A stretch of DNA of 64,000 nt from Solirubrobacteraceae bacterium (lineage in GTDB: Bacteria > Actinomycetota > Thermoleophilia > Solirubrobacterales > Solirubrobacteraceae): assembly GCA_017882455.1 (NCBI GenBank), contig JADGPL010000010.1, positions 1-64,000 on the forward strand, in the 5' to 3' direction. This document shows, piece by piece, positions 1-64,000 of the stretch; positions within the stretch are counted from its first letter, which is position 1, and every line of letters begins with the position of its first letter. The notes below the pieces were generated by a model. That model was not told where the DNA came from. It saw only the letters and a program-made list of their open reading frames with translations, and did not search any database. Both the position numbers and the translations under genes were made by a program.

Positions 1-760
1 TCCCCGGCCCCGGCTCGAAGCGCATGAACCCATACGGCTTCGTCGCCGCCGCATCCACGACCTCCCAGATATCGATGCCCATCCGATCCGTGAGCATCGC
101 GAGCTCGTTCACCAGCGCGATGTTCACCGACCGGAAGATGTTCTCCAAGAGCTTCGTCAGCTCGGCCGCCTCGGGGCTGGACACGAGCAGCACGCGGTCG
201 CACACGAGCGCGTACAGCGCCTGCGCCCGCTCGGCGCAGGTCTCGGTAAGGCCGCCGACGACCTTCGGCGTGTTGCGAAGCGTGTAGTCCGTTCTCCCGG
301 GGTCGACGCGCTCCGGCGAGAACGCCAGGTGGAAATCCCGGCCGGCGGCCAGACCCGACTCCTCCAGCAGCGGCGCCACCCGCTCGCGGGTCGTACCCGG
401 GTAGGTGGTGGACTCGAGCACCACCAGCTGCTCCGCCTGCAGCACCTCCGCGAGCGCACGCGTCGCGTCGATCAAGGGCCCCAGGTCGGGCTCACGGTTG
501 CGCGTGAGCGGCGTCGGCACGCAGATCAGCACAGCGTCCGCCTTCGCCAGATCCGCGTAGCGCGTGGTCGCGTGGATGCGCTCGCCGAGGACGCTCAGGG
601 AATCGCTCGGAACGTCCTCGATGTAGGACCGCCCCGCGGACACCGCCTCGACCTTGCGCGAGTCCACGTCCACCGCGACCACCTCGCAACCCTCCTGCGC
701 AAAGGCCACGGCCAGCGGCAAGCCCACATAGCCCAGCCCGATGACACCGACGGTGGTCAT
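1..760 (-). CDS. UDP-glucose/UDP-GlcNAc 6-dehydrogenase family protein (3' end outside window)
   Basis: This is an NAD-dependent nucleotide-sugar dehydrogenase that oxidises a UDP-hexose to the uronic acid for polysaccharide synthesis. The reverse-strand translation begins MTTVGVIGLGYVGLPLA, a Rossmann GxGxxG motif. It continues with CVPTP, the FSPERVDPG motif and the conserved helix ELTKLLENIFRSVNIALVNE of the central dimerisation domain. The frame stays open to base 1, so only about 253 residues are seen, and the catalytic Cys (GGHC) region lies outside the window. The ENIFRSVNIA and ATKPYGFM wording resembles WbpA/WecC-type UDP-HexNAc dehydrogenases more than UDP-glucose dehydrogenase, but the substrate cannot be fixed. 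The GDP-mannose dehydratase-like gene ends 47 bases upstream on the same strand. Confidence 0.85.
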   Translation of the reverse strand, partial: MTTVGVIGLGYVGLPLAVAFAQEGCEVVAVDVDSRKVEAVSAGRSYIEDVPSDSLSVLGERIHATTRYADLAKADAVLICVPTPLTRNREPDLGPLIDATRALAEVLQAEQLVVLESTTYPGTTRERVAPLLEESGLAAGRDFHLAFSPERVDPGRTDYTLRNTPKVVGGLTETCAERAQALYALVCDRVLLVSSPEAAELTKLLENIFRSVNIALVNELAMLTDRMGIDIWEVVDAAATKPYGFMRFEPGPG

Positions 761-807
761 TCAGGGCGCCAGTGTAAGGGCTCTGAGGGACGGGCCTCGC
801 TCGGCTC

Positions 808-1791
808 TCACGTGCAGGCCGCGGTGGCCTGAAGCGTTTGGATGTCGGCGCGCACCATGCGCTGCACCAGCTCCTCGAAGCCCACCCGCGGCCGCCAGCC
901 CAGCTCCTCGCGAGCCCGCGAGGGGTCGCCGACGTTCGGGGTGCTCTCCTTCTCGCGTACGAGCGAGTCGTCCACACGGATGTAGCGCTCGGCCTCCAGC
1001 CCCACGCATGCGAACGCGGCGCTCGCAAGCTCGGCCACGGTGTGCGGGACGCCGCTGGCCAGCACGAAGTCGCCGGGGCGCTCCTGCTGCAGCATCAGCC
1101 AGGCGCCCTCCACGACGTCGCCGGCGAAAGACCAGTCGCGGATCGCCTCCAGCGACCCGAGCGTCAGCTCCTCCTGCATGCCCAGCGAGATGGCGGCGAC
1201 GGCGCGGCTGATCCTGCGCGTGACGAATCGCTCTGGCCTGCGCTCGGACTCGTGGTTGAAGGCGATGCCCGAGCAGGCGAACAGCCCGCCGCGATCGCGC
1301 AGCAGCCCCACCAGCTGGTGCGCGGCGAGCTTGGCGACCGCATACGGCGTGGTGGGGCGGCACGGTGTGTCCTCGCGCTGGGGGCTCTCACCGGCCTCGC
1401 CGAAGATCGAACCCGACGCCGCCACGAACACGCGGGCCGAGGGCTCGAGCTCCCGCACGCCTTCGAGGATCGCCGTGCACGAGCCCACGATCGCCCGCAG
1501 CGTCTCGCTCGGCCGATCCCACGAGGCGGGCACGAACGAGGGGGCGGCGAAATGGTAGATCTCAGCTGGCCGCGTCTGCTCGATGGCGCCGCGCAGCGTG
1601 CCCGGCTCGAGCAGATCGGCCTGCACCAGATCGATCTGTCCGCGCAGATGCTCGGAGCACCCAAGCGAAGCCTCGGGCGCGGCCCTGCTCACCCCGGTCA
1701 CGCGGTAGCCCTTGCCGAGCAGCAGCTCCGCCAGGAACGAGCCGTCCTGACCGGTGATGCCGGTGATCAGCGCGGTGGGCGAGGAAGGCAT
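808..1791 (-). CDS. gmd: GDP-mannose 4,6-dehydratase-like SDR
   Basis: A 327-residue extended short-chain dehydrogenase. It opens with ALITGITGQDGSFLAELLL, the TGxxGQDG nucleotide-binding motif typical of GDP-mannose 4,6-dehydratase. The catalytic YxxxK is in TPYAVAKLAAHQ, preceded by AASGSIFGE, and FNHESERRPERFVTRRI matches the GMD substrate loop. The family converts GDP-D-mannose to GDP-4-keto-6-deoxymannose, precursor of GDP-fucose, rhamnose and related sugars. It is slightly shorter than typical GMD. It lies between a GT4 gene (10 bases upstream) and the sugar-nucleotide dehydrogenase on the same strand, consistent with one polysaccharide operon. A related NDP-sugar epimerase activity cannot be excluded. 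Confidence 0.8.
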   Translation of the reverse strand: MPSSPTALITGITGQDGSFLAELLLGKGYRVTGVSRAAPEASLGCSEHLRGQIDLVQADLLEPGTLRGAIEQTRPAEIYHFAAPSFVPASWDRPSETLRAIVGSCTAILEGVRELEPSARVFVAASGSIFGEAGESPQREDTPCRPTTPYAVAKLAAHQLVGLLRDRGGLFACSGIAFNHESERRPERFVTRRISRAVAAISLGMQEELTLGSLEAIRDWSFAGDVVEGAWLMLQQERPGDFVLASGVPHTVAELASAAFACVGLEAERYIRVDDSLVREKESTPNVGDPSRAREELGWRPRVGFEELVQRMVRADIQTLQATAACT

Positions 1792-1800
1792 AGCGAGAGC

Positions 1801-2940
1801 TTACGTCCTCCCCGCGAGAGCGACGGCGGGATCGTAGATGCCCGCCAGGGCGGCTGCAAGCGCCTCTGGCGCGCACGCCTGTTCGATGCGCAGCCGGTTG
1901 GCCCGGGCGGCCGAACGGTCGCCGGCGAGCCGCCCGATCGCGTCGGCCAGGGCGCCCGGATCGTCCGGGCGCACGAGGGCCTCTGCCGGCAGGAGCTCCC
2001 TCAGCGCACCGACGTCGCTGGCGGCTACTGGCAGCCCGGCGGCCATCGCCTCGGCAACCGCAGCTCCGAACGTCTCGGCCGAGCGCGACGGAGCGAGCGC
2101 GATCGAGGCGCCGCGGCGCAGACGCTTGAGCTCCTCGTCGTCCACGCGTCCCACGAATCGAACATCCGCACCGCGCGCGCTCTCTCGCAGCGCGGCCCGC
2201 TCCGGTCCCTCGCCAGCGACCACCAGCGGGATCCCGACCCTGGCGCAGGCCTCGAGCGCCACGTCGACGCCCTTCTCGGGCGAGAGCCGGGAGACGACCA
2301 GCGCGTATGACCCGGCGAGGGGCTCCGCCTCCGCCTGTGAGTCGAGCGCGCGCACGGGCGGCGCCAGCACATGCGTGCGCTCCCAGGGTAGGGGCGCGCC
2401 GAGCTCCCGCAGCCGCTGCAGGGCGAACCGGCTGGGGACCACGACGGCGTCGGCCTGCTCGACCATCCGCCGCTGCCACAGCGCCAGCGAGGTGCCGTAG
2501 GCCAGCGCCTCGGGAAGGCTGCCCCTGCAGTTGAGCCGCACTCCCGGGAGGGTGTTGCGCCCGTGGCAGCGCGTGCACTCGGCGCCGCGGGTGAAGCACA
2601 CACCGACCGCGCACACGAGGCGGTACTGGTGCAGGTGCAGGACGACGCGCGCCCCGGCGCCGCGGGCGGCGGCCAGCGCGCGCCAGCCGAGAGCGGGCTG
2701 CAGGTTGTGCGCGTGCACGACGCGCGCCCCGCTCAGGCGCACCGCGCGCGCCACCTCGTCGGGATCGAGCCCTCCGCGCAGCAGCCCGACGGCAGCACGC
2801 CCGCGGCGGAGCTCGCCCGAGTCGCGCGTCAAGAGCTCGGCGTCCTCGCCGAGATGCTCGCGCACGAGCCAGATCAGATCCGCGACCACGCGCTCCTCCC
2901 CACCGGTGGTGCGATAGCGGTTGTGCAAGAACAGGACCAT
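1801..2940 (-). CDS. Glycosyltransferase family 4 protein
   Basis: A 379-residue GT-B glycosyltransferase. The N-terminal acceptor domain begins MVLFLHNRYRTTGGEERVV, with the GGEE turn common in GT4 enzymes. The C-terminal donor domain carries VVSRLSPEKGVDVALEA, GEGPERAALRE, and the nucleotide-sugar binding stretch APSRSAETFGAAVAEAMAAG (the E-x7-E-like motif). A small Cys cluster (CFTRGAECTRCHGR, about residues 114-127) is seen in many GT4 proteins of this type. The acceptor and sugar are unknown. It is the first gene of the leftward operon and is divergent from the GT2 gene at 2967, leaving only 26 bases between start codons. Confidence 0.85.
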   Translation of the reverse strand: MVLFLHNRYRTTGGEERVVADLIWLVREHLGEDAELLTRDSGELRRGRAAVGLLRGGLDPDEVARAVRLSGARVVHAHNLQPALGWRALAAARGAGARVVLHLHQYRLVCAVGVCFTRGAECTRCHGRNTLPGVRLNCRGSLPEALAYGTSLALWQRRMVEQADAVVVPSRFALQRLRELGAPLPWERTHVLAPPVRALDSQAEAEPLAGSYALVVSRLSPEKGVDVALEACARVGIPLVVAGEGPERAALRESARGADVRFVGRVDDEELKRLRRGASIALAPSRSAETFGAAVAEAMAAGLPVAASDVGALRELLPAEALVRPDDPGALADAIGRLAGDRSAARANRLRIEQACAPEALAAALAGIYDPAVALAGRT

Positions 2941-2966
2941 CCGCGCAAACCTAGACTGTCTGCGAG

Positions 2967-4640
2967 ATGCGGCCGGCCTCGATCATCGTTCCCACGCGGG
3001 AGCGCCTCCCCTACCTCGAGGTGGCGCTCGAGTCGCTCGCACCCGACGCCGCGCGCCTCGGCGCCGAGATCGTGGTGGTCGACGACGCCGGGCCCTCCCC
3101 GGCGGCGCGCGCACTGGCCGCCCGCTTCGGGGCGCGCTACGAGGCCCACCCGCGCCCGCTCGGGCTGAACGTGGCACGCAACACGGGGTTGGCACGCTCA
3201 GATGGAGAGCTGGTGGTGTTCGTCGACGACGACATCCGCGCCGCTCCCGGATGGCTGCAGGCGCTACTCGACGCAGCTGACCAGCATCCCGACGTGGACG
3301 TGTTCACGGGGCCGATCAGGGCCCGCCTGGAGGGAGACGCGCCGCGCTCGTGCGGCCGCGAGGCCCCGCCGATCACGACGCTCGAGCTCGGCCCCGCAGA
3401 CACAGAGGCCCGCTTCGCATGGGGCGCCAACATGGCGATCCGTCGCAGCGCGCTGGAGCGGGTGGGTCCCTTCGACGTCTCACTCGAGCACGGCGGCGAT
3501 GAGCAGGAGTGGCAGGAACGGATGCGTGCACAGACGCCTGGCGCGCGGGTCCTCTACGTGGCGGGTGCGGCCGTGGAGCATCGTCGCGCCGGGGCCGACG
3601 CGCGCCTGCGCGCGCTGGCGCGCGGAGCCCACGCTCGCGGTCGCGCCGCGCGGCGCTTCGACGCCAGGCGCGGGCAGGCGCCCTCGCTCGCACGTGAGCT
3701 GCGCACGCTCTGCGGCTCCCTCGCCCACGTGGCTCGCCGCCGCTGTCCGGCCGGGCTCACGATGGCGGCGCACAGCGCCGGGCGCGTACGCGAAGCGCTG
3801 CGCGAACGCAGGGGGCCAGCGGCGCCGGGGCCGGCCACAGCGGACGACTTCCTGTCGGGCACCAGCGGGACCGTCGGCGGCCTCGACGCGCTCGGCCGCG
3901 CCGGGGCCGACGAGGCGGTCAACGCCTGGGAGCTCCTGAGCGGGCGGCGCCTGCGGCTCGCGCGCGCCGCCGGCCACGCACCCGCCACACGCCGGGTCCT
4001 CGCGCTCGGCGTGGAGCGCCCCGAGCGGCGCGATCTGGCGCGGGCGATCGGCGCGGAGCTCGCGCGCTCGCGCCATCGGGTCGACCTCCACACCCGCCCC
4101 CCGGGAGATCGCGGCAAGTTCGAGAACCTCAACCTCCTGCTCGACGAGCATCCGCCCGAGAGCTATGACTGGCTGCTGGTCGTCGACGACGACGTGCGGC
4201 TCCCGCACGGCTTCCTCGACCGCTTCGTGTTCCTATGCGAGTCCTTCTCGCTCGCGCTGGCCCAGCCGGCCCATCGCCTGCACTCACACGCGGCCTGGCC
4301 GGTGACACGCCGGCGGCCCGGCAGCGTGGTGCGCGAGACGGCATTCGTCGAGATCGGCCCCGTCACGGCCTTCGCCCGCGTCACCTTCCCGGTCCTGCTT
4401 CCCTTTCCAGCGCTGCGCATGGGCTGGGGCCTGGACGTGCACTGGGCGGCGCTCGCGCGTGAGCACGGCTGGCGCTGCGGCGTGGTGGACGCCGTCTCGA
4501 TCCGGCATCTGGCAGCACCCGCCGCCGCCGCATACCCGCGCGAGGCGGCCGTGGCCGAGGCTCGCTCCTTTCTCGCGGCTCGGCCCTATCTAAGCGCCCG
4601 CGAGGCCGGGCGCACCCTCGCGACCCACCGCCACTGGTGA
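2967..4640 (+). CDS. Two-domain glycosyltransferase (GT2 plus second GT-A-like domain)
   Basis: A 557-residue protein. Residues 1 to about 225 form a GT2 domain: ASIIVPTRERLPYLEVAL, VVVDDAG, the DxD-like FVDDDIRAAPGWL, and GANMAIRRSALERVGPFD with GGDEQEW. After an Arg/Ala-rich linker, residues about 335-557 look like a second GT-A fold: KFENLNLLLDEHP, LLVVDDDVRLPHGFLDRF, then AQPAHRLHSHAAWPVTRR and MGWGLDVHWAALAREHGWR with IRHLA. The second part is reminiscent of DUF707-type transferases. The fusion suggests two consecutive sugar transfers by one polypeptide. The gene overlaps the next one by 4 bases (GTGA). Confidence 0.8.
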   Translation: MRPASIIVPTRERLPYLEVALESLAPDAARLGAEIVVVDDAGPSPAARALAARFGARYEAHPRPLGLNVARNTGLARSDGELVVFVDDDIRAAPGWLQALLDAADQHPDVDVFTGPIRARLEGDAPRSCGREAPPITTLELGPADTEARFAWGANMAIRRSALERVGPFDVSLEHGGDEQEWQERMRAQTPGARVLYVAGAAVEHRRAGADARLRALARGAHARGRAARRFDARRGQAPSLARELRTLCGSLAHVARRRCPAGLTMAAHSAGRVREALRERRGPAAPGPATADDFLSGTSGTVGGLDALGRAGADEAVNAWELLSGRRLRLARAAGHAPATRRVLALGVERPERRDLARAIGAELARSRHRVDLHTRPPGDRGKFENLNLLLDEHPPESYDWLLVVDDDVRLPHGFLDRFVFLCESFSLALAQPAHRLHSHAAWPVTRRRPGSVVRETAFVEIGPVTAFARVTFPVLLPFPALRMGWGLDVHWAALAREHGWRCGVVDAVSIRHLAAPAAAAYPREAAVAEARSFLAARPYLSAREAGRTLATHRHW

Positions 4641-5845
4641 GCCGCGCGAGCCGCGAGCGCCCGCGGGTTGCGGTCGTGGCCGAGTTCTATCCGAGCCGCC
4701 GCGATCCCGTGCTGGGCGTGTGGGCGCACCGCCAGGCCGTGGCCGCTCGCGACGCCGGCGCGGACGTGCGGGTCCTGGTACTGCACCGCCTCGTCCCGCC
4801 GCGCTCCGCCGTGGCCGCGGGCGCCGCCGGCGCGGTGGGCGCGCTGTCCGAGCGCCTCGGCGAGCCCCGCAGGCAGACCCGCGACGGACTGGAGGTCTCC
4901 TACGTCTCCTACCTCTCTCCGCCGCGAGAGCGCTCCTACCCGACCTGGGGCGCCTGGGCGGCGCCGCCGCTCGCGCTGGCGCTGCGCCGTCTGGCGCGCT
5001 CGTTCCCCTTCGAGATCGTCCACGCCCACAACGCGGTGCCCGCCGGAGAGGCGGTGCGGCGCGCGCGCACCCGCACGCCTGTGATCGTGTCGGTGCACGG
5101 TGGCGATGTGCTCTACACGGCGGGACGCGGGCAGGCCGGCGCACAGGCGGTCAGGCGCGGACTCTCAGCCGCGCAGCTGGTGCTCGCAAACAGCGAGGGC
5201 ATCGCCGAGATGGCACGACAGCACGGGGCACGCAGAACGCGCGTGGTGCATCTCGGGGCCGACCTGCCGGCCGCCGCCGCCACCACGAGGCGCACCGGCC
5301 CGCCCTCGCTGGTGACCGTGGCGCACCTCGTTGCCCGCAAGCGCCACGCCGATGTGCTGCGCGCGCTGGCCGTGCTGCGACCGCGACATCCCACGTTGCG
5401 TTACTCGATCGTCGGCGAGGGCCCTGAGCGCACAGCCCTGGAAGGGCTGGCGGCTCGCCTGGGGGTCGCCGATCGCGTCGACTTCCACGGGCAGCTGGAT
5501 CCCGACGCGGCCGTCGAGCAGGCTCGTCGCTGCACGTTGTTCGTGATGCCCTCGACCGATGAGGCGTTCGGCGTGGCCTATATCGAGGCGATGGCTGCCG
5601 GCGTGCCCGCGATCGGATGTCGCGGCGAGCCCGGGCCGGAGGAGATCGCGGCGGCTGGCGACGGCTTCCTGCTGGTGCCGCCGGGCGACATCGAGCGCCT
5701 CACCCAGCGCATCGACGAGCTCCTCTCCGATCCGCGCCGCCTGCGCGAGGCCGGACAGCGCGCCCGCGCGACGGTGGCGGTCAACTTCACGTGGGAGCGC
5801 TGTGGCGAGGAAACGCTCGATGCGTATCGGCAGGTGCTGGGGTGA
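4637..5845 (+). CDS. Glycosyltransferase family 4 protein
   Basis: A 402-residue GT-B enzyme starting at a GTG that overlaps the stop of the preceding transferase by 4 bases. The N-terminal domain shows VAVVAEFYPSRRDPVLGVWAH and HAHNAVPAGEAVRRA, and VSVHGGDV is typical of the acceptor domain. The donor domain has VTVAHLVARKRHADVLRAL, IVGEGPERTALEGLA and MPSTDEAFGVAYIEAMAAG (E-x7-E). It ends in a GTGA overlap with the next transferase, so 2967-6942 is a tightly coupled three-gene glycosylation operon. The donor sugar is not predictable from sequence. Confidence 0.87.
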   Translation: MSRASRERPRVAVVAEFYPSRRDPVLGVWAHRQAVAARDAGADVRVLVLHRLVPPRSAVAAGAAGAVGALSERLGEPRRQTRDGLEVSYVSYLSPPRERSYPTWGAWAAPPLALALRRLARSFPFEIVHAHNAVPAGEAVRRARTRTPVIVSVHGGDVLYTAGRGQAGAQAVRRGLSAAQLVLANSEGIAEMARQHGARRTRVVHLGADLPAAAATTRRTGPPSLVTVAHLVARKRHADVLRALAVLRPRHPTLRYSIVGEGPERTALEGLAARLGVADRVDFHGQLDPDAAVEQARRCTLFVMPSTDEAFGVAYIEAMAAGVPAIGCRGEPGPEEIAAAGDGFLLVPPGDIERLTQRIDELLSDPRRLREAGQRARATVAVNFTWERCGEETLDAYRQVLG

Positions 5846-6942
5846 AGCCCGTCCTGTTCGTAACCGGGCACGCACCCGCCTACCGTGTGGGGGCGTTCGC
5901 ACGCCTGCACGAGCTCGAGGGCATCCAGCTCGCCCTGTTCGGTGGGCCCTCCAAGCATGGCGGCGCCGCCTTTGCGGGCGAGCTGCCGTTTCCCCATCGG
6001 CGAGTGCGCCCGATCGAGCTGGGGGCGCTCGCGCGGGGGTCGCGCTATCGCGCCGTGATCTGTTCCACGGGCGGTCGCCTGGCGCTGCTTTCGACCTGGG
6101 CCGGTGCCCGCCGCGGACACGCCCCGCTGATCCTGTGGGCCTCGCTGTGGGCGCATCCGCGCAGCGGCGCCCACGCCCTCAGCTACCTGCCGCTGCGCCG
6201 TCTGTATCGCTCGGCCGATGCCGTGGTCACCTACGGCCCGCACGTCAGCGCCTACGTGAGCGCACGCGGCGCGCGCAACGTGCACATCGCCCCGCAATCG
6301 GTCGACAACGACTTCTGGAGCGCGCCCGACGTGGCTCCGCCGAGGATGAGCTCATGGCCCACCGAGCCCGAGCCCGAGGTCAGGTTCCTGTTCGTGGGAC
6401 GCCCCGCTCCCGAGAAGGGGCTGGCGGTGCTGACGGCGGCCTGGCGGGGCGCGGCGCTGGCGCCGCGGAAGGCCGCGCTCGTGCTCGCAGGCGTAGACAC
6501 GCGGTCGGTCCCTCTCGACGGAGGCGGAGCGGGCGCCTCGAGGATCGTCTGCCTCGGCGCTATCGGCCGGGAGGAGCTGCGCGAGGTGTATGCGGCCAGC
6601 GATGTGCTCGTGGTGCCCTCGATCGCGACCCGCACCTTTCGCGAGCCGTGGGGGTTGGTTGTGAACGAGGCGATGAACAGGGGGCTTGCGGTGATCGCGA
6701 CAGATGCAGTGGGAGCCGCCGCCGGGGGCCTGGTGCGCGACGGGCAGAGCGGGCTGATCGTGCCCGCTGGGGATCCCCTGGCGCTCGCAGAGGCCATCAC
6801 GCGCTTGGCGCAGGACGCCTCGCTGCGCACGCGGCTGGGCGCAGCGGGGGCGAATGACGTGCGGGCGTACAGCCACGATGCGTGGGCTGAGGGCTTCTCG
6901 CGGGCGCTGTCCTCGCTGGGCCTCTCCCGGAGGCGTTGGTAG
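5842..6942 (+). CDS. Glycosyltransferase family 4 protein
   Basis: A 366-residue GT-B transferase. I chose GTG at 5842, which overlaps the previous stop by 4 bases; the open frame further upstream translates as low-complexity sequence without family resemblance. N-terminal: KPVLFVTGHAPAYRVGAFARL. Donor domain: RFLFVGRPAPEKGLAVLTAA, LGAIGREELREVYAASDVLVVPS, and EPWGLVVNEAMNRGLAVIAT, the conserved E-x7-E region of GT4. HAPAYRVGAF resembles enzymes that build O-antigen-like chains. It is the last gene of the three-transferase operon and is followed by a small secreted protein. Confidence 0.82.
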   Translation: MKPVLFVTGHAPAYRVGAFARLHELEGIQLALFGGPSKHGGAAFAGELPFPHRRVRPIELGALARGSRYRAVICSTGGRLALLSTWAGARRGHAPLILWASLWAHPRSGAHALSYLPLRRLYRSADAVVTYGPHVSAYVSARGARNVHIAPQSVDNDFWSAPDVAPPRMSSWPTEPEPEVRFLFVGRPAPEKGLAVLTAAWRGAALAPRKAALVLAGVDTRSVPLDGGGAGASRIVCLGAIGREELREVYAASDVLVVPSIATRTFREPWGLVVNEAMNRGLAVIATDAVGAAAGGLVRDGQSGLIVPAGDPLALAEAITRLAQDASLRTRLGAAGANDVRAYSHDAWAEGFSRALSSLGLSRRRW

Positions 6943-6959
6943 CGTTGGCTGGTCAGCCT

Positions 6960-7505
6960 ATGAGAATTCCCCGCCTCGAGAGCCGAATAGCCCTTCTGGC
7001 CGCGCTGCTGACAGCGACGGCGCTCGCGAGCGCACCGATCGCACGCGCGGATGTGGGCGAAAAGATCATCCAGCGCTGCACCCACGGGGAATCGTTGGGC
7101 GGATTCAGCCAGAGCGCCTACAGCAGGGCGCTCAAAGAGCTGAGCGCGGACGCGGAAGAGTACACGGACTGCTCCTCGCTGATCCGCCAGGCCCAGCAGG
7201 CGGCGGCCGCCGGGAGGCAGAGCGGCGGAGGCGGCGGAGCGGCAACGCGGGCTGGCTCCATCACTCCGACGGCGGCCTCGCCGGCCGAGCGGAAGGCGGT
7301 CACCCGAGCGGCCAGCTCCGGGGCAGGACCGGTGAGCCTGGATGGCCAGGTCATCCATCCGGGCGTCGTGCACGCCAGCATCGCGAGCGCGTTCAGCTCC
7401 CTGCCCACCCCGCTGCTCGCCACGCTCGCGTTCCTGCTTGCCTGCCTGGCGCTGGTCGTGGGCGGCGCCGTGCGCAACCGTGTCTGTGGCGGGCGCTCCG
7501 ACTGA
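6960..7505 (+). CDS. Small exported protein with C-terminal membrane anchor, unknown function
   Basis: A 181-residue protein that I do not recognise as a named family. The start at 6960 puts a Sec-type signal peptide at the N-terminus (MRIPRLESRIALLAALLTAT, then ALASAPIARADV, probable cleavage after ARA). The middle is Gly/Ala-rich. Residues about 150-175 form one hydrophobic helix (LLATLAFLLACLALVVGGAV) followed by RNRVCGG, so the mature protein is probably anchored with its body outside. Conserved-looking segment: IIQRCTHGESLGGFSQSAY. It lies between the transferase operon and the polymerase/ligase gene, overlapping or abutting the latter, which suggests a role in polysaccharide export or assembly; that is inference from position only. 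Confidence 0.6.
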   Translation: MRIPRLESRIALLAALLTATALASAPIARADVGEKIIQRCTHGESLGGFSQSAYSRALKELSADAEEYTDCSSLIRQAQQAAAAGRQSGGGGGAATRAGSITPTAASPAERKAVTRAASSGAGPVSLDGQVIHPGVVHASIASAFSSLPTPLLATLAFLLACLALVVGGAVRNRVCGGRSD

Positions 7506-7509
7506 GCCT

Positions 7510-9918
7510 GTGTCGAGGATCGACGTGCCAGAGGCAGAGGCAGAGGCAGAGGCGCCGGCGCCGACGCCGGCCAGGTGGGGGGAGCGGCTGCGGCCCGTAG
7601 ACGGCGGCTCGGTGGCGAGACGAGGACTGTGGTGGCCCACGCTGCTCGTCGCCGGGCTGGTCTGCTTCATCACCTTCTACGCGAAGGGCGGTGGCATCAA
7701 CCTCGAATCGACGGCCACGACGGAGATCGCGCTGACGCTCCTATCCGGGGCACTGGCGGCGCTGGCGGTGGCATTCGCCCCGCGAAGGGCGCGCGTCTGG
7801 GGAGCGTGGTCGCTCGCGCTGCTGCTCGCGTTCACGTTCCTGACGGCGCTCTCGGTGGTCTGGTCGGTGCAACCGGATGACAGCTGGCGCGATGCGGGGC
7901 GGATGCTCGCCTACAGCGGCGTCTTCGGCGCAGCCCTCGCGCTCGCGCGCCTCGCGCCCGAGCGCTGGCCGGCTCTGCTCGGCGGACTCGCGCTTGCGGC
8001 GGTGGTGATATGCGGCTATGCGCTGCTGACGAAGGTCTTCCCCGGGGATCTGGCCCCCACGAATGAATTCGCGCGCCTGGAGGAACCGATCGGATATTGG
8101 AACGCGATCGGGCTGACGGCGGCGATGGGGGCGATCTGCTGCATCTGGCTTGGCTCGCGCAGGGCCGGCCATGCGCTGCTGAGCGCCCTGGCCTACCCGG
8201 CGATGGGACTGCTGCTGCTCACGCTCGTGCTGGCCTACTCGCGTGGGGCGCTTGCCGCCTTCGCGGTCGGCCTCGCGCTGTGGTTCTGCGTCGTGCCGCT
8301 GCGGCTGCGCGGCGCGGCGGTCCTGATCGTCGGCGGCCTCGGCGCGGGCGGCGTGGCCGCGTGGGATTTCTCCAATCACGCGCTGAGCGCCGAAAAGGTG
8401 CCTCTGGCAGAACGCATCGTCGCGGGACACCAGCTCGGCGCGCTCGTGCTCGCGATGCTCGTAGCGCTCGCGCTGGTCGGGGTGGCGATCGGGTTCGTGA
8501 CGGCCAGACACGCGCCGGCGCTCGTGCTGCGCCGCCGCGCCGGAGCGACCCTGCTCGCCCTGATCCTGCTGGCCGTGCTCGCGTTTGCTGGCGCGCTCGC
8601 GCACAGTCATCGTGGTTTCACGGGGAGCATCTCCCACGCCGTCGACGCGCTCACCAACCCCAATGCCAAACCGCCCCCCAATACTCCCGACCGCCTCACG
8701 GCCGTGGCCAGCGTGCGCGCGCGCTACTGGAAGGAGGCGCTCGAGGTCTTCGAATCCAACCCGGCGCTCGGGGTGGGCGCCGAAGGGTATGCGACGGCAC
8801 ACCTGCGCTACCGCCACGAGACGCTCAACGTCAGACACGCCCACGGCTTCATCGTGCAGACGCTCGCCGATCTCGGCCTCGTCGGCCTGGCGATCTCGCT
8901 CGCCCTGCTGCTCGCCTGGATGGCGGCCGCCGGGCGCGCCACGCATCCGTTCAATCGGCGCTGGCCGAGCTGGAAGGCCTGGCTGAGCCTGCGCGGCGGG
9001 GGAGCGCTCCCCGGCTGGCGCCGCGTGGCCGAGGGCGATCTCGCGCTGTACACCCCCGAGCGCATCGGGACGCTCAGCATGCTTTGCCTCGTGGTGGTCT
9101 TCGGCGCACACTCGCTGGTGGACTGGACCTGGTACGTGCCCGGCGATGCCTGCGTGGCCCTGATGTGCGCGGGCTGGCTCGCCGGCCGCGGACCGCTGGC
9201 CGCGGTACCGGGCGCAGCCAGGATCGAGTCACCCTCCGATGGCGATGCTGAACACGCAGAGCCCCTCGCCGCCCGCACTCCATTCTTGACGTGGAAGCCC
9301 GGCGAACCCGGGTTCGTGCGCACGGCGGTCCTCGCCACGGTGATCGTGGCCGCGCTTCTGGGCGCCTGGTCGCAGTGGCAGCCCCTGCGCGCCGAAGACG
9401 CCCGCGAAGAAGCGCTCGGACTGCTCGCGACCAACCGTCCCGCGGCCAACGCGGCCGCCGAGGAGGCGGTCGCGCGCGATCCGCTCTCGGTCGAAGCCCT
9501 GTTCACCCTCGCGGACGTGCAGAAGGTCGCCGGACAGCGCAGCCTTGCGCGTGCGACGCTCCAGCGGGCCGTGCGCCTGCAGCCCTCCAACCCCCAGACG
9601 TGGCTGGAGCTCGCGCGCTTCGATCTGGCCGGCGATCCGAAGTCGGCCTTGGCGGAGCTGCAGGCGAGCATCTACCTGAACCCGGAGTCGATCGCCGCGG
9701 AAGCGATCACGCCTCCGGGCGGCCAGCCCGAAGCGATCGAAATCTACAACGACTACATACAGGCGCTGCGTGCCAGCGCCAGCGCCAGCGCCAGCGCCGC
9801 GGCGCTCAAAAGCGCGATCGGATCGCGCTCGCCAGGAGCAGGCGCCGTGCACCCGGGCGCCCGCCGTGGCGGGCGATCTGGACTTCCTCAAAGCCAAAGT
9901 CCTCGATCAGCCAGCTGA
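7510..9918 (+). CDS. O-antigen ligase/polymerase-like (Wzy_C) membrane protein with TPR tail
   Basis: About 802 residues from GTG 7510 (an in-frame GTG at 7486 is equally possible; neither has a clear ribosome site). Roughly ten membrane segments span residues about 50-600. The Wzy_C signature region contains YSRGALAAFAVGLALWF, then RARYWKEALEVFESNPALG, VGAEGYATAHLRY, and HAHGFIVQTLADLGLVGLA, as in O-antigen polymerases and ligases. A periplasmic-side TPR-like tail follows: EALFTLADVQKVAGQRSLARA and LQPSNPQTWLELARF. It probably polymerises or ligates lipid-linked glycans. The last ~40 residues, after a four-fold Ala-Ser repeat, run antisense to the convergent methyltransferase gene and look unstructured, so the true 3' end may differ. 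Confidence 0.75.
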   Translation: MSRIDVPEAEAEAEAPAPTPARWGERLRPVDGGSVARRGLWWPTLLVAGLVCFITFYAKGGGINLESTATTEIALTLLSGALAALAVAFAPRRARVWGAWSLALLLAFTFLTALSVVWSVQPDDSWRDAGRMLAYSGVFGAALALARLAPERWPALLGGLALAAVVICGYALLTKVFPGDLAPTNEFARLEEPIGYWNAIGLTAAMGAICCIWLGSRRAGHALLSALAYPAMGLLLLTLVLAYSRGALAAFAVGLALWFCVVPLRLRGAAVLIVGGLGAGGVAAWDFSNHALSAEKVPLAERIVAGHQLGALVLAMLVALALVGVAIGFVTARHAPALVLRRRAGATLLALILLAVLAFAGALAHSHRGFTGSISHAVDALTNPNAKPPPNTPDRLTAVASVRARYWKEALEVFESNPALGVGAEGYATAHLRYRHETLNVRHAHGFIVQTLADLGLVGLAISLALLLAWMAAAGRATHPFNRRWPSWKAWLSLRGGGALPGWRRVAEGDLALYTPERIGTLSMLCLVVVFGAHSLVDWTWYVPGDACVALMCAGWLAGRGPLAAVPGAARIESPSDGDAEHAEPLAARTPFLTWKPGEPGFVRTAVLATVIVAALLGAWSQWQPLRAEDAREEALGLLATNRPAANAAAEEAVARDPLSVEALFTLADVQKVAGQRSLARATLQRAVRLQPSNPQTWLELARFDLAGDPKSALAELQASIYLNPESIAAEAITPPGGQPEAIEIYNDYIQALRASASASASAAALKSAIGSRSPGAGAVHPGARRGGRSGLPQSQSPRSAS
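7531..7554 (+). repeat. Hexamer tandem repeat GAGGCA/G x4 (Glu-Ala linker)
   Basis: Four consecutive copies of GAGGCR near the start of the polymerase gene. They encode (Glu-Ala)4 and are followed by APAPTPA. The unit is 6 bases, so length changes keep the frame and alter only linker length ahead of the first membrane helix. Confidence 0.8.
9772..9795 (+). repeat. Hexamer tandem repeat GCCAGC x4 (Ala-Ser linker)
   Basis: Four perfect copies of GCCAGC at the end of the TPR region of the polymerase-like gene, encoding (Ala-Ser)4. The sequence after the repeat lacks family resemblance, so the repeat marks the edge of the recognisable protein. Confidence 0.85.
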
Positions 9919-10432
9919 GCGTCGCGCGGTTGTAGAAGCGCAGATGATCGCTTCGCGGGTCGAAGCGAGCGGCGAAGGCGCTGCTCGAGAGCGCGGTCGC
10001 CAGCAGGGTGAGCGGACCGTGGTCGGGAGTGCTCGCCAGCAGCTTTCCGCCCGAGCGCAGGACCCGCCGCACCTCCGACATCCAGGCACTCGTGTCGGCG
10101 ACGTGCTCGATGGCCTCGCCCGCCCACACGACATCGAAGCGCGCGTCCGCCAGCGGCCAGGGACCATGCACGTCCACGAGGCGCAGGTCGAGCTCGGGGT
10201 GGCGAGCGTGTGCTCGGCGCAGGGGCTCCTCGGCCACGTCGATGCCGACGACCTCCGCTCCGGCTGCAGCCAGCTCCGCCGTGAAGCGCCCCTCCCCACA
10301 TCCCACGTCGAGGACGCGCTCACCTGCGCCCACGTGCTCGAGCAGGAATCGGCTGCGTACAGAGAAGTCGGCAGGTTCGAGATCCTCTGGCAGCGACCGC
10401 CACGCCTCTTCGTAGTAGTCGCGCGAGGACAT
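9806..10432 (-). CDS. Class I SAM-dependent methyltransferase
   Basis: A 208-residue methyltransferase. Motif I is VLDVGCGEGRFTAEL, followed by acidic motif II (VVGIDVAEEPL), and then FDVVWAGEAIEHVADTSAWM and VRRVLRSGGKLLASTP, the usual Methyltransf_11/UbiE-like arrangement. HLRFYNRATLSWLIEDFGFEE matches the C-terminal substrate-side strand seen in methyltransferases of polysaccharide loci. It probably methylates a sugar or lipid-linked intermediate, given its place between a polymerase-like gene and glycosyltransferases. Its 3' end overlaps the convergent polymerase ORF by 113 bases. Confidence 0.85.
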   Translation of the reverse strand: MSSRDYYEEAWRSLPEDLEPADFSVRSRFLLEHVGAGERVLDVGCGEGRFTAELAAAGAEVVGIDVAEEPLRRAHARHPELDLRLVDVHGPWPLADARFDVVWAGEAIEHVADTSAWMSEVRRVLRSGGKLLASTPDHGPLTLLATALSSSAFAARFDPRSDHLRFYNRATLSWLIEDFGFEEVQIARHGGRPGARRLLLASAIRSRF

Positions 10433-10551
10433 GGCAGCCCAGGCTAGAGCCCGGCGTGCAGCGAAGCTGTCATCCCTACCCAGCTCTGCGCAAAGCCACT
10501 ATGTTGGCGTGGTGTGCGCTATGGGGATGATGTGAGACCGGGAAACATGCT

Positions 10552-11565
10552 GTGAGGGTCGCCTTCGACAGCCGAGCGGTCTCCGATCCCGACGGCGTGG
10601 GACGCTACTCCCGCTGCCTGTTGAAGGCCCTGATCGAGACGAGGGCCTCCGGCGAGGAGCTGCTCGAGACTCCACGCCCGTCGGCGACGCTGCGGGCGCA
10701 CAGCCCGGATGTCCTGCACGCGCCGTGGATGGACGGGGCGATGCTCCACGCTCCCTGCCCGATGGTGGTCACGATCCACGACCTGGCGGCGCTCAAGCGC
10801 CGCAGCGAGCATCTGCGCACGGGCCTGCGCATGCGCCTGCGCCAGCTCGCGGTGCAGCGCGCCGCCGCCGTGATCGTGCCGAGCGAGACAGTGGCGGCCG
10901 ACGCCATGAGCCACCTGCGGATCGAGCGCGACCGCGTGAGCGTGATCCCGGAGGCGGCGGACGCGTCCATGTACGCACGTACCTCCTCGGAGATCGCCGC
11001 GGTCAGGGCGCGCTACTCGCTGCCCGGGCGCTATCTGGTGTGGGTCGGCGGCCTGCAGCACCCCAATCCCGGCAAGCCGATCACCCGCCTGGCGGCAACG
11101 CCGCGCGAGATGCCGCTCGTGCTGGTCGGACCCACGCGGCCATGGGCGCACGAGCTGCCGGATGTGATCCTCACGGGGCAGGTCCCGGACGAGGATCTCG
11201 CCGCCATCTACTCCGGCGCGCACGCGCTCGTGCTGCCCTCGGAGCACGCCGGCTTCGGGCTGAGCGCGGTCGAGGCGCTCGCCTGCGGCACACCGGTGGT
11301 CGCATGCGAGGTGCCCGCGCTGCGCGAGGTGCTCGACCAGCGGGCCGAGTTCGTGGCGCCGGGGGAGCTGGGCGCGCTGATCGCCGCCGCCCAGCGGGCC
11401 AGGCGTCCCGCCCCGCCGCCGCCTCCGTGGACCTGGCAGGACGCCGCCCGCGCGACCTGGGGCGTGTACGCGCGGGCGATCGCCGCCGTGGCGGCACAGC
11501 GCACCGCTCCTCGCGGGCCACGCAGACGTCCGGCCGCGGGCATCGACGGGCTGGAGGCTCAGTAG
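10552..11565 (+). CDS. Glycosyltransferase family 4 protein
   Basis: A 337-residue GT-B enzyme with GTG start. N-terminal: MRVAFDSRAVSDPDGVGRYS, the GvGRY motif of mannosyl/rhamnosyl GT4 enzymes, and VTIHDLAALKRRSEHL. Donor domain: YLVWVGGLQHPNPGKPI (shortened relative to the usual RKN segment), LTGQVPDEDLAAIYSGAHAL and PSEHAGFGLSAVEALACG (E-x7-E). The C-terminus is Pro/Arg-rich. Its stop overlaps the convergent phosphotransferase gene by 7 bases. The 119-base gap before it is the only candidate promoter region; I see no certain -35/-10 there. Confidence 0.85.
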   Translation: MRVAFDSRAVSDPDGVGRYSRCLLKALIETRASGEELLETPRPSATLRAHSPDVLHAPWMDGAMLHAPCPMVVTIHDLAALKRRSEHLRTGLRMRLRQLAVQRAAAVIVPSETVAADAMSHLRIERDRVSVIPEAADASMYARTSSEIAAVRARYSLPGRYLVWVGGLQHPNPGKPITRLAATPREMPLVLVGPTRPWAHELPDVILTGQVPDEDLAAIYSGAHALVLPSEHAGFGLSAVEALACGTPVVACEVPALREVLDQRAEFVAPGELGALIAAAQRARRPAPPPPPWTWQDAARATWGVYARAIAAVAAQRTAPRGPRRRPAAGIDGLEAQ

Positions 11566-13160
11566 GCGCCGCGCCGCGAGACGACGGCGGGAATGGTCTT
11601 CAGGAGGATCGTCAGATCGAGCGCCAGCGACCAGCGCTCGAGGTAGATGAAGTCCAGATGCACAAGATCGTCGAAGTCGAGCTCCGAGCGGCCTGAGACC
11701 TGCCACAGCCCGGTGATCCCGGGAAGCACCAGGTAGCGCTTGCGGTGCCACTCCTCGAGCATCTCGTAGTCGCGCTCGGGCAGCGGGCGCGGCCCCACGA
11801 GCGACATCTCGCCGCGGAGCACGTTGACCAGCTGCGGCAGCTCGTCGAGCGAGAAGCGCCTGAGCACTTGCCCGATCGGGGTGAGGCGGGGATCGTCGCG
11901 GATCTTGAAGAGGGCGCCTGAGGCCTCGTTGAGCTCTTCCAGGTCGGCCTGCTGCTCTTCGGCGTTTGTGTGCATCGTGCGGAACTTGAGGCAGTCGAAC
12001 GGGCGCTGGCCAATCCCCCGGCGTTCAGAGCGAAACAGGACAGGACCCCGCGAGCTCACCCACACGGCGAGCGCGATCGCCAGCAGCAGCGGGCTGAGAA
12101 GTATCAGCATCAGCGTGGAGCCGACGATGTCGAAGGTGCGCTTGAGGGCGAAGTCCACGCCCTCGAAGACAGGCGGGCCGAGTTCGAACAGCGGCACCGA
12201 CTGGCCGGGCACGAACTCGGCTCGGTGAATCAGGATCTCCATCGTGGAGGGCGCCAGGCGCACCCTGATCCCGCGCCGGTGGCACTGATCGACCATCTCC
12301 ACCGCGTCGTCCTTGGGGAAGTCGGGGTCGGCGATGATGACCTCGTCGATCCGCTGCGAGCCGAGCACCCGCTCCAGGTCCGCCAGCGAGCCGAGCGGCG
12401 TCACGCCGTTCTCCGGCAGTGGCTGCGGTGAGAGGAAGCCGACGACCTCGATCGGCGAGTGCGGCGCGTCGCTGAGCGCGTGGGCCACGTCGCCGATGTG
12501 CTTGCCGCGCCCGACGAGCACCGCGCGGCGACGGTATCCCGCGGCCCGCAGCAGGACGGCGGTGAGCTTCTCATAGACGCCGCGGGTGGCGGCTATGAAG
12601 AAGATGGCGAACGCCAGAGAGCTCCAGAAGAGGTAGTAGCTGGAGAAGTGTTCGCCGCTGACCACGGCGAAGATGATCGCCACGAAGGCCACCTGGAAGA
12701 GCGAGCCCACGATCCGCGAGAGCCCCGGGCGCAGCGCCCGCTCGGCATAGAGGCCGGAGCGCGCGAACAGCAGGGCCGTGAGCAGGTAGGCGAAGGGCAG
12801 GAAGTGTTCGGTCGTTTCGCGAGCGTGCACCGCCTGCACCCGGCCGTGAACCACTTCCTTGAGCACGAGCGCCGTGAAGATGGCAAGCGCCACACCGCCG
12901 AAGTCGAGCGCCAGCAACGAGAGCACGCGGCTGACGCGCCGCACGGTGGAGCGCCGCAGCAGGAAGGACAGCACCGGCGGGCGGCGACTGCGGATGTCGC
13001 GGTCGGGCAGCTCGAGCGGCGCGGCCGGCTCGACCGCGGTATCCGCGCGCAACGCCTGCGCCAGTGCCGAACGAGCTTCCAGCGGTGGCGCCGAGGGGCG
13101 CGCACGCGGAGCGGGTGGGGTGGGCGTGGCCGACCGGCGTGATCCCATCTCGCTACTCAC
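11559..13160 (-). CDS. Polyprenyl-phosphate sugar phosphotransferase (WbaP/ExoY-type)
   Basis: A 533-residue initiating transferase that attaches a sugar-1-phosphate to undecaprenyl phosphate at the inner membrane. After a disordered N-terminus there are about four membrane helices (residues ~80-195), a CoA_binding_3-like Rossmann segment (RRRAVLVGRGKHIGDVAHAL), another membrane helix (LILLSPLLLAIALAVWV) and the C-terminal bacterial sugar transferase domain. The last shows CLKFRTMHTNAEEQ, the DELPQLVNVLRGEMSLVGPR motif and LPGITGLWQVSGRS. The length and layout are typical. It starts the glycan chain for this locus. The donor is unknown; the adjacent decarboxylase makes UDP-xylose. Confidence 0.92.
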   Translation of the reverse strand: MSSEMGSRRSATPTPPAPRARPSAPPLEARSALAQALRADTAVEPAAPLELPDRDIRSRRPPVLSFLLRRSTVRRVSRVLSLLALDFGGVALAIFTALVLKEVVHGRVQAVHARETTEHFLPFAYLLTALLFARSGLYAERALRPGLSRIVGSLFQVAFVAIIFAVVSGEHFSSYYLFWSSLAFAIFFIAATRGVYEKLTAVLLRAAGYRRRAVLVGRGKHIGDVAHALSDAPHSPIEVVGFLSPQPLPENGVTPLGSLADLERVLGSQRIDEVIIADPDFPKDDAVEMVDQCHRRGIRVRLAPSTMEILIHRAEFVPGQSVPLFELGPPVFEGVDFALKRTFDIVGSTLMLILLSPLLLAIALAVWVSSRGPVLFRSERRGIGQRPFDCLKFRTMHTNAEEQQADLEELNEASGALFKIRDDPRLTPIGQVLRRFSLDELPQLVNVLRGEMSLVGPRPLPERDYEMLEEWHRKRYLVLPGITGLWQVSGRSELDFDDLVHLDFIYLERWSLALDLTILLKTIPAVVSRRGAY

Positions 13161-13226
13161 AACACCTCGGGCTCTCGTACGGAGCGGTTGCGCGGCCCTT
13201 GGCAGAGCCGCTGAGCAGTGTCGAGC

Positions 13227-14180
<954 letters not shown>

Positions 14181-14267
14181 CCTGCGCAGGATACCCGAGC
14201 CCTCTGCCCCGGGGCAGTCCTGCAAGCGCACGCCCCGGCGGGCCGGAGGGTCCATATCATCCGGTAC

Positions 14268-15902
14268 ATGGCAATCGCCGGCGCATCGGACAACGACCAG
14301 GAGGAGGAGGAGACCGTCGCCCCAATCGTGGGCCCGGACGACCCCCGCCGCTTCACGGACTCTGGCATCGAGATCGCGGAGCTCTACTCCGAGGCAGATC
14401 TCCCCGAGGACCTCGACCTGGGCGAGCCGGGGGAGTTCCCCTACACCCGCGGCGTGCACCGCGAGATGTACCGCAAGCAGACGTGGACGATGCGCCAGTA
14501 CGCCGGCTACGCCTCGGCCAAGGAGTCAAACGAGCGCTACAAATATCTGCTTTCCAAGGGCTCCACCGGCCTGTCGATGGCCTTCGACCTACCCACACAG
14601 CTCGGCCTGGACTCCGACAACCCCCGCTGCCTCGGAGAGGTGGGGCGCACGGGCGTTGCGATCGACACGATCGACGACATGCGCACGGCCTTCGACGGCA
14701 TCCCTCTGGATCAGGTCTCGACCTCGATGACCATCAACGCACCCGCCGCCTGCCTGCTGCTGCTGTACGAGCTCGTGGGCGAGGAGCAGGGCGTGGGAAG
14801 CGAGAAGCTGCGCGGGACCACCCAGAACGACGTGCTCAAGGAGTACATCGCCCGCGGCAACTACATCTACCCGCCCGGGCCCACAATGCGCCTGACGACC
14901 GACCTGTTCGAGTACTGCCACGAGCATGTGCCCCGCTGGAACACCATCTCGATATCGGGCTACCACTTCCGCGAGAAGGGCTGCTCGGCCGTGCAGGAGG
15001 TTGCGTTCACGCTCTCCTCGGGCATCGCCTACGTCCAGGCGGCGATCGACAAGGGCCTGTCGGTCGACGACTTCGCCCCCCGTCTGGCCTTCTTCTTCAA
15101 CGGCCACAACAACGTCTTCCAGGAGGTCGCCAAGTTCCGAGCCGCGCGGCGGATGTGGGCGCACATCATGCGCGAGCGCTTCGGGGCCACGAGCGAGAAG
15201 GCCACGATGCTGCGCTTCCACACCCAGACGGGTGGCGTCACGCTGACGGCCCAGCAGCCCGAGAACAACATCGTGCGGGTCGCCCTGCAGGGCTTCGCGG
15301 CCGTCTGCGGCGGGACCCAGTCGCTGCACACCAACGGCTTCGACGAGGCCCTGGCGCTGCCCACCGAGCGCGCGGCCAAGATCGCGCTGCGCACCCAGCA
15401 GGTCCTCGCGCACGAGTCCGGGGCCGCCGACACGGTCGACCCGTTCGCGGGCTCCTACTTCGTGGAGGCCCTCACCGACGAGGTCGAAGCGCGCGCCAAC
15501 AAGCTGATCGCGAAGGTCGACGATCTGGGCGGCTCGGTCAACGCAATCGAGTTCATCACGGGCGAGATCGACGAGTCCGCCTGGGGCTACCAGGAGCGTT
15601 ACCGCATCGGCCAGGACATCGTGGTCGGGGTCAACAAGTACGTGGAAGACGCCGCCGAGGTTCCCGACCTGCTGCGTGTGGACCCGGAGTCCGAGCGCGA
15701 ACAGCTCGATCGCCTGAAGCAGTTCAAGGGGAACCGCGACCAGGAGCTCGTCGCCCAGCGACTGGAGGAGCTGCGGGTTCTCGCCCGCGGCAGCGAGAAC
15801 CTGCTCCCGGCGATCCGCCAGGCGCTGAAGGACCGCTGCTCGCTGGGCGAGGTCTGCGGGGCGATGCAGGACGTCTTCGGCAAGTACGCGCCGACGTTCT
15901 AG
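14268..15902 (+). CDS. Methylmalonyl-CoA mutase, catalytic (large) subunit
   Basis: A 544-residue TIM-barrel subunit of the B12-dependent isomerase interconverting (R)-methylmalonyl-CoA and succinyl-CoA. Visible: [60 protein letters not shown] and [11 protein letters not shown] (catalytic His). The Tyr of MYRKQTW and the Arg of TMRLTTD occupy the places that distinguish methylmalonyl-CoA mutase from isobutyryl-CoA mutase (Phe/Gln there), so the classical substrate is favoured; this is my alignment by eye. The C-terminal cobalamin-binding domain is absent, so a separate small subunit must exist outside the window. A GGAGGG lies about 20 bases before the ATG. Confidence 0.92.
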
Positions 15903-15918
15903 TGGCTAGGGTGGCCCC

Positions 15919-16410
15919 GTGACCCTGACCCCCGCAGCATCCCTCTACGACTTCATCCTCGCCGTGCACATCATGGCCGTGGTGATCGCCTTCGGCTTCG
16001 TGTTCGCCCTCCCGGTCGTCTACATGGTGGCCGGGAAACACGACCCGCGCAGCCTGCCGATCCTGCACCGGATCGAATACACCGTCGAGCGCCTGATCAT
16101 CAACCCGGCGCTGCTCGTCGTCGTGGCCGCCGGGATCTACCTGGCGAGCGACGGGCACCACTGGAGCGAGTTCTTCGTCCAGTGGGGTCTGGCCGCAGTG
16201 GTCGTGATCGGTGCGCTGGTGGGCTCGGTGATGATCCCCGCGGCCAAACGCGCCGAGGAGGCCGCCAGGCGCGACCTCGCAGACGCCGGCGAGAGCGACT
16301 TCCAGCCGGGCGCCGAGTATCAGGCGCTGGTTCGGCGCCTCAACCTCGTCGGCTCGGGATTGGGCGTGCTCGTGCTGGCGACGATCCTCTTCATGGCCGT
16401 CAAGCCGTAG
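15919..16410 (+). CDS. DUF2269-like integral membrane protein
   Basis: A 163-residue protein with four predicted membrane helices (residues about 8-32, 57-75, 85-105 and 138-160). It starts at GTG 15919, 16 bases after the mutase stop. The His in ILAVHIMAVVIAFGF and the layout resemble DUF2269/predicted integral membrane proteins found in many actinobacteria. No catalytic motif is visible and the function is unknown. The short spacing suggests co-transcription with the mutase, though nothing links it to that reaction. Confidence 0.7.
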   Translation: MTLTPAASLYDFILAVHIMAVVIAFGFVFALPVVYMVAGKHDPRSLPILHRIEYTVERLIINPALLVVVAAGIYLASDGHHWSEFFVQWGLAAVVVIGALVGSVMIPAAKRAEEAARRDLADAGESDFQPGAEYQALVRRLNLVGSGLGVLVLATILFMAVKP

Positions 16411-16442
16411 AACGAGCCCCGTTCCCGCGATACCCTGACGCG

Positions 16443-17483
16443 ATGAGCGACGGTTATCGAGTGGCCGTGGTCGGCGCCACGGGGCAGGTCGGAACGCTGA
16501 TGCTGCAGCTTCTGCGCGAGCGCTCGTTTCCGGCCAGCGAGATCGTGCCGTTCGCCTCCGAGCGCTCCGTCGGGCGCGTGCTCGACGGCGGCCTGGTCGT
16601 CCAGGGCCTGAGCGAGGAGTCGATCCAGGGCTTCGACCTGGCGCTGTTCTCGGCCGGCGGCTCGACCTCTGGCGAGTGGGCGCCCCGATTCGCGAAGGCC
16701 GGCGCGGTGGTCATCGACAACTCGTCGCGCTGGCGCATGAGCGACGACGTGCCGCTGGTCGTCTCAGAGGTCAATCCCGAGGCGCTCGACGCCCATCACG
16801 GGATCATCGCCAACCCCAACTGCTCGACCATGCAGATGGTCGTGGTGCTCAAGCCCATTCACGACTCGGCGGGCATCGAGCGCCTTGTCGTCAGCACCTA
16901 CCAGGCCGTTTCGGGCACGGGCAAGCGCGCGGTGGACGAGCTGCTCGACCAGTCCCATGCCCTCCTGCACGAGCGCGACATCGAGCCGCCGGGCGCCTAT
17001 GCGCACCAGATCGCGTTCAACGCGCTCCCCCACGCCGGCTCGTTCGCGCCGGGCGAGGACCACACCGACGAGGAGCGCAAGCTGATCAACGAGACCCGCA
17101 AGATCCTCGGCGATCCCGAGATCCGCATCTCGGCCACCTGCGTGCGCGTGCCGGTCGTCAACGGCCACTCCGAGGCCGTCAACGTGCAGACCCAGCGCGA
17201 GCTATCACCCGAGCACGCCCGTGAGCTGCTGGAAGCGGCCCCCGGCGTCACCGTGCTCGACGATCCCGCCGCATCGCTCTACCCGCTCGCGATCGATGCC
17301 ACGGGCAAGGACGAGGTGTTCGTGGGGCGCATCCGCCGCGATCCCGGCCACGAGCGCGCGCTCGACCTGTGGATCGTCGCCGACAACCTGCGCAAGGGGG
17401 CCGCCACCAATGCGGTTCAGCTCGCCGAGCTCCTGCACGAGCGAGGTCTCGTGCACGCTCAGGCCGCATCCTCTCCCGCCTGA
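16443..17483 (+). CDS. asd: Aspartate-semialdehyde dehydrogenase
   Basis: A 346-residue enzyme that reduces aspartyl-4-phosphate to aspartate semialdehyde, at the branch point to lysine/diaminopimelate, threonine and methionine. The N-terminal NADP motif is VAVVGATGQVGTLMLQLL. The catalytic Cys is in IIANPNCSTMQMVV, and the substrate/catalytic segments VSTYQAVSGTGKRAVDEL and RVPVVNGHSEAVNV (His) are intact. ATG 16443 is chosen because it puts the Rossmann motif at residues 6-15. No aspartokinase gene is adjacent. Confidence 0.95.
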   Translation: MSDGYRVAVVGATGQVGTLMLQLLRERSFPASEIVPFASERSVGRVLDGGLVVQGLSEESIQGFDLALFSAGGSTSGEWAPRFAKAGAVVIDNSSRWRMSDDVPLVVSEVNPEALDAHHGIIANPNCSTMQMVVVLKPIHDSAGIERLVVSTYQAVSGTGKRAVDELLDQSHALLHERDIEPPGAYAHQIAFNALPHAGSFAPGEDHTDEERKLINETRKILGDPEIRISATCVRVPVVNGHSEAVNVQTQRELSPEHARELLEAAPGVTVLDDPAASLYPLAIDATGKDEVFVGRIRRDPGHERALDLWIVADNLRKGAATNAVQLAELLHERGLVHAQAASSPA

Positions 17484-17554
17484 CGGCCGCGCGCCGGCGC
17501 CCAGGCCGGGCAGCGCAGAAGGAGTAGGGCGAGATCGCTCGAAAGGATGAAGCG

Positions 17555-18601
17555 ATGATCTCCTCGGAGGTGCAGCGCACTCTGGTCAAGTCTCCGCCGG
17601 AGCTGTGGGCGGAGTTGAGCGACCCCGCAGCGCTCGCCCGCCACCTGGGTGAGCTCGGCGAGATCCGCATCACGCGCACTGAGCCCGAGAAGCTCGTCGA
17701 GTGGGAAGCCGACGGGATCACGGGCACCGTGCAGATCAAGCCGTCGGGATGGGGCACCAAGGTCACGCTATGCGTGGCACGCGAAGTTGCGCTCGCTGAT
17801 GTCGTGACGGAGGCCGAGTCAGAGCACGACGACGAGCCAGCAGCTAAGGTCGCGGCCGAGCCCGCGACGGACACGCAGCCCGAGCCCGAGGGCGCGGAGC
17901 AGCTCGAGGTCGAGCCGGAGACTGAGCCGGAGGGCATGGCCATCGCCCCCGAGGAGCCCGTCGACGTGGAGGAGCCTGTCGACATGGAGAGCGCTGCGAT
18001 CGCCCAGGAGATCACAGACGCGGAGGTCTCCGTCGAGAAGACGGCTACGGCAGATTCCAGCGAGGCAGGGCCAGCGCCCAAGCCTCGGCACGGGTTCTTC
18101 GCGCGGCTGTTCGGCCGGCGCAGACAGATGCCTGCCGCGCCGGGCGAGCACGCGTCAGTCGTGGCGCGCTCGGTGGCGAACACACCGGCAGAGGATGCGC
18201 CGCCCGCGGTGGACCGGCCAGTGGTCGAGGAGACGTCGGCCTCACCCGAGCCCGAGCCCACCGGCTCGGCGATCGAGTCGCTCCAGGCCCGCTTCCAGGC
18301 CGACGCGGCAACTGTGACCGTCGATCAGGACACGAGCGTGTCCGAGCCCGCGGCGCCCGAGGCGCAGGCCACCGCACAGGCCGCAGAGCAGCCACAGACG
18401 TCACCGACACCGAGCGCGGCCCCCCCGGAGCCGGACGTAGACACAAGCCCGGAGGCCGACGCAGACGCGGAGCCGGCGCATGACCTAGCGGCCGAGCTGA
18501 GGGCCGCCGAGGAGGTGGCGGTCGAGGAGGTAACGGCCGTGCTCACGGCTGTGCTCGACCGGCTGGGGGCGGCGCACCACCGTCCGTTCTCGCGGTCCTA
18601 G
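17555..18601 (+). CDS. Small START-like domain protein with long acidic disordered tail
   Basis: A 348-residue protein with a good ribosome site (AAAGGA, about 17541-17546) before ATG 17555. Residues 1-90 (EVQRTLVKSPPELWAELSDP, WGTKVTLCVARE) look like a short SRPBCC/polyketide-cyclase-type lipid-binding fold. Residues about 95-310 are low-complexity Glu/Pro/Ala, interrupted at about residues 178-190 by a basic patch (HGFFARLFGRRRQ) that could contact membrane or nucleic acid. The C-terminus is a separate helix, EEVTAVLTAVLDRLGAAHHR. I do not know its function. It follows asd by 71 bases on the same strand. Confidence 0.6.
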   Translation: MISSEVQRTLVKSPPELWAELSDPAALARHLGELGEIRITRTEPEKLVEWEADGITGTVQIKPSGWGTKVTLCVAREVALADVVTEAESEHDDEPAAKVAAEPATDTQPEPEGAEQLEVEPETEPEGMAIAPEEPVDVEEPVDMESAAIAQEITDAEVSVEKTATADSSEAGPAPKPRHGFFARLFGRRRQMPAAPGEHASVVARSVANTPAEDAPPAVDRPVVEETSASPEPEPTGSAIESLQARFQADAATVTVDQDTSVSEPAAPEAQATAQAAEQPQTSPTPSAAPPEPDVDTSPEADADAEPAHDLAAELRAAEEVAVEEVTAVLTAVLDRLGAAHHRPFSRS

Positions 18602-18674
18602 CGGGAAGTCGTCGATTGGGTCGTGCTCGTGCGGCCACACAATGCCGACGCCAGCACTGACTAGAGTCAGCTCC

Positions 18675-19307
18675 ATGGCCTTCCCGATTCCGATTGCGAG
18701 CGTTCTGACAGGAGCAACGGTTCGCCAGCTGGCTTATTGGCGTAAGCAGACTGCGTCAGCAATGCCTTTGCTCGTACCTGCCGGCAAGCGCGGTGGCCGA
18801 TACCTGTACTCGTGGGGAGACGTCGTAGCGCTGCGCACGATCGTCTACTTGCGACAGGAGAAGTCACTTCCACGCATCCGGCGAGCGGTTGAGGCGTTGC
18901 GTCGCCTCGAGGCGGAGGAGTGGACCCATCTCGGGGCATATAGCTTGATCAGCACAGAGTCGACAATCGTCGTGAAGACTCCCTCCGGTCAACTGCTCGA
19001 TCTCGAGCAGCAACCGGGCACGGTGCTTGACGAGGTCCTCATGCGCGACGTCCTGGAGCCGTTCGCAACTAGCAGCGGCAGAAACGTACCTGCCCTCAAG
19101 CAGCCGCGCCCCCGGATTGCGGTGGACCCTGCGGTTCTCGGCGGCTACCCGGTGATCGCCGGCACACGGGTCCCGTTTGACGTGGTCGCACGGCTCGCCC
19201 AGGACGACCTCGAACCAGCCGAGATCACAGCGATCTACCCATCGGTCGATCTGGAGGCGATCGACGACGCGACCGAGTTTGCCGAGCAGGTAGCAGCGGT
19301 CGCCTAA
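18675..19307 (+). CDS. VapB45-like antitoxin (MerR-type HTH plus DUF433)
   Basis: A 210-residue protein from ATG 18675. The N-terminal MerR-like helix-turn-helix is at residues about 8-25 (VLTGATVRQLAYWRKQ), with a conserved wing SWGDVVALRTIVYLR. The C-terminal DUF433 domain is at about 140-205 (GGYPVIAGTRVPFDVVARLA, EITAIYPSVDLEAIDDA). This architecture matches the antitoxin of the mycobacterial VapBC45 type. The stop and the toxin start share one base (TAATG), so the pair is translationally coupled. Its codons look less GC-extreme than neighbouring genes, hinting at transfer. It probably represses its own promoter in the 73-base gap upstream. Confidence 0.75.
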   Translation: MAFPIPIASVLTGATVRQLAYWRKQTASAMPLLVPAGKRGGRYLYSWGDVVALRTIVYLRQEKSLPRIRRAVEALRRLEAEEWTHLGAYSLISTESTIVVKTPSGQLLDLEQQPGTVLDEVLMRDVLEPFATSSGRNVPALKQPRPRIAVDPAVLGGYPVIAGTRVPFDVVARLAQDDLEPAEITAIYPSVDLEAIDDATEFAEQVAAVA

Positions 19308-19747
19308 TGCGTGTTCTAGTCGATGAGCCGATGCCCGTACAGGTGCTCGAGCCACTTCGACTCAACAAGGGGCACGGCTTCGACCACGTCGACGATTTGC
19401 ACTGGAAGGGCAAGGAGGACGTCTCGCTATTCCGGGATGCCGGTTCGAAGGGATATCAGGCGATCCTCACCCTCGACGTGACTCAACTCGAATCGGTGAA
19501 TGAGTCGCGTGCGCTTCGGCGATCCAAACTGCATCACATCGGCATCCAACAGGGCCGATCTGCGCAGGGCATCCGCGGGATGGCACGAGTGATTGCATCG
19601 GTGGTAGCCGTGATGCCTTACGTATTGGACGATCTCGGCGAAGCTGAGGGCCAGCGAGTCGTCGAGTTGAGCCTGCTGAGCGCCACGCGCCGTCACGCCG
19701 TGTTCGATCCACAAGCCGAGGCCGCCCGGTTCCCCTACTGGCATTAG
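19307..19747 (+). CDS. VapC45-like toxin (PIN-like, DUF5615 type)
   Basis: A 146-residue protein coupled to the antitoxin (TAATG overlap). It begins MRVLVDEPMPVQVLEPLR with the early Asp-Glu of the PIN-like DUF5615 family. It continues HVDDLHWKGKEDVSLFRDA (acidic Asp in the second motif) and ILTLDVTQLESVNES (third acidic motif), so all three acidic positions seem present. The family acts as ribonuclease toxins. The C-terminal ~60 residues (GMARVIASVVAVMPYVLDDL) match the longer VapC45 form. With the preceding gene it makes a complete type II toxin-antitoxin module inserted between asd-region genes and the carboxylase. Confidence 0.72.
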   Translation: MRVLVDEPMPVQVLEPLRLNKGHGFDHVDDLHWKGKEDVSLFRDAGSKGYQAILTLDVTQLESVNESRALRRSKLHHIGIQQGRSAQGIRGMARVIASVVAVMPYVLDDLGEAEGQRVVELSLLSATRRHAVFDPQAEAARFPYWH

Positions 19748-19795
19748 GGCCCAAAGCCCGGCCGCCGATCCGCCACGGATAACATTCCGCCCCCG

Positions 19796-21433
19796 ATGGC
19801 CAGCTCCCACGACCGACAGACCGACGCCGCGCTCCTGGCGAGCTCACGCAGCGGCCACCGCAAACCGCCGCGCCAGAAGGCGCCGGAGACCTACGAGGAG
19901 AAGCTCGCCCAGCTGCACGAGCTGCGCGAGGCGGCCCTGCACTCCTCGCCGGAGGCGGAGGAGAAGCAGCATGCGCGCGGCAAGTACACGGCGCGTGAGC
20001 GCGTGGAAAAGCTGCTGGACCCGGGCTCCTTCCAGGAGCTCGACACGTTCGTGCGCCACCGCACCTATGACTTCGACATGCAGAAGAACAGGCCGTGGGG
20101 CGACGCGGTGGTGACCGGCCACGGCACCATCGACGGGCGCACCGTGTGCGTGTTCAGCCAGGACTTCACCGTCTTCGGCGGCTCGCTGGGCGAGGTGATG
20201 GGCGAGAAGATGTGCAAGGTCATGGACCTGGCCGCCAAGATCGGCTGCCCGGTGATCGGCATCAACGACTCCGGCGGCGCGCGCATCCAGGAGGGGGTCG
20301 TCTCGCTGGGCGCCTACGGGGACGTGTTCGTGCGCAACGTCAAGTGCTCGGGCGTGATCCCGCAGATCAGCCTGATCATGGGACCGTGCGCCGGCGGTGC
20401 CGTGTACTCGCCGGCGATCACGGACTTCATCTTCATGGTCAAGGAGACCTCGCACATGTTCATCACCGGCCCGGATGTGATCAAGACGGTCACCGGCGAG
20501 GAGGTCGGCTTCGAGGAGCTCGGCGGGGCGATGTCGCACAACTCCAAGTCGGGCGTGGCCCACTTCGCATCCGAGGACGAGGATGCGTGCCTGGAGGACT
20601 GTCGCTACCTGATCAGCTTCCTGCCACAGAACAACATGCAGACGGCCCCCCGCGTGCAGCCGACCGACGACCCCCAGCGCATGGACCCGGAGCTGGACAC
20701 GGTGGTGCCGGACAACTCCAACAAGCCCTACGACATGCGCAACGTCGTCAGGCTGATCGTGGACGACGGCGAGTTCTTCGAGGTGCACGAGCACCACGCC
20801 AAGAACATCATCTGCGGCTTTTCCCGCCTGGACGGCTTCGCGGTCGGGATCGTGGGCAACCAGCCGGCGCAGCTGGCGGGCGTGCTCGACATCGACGCCT
20901 CGGCCAAGGCCGCGCGCTTCGTGCGCACCTGCGATGCCTTCAACATCCCGCTGATCACCTTCACAGACGTCCCCGGCTTCCTGCCCGGTACCGCGCAGGA
21001 GTGGGGCGGGATCATCCGCCACGGCGCCAAGCTGCTCTACGCCTTCACCGAGGCGACCGTGCCGAAGCTGACCGTGATCACGCGCAAGGCCTACGGAGGC
21101 GCCTACGACGTCATGGCCTCAAAGCACCTGCTCGCGGACTTCAACTTCGCCTGGCCGACCTCCGAGGTCGCCGTGATGGGGCCGGAGGGCGCGGTCAACA
21201 TCATCTACCGTCGCGACATCGCCGGCAGCCCCACCCCGGAGGAGCGGCGCAAGAAGCTGATGGAGGACTACAAGGCGCGCTTCGCCAACCCCTACACGGC
21301 GGCCGAGCGCGGCTACATCGATGACGTGATCGTGCCCCACGAGACGCGCCCGAAGCTGATCAACGCCCTGCACACGCTCCAGAGCAAGCGCGAACCGGGC
21401 CCCAAGCGCAAGCACGGCAACATCCCGCTGTAG
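19796..21433 (+). CDS. pccB: Propionyl/acyl-CoA carboxylase carboxyltransferase (beta) subunit
   Basis: A 545-residue carboxyltransferase that moves CO2 from biotin to propionyl-CoA, giving methylmalonyl-CoA. Both crotonase-fold halves are visible: [38 protein letters not shown] and [16 protein letters not shown], then [37 protein letters not shown] and [14 protein letters not shown]. The Asp in GGAYDVM corresponds to the residue reported to favour propionyl- over acetyl-CoA in Streptomyces PccB, supporting the name. The biotin carboxylase/BCCP subunit is separate (29592-31430) and a possible epsilon peptide lies at 24433. Confidence 0.92.
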
Positions 21434-21465
21434 CGGAGTCTGGCGGCGTCCTACCCGTCGGGTGC

Positions 21466-21807
21466 CTAACGCCCGCCCCGGCGCCCAGCGCGTTCGCCGA
21501 GCCACAGCCACCAGGGGTAGGTGGCGAACAGCAGCGCTGAGACGACATGCGTGCGCCGACCCGCACGCCGCGGATCGAAGCGGAAGACGCCTGAGTTGAG
21601 CATCCAGTCGCGCCCACTCTCGGCCCGACAGAGCCTCCAGATCGGCCGCGTCCAGGGCCTGTCGAGATACAGGGAGATGCTGGTGGCCAGGAACGCGCCG
21701 GCGGTGGCCGTGTGCACGGCGCGCGCGACCGGCGTGCGCTCGGGCATTGCGCGCCCGTACAGGCGTCCGGTGGCATACAGCCAGGGCGGGTCGATCAGGA
21801 ACGACAT
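21466..21807 (-). CDS. Small conserved membrane protein, unknown function
   Basis: A 113-residue protein with two weak hydrophobic segments (residues about 30-47, TATAGAFLATSISLYLDR, and about 87-104, VVSALLFATYPWWLWLG). It is rich in Trp and Arg and I do not recognise the family. Its start overlaps the end of the GMC oxidoreductase gene by 13 bases, so it is the last gene of the GntR/GMC operon. It may be a membrane partner of the oxidoreductase, by position only. Confidence 0.55.
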   Translation of the reverse strand: MSFLIDPPWLYATGRLYGRAMPERTPVARAVHTATAGAFLATSISLYLDRPWTRPIWRLCRAESGRDWMLNSGVFRFDPRRAGRRTHVVSALLFATYPWWLWLGERAGRRGGR

Positions 21808-23288
21808 GTGGCCTCCTCGTCATCTGGTTGGGTGTCGGGTACGTGCGGATCCATGGCCCGATCGGGAACGGACGTGCCGAGCAGATGGAAGGCCAGACGG
21901 GTGGCGAGCGCCATGATCGTCAGCTGCGGGTTCACGCCAAGGGCGCTGGGCACGACCGAGCCGTCGGCCACATACACGCCACTGAGGCCGTGATGGGCGA
22001 GCTGGCCGTCCACGACGCCGTGGCCCGCGCGCGCGTGAGCCCGGGCGGTCCCGAGCGGATGGAAGGCCATCAGCTTGAGGTCCCGCGCAGTGGCGTCAGC
22101 GGGACGCACTCCGGCGGGCAGCGGCAGGTGGACCTGGCGGGCGCCGGCCGCGAGGAACAGCTCCTCCAGGCGCGCCAGCCCATGGCGGAACTTCGCGAGA
22201 TCGCGCTCGCAGAGCGAGTAGCGGATCACCGGCCTACCGGCGAGCGTGCCCACCCGCCCGCGCGACTCGTCGCTGACCATCAGCCCGAACTGGGCCAGGC
22301 GCCGGTAGTCGGCCATCGCGCGCGCGTGGGCCTCGCCTGTCAGCGGCAGCGACATGGCCGCATAGGCCGGCGGCCCGGCCACGCCCTCGAACATGATCCC
22401 CTCGCCGGCGAACTCGTCGACGTAGAAGCTCTGGGGAACGCCGCGCGCCATGTCCACGGGCTCGTCCATCAGGGCGAAGGCCGCCGTGGCCGGGTGCAGG
22501 GCGAGGTTGCGCCCGCGCTGGGCGGAGTCGTCGGGCAGCCGGCTGCGCCGCAGCAGCAGGGGCGTGTGAACGGTGCCGCAGGCCACGATCACCGTGGGGG
22601 CGCGAACCTCGAGCGTGCGGCCGCTCGGCATCCGCGCCAGCACACCGCGCGCACGCCCGCCCCTCACCAGGATCTCGCGGGCGTCGGCGCCGGTGAAGAG
22701 CCGCGCGCCAGCCGCGAGCGCGCGTGGGATGTAGGTGATGCCGGTGTGCTGCTTGGCCGAGGTGGGACAGCCGAACACGCATACCCCGGAGCCGACGCAG
22801 CCACGGGCGTTGCGCCGCAGGTACCCGTGCGACCAGCCCAGGCGCTCGGCTCCCCGTCGCGCCACGGCGGCATTGGCGCCGGCGAGCTCGGGGGTGACCT
22901 CGGCGACTGACAGCGAGCGCTCGACCCGCTCGAAGCATCGCCGCAGGCTCGTCTCGTCGAGCTCCAGGCCGAACTCCTCGGCCCAACGCTCGAGCACGTG
23001 GGATGGCGTGCGAAAGCAGGTTCCCGAGTTGACGAGCGTGGTCCCTCCCACACCGCGCCCGAGCGGCAGCAGGATCGGCGGCGCGCCCAGCGTGACCGTC
23101 TGTCCCCCGTCGCGGTACAGCCGCGCCAGCATCTCGGGCGGGCGGGCGCTGAACTCATCGGCGTCATGGGAGGGCCCCTGCTCGAGCACCACCACCCGCG
23201 CCCCCGCCTCGGCCAGCTCGGCTGCCGTCACGGCTCCCCCGGCGCCGGCGCCGATGACGCAGAAGTCCGCCTCGAGCACGTCCGTCAC
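21795..23288 (-). CDS. GMC-family FAD-dependent oxidoreductase
   Basis: A 497-residue flavoenzyme from GTG 23288, which overlaps the upstream small gene by 4 bases (GTGA). The FAD motif is DFCVIGAGAGGAVTAAELAE, followed by LPLGRGVGGTTLVNSGTCFR (the GMC N-terminal signature), a Cys-containing loop (GCVGSGVCVFGCP) and the C-terminal signature GVNPQLTIMALATRLAFHLL with HPLGTARAHARAGHGVVDG containing a catalytic-type His. The family oxidises alcohols, sterols or sugars. The Cys-rich loop is as in long-chain alcohol oxidase or sterol-type members; the substrate is unknown. Regulation by the GntR gene at the head of the operon is likely. Confidence 0.85.
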   Translation of the reverse strand: MTDVLEADFCVIGAGAGGAVTAAELAEAGARVVVLEQGPSHDADEFSARPPEMLARLYRDGGQTVTLGAPPILLPLGRGVGGTTLVNSGTCFRTPSHVLERWAEEFGLELDETSLRRCFERVERSLSVAEVTPELAGANAAVARRGAERLGWSHGYLRRNARGCVGSGVCVFGCPTSAKQHTGITYIPRALAAGARLFTGADAREILVRGGRARGVLARMPSGRTLEVRAPTVIVACGTVHTPLLLRRSRLPDDSAQRGRNLALHPATAAFALMDEPVDMARGVPQSFYVDEFAGEGIMFEGVAGPPAYAAMSLPLTGEAHARAMADYRRLAQFGLMVSDESRGRVGTLAGRPVIRYSLCERDLAKFRHGLARLEELFLAAGARQVHLPLPAGVRPADATARDLKLMAFHPLGTARAHARAGHGVVDGQLAHHGLSGVYVADGSVVPSALGVNPQLTIMALATRLAFHLLGTSVPDRAMDPHVPDTQPDDEEATCRS

Positions 23289-23542
23289 GGCCTGCCCTCG
23301 GTCCGGCGCAGCTCGCGCCCGCGCGCCACGACGGCTGCTGCGTCCCAACCGAGCGGGCGGGCGACGGCCGGAGCGTCGTAGCGCCCGAGCGCGAGCGTCG
23401 CCTGCGCAGCCTGCTCGGCCAGCGGCATCCGTGCCAGCAGAGCAGCGCCGCGGGGTCGGCGCGCGAGCGCCAGCAGGAGACCCATCACGAAACGCTGAGG
23501 GCGCGGGGCGGCCGCGAGGAAGTCCTCCAAGCCGGCGCTCAC
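23285..23542 (-). CDS. Small hypothetical protein of the GMC oxidoreductase operon
   Basis: An 85-residue protein between the GntR regulator and the GMC oxidoreductase. GTG 23542 gives a GTGA overlap with the regulator stop; ATG 23554 is the alternative (89 residues). It shows a helical stretch, PQRFVMGLLLALARRPRG, and ends LGWDAAAVVARGRELRRTEG. The position just before a GMC enzyme recalls small partner subunits such as gluconate dehydrogenase subunit 3, but sequence similarity is not evident to me. Both ends are translationally coupled, so it is probably real. Confidence 0.6.
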   Translation of the reverse strand: MSAGLEDFLAAAPRPQRFVMGLLLALARRPRGAALLARMPLAEQAAQATLALGRYDAPAVARPLGWDAAAVVARGRELRRTEGRP

Positions 23543-24231
23543 GAGAGCATCCACGCCGCCTGCGCCTCGGCCAGCTCGGCGATCGCCGCGGCCGCGCCAT
23601 CGCCGTCGCGCTCGTCGATCGCACGGGCCACGCGGGTGTAGAGCTCGCCCAGCGTCTCACGGTCGGCGACCAGCGCTGCGAAGGCCTCGGCGTGCGGCAG
23701 GTAGAGCTCGCGCACCGAGTTCATGATCAGCTGGAAGACGAGGTTGCCGGCAGCCTCGACCAGCGCGGCCATGAACGCCCAGTCACCCAACAGCGCAGAG
23801 CTGTCGTCAGGGGCACCGGCCACCGCGTTGGCGAGCTCGAGCAGCGAGGCGGCCTGCTCGTGGGAGCGTCTCTCGGCGGCGAGGCGAGCTGCCTCCACGA
23901 GCAGCAGGCGCCTGGCCTCGAACACCTCGCCGATGATCGACCCGTCCGTGGCGCCGCCCAACACCAGCGCCTCGAGTCCGCCCGAGCGCCGCCAGTCGAG
24001 CACCCGGGTTCCGTCGCCGTGGCGGATCTCCACGAGGCGCAGCTGCTCCAAGCGCCCCAGCGCCTCGCGCACAGAGGCCATGTTGACGCCCAGATCCGCC
24101 GCCAGGGCGCGCTGGGTCGGCAGCCGCTCCCCCGGCCGGTACCCGCCCGCGAGGATCGCTGTGCGGAGGCGATCGAAGACCTGGTCGGGCACCGACAGAC
24201 GCGGGATCGGCGAAGAGGCAGACGCGGACAC
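23539..24231 (-). CDS. GntR-family (FadR/FCD-type) transcriptional regulator
   Basis: A 230-residue regulator from GTG 24231; the long upstream open frame crosses the promoter region and has no family resemblance. The winged HTH (residues about 10-75) shows VFDRLRTAILAGGYRPGERL and PTQRALAADLGVNMASVREA. The C-terminal FCD ligand domain is all-helical, with EARRLLLVEAARLAAERRSH and NSVRELYLPHAEAF. FCD proteins sense organic acids or related metabolites. It heads the GMC oxidoreductase operon, and the near-perfect 20-base palindrome at 24341-24360 lies in its divergent promoter, a good candidate for its operator. Confidence 0.88.
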   Translation of the reverse strand: MSASASSPIPRLSVPDQVFDRLRTAILAGGYRPGERLPTQRALAADLGVNMASVREALGRLEQLRLVEIRHGDGTRVLDWRRSGGLEALVLGGATDGSIIGEVFEARRLLLVEAARLAAERRSHEQAASLLELANAVAGAPDDSSALLGDWAFMAALVEAAGNLVFQLIMNSVRELYLPHAEAFAALVADRETLGELYTRVARAIDERDGDGAAAAIAELAEAQAAWMLS

Positions 24232-24432
24232 GCGAGGATTGTATCGGTGTTCCGAACACTTCGCCCCCGTGTGCGCGCCCCGCCCGGCGTGCGCCGGCGG
24301 CTCGCTCCGGGATCCACCACCGACCACCGCAATCGCACGGTGTATAGCCATGGTTATACACCCGATAGAAAGAGCAACAACGACCACACGCCAGCAACCA
24401 CAGAGCAGCCCGCGCTCCGTCACAATGAGCGG
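24232..24432. promoter_or_regulatory. Divergent promoter region between gntR and the small gene at 24433
   Basis: A 201-base intergenic stretch with noticeably more A+T between about 24335 and 24400 than the flanks. It contains the palindrome annotated separately and an A-rich run (GATAGAAAGAGCAACAACGA). It must hold the leftward gntR operon promoter and probably a rightward one. No confident sigma-factor boxes could be assigned. Confidence 0.5.
24341..24360. promoter_or_regulatory. 20-base near-perfect palindrome, candidate GntR operator
   Basis: TGTATAGCCATGGTTATACA reads as its own reverse complement except for one mismatched pair (positions 7/14). It lies 110 bases before the gntR start. 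Related sequences occur at 37978-37997 and 54001-54018. The TGTATA/TATACA half-sites are compatible with a dimeric regulator. The assignment to the adjacent GntR protein is inferred from position. Confidence 0.6.
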
Positions 24433-24663
24433 ATGCCCGACCGCCGCCCCCGCCCCCAACTGAAGCTGATCGCTCCGGCCGCCGCCTCGGCGGAGGAGGC
24501 CGCGGCGATCGTGGCGGCGCTCGAGCGCTTCATGCGCGCCACCGCGCCCGCTCCGGCTGCAGCAGACGACGAGCTCGACCCGTGGCGACGCGCCGCTCTG
24601 CTCGAGGGGGTCTCGCGAGCGGAGTCCTGGGCCGATGTTCCCGACCCCTGGATAAATACCTAA
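24433..24663 (+). CDS. Small protein resembling acyl-CoA carboxylase epsilon subunit
   Basis: A 76-residue protein from ATG 24433. The pattern fits the short actinobacterial AccE/PccE epsilon subunits, which have a helix such as SAEEAAAIVAALERFMRA, an Ala/Pro spacer and a Trp-containing tail (DPWRRAALLEGVSRAESW). Those peptides stabilise the carboxylase alpha-beta complex and are poorly conserved, so the match is suggestive only. Unusually it is not beside pccB (19796) but between a GntR regulator and the sulfate operon. It ends 95 bases before the sulfite reductase start. Confidence 0.45.
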   Translation: MPDRRPRPQLKLIAPAAASAEEAAAIVAALERFMRATAPAPAAADDELDPWRRAALLEGVSRAESWADVPDPWINT

Positions 24664-24758
24664 AAGTCGCTAGGCTTTAGCCCAATAGCTCTTCGCCGGT
24701 AGCAGGCACAGACGAAATCAGCCCGGGCCGAGGTCCGGATCAGGAGGGTTTTTCTTCA
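24664..24758 (+). promoter_or_regulatory. Leader/promoter of the sulfate-assimilation operon
   Basis: A 95-base gap. Around 24654-24680 is an AT-rich patch with overlapping short dyads: CCTA (24659-24662) with TAGG (2471-24674 equivalent, 24671-24674), and CTAAA (24660-24664) with TTTAG (24676-24680). These could be an operator for a sulfur-responsive regulator of the Rrf2/CymR type; that is speculation. The sulfite reductase has a strong ribosome site, AGGAGG at 24742-24747, 11 bases before its ATG. No SAM riboswitch fold was recognised. Confidence 0.35.
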
Positions 24759-26582
24759 ATGGAGCAAGGTTCCATCTCTGCCCAGCGCGGCACCCTCGAG
24801 GACCCGGAGGTCCTCCAGAACGTGCCCGGGCACGTGATCCCGATCCTCGAGCAGGAGTTCGACGACTTCAAGACCGAGGCCAACAAGTTCCTCGCGGGCG
24901 ACACCCCCGAAGACGAGTTCATCAAGTTCCGCCTCAAGCAGGGCGTCTACGGCCAGCGCCAGCCGGACGTGCAGATGATCCGCGTGAAGCTCCCCTTCGG
25001 CGGGATCACCCCAGAGCAGATGGAGTCCTTCGCGGACGTCATCGAGAAGTACGTGCCGCTCAACAAGGGTCACATCACGACCCGCCAGAACGTGCAGATG
25101 CACCACATTCCCCTGCCCGAGATCGAGAAGGCCATTCGCGAGCTGAGCGAGTCGGGCCTGTCGAGCCGCGAGGGCTGCGGCAACACCGTCAGAAACGTCA
25201 CCGGCGATCCGTGGGCGGGCGTGGCCAAGGACGAGCTGTTCGACATGACCCCCTACGTGGGCGCCTACGTGCGCTACTTCGTGCGCCACCCCACCACGCA
25301 GGCGATGCCGCGCAAGATCAAGACGGCCTTCGACGGCAGCCCGCGCGATCGCGCGATCAGCGGCATCCACGACATCGCCTACCGGGCGCGGATCAAGGAG
25401 ATCGATGGGCGCGAGGTCCGCGGCGCGGAGATGCTGGTCGGCGGAGGCACCTCGATCATGCCCCGCGTTGCGCCCGCGCTGTATGACTTCGTGGAGCTCG
25501 ACAACGGCGACTACCTGAAGATCGCCGAGGCCGTCTTCAGGATCTTCGACCGCCAGGAGTGGCTGCGCGTCAACCGCGCCCGCGCCAGGATCAAGGTGTT
25601 CGTGGACAAGTACGGCATCGAGGAGCTGCGCAGGCAGGTCGAGGAGGAGCTCGAAGGCGACTGGGTCTCCGAACGCGACTTCTCGATCGAGCACCGCCTG
25701 TTCGTGGACGACGAGCGCGAGTCGGCGCCGGCGCCGCCCCAGACCTACGCCAGCCCCAACGGCGACCACAGGGAGTTCGAGCGCTTCTGCGCCACCAACG
25801 TGGCCGAGCAGAAGCAGGAGGGCTTCGTGACGGTCGAGGTCAAGATCACCCGCGGCGACCTCACGCCCGATCAGTTCCGAGGGCTGGCTGAGATCGTGCG
25901 CGCGCACTCGGGCGGCTACGCCCGCACCACCGTGCAGCAGAACCTGCTGCTGCGCTGGGTGCGCGAGGAGAGCGTGTACGACGTTTGGAGCGCGCTCGAC
26001 GCGCTGGGCCTGGCCGATGCGGGCGTGCGGGAGATCAATGACGTGGTGTCCTGCCCGGGAACGGACTCGTGCAAGCTCGGGATCACGAGCTCGATGGGGC
26101 TGAACCAGGCGGTGCAGGAGCGGGTGCAGGAGATGGGCATAACCGATCCCCTGACCCGCCAGATACACATCAAGATGAGCGGCTGCCCCAACGGCTGCTC
26201 CCAGCACCACGTGGCCGACATCGGCTTCTACGGAGCGTCGATCAAAGTCGGCGATCACACGATCCCCGCCTACATCCCCCACGTGGGCGGCGTTTACGAA
26301 GGTGGCGAGGTCAAGTTCGGCACCCGCCTGAAACTGCGTCTGCCGGCGAAGCGCGTGCCGGATGCGATCGAGCGTTGGATCCGCCACTACGAGTCGACCC
26401 GCCAGGAGGGCGAGGCATGGGGCGCGTTCGCCGAGCGGGTGGACACGGCCGAGCTGGAGGCCCTCGTGAAGGACCTGTCGATGCCCGTGGACTTCGGGCT
26501 GGAGACAATGAACACGTTCATCGACTGGAATCGCAACGTCCCATTCGAAGTGATTCGCGGCGAGGGCGAGTGCGCGGTATAG
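24759..26582 (+). CDS. Assimilatory sulfite (or nitrite) reductase, siroheme/4Fe-4S
   Basis: A 607-residue ferredoxin-type reductase. Two NIR_SIR ferredoxin-like half-domains and two siroheme-binding halves are visible. The N-terminal part shows PFGGITPEQMESFADVIEKY, GHITTRQNVQMHHIPL and GCGNTVRNVTGDPWAGV. The C-terminal part carries the cluster/siroheme Cys motifs CPGTDSCKLG and SGCPNGCSQHH (Cx5C...Cx3C). The six-electron reduction of sulfite to sulfide is favoured over nitrite reduction because APS reductase, cysD and cysN follow directly in the same orientation. It has a strong ribosome site (AGGAGG). Confidence 0.9.
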   Translation: MEQGSISAQRGTLEDPEVLQNVPGHVIPILEQEFDDFKTEANKFLAGDTPEDEFIKFRLKQGVYGQRQPDVQMIRVKLPFGGITPEQMESFADVIEKYVPLNKGHITTRQNVQMHHIPLPEIEKAIRELSESGLSSREGCGNTVRNVTGDPWAGVAKDELFDMTPYVGAYVRYFVRHPTTQAMPRKIKTAFDGSPRDRAISGIHDIAYRARIKEIDGREVRGAEMLVGGGTSIMPRVAPALYDFVELDNGDYLKIAEAVFRIFDRQEWLRVNRARARIKVFVDKYGIEELRRQVEEELEGDWVSERDFSIEHRLFVDDERESAPAPPQTYASPNGDHREFERFCATNVAEQKQEGFVTVEVKITRGDLTPDQFRGLAEIVRAHSGGYARTTVQQNLLLRWVREESVYDVWSALDALGLADAGVREINDVVSCPGTDSCKLGITSSMGLNQAVQERVQEMGITDPLTRQIHIKMSGCPNGCSQHHVADIGFYGASIKVGDHTIPAYIPHVGGVYEGGEVKFGTRLKLRLPAKRVPDAIERWIRHYESTRQEGEAWGAFAERVDTAELEALVKDLSMPVDFGLETMNTFIDWNRNVPFEVIRGEGECAV

Positions 26583-26626
26583 ATGTCGCGGTAGATGTCG
26601 ATGAGGAAATGAGACGAGACGAAGAG

Positions 26627-27313
26627 ATGCCACCACTGAACAGCCACATAGCGGATGCTGGGTCCGGCGTCGGCTCGGCCGTCGACCCGGCGCTGAGCCT
26701 CACCCACACGCTCCGCGAGGCCGCGCGCCATGGCGAGCGGGCTGTTCTGCTGTGCTCGTTTCAGAAGGAGGAGTCGGTGCTGCTCGACGAGCTGCTGCGA
26801 CTCGACTACGTTGAGTCCCCACCCCCCCGCGCCGTGAGGGTCGTGACGATCGACACGGGCGTGCTCTTCCCCGAGACACTCGAGACGTGGCGCGCCTTCG
26901 AGGAGCGCTTCGGGATCAGGATCGAGGTGCAGGACGCGAGCAGTCCGGACACCCCGTGGAGCGGCCCCGAGCACTGCTGCTCGGTCGCAAAGGTGGCGGC
27001 CCTGGAGGCCTCCCTGGCGGGCGCCGAGGGCTGGATCACGGGCATCCGCCGCGAGCAGGGCCCGACGCGGGCAAACGCCGAGCTGATCGAACGCGACGAG
27101 AAGCGCGGCCTGTTCAAGTACAACCCCCTGGCGCACTGGACCGACAAAGACCTGTGGCGGCGGATCCACGAGCGCGACCTCCCGTACAACCCCCTCCACG
27201 ACCAGGGCTACGAGTCGATCGGCTGCGCGCCCTGCACCAAGCCGGGAGCCGGCCGCGAGGGCCGCTGGGCAGGCACCGACAAGACGGAGTGCGGCCTCCA
27301 TGTGGGCGCATAG
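26627..27313 (+). CDS. cysH: Adenylyl-sulfate (APS) reductase, 4Fe-4S type
   Basis: A 228-residue enzyme (ATG 26627; in-frame ATG 26609 also possible) reducing APS to sulfite with thioredoxin. The PP-loop-like LLCSFQKEESVLLDELL and VVTIDTGVLFPETLETW are present. The paired Cys117-Cys118 (EHCCSVAK) and Cys200/Cys203 (GCAPC) form the [4Fe-4S] signature that marks APS- rather than PAPS-reductases. The catalytic Cys222 sits in KTECGLH near the C-terminus. With cysD and cysN downstream and no APS kinase domain, the pathway runs sulfate to APS to sulfite directly. Confidence 0.93.
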   Translation: MPPLNSHIADAGSGVGSAVDPALSLTHTLREAARHGERAVLLCSFQKEESVLLDELLRLDYVESPPPRAVRVVTIDTGVLFPETLETWRAFEERFGIRIEVQDASSPDTPWSGPEHCCSVAKVAALEASLAGAEGWITGIRREQGPTRANAELIERDEKRGLFKYNPLAHWTDKDLWRRIHERDLPYNPLHDQGYESIGCAPCTKPGAGREGRWAGTDKTECGLHVGA

Positions 27314-27328
27314 CTGCGCCGTGTCGAG

Positions 27329-28246
27329 ATGAGCGTTGCCGCCCGTCCCCAGCTGAGCCACCTGCGCGCGCTGGAGTCCGAGGCGATCCACGTGATGCGT
27401 GAGGTCGCCGCCGAATTCGAGCGTCCGGTGCTTCTGTTCAGCGGCGGCAAGGACTCGATCGTGCTGCTGCGCCTGGCCGAGAAGGCCTTCAGGCCGGCGC
27501 CGTTCCCGTTCCCGCTGATGCACGTGGACACGGGCCACAACTTCCCCGAGGTGATCGAGTACCGCGACCGTCGCGTGGCCGAGCTCGGCGAGCGGTTGAT
27601 CGTGGCGAACGTCCAGGACTCGATCGACAGCGGCAGGGCGGTCGAGGAGACGGGCCCGCGCGCCTCGCGCAACCGCCTGCAGACGGTCACGCTGCTGGAC
27701 GCGATCGCCGAGCACGGCTTCGACGCGGCCTTCGGCGGCGCTCGCCGCGACGAGGAGCGGGCGCGGGCCAAGGAGCGGATCATGTCCTTCCGCGACGACT
27801 TCGGCCAGTGGGACCCCAAGAACCAGCGCCCGGAGCTGTGGAACCTCTACAACGGGCGCATCCACAAGGGCGAGCACGCGCGCGTGTTCCCGCTGTCGAA
27901 CTGGACCGAGCTGGACGTGTGGGAGTACATAGACCAGGAGTGCCTCGAGGTCCCCCATATCTACTTCGCCCACGAGCGCAAGGTGTTCGAGCGCGACGGC
28001 ATGCTCTACGCCTGGCGCGAGGGCACCGAGCTGATCGAGGGCGAGGAGATCTTCGAGGAGACCGTGCGCTACCGCACGGTTGGCGACATGAGCTGCACCG
28101 GCGGGGTGCGCTCGCACGCCGCCACGCTCGAGGAGGTCGTGCTCGAGATCGCCGCCACGCGGATCACCGAGCGCGGCGAGACCCGCGCCGACGATCGCGT
28201 GTCAGAGGCCGCGATGGAGGACCGCAAGAAGGCCGGGTACTTTTGA
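27329..28246 (+). CDS. cysD: Sulfate adenylyltransferase subunit 2 (CysD)
   Basis: A 305-residue catalytic subunit of ATP sulfurylase, starting 16 bases after the APS reductase stop. The PP-loop is PVLLFSGGKDSIVLLRLAEK. It also has PLMHVDTGHNFPEVIEYRD, FGGARRDEERARAKERI, the segment GEHARVFPLSNWTELDVWEY and the C-terminal RYRTVGDMSCTGGVRSHA. All are standard for CysD, at the usual length (about 300). It overlaps cysN by 4 bases at a TTTTGA junction, so the two subunits are translationally coupled. Confidence 0.96.
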   Translation: MSVAARPQLSHLRALESEAIHVMREVAAEFERPVLLFSGGKDSIVLLRLAEKAFRPAPFPFPLMHVDTGHNFPEVIEYRDRRVAELGERLIVANVQDSIDSGRAVEETGPRASRNRLQTVTLLDAIAEHGFDAAFGGARRDEERARAKERIMSFRDDFGQWDPKNQRPELWNLYNGRIHKGEHARVFPLSNWTELDVWEYIDQECLEVPHIYFAHERKVFERDGMLYAWREGTELIEGEEIFEETVRYRTVGDMSCTGGVRSHAATLEEVVLEIAATRITERGETRADDRVSEAAMEDRKKAGYF

Positions 28247-29511
28247 CCCTCGACCTGCTGCGCTTCACCACGGCGGGCTCGGTCGACGACGGCAAGAGCA
28301 CGCTGATCGGCAGGCTGCTCTATGACTCCAAGCAGGTCTTCGAGGACCAGCTCGAACACGTGGCCCAGGCGAGCGAGCGCCGCGGCGGCGAGGGAGCGCT
28401 CGATCTCGCGCTGCTGACGGACGGGCTGCGCGCCGAGCGCGAGCAGGGCATCACGATCGACGTCGCCTACCGCTACTTCGCGACGGCCAGGAGGCGCTTC
28501 ATCATCGCCGACTGCCCCGGCCACCGCCAGTACACGCGCAACATGGTCACCGGCGCCTCCACGGCGGACGTGTCCGTGGTGCTGATCGACGCCCGCCGCG
28601 GCGTCCTCGAGCAATCCCGCCGCCACGCCTTCATCAGCGCGCTGCTGGGCATTCCCGAGATGGTGGTGGCGATCAACAAGATGGACCTCGTGGACTACTC
28701 GCAAGAGCGCTTCGAGGAGCTCGTCGAGGAGTTCGAGGGCTTCGCCCACAGGCTCAACGGCGTCAAGCAGATCTCCTACATCCCGATGTCGGCGCTCGAC
28801 GGGGACAACGTGGTCGAGCGCTCACAGCGGATGCCTTGGTACGACGGGCTCGTGCTGCTCGAGCACCTCGAGCAGGTGGAGGTGGCCTACGACCACCCCA
28901 ACGAGAAGCCGGCCCGCTTCCCCGTGCAATGGGTGATCCGTCCCTCTGGCGCGGCCGGCGGCGAGGACTACCGCGGCTACGCCGGCCAGCTCGCCAGCGG
29001 TGGCCTGCGGCGTGGCGATGAGGTCGCGGTGCTCCCGGGAGGCGCGCGCACGCGGATCGCGGCGATCGACACCTACGACGGCGAGCTCGAGGAGGCGATG
29101 GCGCCGATGTCCTTTGCGCTGCGCCTGGAGGACGAGCTGGACATCTCGCGTGGCGAGCTCATCTGCCATCCGGATGAGGCGCCGTCGGTCGGTCGAGCGC
29201 TCGAGGCGGACGTGTGCTGGATGACCGACGAGCCGCTGCGGACGGGCTCTCGCTATCTGCTCAAGCAGACCTCCCGCAACGCCACGACCGTGATCGACGC
29301 GATCGAGGATCTCGTGAACGTGCACACGCTGGAGCGTGCGCCGGCGCCGCAGGAGCTCACCCTCAACGACATCGGTCGCGTCCACCTGCGCACGAGCGTC
29401 CCGCTGGTGTTCGACCCCTACGCCAGCAACCGCCGCACCGGCAGCTTCATCCTGATCGACGAGGCGAGCAACCGCACTGTCGGCGCCGGGATGATCGCCG
29501 CGGCCGCGTGA
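28243..29511 (+). CDS. cysN: Sulfate adenylyltransferase subunit 1 (CysN GTPase)
   Basis: A 422-residue GTPase that drives APS synthesis with CysD. TTG 28243 is chosen because it overlaps the cysD stop and puts the P-loop (AGSVDDGKSTLIGRLLYD) at residues 10-27, as usual. G2-G4 motifs follow: EREQGITIDVAYR, DCPGHRQYTRNM and INKMDLVD. EF-Tu-like beta-barrel domains fill the rest. There is no fused CysC (APS kinase) domain at the C-terminus, unlike the CysNC proteins of mycobacteria, in line with the APS-reductase route. A rare TTG start may limit translation to coupling with cysD. Confidence 0.93.
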   Translation: MTLDLLRFTTAGSVDDGKSTLIGRLLYDSKQVFEDQLEHVAQASERRGGEGALDLALLTDGLRAEREQGITIDVAYRYFATARRRFIIADCPGHRQYTRNMVTGASTADVSVVLIDARRGVLEQSRRHAFISALLGIPEMVVAINKMDLVDYSQERFEELVEEFEGFAHRLNGVKQISYIPMSALDGDNVVERSQRMPWYDGLVLLEHLEQVEVAYDHPNEKPARFPVQWVIRPSGAAGGEDYRGYAGQLASGGLRRGDEVAVLPGGARTRIAAIDTYDGELEEAMAPMSFALRLEDELDISRGELICHPDEAPSVGRALEADVCWMTDEPLRTGSRYLLKQTSRNATTVIDAIEDLVNVHTLERAPAPQELTLNDIGRVHLRTSVPLVFDPYASNRRTGSFILIDEASNRTVGAGMIAAAA

Positions 29512-29550
29512 GCGGGCCCACCTCCGTCCAAGCCAGCCCGAACCCCCTCC

Positions 29551-29571
29551 AGGCGGCCCTCGAGGCCGCCT
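29551..29571. terminator. Hairpin after cysN, possible terminator
   Basis: AGGCGGCC and GGCCGCCT form a perfect 8-base stem with a 5-base loop (CTCGA), 39 bases after the cysN stop and 20 bases before the next start. There is no U-tract, as is common in high-GC actinobacteria. It probably ends or attenuates the sulfate operon. Confidence 0.5.
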
Positions 29572-29591
29572 CCTACTAAGCTTCCCCGCCG

Positions 29592-31430
29592 ATGTTCAGC
29601 AAGGTCCTGGTAGCCAATCGCGGCGAGATCGCTGTCCGCATCATCCGCGCGCTCGATGAGCTCGGCGTGGCGAGCGCGGCCGTGTACTCGGAGCTGGACC
29701 GCGACGCCCCCCACGTGCGCCGCGCCGGCGAGGCCTACAACCTGGGGGATGGCCCGGCCGCCGATAACTACCTGAGCGTCGAGAAGATCCTCGACGCGGC
29801 TCGTCGCGCGGGCGCCGAGGCGATCCACCCGGGCTATGGCTTCCTGGCCGAGAACGCGCCGTTTGCGCAGGCGTGCGAGGAGGCCGCCGTCGTCTTCATC
29901 GGACCGCCCGCCAGCGCGATCGAGGCGATGGGCTCGAAGACCCGTGCCCGCGAGCTGATGCAGGCAGCCGGCGTGCCGATCGTCCCGGGCACGACCGAGC
30001 CGGTGGCCACGGTCGCCGATGCCCTGCGCATCGCCAAGGAGGAGATCGGCTTCCCCGTGGCCGTCAAGGCGGCGGGCGGCGGCGGCGGCAAGGGCTTTCG
30101 CGTGGCCATGACCGAGGAGGACCTCGAGGGCGCCTTCGAGGGCTCCAGTCGCGAAGGCGAGAAGTTCTTCTCCGACCCCACCGTCTACCTCGAGCGCTAC
30201 CTGCACGACCCCCGTCACGTCGAGGTCCAGATCCTGGCCGACCGCCACGGCAACGTGATCCACCTGGGCGAGCGCGACTGCTCGATCCAGCGCCGCCACC
30301 AGAAGGTGATCGAGGAGTCCCCCGCACCCGAGTGGGTGGTCGACCCTGAGATGCGCGCGCGCATCGGCGAGATCGGCGTCAACGCGGCCAGGGCCGTGGA
30401 CTACGTCGGCGCCGGTACCATCGAGGGGCTGTTCTCCACCCGCGAGGGGGGAGAGCCGGAGTACTTCTTCCTCGAGATGAACACGCGCGTGCAGGTCGAG
30501 CACTGCGTCACCGAGATGACCACCGGGATCGACATCGTCAAGGAGGGCATCCGCGCGGCCGCAGGCGAGCAGCTCTCCTACGCCCAGGAGGACGTGGCCC
30601 TGCGCGGTCATGCGATCGAGTGCCGCATCAACGCCGAGGACGCCTCCAAGAACTTCGCCCCCGCTCCCGGCAAGATCGGCGCCTACCGCGAGCCCACCGG
30701 TCCCGGTGTGCGCGTTGACTCCGGTGTCGAGGCCGGCGGGGAAGTCTCGCCCATGTATGACCCGATGGTGGCCAAGCTGATCGTGTGGGACGCCGACCGC
30801 GAGCAGGCCACCAGGCGCATGCTGCGGGCGCTCGGCGAATTCGAGATCGAGGGCCTGAAGACGCTGATCCCCTTCCACCAGGCCCTGCTCGCCACCGAGC
30901 AGTGGGCGAAGGGCGAGACCTGCAGGGATCTGCTCGAGGACAAGAAGTGGCTGAAGACCCTGGCCTTTCCCCCGCCCACGCCCCCGTCGGAGGAGGGCGA
31001 GGAGGAGAAGGTCGAGCACACCTACGCCGTGGAGGTGTCGGGCAAGCGCTTCGACGTGCGCGTGCTCGGACCACCGTTTGCCAGCGGCAGCGCCAGCGGC
31101 AGCGCCAGCCCAGCGGCGGGCGCAAGCGCCAACGGGGCCGGCGGCGGGCGCGCGGCGCCCAAGCGCGGCGAGCGTAAGGCCTCGAGCGGCGCCGGCGGTC
31201 CTGACGTGCTGCCCTCGCCCCTGCAGGGCAACATGTGGAAGGTGCTGGTCAAGCAGGGCGACACCGTCGAGGAGGGCCAGCTGCTGTGCATCATCGAGGC
31301 GATGAAGATGGAGAACGAGATCACCGCGCACAAGGCCGGCACGATCGTCGAGCTCCCCATCAGCGAGGGTGCCCCGATCCAGGCCGGCGCCCCGATCGCC
31401 ACGATCACGAGCGCTGAGGCGGCGAGCTAG
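29592..31430 (+). CDS. accA: Acyl-CoA carboxylase alpha subunit (biotin carboxylase + BCCP)
   Basis: A 612-residue fusion. Residues 1-450 are biotin carboxylase: KVLVANRGEIAVRIIRALDE, IHPGYGFLAENAPFAQACEE, the ATP-grasp glycine loop KAAGGGGGKGFRVA, RDCSIQRRHQKVIEESPAP and EMNTRVQVEHCVTE. A linker with an Ala-Ser-Gly-Ser repeat (about 497-510) leads to a BCCP domain with the biotinyl Lys in IIEAMKMENEI. It would carboxylate biotin for the PccB-type subunit at 19796 and any other beta subunits. Actinobacterial alpha subunits are often shared between acetyl- and propionyl-CoA carboxylases, so the specific partner is uncertain. Confidence 0.93.
   Translation: MFSKVLVANRGEIAVRIIRALDELGVASAAVYSELDRDAPHVRRAGEAYNLGDGPAADNYLSVEKILDAARRAGAEAIHPGYGFLAENAPFAQACEEAAVVFIGPPASAIEAMGSKTRARELMQAAGVPIVPGTTEPVATVADALRIAKEEIGFPVAVKAAGGGGGKGFRVAMTEEDLEGAFEGSSREGEKFFSDPTVYLERYLHDPRHVEVQILADRHGNVIHLGERDCSIQRRHQKVIEESPAPEWVVDPEMRARIGEIGVNAARAVDYVGAGTIEGLFSTREGGEPEYFFLEMNTRVQVEHCVTEMTTGIDIVKEGIRAAAGEQLSYAQEDVALRGHAIECRINAEDASKNFAPAPGKIGAYREPTGPGVRVDSGVEAGGEVSPMYDPMVAKLIVWDADREQATRRMLRALGEFEIEGLKTLIPFHQALLATEQWAKGETCRDLLEDKKWLKTLAFPPPTPPSEEGEEEKVEHTYAVEVSGKRFDVRVLGPPFASGSASGSASPAAGASANGAGGGRAAPKRGERKASSGAGGPDVLPSPLQGNMWKVLVKQGDTVEEGQLLCIIEAMKMENEITAHKAGTIVELPISEGAPIQAGAPIATITSAEAAS
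31080..31109 (+). repeat. GCCAGC/GGCAGC repeat in the carboxylase linker
   Basis: Two copies of the 12-mer GCCAGCGGCAGC plus a partial third. They encode ASGSASGSAS between the biotin carboxylase and BCCP domains. A swinging-arm linker of this kind tolerates length change. The hexamer GCCAGC is the same unit repeated at 9772-9795. Confidence 0.85.
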
Positions 31431-31493
31431 CTCGAACAGTCAAAAACCCCTCTGTAAACCGGAGGATCGCCAGAGTAACATCGTGCCAGATGT

Positions 31494-31511
31494 CGCAATC
31501 GGTCGATTGCG
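31494..31511. promoter_or_regulatory. 18-base perfect palindrome upstream of the secreted-protein pair
   Basis: CGCAATCGGTCGATTGCG has perfect 8-base arms around a central GT, 40 bases before the GTG at 31551. The 2-base spacer is too short for an RNA hairpin loop, so a protein-binding operator is more likely. The 120-base gap 31431-31550 otherwise shows only a run of A (CAAAAACCCC) just after the carboxylase stop. Confidence 0.5.
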
Positions 31512-31550
31512 CATTGCTCGGGCAGCCGTTCGCGTCCTGAGAGGGGCCCA

Positions 31551-32051
31551 GTGCAGATCCAAGGCATAGCTCTGAGTAGGGGAACGCTCTCGACGGTGGC
31601 TGCAGCGGCCGTCGGTGCCTCGATGGCCGGATACCCGCTGTTCGGCGGCCCGCCGGCGAGCGCGGCCGGTCCGCTTGCGAGAGCAGCCCGCTCGCTCTCG
31701 CTCAACGAGAGGGCGCGGCTGCACCGGACGAGCAGCCATCAGCTGACCCTCAACGAGCAGGGCTCCGCCTCGGGCACGATCAGGGGCACCATCTACATAC
31801 ACCTTCACGTGCAGTCCCGGCACGTAACCGCCGAAGTCAACATCTACCCGTCCGGAGGCTCGCTCTCGGGCTATGCATCCGCTAGCTATCACGTGGTCGG
31901 TGGCTACGCGACGTTCGCGGGGACGATGTCGGTCACAAGGGGCACCGGCAGCTTCTCCCGTGCTCACGCGACCGGACTGCGCTTCGCCGGCTCGATCCAG
32001 CGCATCAACGACGCCACCACGGTTGAAGTCAGCGGCACGCTCTACGAGTGA
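31551..32051 (+). CDS. Secreted protein of unknown function, beta-rich
   Basis: A 166-residue protein with GTG start. The N-terminus is a signal peptide ending near GGPPASAAGP. The mature part is Gly/Ser/Thr-rich with alternating hydrophobic strands (ASGTIRGTIYIHLHV, GGSLSGYASASYHVVGGYA, FAGTMSVTRGTGSFSRAH), suggesting a small beta-barrel or jelly-roll. The ending HATGLRFAGSIQR resembles dirigent/AOC-barrel-like exported proteins, but I cannot assign a family. It overlaps the following secreted-protein gene by one base (TGATG), so the two are probably made together. Confidence 0.6.
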   Translation: MQIQGIALSRGTLSTVAAAAVGASMAGYPLFGGPPASAAGPLARAARSLSLNERARLHRTSSHQLTLNEQGSASGTIRGTIYIHLHVQSRHVTAEVNIYPSGGSLSGYASASYHVVGGYATFAGTMSVTRGTGSFSRAHATGLRFAGSIQRINDATTVEVSGTLYE

Positions 32052-32836
32052 TGGTCCGCCTGAGGGCAATCGCTGCCGTCCTCGTGATCTCCGCGACCGT
32101 GTGTGCGGCGATGTCGATGGCGCAGGCGAGCATCGCCGCTGAGCGCGTCACCCTGCAGACATCCCTCTCCCCGGACCGGCTCGGGGCGAGCACGACGATC
32201 GGCTTCGGCTTTCAGATCTCGAGCACCGATGGCGGCGTGCCGGCTCCCCTGGACGCGATCGACCTGCACCTGCCGAAGGGCATCAACTACCTCACCACCA
32301 CACTCGGGCTTGCCATCTGCCAGCCCGCTGCGCTGGCCGCCCGCGGGCTGGCCGGATGCTCCCCCAACTCCCGTCTCGGCTTCGGGAGCGCATATGTCGA
32401 GGTTCCCTTCGGACAGTCATCCGCGTATGAGATCCCCAACATCCAGGCGCTGATGGGCCCACCCCATGACGGGAATGTGGTCGTTCTGTTCTACGCAGAC
32501 GGCCGAGAACCGGTCTCTGCCCAGCTGGTCTTCACCGGCGAACTGATCGAAGGCTCCAACTCCATCGGCGGCAGCCTGACAGCGGCCGTTCCGCTGATCC
32601 CGAGCATCACCGCCGGCCCACCCGTGTCCATCGTGAGCGTCCACACGACCATCGGCCCGCAACACCTCACCTATTACAGGCACATCCACGGCAGGACGGT
32701 GAGCTTCCATCCCCTGGGGGTGTCTCTGCCGTTGCACTGTCCGCGCGGAGGCTTTCCCTTCTCCGCGACCTTCGGCTTCACCGACGGCAGTAGCGCAAGC
32801 GCCACCAGCGCCGTCCCCTGCCCGCGGTCGAGATAG
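32051..32836 (+). CDS. Secreted protein of unknown function
   Basis: A 261-residue exported protein (ATG 32051 gives a TGATG junction; GTG 32048 is in frame just before). The signal peptide is MVRLRAIAAVLVISATVCAA, with cleavage probably near AQASIAAE. The mature part has one Cys pair early (CQPAALAARGLAGC) and one late (HCPRGGFPF, VPCPRSR). It has Ig-like strand patterns such as SLSPDRLGASTTIGFGFQIS. Proteins of this type recur in Thermoleophilia-like genomes without known function. It is followed 16 bases later by the terpene-synthase-like gene. Confidence 0.6.
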   Translation: MVRLRAIAAVLVISATVCAAMSMAQASIAAERVTLQTSLSPDRLGASTTIGFGFQISSTDGGVPAPLDAIDLHLPKGINYLTTTLGLAICQPAALAARGLAGCSPNSRLGFGSAYVEVPFGQSSAYEIPNIQALMGPPHDGNVVVLFYADGREPVSAQLVFTGELIEGSNSIGGSLTAAVPLIPSITAGPPVSIVSVHTTIGPQHLTYYRHIHGRTVSFHPLGVSLPLHCPRGGFPFSATFGFTDGSSASATSAVPCPRSR

Positions 32837-32852
32837 CCCGCGGAGCGCTCAG

Positions 32853-34073
32853 ATGGACTGGAGCCGGCCTGCAGTGCGCGAGCGGATCGCGCTGGGCGGG
32901 ACATTCGCCGGGGCTGCGCTGCGCTTCTGGTTGACCGTCTTTCCCGCCGTGAACCGTGAGCTCAGTCGTCTGAAGAGGCGCGCGCAGGAGATACCCGACC
33001 CCCGAATCCGCGAGGTCGCACTGCAAGCGCTCGAGAAACGAGGCAACATCGAGGGCGCCGCTGCGTTCGCCGCATTCGCGCCGCGCCGCTTCCGCAGACA
33101 GACGATCCGCGCGCTGGTTGCCTTCCAGGCGGCGTACAACCTCACGGACACCCTCGCCGAGCAGCCGAGCGCCGACTCCGCGAGGAACGCCCGCCGCCTG
33201 CACGAGGAGCTGTGCGTGGCGCTCGATCCCCGCGCCACGCATCTCCGCTACCTGGAGCATCACGCCCAGCACGACGACGGCGGCTACCTCGCCGACCTGC
33301 TCGACACCTGCCGCGCAGCCCTTCGGGGGCTGCCCTCCTACCCGCTCATCGCTTCCGCCGCACAGACGGCCGCGGAGCGAATCGTCGCATTCCAGAGCCT
33401 CGGCCCGACTCCTTCTGTGCACGATCGAGCCACCTTCGAGCGGTGGGCGCGTGAGCTGGGGCATCCGGGGAGCGAGTTGCGCTGGTGGGAGATGGCGGCG
33501 GCGGGCGGCTCCTCGCTGGCCGTCCATGCGCTGATCCTCGCCGCGGCGGACCCGAAGCTGCAGGCGGCGGAGGTGATCGCGCTCGAGCGCGCCTACTTCC
33601 CGTGGGTGGGGGCCTTGCATTCGCTGCTCGACAGCCTCGTCGACCAGGAGGAGGACGCAGACGCCCAGCAGCTCAGCCTGGTTGGCTGCTATCCAAGCGA
33701 TCACGAGGCCGTGGTCGGCATCAGCGCCATCGCCTCAGAGGCTGTGCGCGCGACGCGGGCGCTTCCGGGCGGGCGCGGGCATCAGGTGATGCTGGCAGCC
33801 ATGGCCGGCTTCTACCTGCACACAGCTCGGTCCTCGCCGGCCGCCGGCCGCGCCGCGAGCAGGGAGGTCGCCGAGATCGCCGACGGCGTGCTCAGCGCGA
33901 TCGGCGCTCTCGCTCGCTCCGCCCTGCTGGTGTTCGCAACCCGGAGCCGGGCTGCTCGCCTGGCGGGCCGTGGCGGAGCCCACCGAGGCGGGGACGTCAC
34001 GGGCGTGGGCGCGCGCAGATCATCGGCTGAGTGGTGCGAGGGAGAGGGCGGAGTGGATGCTGGAGCTGCGTGA
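32853..34073 (+). CDS. YtpB-like (DUF2600) terpene synthase homologue
   Basis: A 406-residue, mostly helical protein of the DUF2600 family, whose Bacillus member YtpB is tetraprenyl-beta-curcumene synthase, a large-terpene (C35) cyclase. Family landmarks: FWLTVFPAVNRELSRLKRRA, the first acidic region AYNLTDTLAEQP (D-poor: usual DYLDT-type motif reads NLTDT), HDDGGYLADLLDTCR, WWEMAAAGGSSLAVHAL and a second acidic region LLDSLVDQEEDADAQQ. YtpB is shorter (about 367); the extra C-terminal ~40 residues here are basic/Gly-rich and overlap the ABC ATPase start by 17 bases, so the true end may be earlier in function. Prenyl-diphosphate substrate is inferred; no prenyltransferase gene is near. Confidence 0.78.
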   Translation: MDWSRPAVRERIALGGTFAGAALRFWLTVFPAVNRELSRLKRRAQEIPDPRIREVALQALEKRGNIEGAAAFAAFAPRRFRRQTIRALVAFQAAYNLTDTLAEQPSADSARNARRLHEELCVALDPRATHLRYLEHHAQHDDGGYLADLLDTCRAALRGLPSYPLIASAAQTAAERIVAFQSLGPTPSVHDRATFERWARELGHPGSELRWWEMAAAGGSSLAVHALILAAADPKLQAAEVIALERAYFPWVGALHSLLDSLVDQEEDADAQQLSLVGCYPSDHEAVVGISAIASEAVRATRALPGGRGHQVMLAAMAGFYLHTARSSPAAGRAASREVAEIADGVLSAIGALARSALLVFATRSRAARLAGRGGAHRGGDVTGVGARRSSAEWCEGEGGVDAGAA

Positions 34074-34737
34074 GCTGGCCAAGCACTACGCGGCGATCGG
34101 GGGCGAGACGATTCGCGCTGTGGACGGCGTATCGCTCTCGGTCGCGCCGGGCGAGATGGTGGCGCTGTACGGCCCGAGCGGATCGGGCAAGACCACGCTG
34201 CTGCTGATGATCGCGGCGCTGCTGGAGCCCACCGCCGGCTCCGTGCTCGTCGACGGTCGCGATATCTCCTCGCTGTCGAAGACGGAGGCTTCGCGCTTTC
34301 GGCTTACGGAGCTGGGGTTCGTTCGCCAGAGCTTCGACCTGCTGCCCGGCGTGAGCGCCATCGACAACGCGGTACTGAAGCTGCTGAGCACGGTCCGCTG
34401 GCGCGAGGCGCATCGTCGTATCGAGCCGCTGCTCGAACGACTGGGGCTGGGCCAGCGCCTGGAACATCGCTCGGAGACGCTCTCGATGGGCGAGCGCCAG
34501 CGTGTGATGATCGCCAGGGCGCTGTCGACCGAGCCCCGGCTGCTGCTCGCCGACGAGCCCACCGGGAGCCTCGATTCCCAGCGCAGCCGCGAAGTGCTCG
34601 AGCTGTTGCGCGAGCTCTGCCGGGAGCGCGGCGTGGCGGTGGTGCTCGTCAGCCACGACCCGCTGGCGGCCGGCTACGCCGATCGGGTGCTGGCCCTGCG
34701 GGACGGCCGCCTGCAGGACTACGAGCCCGACCGGTGA
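34057..34737 (+). CDS. ABC transporter ATP-binding protein (LolD/MacB-type)
   Basis: A 226-residue ATPase from ATG 34057, preceded by a purine-rich ribosome site (GGGAGAGGGCGGAG); the in-frame GTG-type starts further upstream lie inside the preceding gene. Walker A is YGPSGSGKTTLLLMIAAL, the Q-loop VRQSFDLL, signature LSMGERQRVMIARAL, Walker B LLLADEPTGSLD and switch His VVLVSHDP. The length is the standard ~225. It overlaps the permease gene by 4 bases (GTGA) and the upstream terpene-synthase-like gene by 17, so all three are translationally linked. The MacB/LolD type usually moves lipids, peptides or antibiotics outward. Confidence 0.9.
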   Translation: MLELRELAKHYAAIGGETIRAVDGVSLSVAPGEMVALYGPSGSGKTTLLLMIAALLEPTAGSVLVDGRDISSLSKTEASRFRLTELGFVRQSFDLLPGVSAIDNAVLKLLSTVRWREAHRRIEPLLERLGLGQRLEHRSETLSMGERQRVMIARALSTEPRLLLADEPTGSLDSQRSREVLELLRELCRERGVAVVLVSHDPLAAGYADRVLALRDGRLQDYEPDR

Positions 34738-37250
34738 GGCTCTCCAACCTGGCGCACCTCTATCGCGTGCGTCTACGCGCACGGCTCTTCCAGGAGGGCC
34801 TGGCGGTCGTCGGCATCGCCGCCGGCGTTGCGCTGCTGTTTGCGTCGCAGATCGCAAGCGACAGCCTGTCGAGCTCGGTGGCACAGCTGAACGCCGGAAT
34901 CGTCGGGAGCGCTCAGCTGCAGCTGAGCGCTCGGGACGCGCACGGCTTTCCCGACAGGTTGCTCGGGCAGGTGCGCCGCCTGCCCGGCGTGCGGCTGGCC
35001 GCGCCATTGCTCGAAGTGAACGCCAACGCGATCGGGCCGAAGGGGAGCGAGTCCGTCGAGCTGGTGGGAGCCGACTCGAGCCTGTCCGCCCTCGGCGGAG
35101 CATTGGTACGCCGCGCCGCGCTCACCCCCTTCGCAGGCCTGGGAGCCGTGGTGCTGCCAGTGCCCTTGGCCAAGACGCTCGGTGTGCGCGAAGGCCAGAC
35201 GCTCACCTTCCAGACGGGAGGCAAGGTCAGCGAAGCCGCCCTCTTCCAGCAGCTGGGTGCGCGCCAGATCGGCCCGCTGATCGACAGCCCGGTCGCACTC
35301 GCGCCGCTCGAATACGCCCAGGAACTGAGCGGTGTCGGCGCCCGCATCACGCGGGTGCTCGTGGCGCCCGAGGCGGGGCGCACGCGCGCGGTGCGCAGCG
35401 AGCTCCTGCGGCTGGCAGCCGGCCGCCTGAACGTCGAGAGCTCCGACTACGAGGTGCGGCTGTTCGCCAAGGCGGCTGCGGCCACCAACCAGTCGACGAC
35501 CCTGTTCGCGGCCATCAGCGCGCTCGTCGGGTTCCTGCTGGCCTTCAACGCCATGCTGCTCACCGTGGCCCAGCGCCGGCGACTGATCGCCGATCTTCGC
35601 CGCGAGGGCTATTCGTCACGGGCGGTCATCGCAGTGCTGCTCCTCGACGCGGCCGTGCTCGGCGTGTTCGCCTCGGCAGTCGGGCTGGCGCTCGGCGATG
35701 AGCTGTCCGTCCTGCTCTTTCGCTCCACACCCGGCTATCTCGCCTCGGCGTTCGCGGTGGGCTCCCAGCGGGTGGTGAGCTGGCAGAGCGTGAGCGTGGC
35801 AGCAGTTGGAGGGATCCTGGCGGCGCTGCTCGCCGTGCTCAGCCCCCTGCGGGACATCCTCTCCCGCGATCCGCTGGCAGCCACAGCCCCGAGCAGCGCT
35901 TCGGGCGCCCGCACGAGCGCGCTGCTGGGCGCTGGAGGGGTCGCATGCCTGGCGGTCTCGGTGGTGACCCTGCTCGCCGCGCCCCGTGCGGCAGCGCTCG
36001 GCGTGGCATGCCTACTCGCCGCGATGCTGTTGCTGCTGCCCCTCTCGTTCGCCGGGGCGCTCTGGCTCGTTCGCCGGCTCGCCCCCGGAGTGACGAGCGC
36101 GGTGCCGCATGTTGCCGTGATGGAGCTGCGCTCGGGCAGGGGACGGGCGATCGCGATCGCGGCCACGGGAGCGATCGCGATGTTCGGGAGCGTCTCGATC
36201 CAGGGCGCCCACGGCGACCTCCTGCACGGACTCGAAAACGCTGCCCACGACGAGAACGCGTTCACCGACATCTGGGTGGCCCCGGCCGGCAGCTACAACC
36301 TGCTCACGACCGCACCGTTCGCCACTCGAGGGGTCCTGCAGAAGATCGAACACCTCCAGGGCGTGCGCGCGGTGAGGATCTACCGTGGCGGCCTGCTCGA
36401 CTACGGTGAGCGCAGGGTGTGGGTGATCGCGCCGCCGCGCGAGGCCACGCCGCTCGTTCCTGCCAGCCAGCTCGTCCAGGGCACGCCCGCGACCGCGACC
36501 GGCAGGCTCCGCGAGGGCGGCTGGGCGATCCTCTCGGAAGCTCTCGCCCGCGAACACCACCTGCGAGTCGGCCAGGCGTTCACGCTTCCCTCACCCAGCC
36601 CGTCGAGCTTTCGCGTGGCCGCGCTGAGCACGAACATCGGCTGGGCGCCGGGCGCGATCGTGATCAACGCGAGCGACTATGCCCGCGCGTGGGGCAGCGA
36701 GGACGCGAGCGCGTTCAACGTCCTGCTCGCACCCGGCGTCTCACAGCGGGAGGGTGTCGAGGAGATCAGGCGAGCGCTCGGACCGAGCTCGGGGCTGGCG
36801 GTGCAGAGCGCCGAAGCGCGCGCATCTCAACAACGGGCGCTCTCGCGCCAGGGGCTCGCCCGCCTCACCCAGATCGCCACGCTGATCCTCACGGCCGCCG
36901 TGCTCGCGATGGCAGCGGCCATGGGAGCGATGGTCTGGCAGCGCAGGCCCCGCCTGGCCAAGCTCAAGCTGGAGGGTTTCTCTCCGCGCGAGCTGCGCGC
37001 CACGATCATCCTCGAGGGGACCCTGCTGCTCGGGGTCGGCTGCGCCGCCGGCGCTCTCGCCGGGCTGCTGGGACAGCAGCTGCTCGACAGCGCGCTCGCG
37101 CAGATCGTCAACTACCCCGTGGCGCGCTCCCTTGGGTTGGGCGCCGCGCTCGCGAGCCTCGCGATCGTGACAGCCGCTTCGATCGCTGTCATCACCGTTC
37201 CCGGCTGGTTCGCGGTCGAGGTGCCCGCGGGCCTGGCGCTGCAGGACTGA
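34734..37250 (+). CDS. ABC transporter permease with two FtsX domains
   Basis: An 838-residue permease with GTG start. One membrane helix lies near the N-terminus (EGLAVVGIAAGVALLFASQI), then a large extracytoplasmic region (~40-255) of MacB_PCD type. The first FtsX domain has three helices (~257-380, including LFAAISALVGFLLAFNAMLL). Two or three further helices lie at ~400-460, a second extracytoplasmic domain at ~480-710, and a second FtsX set at ~717-835 (LGVGCAAGALAGLLGQQL). The duplicated form works as a single-chain homologue of LolC+LolE. Coupled to the ATPase, and therefore probably to the terpene-synthase-like gene, it may export or place its lipid product. Its 3' end overlaps the convergent MBL gene by 59 bases. 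Confidence 0.85.
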   Translation: MRLSNLAHLYRVRLRARLFQEGLAVVGIAAGVALLFASQIASDSLSSSVAQLNAGIVGSAQLQLSARDAHGFPDRLLGQVRRLPGVRLAAPLLEVNANAIGPKGSESVELVGADSSLSALGGALVRRAALTPFAGLGAVVLPVPLAKTLGVREGQTLTFQTGGKVSEAALFQQLGARQIGPLIDSPVALAPLEYAQELSGVGARITRVLVAPEAGRTRAVRSELLRLAAGRLNVESSDYEVRLFAKAAAATNQSTTLFAAISALVGFLLAFNAMLLTVAQRRRLIADLRREGYSSRAVIAVLLLDAAVLGVFASAVGLALGDELSVLLFRSTPGYLASAFAVGSQRVVSWQSVSVAAVGGILAALLAVLSPLRDILSRDPLAATAPSSASGARTSALLGAGGVACLAVSVVTLLAAPRAAALGVACLLAAMLLLLPLSFAGALWLVRRLAPGVTSAVPHVAVMELRSGRGRAIAIAATGAIAMFGSVSIQGAHGDLLHGLENAAHDENAFTDIWVAPAGSYNLLTTAPFATRGVLQKIEHLQGVRAVRIYRGGLLDYGERRVWVIAPPREATPLVPASQLVQGTPATATGRLREGGWAILSEALAREHHLRVGQAFTLPSPSPSSFRVAALSTNIGWAPGAIVINASDYARAWGSEDASAFNVLLAPGVSQREGVEEIRRALGPSSGLAVQSAEARASQQRALSRQGLARLTQIATLILTAAVLAMAAAMGAMVWQRRPRLAKLKLEGFSPRELRATIILEGTLLLGVGCAAGALAGLLGQQLLDSALAQIVNYPVARSLGLGAALASLAIVTAASIAVITVPGWFAVEVPAGLALQD

Positions 37251-38196
37251 GCGCGGCGACGTTCGCGCGGTGCAGCTCCCGCTGGGCCGCACCGCGCCTT
37301 CCAGGCGGGAGCTCGGCCTCGGCGCCACGCTCCGCGAGCGCGCGCAGGTAGGCGAGATCCTCCTCCAGGACGGCCCCGGCCCCTGCCGCGTCGTGGATTG
37401 GCCCGTGGCCGGGCACCACGTGCTCCGCAGCCGCCACGAGCGGGCGCAGGCGCTCGAGCGTGGCCACATACGCCTCGAGGTTCCCGCCGCCGCTCAGACT
37501 GGGGATCTCAACGCTCGAGAGGTAGTCCCCGGCCACGAGCACCCCCGCCCACCCCAGCAGGACGGCCATCCCGTCCGGCGTGTGCCCCCCGGTGGGGTGC
37601 AGCTCGAGCTCTCGATCTCCGAGATCGCAGCGACCTGGAACGGGCAGCGCCTGCACGGAGCCGAGGGCGAGCGGCCGCGGCCGCTCGATCAGCAGCTCTT
37701 CGTCGAAGCTGCGCAGCTGGCGCTGGGCCTCGCCGGGGGATGCCCTCAGGCGCCCGGCCGTGGACTCCGCGACCCCCAGCGCTGCCCCGGGGAAGGCCAG
37801 GCGGCCGAGCAGGTGATCCCAGTCGCCGTGGGTTGCCAGCAGCCCGCTCGGGGCCGGGAAGCCGGCCTGCTCGATCAGGGCTCCGAGCGCGTCGAGCTCG
37901 TCCGGGAGCACGGGCGAGTCGATCACGAAGCTCTCAGCTCCCCCCTGGGCGGCCGGTGTATCACTCTTCTCGACCGCTGTATCACCATGGTTATACGGCG
38001 CATCCGCGGGAACATCTGCGCCTGCGGTGCCCGCGGCGCCGGAGACGCCGGAGGGTCTCACCTGCACGACCCCCTCGCCGTCGCCGGAATAGCCGGAGTA
38101 GCCGCCGGCCACGGTGCCGCGCACGATCACGCAGTTGACCTGCAGCAGGGCGCTGGTGACGAGCAGCGCGTCGGGGTGCAGGGCGAGCGCCCGCAA
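37192..38196 (-). CDS. MBL-fold metallo-hydrolase with a ~60-residue insert
   Basis: About 334 residues from TTG 38196 (start uncertain; 8 bases after the HAD stop). The first strand is DALLVTSALLQVNCVIVRG. The metal motif reads THGDWDHLLG, i.e. HxDxDH in place of the usual HxHxDH. Further ligands are GGHTPDG, VAGDYLS and VPGHGPIHD. Between strand one (to residue ~27) and AESFVIDSPVLPDE (from ~87) sits a Gly/Ser/Ala-rich insert that also carries the palindromic repeat annotated below. I infer the insert from how MBL proteins normally run straight from the first strand to the second. The substrate is unknown. It is probably co-transcribed with the HAD gene. Confidence 0.7.
   Translation of the reverse strand: MRALALHPDALLVTSALLQVNCVIVRGTVAGGYSGYSGDGEGVVQVRPSGVSGAAGTAGADVPADAPYNHGDTAVEKSDTPAAQGGAESFVIDSPVLPDELDALGALIEQAGFPAPSGLLATHGDWDHLLGRLAFPGAALGVAESTAGRLRASPGEAQRQLRSFDEELLIERPRPLALGSVQALPVPGRCDLGDRELELHPTGGHTPDGMAVLLGWAGVLVAGDYLSSVEIPSLSGGGNLEAYVATLERLRPLVAAAEHVVPGHGPIHDAAGAGAVLEEDLAYLRALAERGAEAELPPGRRGAAQRELHRANVAALSPAAPGPRAPRPRTSRER
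37957..37997. repeat. TGTATCAC direct repeats and near-palindrome inside the MBL gene
   Basis: TGTATCAC occurs at 37957-37964 and again at 37978-37985, exactly 21 bases apart (two helical turns). The second copy is the left half of TGTATCACCATGGTTATACG (37978-37997), a near-palindrome closely related to that at 24341-24360. It lies within the unusual insert of the MBL protein, so it may be an operator that happens to be translated, or a remnant of a dispersed element. Confidence 0.65.
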
Positions 38197-38204
38197 GCGG
38201 CGTC

Positions 38205-38885
38205 CTAGGTGACGCCGAGCAGCTTGGCGGCCTCTTTGAGGTTGCTCACTTCGGCCGTTGGCTTCTTCTGGGAGGAGTCGAGCGTCTCCTTGTTGCGGTT
38301 GACCCAGATGACGGGTACCCGCTGTTTGACGCAGGGGGCGACGTCGTGGTAGTGGCTGGCGGCCACGTGCACCCAGCCGCGCTTGCCGCCCATGCGCCTG
38401 GCGCACTCCGTGAAGTGGGGCAGTTCGGGCTTGTAGGAGCGGACCTGCTGGGCGGTGACCACGAGGTCGAAGTCGACGTTGATATGGCGACGGGTCTGCC
38501 CGAGCAGCTTGTCGTCGATGTTTGACAGTAGGCCCAGCTTGTATTTCTTGCCGAGCTTCTGCAGCTGGACGCTGGTCTCCTTGAAGGGCATCCAGCGCTG
38601 GACCGAGTCGGGCAGGAAGCCCGAGCGCGACGGCTCCAGCGGCCAGTCCATGCGTTTGGCGATCTCGATGGCCGTGCGCCGCAGGACCTCGGCGTAGAGC
38701 TCGTAGGAGCCGCCCTCGATTTCGCGGGAGATCTCCTGGAACATGGCCATGAGCTCGGTCCGGTCGATCTCGACGCCGTCGCGGGCGGCCTCTTTGGCGA
38801 ACGCCTCATAGATACCGGTCTCCCAGTCGATGAGGGTGCCGTACACGTCGAATGTGACGAAGGTGACGTTCTTTGGAATGGGCAT
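38205..38885 (-). CDS. HAD-superfamily hydrolase, haloacid dehalogenase type II-like
   Basis: A 226-residue HAD protein from ATG 38885 (an in-frame start 24 bases upstream is possible). Motif I is VTFVTFDVYGTLIDWE (nucleophile Asp), motif II LGLLSNIDD, and motif III Lys in VRSYKPELPHFTECARRM. The cap resembles 2-haloacid dehalogenases. The motif IV region (HVAASHYHDVAPC) keeps an acidic residue. Annotated dehalogenases of this type may act on phosphorylated or other small acids; the substrate is not predictable. It is divergent from sucC across a 105-base gap. Confidence 0.82.
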   Translation of the reverse strand: MPIPKNVTFVTFDVYGTLIDWETGIYEAFAKEAARDGVEIDRTELMAMFQEISREIEGGSYELYAEVLRRTAIEIAKRMDWPLEPSRSGFLPDSVQRWMPFKETSVQLQKLGKKYKLGLLSNIDDKLLGQTRRHINVDFDLVVTAQQVRSYKPELPHFTECARRMGGKRGWVHVAASHYHDVAPCVKQRVPVIWVNRNKETLDSSQKKPTAEVSNLKEAAKLLGVT

Positions 38886-38890
38886 CGGGC

Positions 38891-38903
38891 CGGCATTATG
38901 CCG
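38891..38903. promoter_or_regulatory. 13-base perfect palindrome between HAD gene and sucC
   Basis: CGGCATTATGCCG has 6-base arms around a central T and begins 5 bases upstream of the HAD start codon. It could be an operator for the leftward HAD/MBL operon or chance. The rest of the 105-base divergent gap shows no confident promoter boxes. Confidence 0.35.
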
Positions 38904-38990
38904 CGCCACGCCCGCTCGGCGCGGTGCGCCACCCCTCGGAGGCCCTTCTGCGCGCGATCTTGCAGCTTGCTGTTAGAGTCCCGCGCCGCA

Positions 38991-40166
38991 ATGGACCTGC
39001 TGGAGTACCAAGGCAAGCAGCTGTTTGCCCGCCACGGATTGAACGTGTCTGACGGCAAGCCCGTGACCACCGTGGAGGACGCCGTCGAGGCGGCCGCCGA
39101 GGTCGGCTACCCGGTCGTGGTCAAGGCCCAGGTCCTGATCGGCGGTCGCGGCAAGGCGGGCGGCGTGAAGCTCGCGGCGGACGAGGACGAGTTGCGCGAG
39201 CACGCCGGCAACATCCTCGGCATGGACATCAAGGGACACACCGTCCGGACGCTGTGGATCGAGCACGCCTCGGACATCGCCTCCGAGTACTACGCCTCGG
39301 TGCTGCTGGACCGCTCGGCCAAGCGACCGCTCGTGATGTTCAGCGTGGAGGGCGGCGTGGACATCGAAGAGGTGGCCGAGAAGACACCCGAGAAGCTGAT
39401 CCGCCACCACGTGGACCCGCTCACCGGCCTGACCCATGCCGAGGCCCTGCGCGTGGCCAGCGAAGGCGGCGCGGACGCCGACGTAGTCGAGGGCGTGGCC
39501 GACGCGCTGATCGCGCTGTATGAGGTGTGGCTGCAGGAGGACGCGACCCTGGCCGAGATCAACCCTCTGATCGTGACCCCCGAGCGCGAGGTCAAGGCGC
39601 TCGACTCGAAGATCTCGCTCGACGGCAACGCGCTCTACCGCCACCCCGAGAACCAGGGGCTCTCCGACAGGGAGAACGAAGATCCGCTCGAACGCCGCGC
39701 CAAGGAAGAGGGCGTCCAGTACGTCAAGCTCGACGGCGACATCGGCATCCTCGGCAACGGCGCCGGCCTGGTGATGTCAACCCTCGATGTGGTCTCGCAG
39801 GCGGGCGGCGCCCCCGCGAACTTTCTCGACGCGGGCGGCGGCTCGAACGCCGAGACGATCAAGCAGGCGGTCGATCTGATCCTCGCCAACGAGGCCGTCA
39901 AGGCTGTGCTGGTCAACATCTTCGCGGGCATCACCCGTTGCGACCAGGTCGCGCTCGGGCTGATCGGAGCCTTTGAGCAGCTTGGGGTGGGTGGGAAATC
40001 GATCCCGTTCGTGGTGCGCCTGGATGGCACCAACGACGTGGAGGGCCGGCGCCTGCTGGCCGAGGCGGCGCTGCCCAACGTGCACACCGCAAAGACCATG
40101 AACGAGGCTGCCGAGAAGGTCGTTGCGCTGGCGGCCGGGCAGAGCGTCGAGGCGGGCGCGCCATGA
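38991..40166 (+). CDS. sucC: Succinyl-CoA synthetase beta subunit
   Basis: A 391-residue ATP-grasp subunit of the TCA-cycle ligase (succinyl-CoA + NDP + Pi to succinate + NTP + CoA). It has MDLLEYQGKQLFARHGLNV at the start, VVVKAQVLIGGRGKAGGVKL for nucleotide binding, LAEINPLIVTPEREVKALDS, and GNGAGLVMSTLDVVSQAGG with ANFLDAGGGSNAETIKQA in the ligase domain. The length is typical. It overlaps sucD by 4 bases (ATGA). In this organism it would also drain succinyl-CoA made by the methylmalonyl-CoA mutase. Confidence 0.96.
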   Translation: MDLLEYQGKQLFARHGLNVSDGKPVTTVEDAVEAAAEVGYPVVVKAQVLIGGRGKAGGVKLAADEDELREHAGNILGMDIKGHTVRTLWIEHASDIASEYYASVLLDRSAKRPLVMFSVEGGVDIEEVAEKTPEKLIRHHVDPLTGLTHAEALRVASEGGADADVVEGVADALIALYEVWLQEDATLAEINPLIVTPEREVKALDSKISLDGNALYRHPENQGLSDRENEDPLERRAKEEGVQYVKLDGDIGILGNGAGLVMSTLDVVSQAGGAPANFLDAGGGSNAETIKQAVDLILANEAVKAVLVNIFAGITRCDQVALGLIGAFEQLGVGGKSIPFVVRLDGTNDVEGRRLLAEAALPNVHTAKTMNEAAEKVVALAAGQSVEAGAP

Positions 40167-41059
40167 GCGTCCTCGTCGACGAGCGCACGCGGCTGGCCGT
40201 GGCCGGGATCACCGGGCGCGAGGGCACGTTCCACACGCTCAACAACCGCAGCTACGGCACCAACGTCGTCGGCGGGGTCACCCCGGGCAAGGGCGGCCAG
40301 GACGTGGAGGGCATCCCGGTGTTCGACAGCTGGGAGCAGGCCGTGGCGGAGTCCCAGCCCAACACGGCGATGATCTTCGTGCCGCCGCGCTTCGCCGCGG
40401 ACTCGATCCTCGAGGCGGCGGCGGCCGGCGTCGAGCTCGTGATCGCGATCACCGAGGGCATCCCCGCGCACGACGAGCTGCGCGTGTACAACACGATCAA
40501 GCGCGACCATCCAGGTACGCGACTGGTCGGCCCCAACTGCCCCGGCATCCTCTCCCCCGGCAAGGCCAACGTGGGCATCATCCCGGCGTCCTTCTTCAAG
40601 GCCGGCAACGTGGGCGTGGTGTCGCGCTCGGGCACGCTGACCTACCAGATCGGAAACGAGATCGCCCAGGCCGGCTTCGGCTGCTCCACGATCGTGGGCA
40701 TCGGCGGAGATCCGGTGCCCGGCTCCTCCTTCGTGGACATCCTCGAGCTGTTCGAGGCCGACGAGGAGACCGAGCTGGTGGTCCTCTCGGGCGAGATCGG
40801 CGGCTCGGCCGAGGAGGAGGCGGCGGAGTACATCGCCGAGAACATGAGCAAGCCGGTGGTCGCCTACATCGCCGGCTTCACCGCCCCGGCGGGCAAGCAG
40901 ATGGGCCACGCCGGCGCGATCGTCTCGGGCAGCGCCGGGACGGCCGCGGCCAAGGCCCAGGCGCTCGAAGCCAAGGGCGTACGGGTCGGTCGCACGCCCA
41001 CCGAAGCCGCCAAGATCGCGGTCGAGGTCCTCGGCGGCGCGTCGCTCAGCACCTCCTGA
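40163..41059 (+). CDS. sucD: Succinyl-CoA synthetase alpha subunit
   Basis: A 298-residue CoA-binding subunit coupled to sucC by an ATGA overlap. The Rossmann CoA domain shows [16 protein letters not shown] and [40 protein letters not shown] and [19 protein letters not shown] follow. The phosphorylated active-site His is in [15 protein letters not shown]. All regions are intact. Confidence 0.97.
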
Positions 41060-41121
41060 GCCACCGCTGAAAGCGATGCCGGACCCGGAGCTGCCAGCGA
41101 TCGCCGGTACGCTTGGCCGAT

Positions 41122-42687
41122 ATGGACCCGGAGGTGGCCAGAACTCTGGACGAGCTCGAGCGCAAGATCGCGGAGCTGGAGCGCACCCTGGGCTCGATCG
41201 CCCACGGGGAGCAGCCCACGGGCAGCGGCAGCGGGACGCTGCCGGGGACGACCCCGGCGCCCCCACCGGTCCTCGACGAGAATGCCGCGGCGAGAAGCTG
41301 GAGCCGCGTCGTGGACGAGGCGATCGAGGCGCCGCCGGCGCCCCGCCCGGCGCGCTCCCCCGAGCCGCCCGCCAAGCCCGAGCACGCCCCTCCCCTCGTC
41401 CACAGCCAAACCCCGGCCCACCTCTACCAACCTGCCTCCCGGCACGCCGGAGCAGAGCCAGCTCCTACACGCGCGCCCGCCCCTCCACGGCCGGAGGAGC
41501 TGCTCCGGTTCCGCGATCGGCTGGAGCAGGCGGCGCGCGATCTCACCCATGACTACGACGAGCTGCTCGGACGCCTAAGCTACGCCGCTGTGAGCAGCAC
41601 GCCCGGTCCCACGATCTCATTTGCGCGCGGCGCGCCTTCGCTCGACATCGTCGACGTGGACGGCCTGCGGGACGCCGCGGTGAGGGCATTCGAGAGCGAC
41701 CCTGCGGGCACGACCGCATACGGGACCTCGGTCGGCTATCCGCGCCTGCGCAGCTGGATCGCCGACCGCCATGGCGTCGAGCCCGAGCGAGTGCTGGTGA
41801 CCAACGGCTCGATGCAGGCCGACGCCTTCCTGTTCGAGCAGCTCGTGCGCCCGGGAGACGACGTGATCGTGGAGCGCCCCTCCTACGACCGTACGCTGCT
41901 GTCGCTGCGCCAGCGCGGGGCGCGGCTGCACGCGGTGGAGCTGGAGCCCGACGGCATCGACACCGAGGCCCTCGCCCGCCTGCTCGAGGGCGGCGCGCCC
42001 GTGCAGCCGACGATCGCCCACATCATCCCCAACTTCCAGAACCCGGCCGGCTACACGCTCGCTTACGAGAAGCGCAGGCGCCTGCTCGAGCTGGCGAGCG
42101 ACCATGGCTTCACGGTCTTCGAGGATGACCCCTATGTGGAGCTGCGCTTCAGCGGCGAGACCCTGCCGACGATGCTCTCGATGGACCCCGAGCGCGTCGT
42201 CTACGCGTCCTCGTTCTCGAAGACCGTCTGTCCGGGGATCAGGGTCGGCTATCTCGTGGGGCCGCCCGAACTGATCAAGGCGATCGCCCAGCTCGCCACC
42301 AACACCTACATCTCGCCCAACATGGTGGCCCAGTCGATCGTGTATGAGTTCTGCGCCTCCGGGGCGATCGAGCGCTCGATCGAGACCGTCAAGGCGGCGC
42401 TGGCCGAGCGGGCCTCGACGCTGGCTGGGGCGCTGCGCCGAGACCTGCCGGAGGCCGAGTTCGTAGAGCCCCAGGGCGGCTACTTCATGTGGGTGACCCT
42501 GCCCGAGGGCACCGACGTCCACGCGCTGTTCCAGGCGGCAGCCGACCGCGGCGTGTCGTTCGTGAAGGGAACCGACTTCCTGCTGGAGGGCGGCGAGAAC
42601 ACCCTGCGCCTGGCCTACTCGGGCGTGACGCCCGAGCAGATCGACACCGGCGTGGCGCGCCTTGCCGAGGCTTACCGCTCGCTCTAG
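41122..42687 (+). CDS. PLP-dependent aminotransferase fused to an N-terminal coiled-coil/Pro-rich segment
   Basis: A 521-residue protein from ATG 41122. Residues about 145-521 are a fold-type I aminotransferase close to 2-aminoadipate/MocR-type class I enzymes: AYGTSVGYPRLRSWIADRHG, VTNGSMQADAFLFEQLV, PNFQNPAGYTLAYEKR, FEDDPYVELRF, and the PLP Lys in SSFSKTVCPGIRVGYL. The N-terminal ~140 residues are unrelated: a short coiled coil (VARTLDELERKIAELERTLG), a Pro/Ala-rich stretch and a second helix (RFRDRLEQAARDLTHDYDEL). There is no GntR DNA-binding domain, so it is not a MocR regulator. The fusion looks like a small separate gene merged with the enzyme. Confidence 0.8.
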   Translation: MDPEVARTLDELERKIAELERTLGSIAHGEQPTGSGSGTLPGTTPAPPPVLDENAAARSWSRVVDEAIEAPPAPRPARSPEPPAKPEHAPPLVHSQTPAHLYQPASRHAGAEPAPTRAPAPPRPEELLRFRDRLEQAARDLTHDYDELLGRLSYAAVSSTPGPTISFARGAPSLDIVDVDGLRDAAVRAFESDPAGTTAYGTSVGYPRLRSWIADRHGVEPERVLVTNGSMQADAFLFEQLVRPGDDVIVERPSYDRTLLSLRQRGARLHAVELEPDGIDTEALARLLEGGAPVQPTIAHIIPNFQNPAGYTLAYEKRRRLLELASDHGFTVFEDDPYVELRFSGETLPTMLSMDPERVVYASSFSKTVCPGIRVGYLVGPPELIKAIAQLATNTYISPNMVAQSIVYEFCASGAIERSIETVKAALAERASTLAGALRRDLPEAEFVEPQGGYFMWVTLPEGTDVHALFQAAADRGVSFVKGTDFLLEGGENTLRLAYSGVTPEQIDTGVARLAEAYRSL

Positions 42688-42849
42688 GCGCGCGGCCCCC
42701 GTCCAACCTTCGCGCCGCATCCGCGTTAACAGGGATGAGGCACCTGTTTCCGAGCTGTTGCACCGACCTGCGATGCCGCAGGGGGTTGGGGTGCTCTCGG
42801 GGGACGGCACCGCTCGACGTCACAACCGCACGATCAAGAGAGGGAACTG
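42688..42849 (+). promoter_or_regulatory. Gap between aminotransferase and secreted-protein gene
   Basis: A 162-base stretch. It contains one small hairpin at 42767-42782 (CCTGCG, loop ATGC, CGCAGG) followed by a G-rich run, possibly an attenuator or terminator for the aminotransferase. A good ribosome site (GAGAGGGA) lies just before ATG 42850. No sigma boxes could be assigned. Confidence 0.35.
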
Positions 42850-43401
42850 ATGATGCACACTGGATTCAAGAGGCTTTCTGCAGCCGCGGCGCTGATTGCG
42901 CCGATTGCGATGATGAGCATCTCCACTGCCCCGGCCAGCGCGGCCGAAGGCACGACATGTACCGGCAACAGCGGCTCGGCCAAGTTCTCGCCGGGGTTGA
43001 CCAGCTCGGCGAAGGTGCAGAACGTGATCGTCAAAGGCACGCTGTCGGGCTGCTCCGGCGGCGGGGTCAGCGGTGGCAGCTACATCGCACACCTGAAGAC
43101 GACCAACGCGGTGAGCTGTGCCGCACTGGCGGGCCCCGGCGAACCCGCGACCGGAACCGTCGTCATCAAGTGGTCGCCGAAGGGCCAGGGCAACTCGAAC
43201 GGGACCTTCAGCATGCCGCTCACCGGAGTCCCCGGTGTCAGTCTCGCCGGCACGCTCGAAAGCGGGCCGTTCGCAACCATGAGCCTGTCCGGGACGGTCT
43301 CTCAGACGTTCAGCGGCACCTGCGGCGCAGCCGTTGGCAAGAAGAAGGCAAAGGCCGTCAAGGACTCCACCTTCACTGGATCGGCGGTCACCATCGCGTA
43401 A
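42850..43401 (+). CDS. Secreted protein of unknown function
   Basis: A 183-residue exported protein with a clear Sec signal (FKRLSAAAALIAPIAMMSIS, cleavage near PASAAEG). The mature part is Gly/Ser/Thr-rich with four Cys that could form two bonds (TTCTGNSG, LSGCSGGG, AVSCAALA, SGTCGAAVG). It has repeated beta-type segments (VIVKGTLSGC, FSMPLTGVPGVSLAGTLES, MSLSGTVSQTF). It resembles other abundant small exported proteins of actinobacteria of unknown role. It is followed by a strong terminator hairpin. Confidence 0.65.
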   Translation: MMHTGFKRLSAAAALIAPIAMMSISTAPASAAEGTTCTGNSGSAKFSPGLTSSAKVQNVIVKGTLSGCSGGGVSGGSYIAHLKTTNAVSCAALAGPGEPATGTVVIKWSPKGQGNSNGTFSMPLTGVPGVSLAGTLESGPFATMSLSGTVSQTFSGTCGAAVGKKKAKAVKDSTFTGSAVTIA

Positions 43402-43416
43402 TTCCCACCGGGGCAT

Positions 43417-43452
43417 GGGAGGAGACCCGCTTCGACGAGCGGGGCTCCTCCC
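43417..43452. terminator. Strong hairpin between convergent genes, bidirectional terminator
   Basis: GGGAGGAG-A-CCCGC pairs with GCGGG-G-CTCCTCCC around the 8-base loop TTCGACGA: 13 base pairs with one A/G mismatch. It lies 16 bases after the secreted-protein stop and 36 bases beyond the stop of the convergent DtxR gene, an ideal site for termination in both directions. Confidence 0.8.
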
Positions 43453-43487
43453 AGCGCCCGCGGCCAGCACTTGGGCGCCCGCGGTAT

Positions 43488-44231
43488 TCAGCGCCCGTAG
43501 CGTTGGCCGAGCACGAGCTGCTCCGGTAGCGCGGTGCGCGGCGGCGGCGAGGGGTCGGCGATCACGGAGACGGTCTCGGCGACGCTGGGGGTCAGGGTCA
43601 GCAGCCGCCCGTCGGCGCCACGCACGCCGACATGCTCCTCGTCGCGTTCGGCGAGGGTCCCCTCGAGACCCGGCTCCAGGCCGGAGGCCTTGAGATAGCG
43701 CAGCAGGTCCTCGGCCTCGTTCTCGAAGCGCAGGATGCGCACGGAGGCACCGAGCTCGACGTCCGCCAGGGGCACTCCCGCGAGCCGCGAGCCGGCCACG
43801 ATCGGATGACCGTGGGGACAGGTCTTGGCGTTGCCGATGGCGGCGAGCATGCGCTCCTCGAGCACCGGTGACATGGCATGCTCGAGGCGCTCGGCCTCCT
43901 CGTGCACCTCGTCCCAGGGGACGCCCAGCACGTCGGTGAGGAAGCGCTCGATCAGGCGGTGGCGGCGCACGATGCCCTCGGCATGCTGGGCGCCACTGTC
44001 GGTGAAGGCGATCGCGCGATCGCTTCCGCGGGTGATGTAGCCGTCGCGCTCGAGACGGCCGACCATCTCGTGCACGGTGGGCGCCGACAGCTGCATCGCA
44101 CGTGCCACGTTGGCGCCCGTCATCGGCAGGCCGGCCTCCTGCAGCCAGAACAGGGTCTGCAGGTACTCCTCCTCGGCGACCGTCGCCGTGTTTGCCTCCT
44201 CGCCGCCCACGTGGCTGATGCTAGTGGACAC
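43488..44231 (-). CDS. DtxR/MntR-family metal-dependent repressor
   Basis: A 247-residue regulator. Winged HTH: EEYLQTLFWLQEAGLPMTGA and ARAMQLSAPTVHEMVGRLER. Dimerisation/metal domain: IVRRHRLIERFLTDVLGVPW, DEVHEEAERLEHAMSPVLEE and CPHGHPIV. A C-terminal SH3-like FeoA domain follows. Where IdeR/DtxR have the Cys ligand in ACRWEH, this protein has Glu (AERLEH), as in manganese-sensing MntR, so Mn2+ rather than Fe2+ is plausible. GTG start follows the ligase stop with no gap (TGAGTG), so it belongs to the DNA end-joining gene operon, an unusual partner. Confidence 0.88.
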   Translation of the reverse strand: MSTSISHVGGEEANTATVAEEEYLQTLFWLQEAGLPMTGANVARAMQLSAPTVHEMVGRLERDGYITRGSDRAIAFTDSGAQHAEGIVRRHRLIERFLTDVLGVPWDEVHEEAERLEHAMSPVLEERMLAAIGNAKTCPHGHPIVAGSRLAGVPLADVELGASVRILRFENEAEDLLRYLKASGLEPGLEGTLAERDEEHVGVRGADGRLLTLTPSVAETVSVIADPSPPPRTALPEQLVLGQRYGR

Positions 44232-45191
44232 TCACGAGCGGAGCTGATCGAAGGTGCACTCCGCCGGCGCCTTGTCCTCGCGCCAGCGTCGGAGCTTGGC
44301 GCCATGGCGGATGCGCCCGGCGGAGACGTGGTCGAAGTCGATCTCGACCACCAGCTCGGGGCGCAGGCCGATCCACTCGAGATCCTTGCCGGCGCTCCAG
44401 CGGCTGGGGTCGGCCGACCCGCGCTCGCCCGACTCATACGCCGCGAGAAATCCGACGAGCCGCCTCTTCTCGGCGGCTCTCAGGCCTGAGCAGTGCCCGA
44501 CGACGCGCAGCTCGGGACCGTCGTAGAGGCCGAGGATGAGCGCACCCACGGTGTCGGGGTCCTTGCCCGGACGCCAGCCGACGAGGACCGCATCGATCGT
44601 ACGCACGCGCTTGACCTTGACCATCCCCTTGCGCTCGCCCGGACGATAGGGAGCCGAGCGCTCCTTGGCGATTGCGCCCTCGGCGCTCTGCAGCCAGCGC
44701 TCGGCCTCCTCGGAGCTCTGCACGGTCTCCATCAGCTCGACGGGCGCATCGGCGAACCGGGCGCTCCCCAGCAGTTGCTCGAGAGCTGCGCGGCGCTCGG
44801 CGAAGGGCCGCTCGAGCAGTACCTCATCCTCGAGCGCGAGCAGATCGAAGGCAACGTAGACGGCGGGAGTGTCGGTGGCGAGGCGCTCGACTCGCGAGAC
44901 GGCCGGGTGGATGCGCTGGCCCAGCGCGTCGAAGTCCTCGTGACCCTCGCCGTCGCGAACCACGATCTCGCCGTCGAGCACGTAGCGGCCATCGGGGAGG
45001 ACGAGCTCGGGGAAGTAGCGCCCGAGCGTCTTGCCGTTACGCGACTGCAGGAAGACATCGCTGCCGTCCACGAAGGCCAGGCAGCGAAACCCGTCGAGCT
45101 TGACCTCATACACATGGTCCTCGCCGGTGGGCAGCTCCTTGCGCGACAGCGCCAGCTGGGGCTTGACGGTGGGCTCGAGCGGGAGCGTCAC
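44232..45191 (-). CDS. ATP-dependent DNA ligase (LigC/LigD ligase-domain type)
   Basis: A 319-residue stand-alone ligase. Motif I is YEVKLDGFRCLAFV (adenylated Lys in KLDG), motif III YVLDGEIVVRDG and YVAFDLLALED, motif IV EGAIAKERSAPYRPG, and motif V MVKVKRVRTIDAVLVGWRPG. The OB-fold follows to residue ~315. This is the ligase domain of bacterial non-homologous end joining, separate here from the polymerase domain encoded just upstream (4-base GTGA overlap). No Ku gene or 3'-phosphoesterase domain is visible in the window. Confidence 0.9.
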   Translation of the reverse strand: MTLPLEPTVKPQLALSRKELPTGEDHVYEVKLDGFRCLAFVDGSDVFLQSRNGKTLGRYFPELVLPDGRYVLDGEIVVRDGEGHEDFDALGQRIHPAVSRVERLATDTPAVYVAFDLLALEDEVLLERPFAERRAALEQLLGSARFADAPVELMETVQSSEEAERWLQSAEGAIAKERSAPYRPGERKGMVKVKRVRTIDAVLVGWRPGKDPDTVGALILGLYDGPELRVVGHCSGLRAAEKRRLVGFLAAYESGERGSADPSRWSAGKDLEWIGLRPELVVEIDFDHVSAGRIRHGAKLRRWREDKAPAECTFDQLRS

Positions 45192-46246
45192 GACTCCTCG
45201 ACCTCCTCGAACTCGCTGCCGGCCTCGGCAGCCCCGGGCTTGCGTGCCCTGCTCGGCTGCACCCGCCTGGGCTCGTTCTTCTGCTTGCGGAAGTGTGGCG
45301 GCCAGGGCGCGTCGCCGAGGCCTTCGCGCTCGTCCCGGGCGGCGAGATCGAGCAGCCCGTCGAGGCTGCCCGGGGTGTCGTCGATGGCCGCCGAGGGGTC
45401 ACCGTGCTCGCGCAGCCGTGCGGGCACGGTGCGGAGGGTCAGCTCGGCGGGCTCGACGTCGGGCACCTCGCCCCACTCCAACGGGCAGGACACACGCGCG
45501 TCGGGCACGGCCCGGACCGAATAGGCCGAGGCCACGGTGCGGTCGCGGGCGTTCTGGTTGTAGTCGATGAACACGCCCTCGCGTTCCTCCTTCCACCAGC
45601 GGCTGGTGGCGCGGCCGGGCATCCGCCGCTCGACCTCCCGCGCGAGCGCAAGCGCGGCGCGGCGGACTTCTTCGAAGCTCTGCTCGGGCGCGATCCGCAC
45701 ATATATGTGGATGCCGCGCGAGCCCGATGTCTTTGGAAAGCCGGCCAGTCCGTGCGCCTCGAGCACCTCGCGCACGCCGAGCGCGACCTCGCGGACCTCC
45801 GAGAAGGGCACGTCGGGGCCGGGGTCCAGATCGACGCGCAGCTCATCCGGGTGGTCGAGGTCGGCGCGGCGCACCGGCCAGGGATTCCAGTCGATCACGC
45901 CGAGGTTCACCCCCCACACCAGGTGGGCGCCGTCGTTGGGCACGAGCTCGCGCGCGTGGCGCCCGCTGGGGAAGGTGACGGTCGCGGTCTGCAGCCACTC
46001 GGGCGCGCTGTCAGGGACGCGCTTCTGGAAGAACGGCTCACCCTCGACGCCGTCGACCCAGCGCTTCATCACCGTGGGGCGCTCGCGCAGGTGACGTACC
46101 ACGGCCTGCTCGCACTCGAGGTAGTAGTTGACGAGATCGAGCTTGGTGATCCCGGCCTTCGGGAAGAACAGCTTGCCGGGGCTGCTGACGCGCACCTCTC
46201 TCCCGCAGGTCTCCACGAGCACGTGCTCGGACTTCTTCGCGGCCAC
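45188..46246 (-). CDS. LigD-type polymerase domain protein (AEP superfamily)
   Basis: A 352-residue stand-alone NHEJ polymerase/primase. It shows VSSPGKLFFPKAGITKLDLV at the start, GVNLGVIDWNPWPVRRADLD, the catalytic Asp pair in LRVDLDPGPDVPF, KTSGSRGIHIYVRI and VFIDYNQNARDRTVASAYSV. After ~300 residues of the AEP fold, a Lys/Arg/Glu-rich tail (PHFRKQKNEPRRVQPSRARK) may bind DNA. It overlaps the ligase gene by 4 bases. It starts 20 bases from a divergent glycerate-kinase-like gene. Confidence 0.92.
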   Translation of the reverse strand: MAAKKSEHVLVETCGREVRVSSPGKLFFPKAGITKLDLVNYYLECEQAVVRHLRERPTVMKRWVDGVEGEPFFQKRVPDSAPEWLQTATVTFPSGRHARELVPNDGAHLVWGVNLGVIDWNPWPVRRADLDHPDELRVDLDPGPDVPFSEVREVALGVREVLEAHGLAGFPKTSGSRGIHIYVRIAPEQSFEEVRRAALALAREVERRMPGRATSRWWKEEREGVFIDYNQNARDRTVASAYSVRAVPDARVSCPLEWGEVPDVEPAELTLRTVPARLREHGDPSAAIDDTPGSLDGLLDLAARDEREGLGDAPWPPHFRKQKNEPRRVQPSRARKPGAAEAGSEFEEVEES

Positions 46247-46266
46247 CCGTGGAAGGATGCCCGATC

Positions 46267-46716
46267 ATGAGCGCCCGCACCCCCATCCCGCGACATGCCT
46301 TGATCGCGAGCGGGGACTTCGGAGAGCGCCTGCCCGCCGCGGCGGTGGCGGAGGCGATCGCCCAGGGCCTGCGAGCCGCGGGGATGGCAGAGCCCGACCT
46401 GTGTCCCCTGCCGGCGGCGCAGGCGGGTGAGCGCACACGGGAGTTGCTGGATTCGTTGGACTTCGATGCGCGGATGCGCGCCGCGCGGGCTGTGATCGTG
46501 GCCGACGAGCACCTGCGCGAGCGCACGCTGGCGGGGAGCGCGACCTTCGAGATCGCCACGAGGGCACGACAGGCCGGTGTCCCCGCCTACGCGCTCACGG
46601 CCCGCAACGAGCTCGACTCCTTCGATGCGCGCATCCTCGATCTGCAGAGGATCTTGGAGGCAGGGAGCGCGCGAACGTTGACGGCGGCCGCGAGAGAGCT
46701 CGCAGGACTGCTGTGA
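46267..46716 (+). CDS. Very short glycerate-kinase-like protein
   Basis: A 149-residue protein. Its ends resemble the two ends of GlxK-type glycerate kinase (normally about 370 residues). The N-terminal IASGDFGERLPAAAVAEAIA and QGLRAAGMAEPDLCPLPAA match the start, and DFDARMRAARAVIVADEHLR, ERTLAGSATFEIATRARQAG and VPAYALTARNELDSFDARIL match the C-terminal part. The middle is missing. It could be a minimal paralogue with another role, such as a decayed or regulatory form. ATG 46267 is chosen as the first start after the divergent LigD polymerase gene. Confidence 0.55.
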   Translation: MSARTPIPRHALIASGDFGERLPAAAVAEAIAQGLRAAGMAEPDLCPLPAAQAGERTRELLDSLDFDARMRAARAVIVADEHLRERTLAGSATFEIATRARQAGVPAYALTARNELDSFDARILDLQRILEAGSARTLTAAARELAGLL

Positions 46717-46753
46717 GAGCGTCTCAGCGCTGACAGCCCGATCGCACGGCCGC

Positions 46754-46782
46754 GGGGGGCCCGCCGGGTCGACGAGCCCCCC
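46754..46782. terminator. GC hairpin between convergent genes
   Basis: GGGGGGC (46754-46760) and GCCCCCC (46776-46782) form a 7-base G/C stem with a 15-base loop. It lies between the glycerate-kinase-like stop (46716) and the convergent secreted-protein stop (46800). No U-tract. Probable terminator for both. Confidence 0.5.
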
Positions 46783-46799
46783 ATGACCGCGAGTGGCCG

Positions 46800-48581
46800 C
46801 TAGGGCCGTATCTCGATCGCCGAGGCGGCGGTGTTGGCGACGACGGCGAGGAGGCTGGAGACATCGGGCCCGGACCAGCTCGACCTTCCGCTTTCCGAGA
46901 GCGAGGTGGAGAGGGCCTGTTCGCCCTTCGAGGTCTCGGTTTTCTCGCCGGTGGGAAGCGCGAACGTGGTCTTGCTCGTGGCGCTCGAGACGTTCACGTC
47001 GCCCGCCTGAATCCCGCTGACCGAGCCCGACGTGCGCAGCAGCGGGCCTTCGCAGTCGAATTCGGCGACGTAGGGACCATGTTCTGCGCTTGCGAGCTCC
47101 GTCCAGACCTGGCCTTCCACTGGGCCGAGCAGCCTCGTGTCGAGCAGGTTGGTGACGATCACCCCGGCAATGCCTGAGGGAGTGCTGTTGGGCCCTTCGC
47201 TGCTGCATTTCTTGCCCGCGCTTTCACAGCCCGTGAACGTGACGCGGTCGACGCCGCTGCTCAGCCCCGTGATCCGTCCCTCTGCGGTGCTCGCCGCGCA
47301 TGTGATCGTGCGGCCAAAGCCCGGGATTTCGAGCGTCACCGTCCCGCTCGTCGAGGCATAGCCGGGACCGGGCGCCGTTTCGTATGAGCCCTTGCCGGCC
47401 TTGACAGCTCTGGTGGTGCAGCTCGAGTCCGTGTACTGGCCCTTCTTCTGGGCCACACAGCTCGCGGCCGGACCGGCCACCCATTCATAGCCGCCCTTGT
47501 GTTCGACCGGCTGGCCTTTCTTTTCGGCCATTCTCGTGCAGTTGGGGTCGGCGTAGCTGCCGTTCTTCTGCGCCACGCACTGCCCGTATTCGGGCGCGCC
47601 GGCCGGGCCCAGCGTGGTGAAGGCCTGATCGGCGCCGTCGCTCGTGCCGAGCGGGTTCGTGGCGACCACGCGGTAGTGGTAGGTACTGCCTTCACCGAGG
47701 CCGGTCAGGGTGGCGGACACGTTGTTGCCGGCACCCGGGCGCGACACGCACGGCACGCTTGCGCCGTAGGAGGACGAGCTGCCATATTCGAAGTGGCAGT
47801 CGCTGACTTCTTCGCCGTCCGGGTCCACGGTCCCGCGCAGCATCGCCGAGATCTGCGAGACCGACGAGGCCGGTTCGGTGACCGCCGCCGGCGCAGCCGG
47901 TTCGTGCGGGCCGAGGTTGATCGCGTAGGGGTTCTCGGGACCGGACATCAGTTCGGTCAGCAGCGCGCCGACGACGATGCCCGAGAGCCCTCCGCACCTG
48001 ATGCTCGGGATCGTCGTGGTGCCCTTGAAGCGCGCCCCCGACTCGAGCAGTTCGCCGAGGCTCAGCGTGTCGCTGAGCGCGAAGGTCACAGGCTTCGAGG
48101 TTTCACATTCGGTCGGGACCCCGATCCCCAGCAGGCCCGCCTCGGTGATGCCGATGTCGGCCTTGGCTGTGACCTCGAGCGTGGCGCACAGGCCCGCGAA
48201 CCTCTCGCCCGTGCAGGTGCTGGCGGCCGCGGGGAGAATGAGGCCCTCTGCCGTTCCCACCTGCTTGAAGGTGATGTGCACTTCCGTGGGGAGGAGCCCG
48301 ACGAGCTTGACCGGGGCGACGAAGGGGGGAACGAAGAGGCTGCCGTTGGCCGTGCCTTCGACTTCTGTTTCGGTCAGCTTCGTGAGGGCGATTTCGCCGT
48401 TGTAGGTCGAGCCTTTCGGCAGTATCACCGGTTCGTTGATCTTCTTCGGCGTCAACGATCCCCACACCGCCCAGTTTTCCAGCGGCAAGCCTGCGAGCGC
48501 CGGCGCAGAGGTGAACGCGCCCGTCGCGAGCGCCGTCAGGCTGACGAGCAGCGCCGCTATCCCACGGGTGTTGCGAGACAT
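46800..48581 (-). CDS. Large secreted protein with fibronectin-III-like and Cys-AQK repeat modules
   Basis: A 593-residue exported protein from ATG 48581, with an unusually strong ribosome site (AAGGAGGGGGAGGA, 48587-48600). The Sec signal is TRGIAALLVSLTALATGAF, cleaved near SAPALA. Residues ~25-250 are a beta-rich unknown domain with Cys pairs. About 255-345 is an FN3-like domain (ISAMLRGTVDPDGEEVSDCH, STYHYRVVATNPLGTSDG). About 350-435 holds two Cys modules (YGQCVAQKNGSYADPNCT; ASCVAQKKGQYTDSSCT). The C-terminal ~150 residues form another beta domain (VTLEIPGFGRTITCAAST). Such modular exported proteins are typical of Solirubrobacterales-like genomes. Function unknown, probably cell surface. 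Confidence 0.7.
   Translation of the reverse strand: MSRNTRGIAALLVSLTALATGAFTSAPALAGLPLENWAVWGSLTPKKINEPVILPKGSTYNGEIALTKLTETEVEGTANGSLFVPPFVAPVKLVGLLPTEVHITFKQVGTAEGLILPAAASTCTGERFAGLCATLEVTAKADIGITEAGLLGIGVPTECETSKPVTFALSDTLSLGELLESGARFKGTTTIPSIRCGGLSGIVVGALLTELMSGPENPYAINLGPHEPAAPAAVTEPASSVSQISAMLRGTVDPDGEEVSDCHFEYGSSSSYGASVPCVSRPGAGNNVSATLTGLGEGSTYHYRVVATNPLGTSDGADQAFTTLGPAGAPEYGQCVAQKNGSYADPNCTRMAEKKGQPVEHKGGYEWVAGPAASCVAQKKGQYTDSSCTTRAVKAGKGSYETAPGPGYASTSGTVTLEIPGFGRTITCAASTAEGRITGLSSGVDRVTFTGCESAGKKCSSEGPNSTPSGIAGVIVTNLLDTRLLGPVEGQVWTELASAEHGPYVAEFDCEGPLLRTSGSVSGIQAGDVNVSSATSKTTFALPTGEKTETSKGEQALSTSLSESGRSSWSGPDVSSLLAVVANTAASAIEIRP
47400..47595 (-). repeat. Two tandem ~40-residue Cys-x-Ala-Gln-Lys modules
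   Basis: Within the secreted protein two copies of C-V-A-Q-K-x-G-x-Y-x-D-x-x-C-T occur about 115-120 bases apart (coding around 47539-47580 and 47419-47463), each followed by a Lys/Gly-rich YE(W/T) segment. Each copy has one pair of Cys, which could be bonded. The divergence between copies shows an old duplication. Confidence 0.7.
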
Positions 48582-48699
48582 CTGAGTCCTCCCCCTCCTT
48601 GATCTGGCGTTTCCCCCACCGGCGCCCCAACCCGAGCGGATCAGGTGCATGGGCCGCCCGATCTCTACCCAGGTCGCGCCGCCCTAAACACCAAATGCG

Positions 48700-49923
48700 C
48701 TAATTGCCCAACCCGTCGGCGAGCGCCAGCGCCAGATCGTGCACGAGCCGAGTGGCATTGGCGACGGCGTCGTAGTCGAGGTTGGCGGGAACATCGCTGG
48801 GGAGGTGATAGTTGGCGGGGCTGCGCCAGTCGGTCATCGAGACGAGCGTCGCCGTCGGGAAGCCCGCTCGACTCGGGATCACGCTGTCCGTGGAGGCCCG
48901 GGCACGGAAGCCGCGATGCAGCTGGATGCCCAGCGCCCGGGCGCGCTCGGCGAGCAGGTCGCGCAGCCAGGGGCCCGTGTAGCTCTCCATCCACACCGGC
49001 CCCTCGGCCTCGAGCATCACCAGGTGCGGCGAGCCGACCGTGTCGAGGTTGACGAATCGGGTCTTCTGCCCGGGAGGCAGCTCGTGTCGATGCCGGGCGA
49101 TGAATGCGCGCACGCCATCCTGGAGCGTCTCCTCGGCGCCGCAGGAGACGAGCAGAACTCGCAGCCCGGCCGCAGGGCTCGCCTGCAGCAGCTCGGCCAG
49201 GCCCACGAGCGCCGCCACACCCGAGAGATTGTCGTTGGCGCCGGGCACGGTCTCGTTGCGCCAGATGTCGGCGACGACGGCTGTGCCCAGCAGACCGAGC
49301 GCAAACGCGGCGCCGAGGAAGCCCCGCCGCCGCGTGGCTGCGGCGGCGATCGTGCACAGCGGGCCGGCCAGGCCGACCCACCACTGCGGCAGTGGCGTCT
49401 TGAAGCGCTCGAGCAGCTGCGGGGCGCGCTCGTGGAGCCGGCGCTGGAGGGTCTGGTCGAACAGGAACCCGGTCTGGGGCGCGTCGTGGTGGGCGAGCAC
49501 CACGAGGGTTCCCGCGGAGCCCTCATCGCCGACGCTGGCGATGAGGTTGACCGTGCTGCGGCGACGGCGCACCAGGCGCCGCAGGAGCCTGGGCCCGTTC
49601 TGGGCCTCATCGATGATTCCCGCCAGCCCGCAGGCGGCGAGCAGCGCGCCGCTGCCGCGCCTGCCGCCCATGACCAGGGCGGAGGCGAGCAGGCCGAGCA
49701 CGCCAAGACCGGTCGCGGTGGGGGGAAAGGTGCCCCACGAGGGCTCATCCTCGAGCGTCACCTCGACCCCCGCGACCGCCTGCATGCGCCCGGCGAGCCA
49801 GGACGCGGCCTCGCGCTCGCCGGGCGAGCAGGGCGTGCGGTCGAGCGGCGCGAGCGTCTCCACCACCTCCCTGATGCTCTGCGCCAGGGAAGACGCTGCG
49901 AACCGGGTCTCAGAGCTGCTCAT
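48700..49923 (-). CDS. M28-family metallopeptidase-like protein
   Basis: A 407-residue protein (ATG 49923 overlaps the racemase-like stop by 4 bases, ATGA; an in-frame ATG lies 9 bases upstream). Two-zinc aminopeptidase motifs are complete: VVLAHHDAPQ, GANDNLSGVAALVGL, VSCGAEETLQ (Glu-Glu), NLDTVGSPH and SPANYHLPSDV. Hydrophobic segments at ~75-115 and ~195-225 suggest membrane association. The enzyme would release amino acids from peptides. It is last in an operon with an alanine-racemase-like protein and a FAD lactone-oxidase-like protein. Confidence 0.82.
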   Translation of the reverse strand: MSSSETRFAASSLAQSIREVVETLAPLDRTPCSPGEREAASWLAGRMQAVAGVEVTLEDEPSWGTFPPTATGLGVLGLLASALVMGGRRGSGALLAACGLAGIIDEAQNGPRLLRRLVRRRRSTVNLIASVGDEGSAGTLVVLAHHDAPQTGFLFDQTLQRRLHERAPQLLERFKTPLPQWWVGLAGPLCTIAAAATRRRGFLGAAFALGLLGTAVVADIWRNETVPGANDNLSGVAALVGLAELLQASPAAGLRVLLVSCGAEETLQDGVRAFIARHRHELPPGQKTRFVNLDTVGSPHLVMLEAEGPVWMESYTGPWLRDLLAERARALGIQLHRGFRARASTDSVIPSRAGFPTATLVSMTDWRSPANYHLPSDVPANLDYDAVANATRLVHDLALALADGLGN

Positions 49924-51113
49924 AGGAAGCATTGTCCCTCGCCGCGGTAGGTGGGAAGCTCATCGACGATCCGATCGCCCTCCAGCAGATACAAGCTGGC
50001 GAAGCGCTCGCAGAGCTCGCCCGCCTTTGCGTGGCGCATGTAGACGCGATCGCCGATCGCCAGATCGTCCGCGTTGTCTCCCAACAGTGGGGTCTGCACC
50101 TCCCCGGCGCCCTCCTGGCCGTCCAGGCGCAGCCCCGCGGGCAGGTGGGGCCGGGGCAGGCGCGCCCGGTCGGACGGCCCGGAGGCCGGGTAGCCGCCTC
50201 CCAGGGCCGTCACTCCGCCACGCCCGGGACGGCGCACGACGGGCAGCGCGAAGAGCGCCGCAGGGCGCGGGGTGAAGGCGCGATAGGCGTCGAACAACGT
50301 CGGCCCGTAGAGCCCTGAGCCGGCGCTCAGCTCGCTGACGGCCGGATCGGCAGCGGTGAGCTCGAGGCTCCCTGTGCCACCGCCGTTGACGAGCTCCAGG
50401 GGCGTGCCCGCCTGCGTGGCGATCTCGGCGATCGCGCCGACGATCGCGCCGCGGCGGCGGCGAAGCTCGCGCGCGGAGCGACCCTGCAGCATGCGGATCG
50501 CGCCCGCGCGCAGAGGCCGGCCGGGGGGCGCGTCACCCAGTCCTGCGATCTGGGCCTCGTACGCCATCACCCCCACCAGGCGAAAGCGATCGCGAGCGAC
50601 GATCGCACGCGCCAGCTCCACCGCCTGCTCACGAGTGTGCACGGGCGAGCGCTTGACGCCGATCCGCAGGCGGCCTCCCAGCAGCCAGAGCCCTGCGTCG
50701 ACGTCGATGCACACCCCGATCTCCTCCCCGCCCTCGCGCCCGACCGCCCGCTCGATCAGCTCGAGCTGCTCGACGCCGTCCACCATCACGGTCACGGGCG
50801 CGCCCTCGGCGAGCGCTCGCAGCGCGTCGACGTCCGCGCTGGGATAGGCGACGAGCAGGTCCGCAGCGCCGTGGGATGCCAGCCACAGGGCCTCGGGGAG
50901 CGTGAACGCGAGCGTCCCGCGGAATCCTGGGCGGGCCAGGATGCGCTGCTGGAGGGTGCGGCAGCGCAGCGACTTGCTCGCCAGGCGGATCGGCTTGGAG
51001 GCGGCCCGACGTTCCATGTCGGCGGCGTTCTCCCACAGAGCATCCATGTCGATGAGCGCGAACGGTGCACGCAGCCCGGCGGTGGCGCGCTCCAGGCGCG
51101 CGTACTCAGCCAC
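49920..51113 (-). CDS. Alanine-racemase-fold PLP enzyme (D-threonine aldolase/amino-acid deaminase-like)
   Basis: A 397-residue fold-type III PLP protein from GTG 51113 (overlaps the upstream stop by 8 bases). The N-terminal barrel starts PFALIDMDALWENAADMERR and KPIRLASKSLRCRTLQQRIL, where the SKS Lys is the likely PLP Lys. GFRGTLAFTLPEALWLASHG and LVNGGGTGSLELTA (phosphate-binding Gly-rich) follow. The C-terminal beta domain has GDRVYMRHAKAGELCERF, the HAKAGE segment typical of D-threonine aldolase/D-serine dehydratase-type proteins. It may process D-amino acids or beta-hydroxy amino acids. The exact reaction is unknown. Confidence 0.78.
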   Translation of the reverse strand: MAEYARLERATAGLRAPFALIDMDALWENAADMERRAASKPIRLASKSLRCRTLQQRILARPGFRGTLAFTLPEALWLASHGAADLLVAYPSADVDALRALAEGAPVTVMVDGVEQLELIERAVGREGGEEIGVCIDVDAGLWLLGGRLRIGVKRSPVHTREQAVELARAIVARDRFRLVGVMAYEAQIAGLGDAPPGRPLRAGAIRMLQGRSARELRRRRGAIVGAIAEIATQAGTPLELVNGGGTGSLELTAADPAVSELSAGSGLYGPTLFDAYRAFTPRPAALFALPVVRRPGRGGVTALGGGYPASGPSDRARLPRPHLPAGLRLDGQEGAGEVQTPLLGDNADDLAIGDRVYMRHAKAGELCERFASLYLLEGDRIVDELPTYRGEGQCFL

Positions 51114-52488
51114 GGGCGGCCGTACGGGTCGGGGGATCGGAACTGTGCGGAAAGCCGCCGACGGGCCCGAGCACCCGCTCGGTCCACTCGTTGACGAAGC
51201 GCCCGCGGGGATCCAGGCGCGCCCGAATCTCCTGAAAGCGATCCCAATCGGGGTAGCGCGAGCACAGGCTGGCCGCGGTCTGGAAATGGCGCTTGCCCCA
51301 GTGGGGGCGACCGTCGAGCTCGTCCATGATCGCCTCGACGGCCCGAAAGTATGGCTCCCACGCCATCCCACGATACATGTGGACTGCGATGAACCCGCTG
51401 TCGCGCCCGGCAGCGGTGCTCAGCAGGGCGTCGTCGGCGGCGACCGAACGGACCTCGATCGGAAAGGGCACGGCGAAGCCGCGCCGCTCGATCATCTCCA
51501 TCACGGCCCGCACGGCCTGCGGGACGTGCCGGCGCGGCAGCGCGTACTCCATCTCGGTGAAGCGCACGAGCCGCGGGCTGGCGAAGATGGCGGCGGAGCC
51601 TTCGAGGCGCTCCGAACGCCCCGCCAGCGCGGTCACGAGCCGGTTCAGGCGCGGGATCAGGCGCGGCGCGCGCCGACCGGCGCGGCAGAACAGCTCGAAG
51701 GCGTGATTGGTGAGCAGCACGTCGTTGGCGTAGGCGGAAGCGCGCCCGCGGGGTCGTGGCGCCTCCTCGGCGCGATTGTTGGTGCGCGTCAACGCGGTCT
51801 CAGCATGGGGGAAGACGAAGAACTCGAAGTGATCGTTGCCGAGCGCGAGCTCCTCGAAGCGCTCGAGCGTGTCCTGGAGTGGAGCCGGCGCATCGACGCC
51901 TCGCAGTGTGAATGCCGGCACGCAGCGCAGGGTCACCTCGGCGATCACGCCGAGCGAGCCGAGGCCGACGCGCGCCGCGCGGAAGACCTCCGGGTCCTGC
52001 TCCGGCGAGCACACGAGCGTGGAGCCGTCGGCGAGCACCAGCTCGAGCTCCGCGACCTGGGATGAGATGTTTCCGAGCCGCGCTCCGGTTCCATGGGTGG
52101 CCGTGGAGATCGCCCCCGCGATCGTCTGGACGTCGATGTCGCCGAGGTTCTCCATGGCAAGGCCGTGTGCCGCCAGCTCCCGGCTCAGCCGGTGGATCGT
52201 GATTCCCCCCTGGACGCGCACGAGCCCAGTGGAGCGATCGACGTCGATCACGTCCGCGAGGCGCTCGAGCCTCAGCATCAGCCCGTCCGTGCACACGTTC
52301 TCCGAGAAGGAATGCCCGCTGCCGGCCACGCGTATCGTGCGGTGTGTCTCCCCGGCGTCCCGCACGGCCGCGGCGAGCTCGTCGATCGACGCGGGCGTCG
52401 CGACGGCCGCGGGCGTGCAGCGCTGATCGCCTACCCAGTTGCGCCATTCGGCGGCGTTCTCGTGCGGATCGCTAGTCTCGCTCATCAC
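51106..52488 (-). CDS. FAD-linked oxidase, D-arabinono-1,4-lactone oxidase family
   Basis: A 460-residue VAO-fold flavoprotein. FAD-binding PCMH domain: TIRVAGSGHSFSENVCTDG (His of GSGHSF is the usual covalent flavin site), GGITIHRLSRELAAHGLAME, NLGDIDVQTIAGAISTATHG and VGLGSLGVIAEVTLRCVP. The C-terminal ALO domain ends with RPHWGKRHFQTAASLCSRYP, where HWGK is characteristic of sugar-lactone/alditol oxidases. Alditol or aldonolactone is the likely substrate. The start (GTG 52488 or ATG 52485) abuts the divergent gpsA start. It heads an operon with the racemase-like and M28 genes. Confidence 0.87.
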   Translation of the reverse strand: MMSETSDPHENAAEWRNWVGDQRCTPAAVATPASIDELAAAVRDAGETHRTIRVAGSGHSFSENVCTDGLMLRLERLADVIDVDRSTGLVRVQGGITIHRLSRELAAHGLAMENLGDIDVQTIAGAISTATHGTGARLGNISSQVAELELVLADGSTLVCSPEQDPEVFRAARVGLGSLGVIAEVTLRCVPAFTLRGVDAPAPLQDTLERFEELALGNDHFEFFVFPHAETALTRTNNRAEEAPRPRGRASAYANDVLLTNHAFELFCRAGRRAPRLIPRLNRLVTALAGRSERLEGSAAIFASPRLVRFTEMEYALPRRHVPQAVRAVMEMIERRGFAVPFPIEVRSVAADDALLSTAAGRDSGFIAVHMYRGMAWEPYFRAVEAIMDELDGRPHWGKRHFQTAASLCSRYPDWDRFQEIRARLDPRGRFVNEWTERVLGPVGGFPHSSDPPTRTAARG

Positions 52489-53613
52489 ATGACCGAGCCC
52501 GAGCCTACTCCGAGCCCGGGCCTTCGCGCCTCGCGCGCGCGCGCGCTGCCCACGCCGGGCGCGCGTCGCGCGACGGTCATCGGCGCGGGGTCCTTCGGGA
52601 CCGCGCTGGCGGTGTTGCTGGCTCGCGGCGGGCTGCGCACCACGCTGCAGACGCGCACCGCCGAGCAGGCCACGCTGATCGACCGGGAGCGTGAGAACCG
52701 GCGCTATCTGCCCGGTGTCGAGCTGCCCGGCTCGCTGCGGATCGAGCCTGCCTCAGCGGGGGTGGCACGGGCGGACTGGGTGTTCCTCGCCGTGCCCTCA
52801 CGCGGGCTGGGCGAGGTGATCGACGCGCTCGGCGCCGGAGGGCTCGGCAGGCGCACCGCCGTGGTGTCTGTGGCCAAGGGGCTGGTCCCACCCGCGGGCC
52901 TACCCCCGACGAGCGTGCTCAGCGCGAGCTTCGGCGCGGACCGCGTGGCCTGCGTGGGTGGTCCCGCGCATGCGCAGGAGATGGTGCACGCCGGCGCCGC
53001 GCTGGTGGCCGCCTCCAGCGATGAGGACCTGGCGCGCGCGCTGGCGCAGGTGTTCACGCGCGCCGGCGTCGTGTGCGAGCAGTCCGACGATCCAATCGGC
53101 GTGGAGCTCGCGGGCGCGGCCAAGAACGCGGCCGCTCTGGCCGCGGGCGCGACCGAGGCCCAGGGCCTCAACGCGGCCGGGGCGGCTGCGGGCCACATCT
53201 TTGCCGAGGTCTGGCGCTACGCGGAGGGGCTCGGCGCGCGGCCGGAGTCGATGATCGGGCTGGCGGGCGCGGGCGACCTCGTGGCCACGGCCCTGGCCCG
53301 CGAGAGCCGCAACCGCCGCGCGGGAGAACTGCTCGCGGCGGGGATTCCCGCGAGTGAGATACCCGAGCGGATAGGACAGGCGGTCGAGGCGCTGGAGTCG
53401 GTGCCGCTGCTCGCGCGCGCCCTCGAGCAGGCCGATGTAGGCGCGCCCGTGACGAGCGCGCTGGGCAGGCTGATCTCCGGCGAGCTGCCCCTGAACGACT
53501 GGGTGGCGCTCGTGCGGGCGACCGTCCCGCCACCGGCCCTGTGGCGCAGACGGCCCAAACCGGGCTTCTGGCGACGGGCCTGGCGGCGACTCAGCGCCGG
53601 CGCACGGGGCTGA
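52489..53613 (+). CDS. gpsA: Glycerol-3-phosphate dehydrogenase [NAD(P)+]
   Basis: A 374-residue enzyme making sn-glycerol-3-phosphate for phospholipids from dihydroxyacetone phosphate. The NAD motif RRATVIGAGSFGTALAVLLA begins at residue 27, after an unusual Pro/Arg-rich N-terminus. Other conserved regions: VVSVAKGLVPP, CVGGPAHAQEMVHAG (usually SGPSFA), the catalytic Lys in LAGAAKNAAALAAGATEA, and LAGAGDLVATALARESRNRR. The C-terminus has a basic tail (WRRRPKPGFWRRAWRRL). The first codon lies directly next to the divergent FAD oxidase start, so the leader must be minimal or the true start lies downstream. Confidence 0.92.
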   Translation: MTEPEPTPSPGLRASRARALPTPGARRATVIGAGSFGTALAVLLARGGLRTTLQTRTAEQATLIDRERENRRYLPGVELPGSLRIEPASAGVARADWVFLAVPSRGLGEVIDALGAGGLGRRTAVVSVAKGLVPPAGLPPTSVLSASFGADRVACVGGPAHAQEMVHAGAALVAASSDEDLARALAQVFTRAGVVCEQSDDPIGVELAGAAKNAAALAAGATEAQGLNAAGAAAGHIFAEVWRYAEGLGARPESMIGLAGAGDLVATALARESRNRRAGELLAAGIPASEIPERIGQAVEALESVPLLARALEQADVGAPVTSALGRLISGELPLNDWVALVRATVPPPALWRRRPKPGFWRRAWRRLSAGARG

Positions 53614-53626
53614 GAGCCCCGCGCGG

Positions 53627-53833
53627 CTACTGCCTGCCCTCCGGGGGAGGAGCCTCGTGCTCGTGCTCCTGCTGGGGCTCTCCGTCGAGCCGATCGAGCA
53701 TCCTCAGCTCCTTGCGCGACGCCGAGCGGAGGGGCTTGAACCACCAGAAGCCGAACGCGAGCAGGGCCGCGAGGATCACGCCACCGGTGGCGGAGACGAC
53801 AATCGTTCCTTCTGCCGCGGTCAGCGCGAGCAT
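53627..53833 (-). CDS. Small single-pass membrane protein
   Basis: A 68-residue protein. One membrane helix spans residues about 10-30 (IVVSATGGVILAALLAFGFW), then comes a basic segment (RSASRKELRML) and an acidic/His tail (GEPQQEHEHEAPPPEGRQ). It is convergent to gpsA with 13 bases between. No family recognised. The helix followed by a charged tail suggests N-out/C-in topology. Real but unassigned. Confidence 0.5.
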   Translation of the reverse strand: MLALTAAEGTIVVSATGGVILAALLAFGFWWFKPLRSASRKELRMLDRLDGEPQQEHEHEAPPPEGRQ

Positions 53834-53970
53834 TCCCTCCCCTGGCCTGAGGGCCAGGCCGCCTCCCCGGCGACCCCCTCATCGCATCAAGTGGACGAGT
53901 ATGACCTGTCGGCACGCGCCCCGCACCAGGGCCTACTACGGATTCAGAGATTGTTGCGATCGAACCTACG

Positions 53971-53987
53971 TATCTACAACGTAGATA
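53971..53987. promoter_or_regulatory. Inverted repeat TATCTAC-AAC-GTAGATA
   Basis: Perfect 7-base arms with a 3-base spacer, nested with a CTACG/CGTAG pair (53966-53970, 53980-53984). Candidate operator in the ribbon-helix-helix promoter. Confidence 0.55.
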
Positions 53988-54000
53988 AACGAGTAGAGAC

Positions 54001-54018
54001 GTATAACGATGGTAATAC
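54001..54018. promoter_or_regulatory. Near-palindrome GTATAACGATGGTAATAC
   Basis: An 18-base imperfect palindrome of the same type as those at 24341-24360 and 37978-37997 (GTAT outer arms, core AACxATGGT). It is about 150 bases before the ribbon-helix-helix start. About 15 bases after it comes GCGGATGTGCCAGCCGA, similar to a stretch next to the MBL-gene copy. Confidence 0.55.
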
Positions 54019-54079
54019 ACCACTCGCGGGCGCGGATGTGCCAGCCGACCGTATGCCCCTCCGTCGCGGTATATCTGTA

Positions 54080-54094
54080 TAACTATCGTAGTTA
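54080..54094. promoter_or_regulatory. Inverted repeat TAACTA-TCG-TAGTTA
   Basis: Perfect 6-base arms with a 3-base spacer, 75 bases before the ribbon-helix-helix start. The same 3-base spacing as the dyad at 53971 suggests recognition by one dimeric protein or related ones. Confidence 0.5.
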
Positions 54095-54168
54095 CATCGT
54101 TCAGCAGCAGCTACGCGCGCGCTTGCGCGTACTCCCAGAACAGCCACCCGTCAGGAGCCAACACAGAC

Positions 54169-54453
54169 ATGTCCCCCACGCGGCCCGGGGAAGTGGATCC
54201 GGTCAAAGGCCTGTCGCTGATCCCGGAGGAGTTCCTCGAGCAGGAGGCACGTCGCGAACGAGCTCTGCTCATGCAGGACAAGATCCGCCCGGGACGGACC
54301 ACGCCAGTGGCGATTCGCTTTGATCCGTTCACGCTCAAACGGCTCAAGGCGTTGGCCGCCTTGCGCAACACGGGCTACCAGACACTGCTCAAGGAGTTCG
54401 TGATCGAGCGGCTCTACGAGGAGGAGAAGCGCGCTGGCATCATCGATTCATGA
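54169..54453 (+). CDS. Ribbon-helix-helix (CopG/BrnA-like) DNA-binding protein
   Basis: A 94-residue protein with AGGAG ribosome site. The C-terminal half fits a ribbon-helix-helix fold: strand TTPVAIRFDPFTLKRLKALA, then ALRNTGYQTLLKEFVIERLY. The pattern is familiar from CopG-type repressors and orphan antitoxins. The N-terminal ~45 residues are charged helix (PEEFLEQEARRERALLMQDK). No toxin gene is adjacent: the next gene is a convergent HAD phosphatase overlapping by 14 bases. It may act as an autoregulator binding the dyads in the 335-base gap upstream. Confidence 0.75.
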   Translation: MSPTRPGEVDPVKGLSLIPEEFLEQEARRERALLMQDKIRPGRTTPVAIRFDPFTLKRLKALAALRNTGYQTLLKEFVIERLYEEEKRAGIIDS

Positions 54454-55249
54454 GCGCACTGACCACGGCTTCATAGACACCGCTGCCGTGACCGGCCTCG
54501 GTGACGTGCACATTGTCGTGGGCGGCGATGGCTTCGCGCATCGAGGAATCGCGCTCCAACGCGTTTGCGACCAGCCAGAGGGAATCGACCTCGGCGGCGC
54601 AGGCAAGGTCCTCGCGCGAGTCGCCGGCGGCGAATGTCTCTGCGCGCGCGTAGCCGCGCGCCTGGCGATGAAAGGCGACGGCGGCGACCTTGGAGGCTCC
54701 GACGGGGACGAGGTGATAGCCGCGCACGTGCGGCAGCGCGGCGAGCGCCTCTGAGCGGCGACTGACAACGCCGTTGTCGACGAGTCGCAGGTTCCCGTGA
54801 CCGCGCTCGGCCAGCAGGCGATCGACCGCGGCGGCCTCGACGAGGCCACGGAACAGATGCGAGACCTCGCGTTCGACGTGCCACGGCTCGTGGTACTCCA
54901 GGCGCCCGCTGTAGTGCTCGAGCAGCATCGCGGGCGCCCCCGAGCGCTCGATCTGCTCGGCGATGCTGAGCTCGCCGGGCATCAGCTCCCCGGTCAGCCA
55001 ATGCTCCTCGCCGTCGAGCACCACGCAGGCACCGGCCTCGAAGATGAAGGAGCTCTGTCCGAGCAGGCGTGCGTCCTCGAACACCTGGGCGCGGCGCCTG
55101 CCCGACATCAGCACGACCTCGACGTCGGCGCGCAGGCACGCCTGCACGGCGCGCACCCCGTCGAGGCTGATCGCGCCCGACCCGTCGTGCAGCAGCGAGG
55201 CGCGGCGGCCCAGCAGCGTGCCGTCGAGGTCGAGGTACAGACAGCGCAT
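54440..55249 (-). CDS. HAD phosphatase, mannosyl-/glucosyl-3-phosphoglycerate phosphatase-like
   Basis: A 269-residue Cof/MPGP-type HAD enzyme. Motif I is RCLYLDLDGTLLGR, motif II VVLMSGRRRAQVF, then FIFEAGACVVLDGEEHWL, and motif IV FAAGDSREDLACAAEVDSLW with GASKVAAVAFHRQ. The ATG shares one base with the stop of the GT81 synthase gene (TGATG), so it is translated together with it. Together they make a two-step route: NDP-hexose + 3-phosphoglycerate to hexosyl-3-phosphoglycerate, then dephosphorylation to glucosyl- or mannosyl-glycerate. Mycobacteria use an unrelated phosphatase at this step, so the pairing resembles the Rubrobacter arrangement. Confidence 0.82.
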   Translation of the reverse strand: MRCLYLDLDGTLLGRRASLLHDGSGAISLDGVRAVQACLRADVEVVLMSGRRRAQVFEDARLLGQSSFIFEAGACVVLDGEEHWLTGELMPGELSIAEQIERSGAPAMLLEHYSGRLEYHEPWHVEREVSHLFRGLVEAAAVDRLLAERGHGNLRLVDNGVVSRRSEALAALPHVRGYHLVPVGASKVAAVAFHRQARGYARAETFAAGDSREDLACAAEVDSLWLVANALERDSSMREAIAAHDNVHVTEAGHGSGVYEAVVSALMNR

Positions 55250-56130
55250 CACGTCACGGCCACGCTGGCGAGCGGGGGGCGTTCGACCGGACCGACGATC
55301 TCGACGTCGTGAAGGCGTCCCTCTCGCTCCATGCGCCGGGCGATCATGGCGAGCACGGTGGCGGCCATCGGCGAGAGCGCCGCGAGCGACTGGTGGCGGT
55401 TGCGATGCTCGTCGAGATCGACCTGGGCCATGCCCTCCAGCCCGACGTTGCGCCAGACGTCGATGAGCATCGCCATCTCGACGCCGTAGCCGGTGGCGAA
55501 CGGCACGGCCTCGAGCAGCTCCCGCCGCGCCGCCACTTCGCCGGCCAGCGGCTGGAGCACCCCGGCGAGCTCGGGATAGAAGAGCGCGAGCGCGGGCCGC
55601 GCCATCAGGTGGTTGACGCGTCCCCCGCCCTCGCGGGCGAGCACGTCGCCGTCTTGCAGCGGCCTCCGGTAGAAGGCCTTCACGAAGGACACGCCCGGCT
55701 CGCATATGAGCGGACCGAGCAGGCCGGTGGCGAAATGGGCGGAGAAGCCCTCGGTGTCGGCATCGAGGAAGCAGACGAGCTGCCCGGAGAGCCGAGAGAG
55801 GGCGCGCCACATGGCATCGCCCTTGCCGAGAACCGGCCCGTGGGCGGGCATCAGCTCATCCTCCTGCCAGACGACGGCGCCGGCGCGGCGGGCCAGCTCG
55901 GCGGTGCCGTCGGCCGACGCGGCGTCGATGACCACGACCTCGTCTATCGCGCCCGCCTCGCGCAGCGTGAGCAGCTCCCCCACGATCGAAGCGACGGTCC
56001 CCGCGCACTCGCGGGCGGGGAGGCAGACGGACACGCTCTGCTCGCGCTCGGCGGCGATCCGCTCGGCAGGGTAGACGGAATGATGGAACGAGCGGGTTGC
56101 GGCCCAGCGCTCGGCGGCGGTGGCGGACAT
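55249..56130 (-). CDS. gpgS: Glucosyl/mannosyl-3-phosphoglycerate synthase (GT81)
   Basis: A 293-residue GT-A transferase of family GT81. It has VSVCLPARECAGTVASIVGE, DEVVVIDAASADGTAELARR, GPVLGKGDAMWRALSRLSGQ and the DxD motif VCFLDADTEGFSAHF. VKAFYRRPLQDGD, GGRVNHLMARPALALFYPEL, PFATGYGVEMAMLIDVW and VDLDEHRNRHQSLAALS follow, the last containing family-specific Glu/His/Arg residues. Family members use NDP-glucose or GDP-mannose with 3-phosphoglycerate; GT81 proteins from Rubrobacter make the mannosyl form, so specificity is open. The product would serve as compatible solute or methylglucose-polysaccharide precursor. ATG 56130 is divergent from the helicase gene. Confidence 0.88.
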   Translation of the reverse strand: MSATAAERWAATRSFHHSVYPAERIAAEREQSVSVCLPARECAGTVASIVGELLTLREAGAIDEVVVIDAASADGTAELARRAGAVVWQEDELMPAHGPVLGKGDAMWRALSRLSGQLVCFLDADTEGFSAHFATGLLGPLICEPGVSFVKAFYRRPLQDGDVLAREGGGRVNHLMARPALALFYPELAGVLQPLAGEVAARRELLEAVPFATGYGVEMAMLIDVWRNVGLEGMAQVDLDEHRNRHQSLAALSPMAATVLAMIARRMEREGRLHDVEIVGPVERPPLASVAVT

Positions 56131-56151
56131 CGCCTCTACTATCTCAAGTCC

Positions 56152-58485
56152 TTGGCCCTCGACCGTAGAACCGAGCCGTGGAGCGCGCTGCTCGATGCAG
56201 GGTCCGAGGACGGCCGACTCGTGCGGGAGGCGCGCGAAGGGCCGGGGAGAGCACGCCTCTCCGACATCCCACAGACGCTGCATCCCGAAGTCGCCGCGGC
56301 GCTCGAGCAAATGGGCATCGAGCGTCTCTACACCCATCAGGCCCAGGCGCTCCAGGCCGCGAGCGAGGGCCCCACGATCGTCACCACCGGCACGGCGTCG
56401 GGCAAGTCCATGTGCTTCAACCTGCCGACCCTGCACGTGCTCTGCGAACAGACCCGCGCCCGCGCCCTCTATCTGTATCCGACCAAGGCCCTCGCCCAGG
56501 ACCAGGCGCGCGCGCTGACGGCCTTCGGGCTGACCAGGCGCGTGCGCCCGGCGATCTACGACGGCGACACGCCGCGGGAGGCCCGGGCCCAGATCAGAAA
56601 GAGCGCGAACGTCGTGCTCACCAACCCCGACATGCTGCACGTGGGAATCCTCCCCAACCACGGGGCATGGGCCGAGCTCTTCTCCAACCTGGCGGTGGTG
56701 GTCATCGACGAGGCCCACGTGTACCGCGGCGTGTTCGGCTCGCACGTGGCCAACGTGCTGCGCCGGCTGCGCCGGATCGCGGCCGCCTACGGGACCGAGC
56801 CCCTCTTCCTCCTGACCTCGGCGACGATCGCCAACCCACTCGAGTTGGCCGAGCGCCTCACGGGCCTGGAGGACGTGCGCCTGATCGACGAGGACGGCTC
56901 GCCCGCTCCCCAGCGCAGGATGGCGGTGTGGAACCCGCCGCTGACCGACGAGCGCCTCGGAGCGCGCCGCTCGGCGCTCGGCGAGGCGGGCGAGCTGCTC
57001 GCGCGGCTGGTGCGCGACGGCGCGCGCGCCATCTGCTTCATGAAGTCGCGCAAGGGCGTGGAGGTGCTGGCGCGCCTGGTCAAGCAGGAGCTGGCGGACA
57101 CCGATCCGGAGCTGGCCGAGCTCGTGGTTCCCTACCGCGCCGGCTACACCCCCCAGCAGCGGCGCGAGCTCGAGGGGCGCCTCACCCGCGGGGAGCTGCG
57201 GGCGGTGATCACGACGGACGCCCTGGAGCTCGGGATCGACATCGGCGAGCTGGACGCCGCGGTGGTCGTCACCTTCCCTGGCACGGTCGCCTCGCTGCGC
57301 CAGATGTGGGGTCGCGCAGGAAGGCGCGGGCGAGGCCTCGCGCTGTACGTGGCGGGAGAGGACGCGCTCGATCAGTTCTTCTGCCGCCACCCCGAAGAGT
57401 TCCTGGAAAGGCCCGTCGAGGCGGCGATCCTCGATCACGAGAGCGCCCTGATCTACCGCGCGCACCTGCTGTGCGCAGCCCACGAGGGCCCGCTGGACGG
57501 TGCGGACGCGGAGTTCCTCGGCCCGCGCTGGGAGACTCACGCGGAGCAGCTGGTGAGCGCGGGCGCGCTGCGCCGCCGCGGCGGCGCGGCGATCTCGGCG
57601 GGCGCCTACGTACCGCGCGAGGGAGGCGGCTACCCCGCCGCGGAGGTCTCGCTGCGCTCGGCCTCGGCTGAGAGCTTTGCGATCGTGGATGTCTCCTCGG
57701 GCGAGCTGCTCGGCTCGACGGAGGCCGCGCGCGCCCATTCGACCGTCCACGAGGGTGCGGTGTACATGCACCTGGGACGCTCCTACGAGGTGCGCGAACT
57801 CGACCTCGAGCGCCGCCGCGCACTGGTGGCGCCGTTCGACGGCGACTGGTACACGCAGCCGAAGACCCAAACGGACACCGAGATCGTGCGCCTGCTCGAC
57901 CGTCGGGAGACGCTCGGGGTGAGCCTCTCCTTCGGCGAGGTCAGCGTGACGGACACCGTCCTGGCCTATCAGCGCAGGCGCCTCTCAGACCACGCCCAGG
58001 TGGACATCGTGGCGCTCGATCTTCCCGCGACGAGCTTTGCCACCCAGGCGCTGTGGTTCGAGCTCGACGCCGAGGAGCTCGCCGCGAGCGAGACGGTGCC
58101 GCTGGAGACGCTGCTGGGCGCCCTGCACGCCACCGAGCACGCCCAGATCGCGGTCCTCCCGTTGATCGCCATGTGCGACCGCTGGGACATCGGCGGGCTG
58201 TCCACCAACTACCACCCGCAGACCGGCAGGGCGACGATCTTCATCTACGACGGCCACCCCGGCGGGATCGGGATAACGCGCACCGCATTCTCGCGTTTCG
58301 AGGAGCTCTGCCGGGACGCCCACCGCCTGATCGCCGAGTGCCCCTGCGCGAGCGGCTGCCCCTCCTGCGTGCAGTCCCCCAAGTGCGGCAACCTCAACGA
58401 GCCCCTGTCGAAGCCCGGGGCGCTGGCGCTGCTCGCGCTGCTGCTCCAGGGCGCCGGCGAGCCCACCGTCCTCGCGCCGCTCTGA
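56152..58485 (+). CDS. DEAD/DEAH-box helicase, MrfA/Hrq1 (RecQ4-like) type with DUF1998
   Basis: About 777 residues from TTG 56152 (ATG 56083 is the other candidate but would run 48 bases into gpgS). Superfamily 2 motifs: Q-region LYTHQAQALQ, Walker A VTTGTASGKSMCFNLPTL, motif II VVVIDEAHVYRGVFGSH, motif III LLTSATIANPLELAERL, and motif VI LRQMWGRAGRRGRGLALYV. The C-terminal DUF1998-type zinc region has CPCASGCPSCVQSPKCG. This matches MrfA/Hrq1 helicases, which in Bacillus act in mitomycin-lesion repair. The MrfB exonuclease partner is not adjacent. Confidence 0.92.
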   Translation: MALDRRTEPWSALLDAGSEDGRLVREAREGPGRARLSDIPQTLHPEVAAALEQMGIERLYTHQAQALQAASEGPTIVTTGTASGKSMCFNLPTLHVLCEQTRARALYLYPTKALAQDQARALTAFGLTRRVRPAIYDGDTPREARAQIRKSANVVLTNPDMLHVGILPNHGAWAELFSNLAVVVIDEAHVYRGVFGSHVANVLRRLRRIAAAYGTEPLFLLTSATIANPLELAERLTGLEDVRLIDEDGSPAPQRRMAVWNPPLTDERLGARRSALGEAGELLARLVRDGARAICFMKSRKGVEVLARLVKQELADTDPELAELVVPYRAGYTPQQRRELEGRLTRGELRAVITTDALELGIDIGELDAAVVVTFPGTVASLRQMWGRAGRRGRGLALYVAGEDALDQFFCRHPEEFLERPVEAAILDHESALIYRAHLLCAAHEGPLDGADAEFLGPRWETHAEQLVSAGALRRRGGAAISAGAYVPREGGGYPAAEVSLRSASAESFAIVDVSSGELLGSTEAARAHSTVHEGAVYMHLGRSYEVRELDLERRRALVAPFDGDWYTQPKTQTDTEIVRLLDRRETLGVSLSFGEVSVTDTVLAYQRRRLSDHAQVDIVALDLPATSFATQALWFELDAEELAASETVPLETLLGALHATEHAQIAVLPLIAMCDRWDIGGLSTNYHPQTGRATIFIYDGHPGGIGITRTAFSRFEELCRDAHRLIAECPCASGCPSCVQSPKCGNLNEPLSKPGALALLALLLQGAGEPTVLAPL

Positions 58486-58542
58486 TCGCGATTCCGTCTT
58501 GTTGAAGTAGAGAGCTGACCGGGCCGTCACAATGACCGCCGC

Positions 58543-60450
58543 GTGACCAAGACGATGAACGCCTTCAAGAAGCCGATGTTTGCGCTTGCGCTCATGTGCG
58601 CGGCACTTGCCGCGACGGTGGCCGGCGCCCAGGCGCCGCCCGCGCACCGCGCCGCCGTGGCCGAAGCGCCACGCTCGCAGTCGCCGATCTTCGGTGGTCC
58701 CGACGGGCGCACGGCGCTGGCGCACTGGACGCTGCGCACGGATCCGAGCGACCGGGGCGCCTCGCTCGGCTGGCAGCGCGGCGGCTTCGGCGGAGCCTCG
58801 GTGAGCGTCCCCAATGACGTCGATCCAAGCTCCTACAGCGGCAGCGCGGGCGTCCGCAACTACGAAGGCTCGGTGGCCTGGTACCGCACGAGCTTCACCG
58901 CCGGCCAGGCAGGCGTTTACGCGCTCGACTTCCAATCGGCCAACTTCCAGGCCACGGTCTGGGTCGATGGCCGCCCGCTTGGCTCGCACAAGGGCTCCTA
59001 CCTGCCGTTCGAGATGCGCGCCAAGCTTGCGGCGGGCTCGCACACGGTCGTGGTCCGCATCGACTGGAGCCACCCCTCGGAACAGTCCAGCAACGGCTTT
59101 CACCGCACGTGGTTCAACTGGGGCGGGCTCAACGGCGAGGTCGAAGTGCGTCCGATCGGGCAGAGCGAGCTGTCGAGCCCGACCGTCCAGACGACACTCG
59201 CCTCGAGCGCCTCCGGCGCAGCGGCCACGGTCAAGGTGAGCGTGCTGGTGCACGACTACGGCGCGGCCCGCACGATCGCCCCCGAAGGCTCGCTCGCTCG
59301 CGGCGCCCAGACGGTCCCGTTGGCCTTCGCGCCCGTGCAGCTCGCGCACGGCCAGTCGGTCACCGTCAACTCGACCGCGACGGTTCCGGAAGCCGCGCTG
59401 TGGTCGCCGGCCAGCCCCAGCCTCTACCGGCTGAACCTGGCCGTTGGCGCCGAGAGCAGCTACACCGCCCGGGTCGGGCTGCGCCAGTTGAGCTGGCACG
59501 GCGGGCGGCTGTATCTGAACGGGACGCTCCTGCGCCTCCACGGCGCGACCCTCCAGGAGGACGCGCGCGGGCACGGCGATGCGCTCACGTCCTCTGACAT
59601 GGACGCGATCGTCGGCGAGCTCAAGGCCGTCGGCGCCAACGCCGCCCGCGCCCAGCACCCGCTCGATCCAGCGCTGCTGGAACGCCTCGACGCCGCCGGC
59701 ATCCTGGTGTGGCAGGGCATCGGTCCCGTGGAAGGGGCGGGCAACTGGTATTCGAGCACCCCACAGCTGCTCGCAGGCGCCGAGCAGCAGGCGCGCACAG
59801 CGGTGCTGGCCGGCGAGCTGCACCCCTCGATCTTCGCGTGGAACCTCGTGGACGAGGTCGCGGGCAACGGGCGCGACGCCGCCGAGGTCGGCTACGTGCG
59901 CACGATGGCGCGCTGGCTGCACACGCACGACCCGACGCGGATGGTCGCAGTTGACGTGTGGGGCGATCACCCTCCCCAGCACGCCGGCGCGCTGTACTCC
60001 GAAGCGGACGCGGTCGCGGAGACGGACTATTCCGGCTGGTATGACTACCCGAACGACAGCCCGGCGCAGCTGGCGAGCGCGATGCGGGGGCGCCTCGGCG
60101 AGATGGAGCGCACGTTCGCCGGGAAGGTGCTCGTGGTCAGCGAGTTCGGAGCCGAATCCAACGGGCTGAACCCGCCTGGGAGCCCCGGCAGCTATGCCTA
60201 CCAGGCGCGCCTGCTGGCCGAGCACATCGCCGTCTATGAGGCCGATCCCAAGCTCACCGCGATGCTGGTGTGGGTGCTTCGCGACTACCCCCTCACCCCG
60301 ACCTTCGAGGGCGGCTCGATCCACAATGTGCTCCCGCAGGTGAGGCTGATCGAAGGGCTCAACCAGAAGGGGCTGTTCACATACGGCGGTCAGCCCAAGT
60401 CCGCGGCGGCGACCGTGGGCCGGATGTTCAAGTCCCTGCCACAGGGCTGA
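58543..60450 (+). CDS. Secreted glycoside hydrolase family 2 (beta-galactosidase/mannosidase-like)
   Basis: A 635-residue exported enzyme with a Sec signal (KKPMFALALMCAALAATVAG, cleavage near AQAPP). The jelly-roll sugar-binding domain is at residues ~50-205 (SVAWYRTSFTAGQAGVYALD), an Ig-like domain at ~210-315, and a TIM barrel at ~320-620. The predicted acid/base is Glu438 in WNLVDEVAG and the nucleophile Glu534 in VVSEFGAES. The residue before the acid/base is Asp rather than the Asn usual in clan GH-A. It is shorter than LacZ-type enzymes. It probably trims extracellular beta-linked glycans. It is convergent with hypF, overlapping by 23 bases. Confidence 0.85.
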   Translation: MTKTMNAFKKPMFALALMCAALAATVAGAQAPPAHRAAVAEAPRSQSPIFGGPDGRTALAHWTLRTDPSDRGASLGWQRGGFGGASVSVPNDVDPSSYSGSAGVRNYEGSVAWYRTSFTAGQAGVYALDFQSANFQATVWVDGRPLGSHKGSYLPFEMRAKLAAGSHTVVVRIDWSHPSEQSSNGFHRTWFNWGGLNGEVEVRPIGQSELSSPTVQTTLASSASGAAATVKVSVLVHDYGAARTIAPEGSLARGAQTVPLAFAPVQLAHGQSVTVNSTATVPEAALWSPASPSLYRLNLAVGAESSYTARVGLRQLSWHGGRLYLNGTLLRLHGATLQEDARGHGDALTSSDMDAIVGELKAVGANAARAQHPLDPALLERLDAAGILVWQGIGPVEGAGNWYSSTPQLLAGAEQQARTAVLAGELHPSIFAWNLVDEVAGNGRDAAEVGYVRTMARWLHTHDPTRMVAVDVWGDHPPQHAGALYSEADAVAETDYSGWYDYPNDSPAQLASAMRGRLGEMERTFAGKVLVVSEFGAESNGLNPPGSPGSYAYQARLLAEHIAVYEADPKLTAMLVWVLRDYPLTPTFEGGSIHNVLPQVRLIEGLNQKGLFTYGGQPKSAAATVGRMFKSLPQG

Positions 60451-62782
60451 CGCCGCCCAGCGTGGCCGCCGCGATCGCCGCCTGACCGTATGAGATCGCA
60501 CCGTCGTTTGGCGGGAGGCGCTCGGGGGTGAGCACGCGCAGCCCCGCCGCCGCGAGGCCGGCGGCGACGCCCTCGAGCAGCAGGCGGTTCTGGAAGACGC
60601 CGCCAGCGAGGACGGCGAGCGACAGGCCGTGCTCGGCGGCGATCTCGGTGGCGGCACGAACGGTGGCCGTCGTGAGCCCGCGGTGGAAGCGGGCAGAGAC
60701 CGTCGCCGGCGAGGCACCGCCGGCAAGGTCGTCGATCGCCGCCATGATCGTCGCCCGCGGGTCGAGCTGCCCGCCGTGCCAACCGATCTCATACGCGCCG
60801 TCCTCATCCGGGTCGGCGAGCGCCTCCAGCTCGATCGCCGCCTGGCCTTCGTAGCTCACCTCGGGGCGCAGGCCGCAGAGCGCGGCCACCGCGTCGAACA
60901 GCCGTCCCATGCTCGTTGTGAGCGGCGAGGCGATGCCCTCGGCGGCGATCCGGGCGACGGCTGCCCAGCGCTCGGACTCGACGCGATCGGCGAGGCGGGC
61001 GGGGGGCGCGGGCACGCTCTGGCGGCTCGCGTCGGCCAGCCACGCACAGGCCATCCGCCACGGCTCGCGCACGGCGCGCTCGCCGCCCGGCAACGCGACC
61101 GGGCGCAGGTGTCCCGCGCGCTCGAAGCCCGTGAGGCCTCCCACCAGCAGCTCGCCACCCCACACGGTGGCGTCGCCTCCGTAGCCGCTGCCATCGTAGA
61201 TCACGCCAACGGCCGGGCCCTGCTCGCCGTGCTCGCCGAGCACGGCGGCGAGATGGGCGTGGTGATGCTGCACCCCCAGGAGCTCCACCCCGGAACGCTC
61301 CAGGGCATAGGCGGTGGAGAGGTAGTCGGGGTGCAAATCGTGCACGAGCACCTCGGGGCAGACGGCGAACAGCGCTTCGAAGTGCTGCGCTCCCCCGCGG
61401 AAGGAGCGCAGGGTCTCCCAGTTGCGCAGATCGCCGATGTGGTGTGAGACCCACGCGCGCTCCCCGCGGGCCACGCAGAGGGTGCTCTTGAGCTCGGCGC
61501 CGCAGGCCAGCAGCGGCAGCGGTGTGGGCACTGGCAGGCCTACGCTCGCGGGCACGTATCCGCGGGAGCGCCGCAGCGGCAGCGTCGCCGGCCGCGCGCC
61601 CACGCGCACGACCCGCACGACCGAGTCGTCGGTGCGCATGTGGATCGGGCGATCGTGGACGAGCAGGGCGTCGGCGATCGGCCGCAGGCGCTCCACGGCC
61701 TCCTCGTCGAGGTGGGCGATGGGCTCGTCTGAGACGTTGCCGCTGGTCAGGACCAGCGCGCTCACGCCGAGCGCACGGGCGTCGGCGAGCAGCAGGTGGT
61801 GCAGCGGCGTGTAGGGAAGCATCAGCCCGAGCTCGCCCACCCCGGGCGCCACCGAGGCAGCCACGTCCGCCCCGTCCCTGCGGGGGGCGAGGACGATGGG
61901 GCGCGCGGGCGAGACCAGCAGCTCGGCCTCCTCGGGGCCGACGAGCGCGAGCTCGTGGGCGACGGCGAGATCGGCGACCATCAGCGCGAGCGGACGATCC
62001 TCGCGCCGCTTGCGCGAGCGCAGCCTGCGCACGGCCTGCTCGGCGTCGGCGCGAACCGCCAGGTGATAGCCGCCGAGCCCCTTGACCGCCACGATCGCGC
62101 CGTCGCTCAGCATGCGCGCGGCCACCGCGATCGCGTCTCCGCCAGCGGCACCGGCGTCCTCCCCGCCCCCGGCGTCCTCCCCGTCCACGGCGAGCAGCCG
62201 TGCCCGCGGCCCACACTCCGGGCAGGCGTTGGGCTGGGCGTGGAAGCGCCTGTCGCGCGGATCCTCGTACTCGGTGAGGCAGGCCGGGCACATCGCGAAG
62301 GCGGCCATGGTCGTCAGCGGCCGGTCATAGGGCACGCCACGCACGATCGTGAAGCGTGGCCCGCAGTCGGTGCAGTTGATGAACGGGTAGCGGTGGCGCC
62401 TGTCGCCGGCGTCGAACAGCTCGGTCAGGCACGCGGGGCAGGCGGCGGCGTCGGCTGCCACGAGGGCGTCGGCCTCGCCCGCGCGAGCGCTCGCGGCGAT
62501 CGCGAATCCGCGCTCTCCCTGCACCCGCCGCGGCGAGCTCAGGACACGCTCGACCCTCGCCATCGGCGGAGCGTCGGCTGCAAGGCGAGCGAGGAACGCC
62601 TCGATCGATTCATCCCCACCCTCGACCTCCAGCTCGACCCCGTGATCGTCATTGCGCACCCAGCCGGCGAGCTCGAGCTCGCCGGCGAGTCGATACACGT
62701 AGGGTCGAAAGCCGACGCCCTGCACGGTGCCGGTGATGCGAACGCTGACCCTGCGCATGGGCATGGGCGATGTGGCCGCCAT
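60428..62782 (-). CDS. hypF: Carbamoyltransferase HypF
   Basis: A 784-residue enzyme that turns carbamoyl phosphate into the carbamoyl-adenylate used to make the CN ligands of [NiFe] hydrogenase. Acylphosphatase domain: VSVRITGTVQGVGFRPYVYR. Two zinc-finger-like pairs: CPACLTELF with CTDCGPRF, and CPACLTEYE with CPECGPR. YrdC-like domain: VKGLGGYHLAVRADAEQAVR. Kae1-like domain: VGVQ-type HHHAHLAAVLGEHG, PAVGVIYDGSGYGGDATVWG, and VLAGGVFQNRLLLEGVAAGL. The length is standard. In-frame Met codons at 62764 and 62758 are alternative starts. It is last in the visible hyp operon, 39 bases after hypB. Confidence 0.95.
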   Translation of the reverse strand: MAATSPMPMRRVSVRITGTVQGVGFRPYVYRLAGELELAGWVRNDDHGVELEVEGGDESIEAFLARLAADAPPMARVERVLSSPRRVQGERGFAIAASARAGEADALVAADAAACPACLTELFDAGDRRHRYPFINCTDCGPRFTIVRGVPYDRPLTTMAAFAMCPACLTEYEDPRDRRFHAQPNACPECGPRARLLAVDGEDAGGGEDAGAAGGDAIAVAARMLSDGAIVAVKGLGGYHLAVRADAEQAVRRLRSRKRREDRPLALMVADLAVAHELALVGPEEAELLVSPARPIVLAPRRDGADVAASVAPGVGELGLMLPYTPLHHLLLADARALGVSALVLTSGNVSDEPIAHLDEEAVERLRPIADALLVHDRPIHMRTDDSVVRVVRVGARPATLPLRRSRGYVPASVGLPVPTPLPLLACGAELKSTLCVARGERAWVSHHIGDLRNWETLRSFRGGAQHFEALFAVCPEVLVHDLHPDYLSTAYALERSGVELLGVQHHHAHLAAVLGEHGEQGPAVGVIYDGSGYGGDATVWGGELLVGGLTGFERAGHLRPVALPGGERAVREPWRMACAWLADASRQSVPAPPARLADRVESERWAAVARIAAEGIASPLTTSMGRLFDAVAALCGLRPEVSYEGQAAIELEALADPDEDGAYEIGWHGGQLDPRATIMAAIDDLAGGASPATVSARFHRGLTTATVRAATEIAAEHGLSLAVLAGGVFQNRLLLEGVAAGLAAAGLRVLTPERLPPNDGAISYGQAAIAAATLGGVSPVAGT

Positions 62783-62821
62783 CGCCCTAGGTGGGGCCGG
62801 CGAGGAGCGCCAGCGCGGGCA

Positions 62822-63499
62822 TCAGGCGGTTGCGGGCGAGCGCACCCGGCTCACCAGCCAGTCGCGAAAGCCATCCACCCCCTCGCCTGTGCGGGCGCTC
62901 GTGAGCAGGTGCTCGATGCCGGGATGCACCGTCTGCAGGTTGGCCAGGAGCTTGTCGAGGTCGGCGTCGACGTGGTCGAGCAGGTCGATCTTGTTGATGA
63001 CCGCGAGCTCGCACGCGCGGAACATCAGCGGGTACTTCAACGGCTTGTCATCGCCCTCGGCCACCGAGCAGACCATCGCCCTGGCGTCCTCGCCGACCCG
63101 GAACTCGGCCGGGCAGACGAGATTGCCGACGTTCTCGATGACCAGCAGGTCGATCTCCTCGAGCGGGATCGCCGCGAGCGAGGAGCGCACCATGTTGGCG
63201 TCGAGGTGGCACTCGCCGCCGAAGCCGTTGGCGGTGTTGAGCTGCACGACGGGGATATGCAGCGAGGTGAGGCGATCGGCGTCGAGGGAGCCCTCGACGT
63301 CGCCCTCGAGCACCCCAACGCGCACATCGCCGGTGTCGGCGAGCGCCCGCTCCAGCAGCGCGGTCTTGCCGGCCCCGGGCGCGCTCATGAGGTTGACGAC
63401 TCTCACCCCGGCGCGGTCGAAATCCTGGCGGTTGGCCCGAGCGATCGTGTTGTTGGCGTCGAGCACGTCCTCGACGACTCTGACTTTGATCCGATGCAT
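62822..63499 (-). CDS. hypB: Hydrogenase nickel-insertion GTPase HypB
   Basis: A 225-residue SIMIBI GTPase that, with HypA, inserts Ni into hydrogenase. P-loop: NLMSAPGAGKTALLERAL. It also has GVLEGDVEGSLDADRL, LNTANGFGGECHLDANMV (Cys and His of the metal site), IDLLVIENVGNLVCPAEF and VINKIDLLDHVDADL. ATG 63499 gives MHRIKVRVVEDVLDANNTIA, the normal start; no His-rich or CxxCGC nickel-storage extension precedes it. It is 2 bases after hypA and clearly co-translated. Confidence 0.95.
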   Translation of the reverse strand: MHRIKVRVVEDVLDANNTIARANRQDFDRAGVRVVNLMSAPGAGKTALLERALADTGDVRVGVLEGDVEGSLDADRLTSLHIPVVQLNTANGFGGECHLDANMVRSSLAAIPLEEIDLLVIENVGNLVCPAEFRVGEDARAMVCSVAEGDDKPLKYPLMFRACELAVINKIDLLDHVDADLDKLLANLQTVHPGIEHLLTSARTGEGVDGFRDWLVSRVRSPATA

Positions 63500-63501
63500 G
63501 A

Positions 63502-63870
63502 TCAGGTGGAGCTCACTCTCGACTTCTCTAGCAGATCCTCCTCGAGCTCGAGCGCCTCGACCAGCAGCTCCTCGCCCGCGAGCACCTCTACGTCGAAGCT
63601 CCCGCATGCCCCGCAGCTGAGCGGGAAGCTCTCCATCACGCGCTCGGCCCCGCACTCCCGGCAGCGCCCGGCGGCGGGTACGTGCGTGATCGCCAGCTCG
63701 GCGCCGTCGAGCGCGGTGCCCTGCACGACCAGGGCGAAGGCGAACTGGAGCGAGTCCGGGACCACCTGGCGCAGGTGGCCCACCTGCACCTCCACGCGGA
63801 GCACACGCCTGCCCTCGGCGTGGCGGGTGGCGACATCGATGATCGCCTGGGCGATGGAGAGCTCGTGCAT
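63502..63870 (-). CDS. hypA: Hydrogenase maturation nickel metallochaperone HypA
   Basis: A 122-residue protein. The N-terminal MHELSIAQAIIDVATRHAEG supplies the conserved Met-His-Glu nickel site. The zinc site is two CxxC motifs, GRCRECGAERV and LSCGACGSFDVEV. The length is slightly above the usual ~115 because of an acidic C-terminus (EALELEEDLLEKSR). The start shares one base with the hypE stop (TGATG), and hypB begins 2 bases after its stop. Confidence 0.95.
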   Translation of the reverse strand: MHELSIAQAIIDVATRHAEGRRVLRVEVQVGHLRQVVPDSLQFAFALVVQGTALDGAELAITHVPAAGRCRECGAERVMESFPLSCGACGSFDVEVLAGEELLVEALELEEDLLEKSRVSST

Positions 63871-64000
63871 CAGCAGATCCTCGGCAGCGGGTCGCCGACG
63901 AGCTGGTCCATCACGCGCCTGCCCCCGAAGGCGGTCTCGACGAGCACCATCGCCGGCGGCTCGGTCCTGACCTCTCCGATCTCCGCCGCGTCCTCGCCCC
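63870..64000 (-). CDS. hypE: HypE, C-terminal end only (gene runs off the right edge)
   Basis: The reverse-strand frame ending at 63870 reads EIGEVRTEPPAMVLVETAFG, then GRRVMDQLVGDPLPRIC. The PRIC terminus is diagnostic for HypE, whose last Cys carries the thiocarbamate that becomes the cyanide ligand. Only about 43 codons are in the window. The TGATG junction couples it to hypA. Other hyp genes and the hydrogenase are expected beyond the edge. Confidence 0.85.
   Translation of the reverse strand, partial: GEDAAEIGEVRTEPPAMVLVETAFGGRRVMDQLVGDPLPRIC

What the first reader, a model, noticed from the sequence alone, without database searches (positions are those of the whole stretch)
32853..37250. 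YtpB-type terpene synthase homologue translationally linked to a MacB/LolCE-like exporter
The DUF2600 gene overlaps the ABC ATPase start by 17 bases, and the ATPase overlaps the permease by 4. YtpB makes a C35 terpene in Bacillus; in an actinobacterium a link to a lipid-type exporter suggests a large-terpene or membrane-lipid product that is extruded or placed in the outer leaflet. The first acidic motif is altered (NLTDT rather than a DYLDT-type), so chemistry may differ. Two secreted proteins sit directly upstream in the same direction.
Basis: partly seen in the sequence, partly recalled or inferred. Interest (0 to 1): 0.55.

Follow-up and report, generated by a model that had tools for sequence, protein, structure and literature searches.

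The report
Multi-copy large-terpene synthase and exporter modules
Some bacteria related to the soil bacterium Conexibacter carry up to ten copies of a gene module that pairs an enzyme predicted to make long terpene lipids with its own membrane pump, sometimes with a secreted barrel-shaped protein, which suggests that they build and export a family of unknown terpenes.

Summary
The DUF2600 gene (32853-34073) overlaps an ABC ATPase by 17 bases, which overlaps an FtsX/MacB-type permease by 4. The two secreted proteins upstream belong to the same run. The link is not chance: 76 of 81 DUF2600 places in 18 genomes of the family lie within 3 kb of a permease of this kind (about 1.6 expected). The gene is patchy (25 of 146 family genomes) but reaches 10 copies per genome; six here. 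The usual module is PadR regulator, degenerate ATPase, active ATPase, permease, DUF2600. The window holds a shorter variant with one ATPase and no regulator. Elsewhere the slot behind the permease holds a cis-prenyltransferase (three times, one genome) or a squalene/phytoene-synthase-like enzyme (once), so the likely cargo is an isoprenoid. One secreted protein models as a dirigent/allene-oxide-cyclase-type barrel. I read the unit as a dedicated large-isoprenoid synthase and exporter. The asparagine in the first acidic motif is shared by a small clade; the other acids remain. Product, substrate and transport direction are untested. Conexibacter woesei, a cultured type strain whose main menaquinone is MK-7(H4), carries four DUF2600 genes and could test it.

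The parts
31551..32051 (+). c1: secreted 166-aa protein predicted as an eight-stranded dirigent/allene-oxide-cyclase-type barrel (start may be 31623)
   Evidence: Family of 16 aligned; best AlphaFold2 model pLDDT 77; VIA Z 11.7 to dirigent 6ooc and to cyclase PloI4, 10.3 to an allene oxide cyclase; Pfam only weak
32048..32836 (+). c4: secreted 262-aa protein of unknown fold, usually paired with c1
   Evidence: 19 relatives aligned with conserved cysteines; 39 of 48 c4 lie within 1 kb of a c1; no Pfam match of note; model failed, pLDDT 39
32853..34073 (+). DUF2600 / PF10776, YtpB-like (tetraprenyl-beta-curcumene synthase-like) terpene synthase homologue
   Evidence: PF10776 E 6e-69; PDB 5yo8 E 6.3e-38; motif counts
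33132..33161 (+). acidic motif 1, AYNLTDTLAE (first Asp replaced by Asn, second Asp D99 kept)
   Evidence: Alignment with 5yo8; N in 12 and D in 61 of 74 aligned sequences, one gap
33630..33656 (+). acidic motif 2, DSLVDQEED, acids intact
   Evidence: the three Asp columns counted are Asp in 72, 74 and 74 of 74
34057..34737 (+). ABC ATPase with canonical Walker A, signature, Walker B and H-loop
   Evidence: ABC_tran E 4e-35; motifs GPSGSGKT, LSMGE, DEP, SHD
34734..37250 (+). 838-aa permease with two FtsX and two MacB_PCD stretches
   Evidence: five close homologues in own genome, each beside a DUF2600 gene

Best explanation
The five genes 31551-37250 form one operon for making and exporting a large isoprenoid. 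The DUF2600 enzyme ionises a long prenyl diphosphate, probably from the menaquinone (C35) pool, and releases an uncharged terpene or terpenol. The ABC ATPase and FtsX permease move this lipid out of the inner membrane to the outer leaflet or cell surface. Two secreted proteins receive it there; the dirigent-like barrel may bind or cyclise it outside the cell. Shown by sequence: gene order, overlaps, families, conserved acids, conserved pairing, and other isoprenoid synthases in the same slot elsewhere. Inferred: that the genes are co-transcribed, the substrate, the product, the export direction and the role of the secreted proteins.
For: 76 of 81 DUF2600 places within 3 kb of the permease family, about 1.6 expected. 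DUF2600 and permease trees agree, r 0.74 in 52 pairs, against a within-genome shuffle mean of 0.27 and maximum of 0.54. Of 92 permeases over 1.9 kb, 71 have DUF2600 within 3 kb, three have only a cis-prenyltransferase and one only an SQS/PSY enzyme. All ten cis-prenyltransferases that I count as extra to the housekeeping copy in 30 genomes lie within 3 kb of this permease or of DUF2600. Metal-binding acids are conserved in 74 aligned sequences. c1 has a cyclase-type barrel fold and, at E below 1e-20, occurs in 16 of 18 DUF2600 genomes against 1 of 12 without. The main menaquinone of C. woesei is MK-7(H4) (PMC3035278, passages read) and its genome carries four DUF2600 genes. In B. subtilis the YtpB product lies on the spore surface under a glycan layer (PMC11708026, passages read).
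Against: No chemistry is shown. 17 of 92 permeases have no isoprenoid synthase of the three kinds within 3 kb, so the pump may also carry other cargo. c1 or c4 lies near only 18 of 66 DUF2600 calls, and 12 of 43 c1 genes lie near neither DUF2600 nor the permease (hand count). The slot swaps come from two genomes only (G234, G243). The first Asp of motif 1 is Asn in the window. No trans-prenyl synthase gene is added with DUF2600. PadR-regulated pumps are often drug exporters (recalled).
Confidence: 0.6

Rival explanations
1. The module is a drug or envelope-stress resistance unit. The PadR-controlled FtsX pump protects polyprenyl carriers, as BceAB does, and DUF2600 or the cis-prenyltransferase adjusts the pool of polyprenyl diphosphates; nothing is secreted as a product.
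For: PadR-like regulators near 45 of 66 DUF2600 calls; 19 of 22 tested hit Pfam PadR. In B. subtilis, deletion of ytpB with limited menA raises heptaprenyl diphosphate, which sensitises to bacitracin (PMC7038271, passages read).
Against: The same paper found no effect of heptaprenyl diphosphate on BceAB activity. Up to ten divergent copies, with secreted barrels and P450 neighbours in some, look like specialised metabolism. The window's own module has no PadR gene beside it. I did not search for histidine kinases.
Confidence: 0.22
2. The pump is a general lipoprotein or peptide exporter and DUF2600 is a passenger that makes a terpene which stays inside the membrane.
For: The nearest named ATPase model is LolD (202.2 bits, cut-off 307.75); 17 of 92 permeases lack an isoprenoid synthase nearby.
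Against: One-to-one pairing in the own genome, co-divergence of the two proteins, and other isoprenoid synthases in the same slot.
Confidence: 0.13
3. DUF2600 in the window clade has lost catalysis and acts as a lipid-binding partner of the pump.
For: Asn replaces the first Asp of motif 1 in an eight-member clade (support 0.949).
Against: The second Asp of motif 1 and the acids of motif 2 are kept, and most relatives have the complete pair.
Confidence: 0.05

Closest known systems
YtpB / BalTS tetraprenyl-beta-curcumene synthase (PF10776; PDB 5yo8, 6loo, 6lop)
   Same: Sequence homology over residues 25-324 (E 6.3e-38), motif 2 and the second Asp of motif 1
   Different: First Asp of motif 1 is Asn here; many paralogous copies; an ABC pump and secreted proteins are linked, and in most relatives a PadR regulator; no such partner is named in the passages on YtpB that I read
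MacB / LolCDE / FtsX-type ABC transporters
   Same: FtsX and MacB_PCD domains, LolD-like ATPase
   Different: Separate ATPase and a permease with two FtsX stretches; LolD, LolCE and MacB cut-offs not reached; most relatives add a second, degenerate ATPase
Bacterial dirigent-like proteins (PMC9344732) and AOC-barrel cyclases (AbyU, PloI4)
   Same: c1 fold and, by eye, the GGTG-(Y/F) motif reported for bacterial dirigent-like proteins; that paper reports one beside a terpene synthase, an octaprenyl diphosphate synthase and a P450 in Streptomyces formicae (passages and one section read)
   Different: c1 reaches neither the Dirigent nor the AOC_like Pfam family (best E about 0.03) and is tied to DUF2600 and an ABC pump
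BceAB-type resistance transporters
   Same: ATPase plus FtsX permease, with a possible connection to polyprenyl lipids
   Different: A terpene synthase homologue in the run, and a PadR regulator in most relatives

Membership tests
DUF2600 / YtpB-type terpene synthase (PF10776) | Match over most of the profile above the curated cut-off | tested here: met
   232.9 bits against 25, profile positions 1-311 of 328
DUF2600 / YtpB-type terpene synthase (PF10776) | Acidic motif 2, DY(F,L,W)IDxxED | tested here: met
   DSLVDQEED keeps the acids; Tyr is Ser and Ile is Val
DUF2600 / YtpB-type terpene synthase (PF10776) | Acidic motif 1, DYLDNLxD | tested here: inconclusive
   NLTDTLAE: first Asp is Asn, second kept, last is Glu; 12 of 74 aligned sequences have the Asn
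DUF2600 / YtpB-type terpene synthase (PF10776) | Cyclises a long prenyl diphosphate | not testable with these tools
   Needs an enzyme assay
FtsX/MacB-type ABC transporter superfamily | ABC ATPase plus permease with FtsX and MacB_PCD domains | tested here: met
LolCDE lipoprotein-releasing transporter | Curated family cut-offs of LolD and LolCE | tested here: not met
   LolD 202.2 of 307.75 bits; LolCE 39.9 of 362.45 bits
MacB | Fused ATPase-permease above the MacB cut-off | tested here: not met
   Separate genes; the ATPase scores 174 of 966 bits
Dirigent / AOC-barrel proteins (c1) | Eight-stranded barrel fold | tested here: met
   Model with eight strands; VIA Z 11.7 to 6ooc over 116 residues at 2.8 A
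Dirigent / AOC-barrel proteins (c1) | Sequence match to Pfam Dirigent or AOC_like | tested here: inconclusive
   Best E 0.029 and 0.031, in 2 and 1 of 16 members
BceAB-type resistance module | Adjacent BceRS-type two-component system (recalled) | not tested
   Neighbour genes were listed but not searched for kinases

The most novel reading that the evidence does not exclude
This is a modular secretion platform for large isoprenoids. One exporter type, with an active and a degenerate ATPase in most modules, is duplicated up to about ten times per genome and fitted with exchangeable isoprenoid synthases (DUF2600, cis-prenyltransferase, SQS/PSY). A secreted dirigent-like barrel finishes or folds the exported terpene outside the cell. 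Each copy, most of them under their own PadR regulator, would make a different surface terpene.
Probability: 0.3. Interest if true: 0.86.

Novelty: new variant of a known kind. Interest (0 to 1): 0.69.

Why it matters
A review counts only 27 C35 terpenes (PMC7839719, passages read), and no exporter for them is named in the passages I read. If the reading is right, a bacterial family that includes a cultured type strain holds dozens of unexplored large-terpene pathways, each with its own pump, and shows one way in which very hydrophobic lipids reach the outside of a bacterial cell. It also makes the question testable: C. woesei has four DUF2600 genes and six permeases of this family over 1.9 kb (one of the six is reported in two pieces), and its main menaquinone, MK-7(H4), implies a C35 prenyl diphosphate pool (inference). 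Three unrelated isoprenoid synthases in one gene slot give a sequence-based argument for the cargo of an otherwise anonymous transporter family.

Tried and rejected
Considered and rejected: that the DUF2600-ABC adjacency is chance; that an added trans-prenyl synthase feeds the module (about two PF00348 genes per genome with or without DUF2600); that the permease is LolCE or MacB proper; that the window's motif 1 is a sequencing oddity (it is shared by a clade).

Led nowhere: a scan of viral contigs gave no relative of the DUF2600 protein. The structure model of c4 failed (pLDDT 39). Foldseek alone gave no PDB match of E 0.001 or better for c1; the fold statement rests on the VIA second look at Foldseek's candidates, where outer-membrane barrels also reach Z 10. 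Four of the five AlphaFold2 models of c1 were less confident than the one kept (62.8, 37.9, 37.1 and 34.3 against 77.4). The permease has one weak PDB match (5xu1, E 0.003). Nearest-neighbour agreement of the DUF2600 and permease trees was 26 of 52, less striking than the distance correlation. My pattern for the catalytic D-G-N motif matched only one of the three cis-prenyltransferases of G234 (L138) in the stretches that I translated; L139 and L140 did not match.

Choices and rows dropped: the whole-genome counts use 18 of the 25 family genomes that have DUF2600; places that one search reported in two pieces were merged, giving 81. In one search ten of 102 permease places were under 1.9 kb and left out of the slot count; the permease list was cut by hand at E about 1e-23 and split hits were merged. 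c1 was cut at E about 1e-20 (43 of 46 hits kept) and c4 at about 1e-40 (48 places kept). For the tree comparison DUF2600 calls under 300 aa and permeases under 780 aa were left out; 52 pairs remained. The 74 aligned DUF2600 sequences include two Bacillus-like ones (L007, L008) and one place twice (L037, L084). Of the five DUF2600 places without a permease within 3 kb, three begin within 6 bases of a contig start (G231 C151 and C51, G233 C117); G227 C100 is not at an end and truly lacks one in the stretch read; G232 C80 was not looked at. As housekeeping cis-prenyltransferase I took the best-scoring copy, except in G231, where all three copies are beside DUF2600. Gene calls outside the window come from my own caller; starts are approximate and it missed some DUF2600 genes (for example in L106/L128).
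Full report
What is there. The window holds five genes in one direction with short gaps or overlaps: c1 (31551-32051), c4 (32048-32836), DUF2600 (32853-34073), an ABC ATPase (34057-34737) and a permease (34734-37250). The genes before them look like a sulfur-assimilation run and a biotin-dependent carboxylase, and a gene on the other strand follows (named by eye). Pfam gives DUF2600 at 232.9 bits, ABC_tran, FtsX and MacB_PCD; the two small proteins have no Pfam match.

The DUF2600 protein. The only PDB match is 5yo8, the Bacillus tetraprenyl-beta-curcumene synthase (E 6.3e-38). A review describes two aspartate-rich motifs for this enzyme, DYLDNLxD and DY(F,L,W)IDxxED (PMC7839719, passages read). 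In the window they read NLTDTLAE and DSLVDQEED. In 74 aligned sequences the first position is D in 61 and N in 12, with one gap; the second Asp is kept in 73; the three Asp columns counted in motif 2 are Asp in 72, 74 and 74. The Asn sequences include an eight-member clade with the window (support 0.949) and four others, so the change is inherited, and the other metal-binding acids remain.

How common it is. The own genome has six DUF2600 genes. Of 146 genomes of the same family 25 have the gene, in 4 of 25 genera, with up to 10 copies. In a class-wide sample 4 of 149 genomes have it, two of them with Bacillus-like genes without a pump beside them, and in a phylum-wide sample 1 of 396, the own genome. 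Of 18 named loci, 16 are MAGs called Solirubrobacterales or Solirubrobacteraceae, one 'Actinomycetes' and one Limnochordaceae. One genome, G173, has exactly the published length of Conexibacter woesei, 6,359,369 bases, and carries four DUF2600 genes.

The module. I called genes in 75 neighbourhoods (the window and 74 fetched) and found 66 DUF2600 calls. A permease of the same family lies next to DUF2600 in 55, 53 of them on the same strand and all of those upstream; in 65 it lies within eight genes; PadR-like regulators lie near 45; c1 or c4 near 18. The common order is PadR, ATPase 1, ATPase 2, permease, DUF2600. On whole genomes, 76 of 81 DUF2600 places in 18 genomes (of the 25 that have the gene) have a permease within 3 kb, with about 1.6 expected by chance. 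In the own genome the pairing is one to one, six and six. The two trees agree (r 0.74 in 52 pairs; 5,000 within-genome shuffles gave mean 0.27, maximum 0.54), so synthase and pump have diverged together.

A degenerate ATPase partner. In 52 modules with two ATPases, the first ATPases form one clade (52 of 52, support 1.0) and none keeps all seven catalytic residues checked: the H-loop His is present in 1, the Q-loop Gln in 4, the Walker B Glu in 28 of 52. The second ATPase keeps all seven in 50 of 52. The window and its relatives L096, L098, L092 and L110 have a single ATPase and no PadR gene beside it (L098 and L110 are cut by contig ends); the window's ATPase has intact motifs. L096 shows the same 17-base overlap.

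What fills the slot. The strongest clue to the cargo comes from permeases without DUF2600. In genome G234, in which no DUF2600 was found, three permease matches are followed 140-171 bases on by a cis-prenyltransferase match (PF01255). In L156 (genome G243) a squalene/phytoene-synthase-like protein (PF00494, E 2.2e-50) overlaps the permease by 4 bases and is followed by c1 and c4. Among 92 permeases over 1.9 kb, 71 have DUF2600 within 3 kb, three only a cis-prenyltransferase, one only SQS/PSY and 17 none of these. Conversely, 23 of 30 genomes have one cis-prenyltransferase, two have none found and five have more. All ten extra copies (seven in DUF2600 genomes, three in G234) lie within 3 kb of DUF2600 or of the permease; I took the best-scoring copy of each genome as housekeeping, except in G231, where all three are beside DUF2600. 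In the own genome one module reads PadR, ATPase 1, ATPase 2, permease, DUF2600, cis-prenyltransferase (4-base overlap), c1, c4 (L022). Three unrelated isoprenoid synthases in one slot behind one pump family argue that the pump carries an isoprenoid. The swaps come from two genomes, and the catalytic motif of the cis-prenyltransferase was seen in only one of the three G234 copies.

The secreted proteins. c1 and c4 are paired: 39 of 43 c1 lie within 1 kb of a c4. 22 of 43 c1 lie within 10 kb of DUF2600 (about 1.5 expected), nine more lie within 10 kb of the permease and 12 near neither (hand count). At E below 1e-20, c1 occurs in 16 of 18 DUF2600 genomes and in 1 of 12 without, that one being G234; one more (G011) has a weak hit at 3e-14. 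The c1 model is an eight-stranded barrel (pLDDT 77, with the first 41 residues unordered). It aligns with an uncharacterised Shewanella protein (Z 12.8), the dirigent pterocarpan synthase 6ooc (11.7), the cyclase PloI4 (11.7), Diels-Alderases (mostly 10-11) and allene oxide cyclases (about 10); outer-membrane barrels reach Z 10 in the same list, so the fold alone does not fix a function. By eye the family shares the GGTG-(Y/F) motif that a survey reports for bacterial dirigent-like proteins, and that survey found one beside a terpene synthase, an octaprenyl diphosphate synthase and a P450 (PMC9344732, passages and one section). Genes of one P450 cluster also sit beside DUF2600 in L060, L101 and L102 (Pfam tested on L060). 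The fold of c4 is unknown.

Substrate supply. Genomes with DUF2600 have about two trans-polyprenyl synthases, as do those without, so the enzyme probably draws on a shared pool. The main menaquinone of C. woesei is MK-7(H4) (PMC3035278, passages read), which implies heptaprenyl diphosphate, the YtpB substrate. Modules with their own cis-prenyltransferase may use a different chain.

Mechanism. Best reading: DUF2600 makes a large terpene at the inner face of the membrane; the ABC pump extrudes it; c1 and c4 meet it outside. Shown are gene order, families, conserved residues and co-divergence; inferred are substrate, product, direction and the outside step. The B. subtilis parallel is that tetraprenyl curcumene lies on the spore surface, covered by a glycan layer (PMC11708026, passages read). 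The main rival is a resistance unit around polyprenyl carriers, for which the PadR regulators and the ytpB-bacitracin link speak, although heptaprenyl diphosphate did not inhibit BceAB (PMC7038271, passages read).

Literature. Searches for DUF2600; YtpB with terpene; tetraprenyl-beta-curcumene synthase; large terpene synthase or heptaprenyl; Solirubrobacter with terpene and ABC transporter; class IB, type IB, sesquarterpene or large-terpene; and Conexibacter woesei with terpene synthase showed, in the titles and abstract starts listed (30 of 216 papers, 25 of 47, all in the others), none on a DUF2600 exporter module. The library holds open-licence papers only, and I read passages of seven papers. 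A C35 terpenoid is known from another actinobacterium, Kibdelosporangium; the term 'gene cluster' does not occur in that paper's text (PMC10107436).

Verdict. I file it as a new variant of a known kind, because each main protein belongs to a known superfamily while I found no description of the combination, the exchangeable synthase slot or the degenerate ATPase partner.

Noticed in passing
L138, L139, L140 (genome G234): A congener in which no DUF2600 was found carries a cis-prenyltransferase in the DUF2600 slot behind the same permease in three modules.
   Followed up: yes
L156 (G243:C199) 5671-6588: A squalene/phytoene-synthase-like gene overlaps the permease by 4 bases and is followed by c1 and c4.
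   Followed up: yes
ATPase 1 of two-ATPase modules, e.g. L018, L019, L022: The first ATPase has lost the H-loop His in 51 and the Q-loop Gln in 48 of 52 modules, yet forms one conserved clade: an asymmetric ATPase pair in an FtsX-type transporter.
   Followed up: partly
L060, L101, L102: A cytochrome P450 and a small redoxin-like protein (by eye) sit downstream of DUF2600.
   Followed up: partly
L007 (G020), L008 (G064): Bacillus-like DUF2600 genes without an ABC pump beside them in two other families of the class; recent transfer or bin contamination possible.
   Followed up: no
G000:C27:139265-140970: Two adjacent SQS/PSY genes in the own genome, HpnC/HpnD-like by arrangement (recalled), suggest squalene or hopanoid synthesis.
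   Followed up: no
window 44232-46246: Two adjacent minus-strand genes look like a split LigD ligase and polymerase (by eye).
   Followed up: no
window 42850-43401: A small protein with a signal-like start and no Pfam or NCBIfam match.
   Followed up: no
L146 (G245:C14): Two permeases of the family in tandem with one pair of ATPases.
   Followed up: no
L028, L067, L091, L114: Large secreted proteins (cluster c12; those seen are about 680-1130 aa) whose repeats resemble c4 by eye.
   Followed up: no
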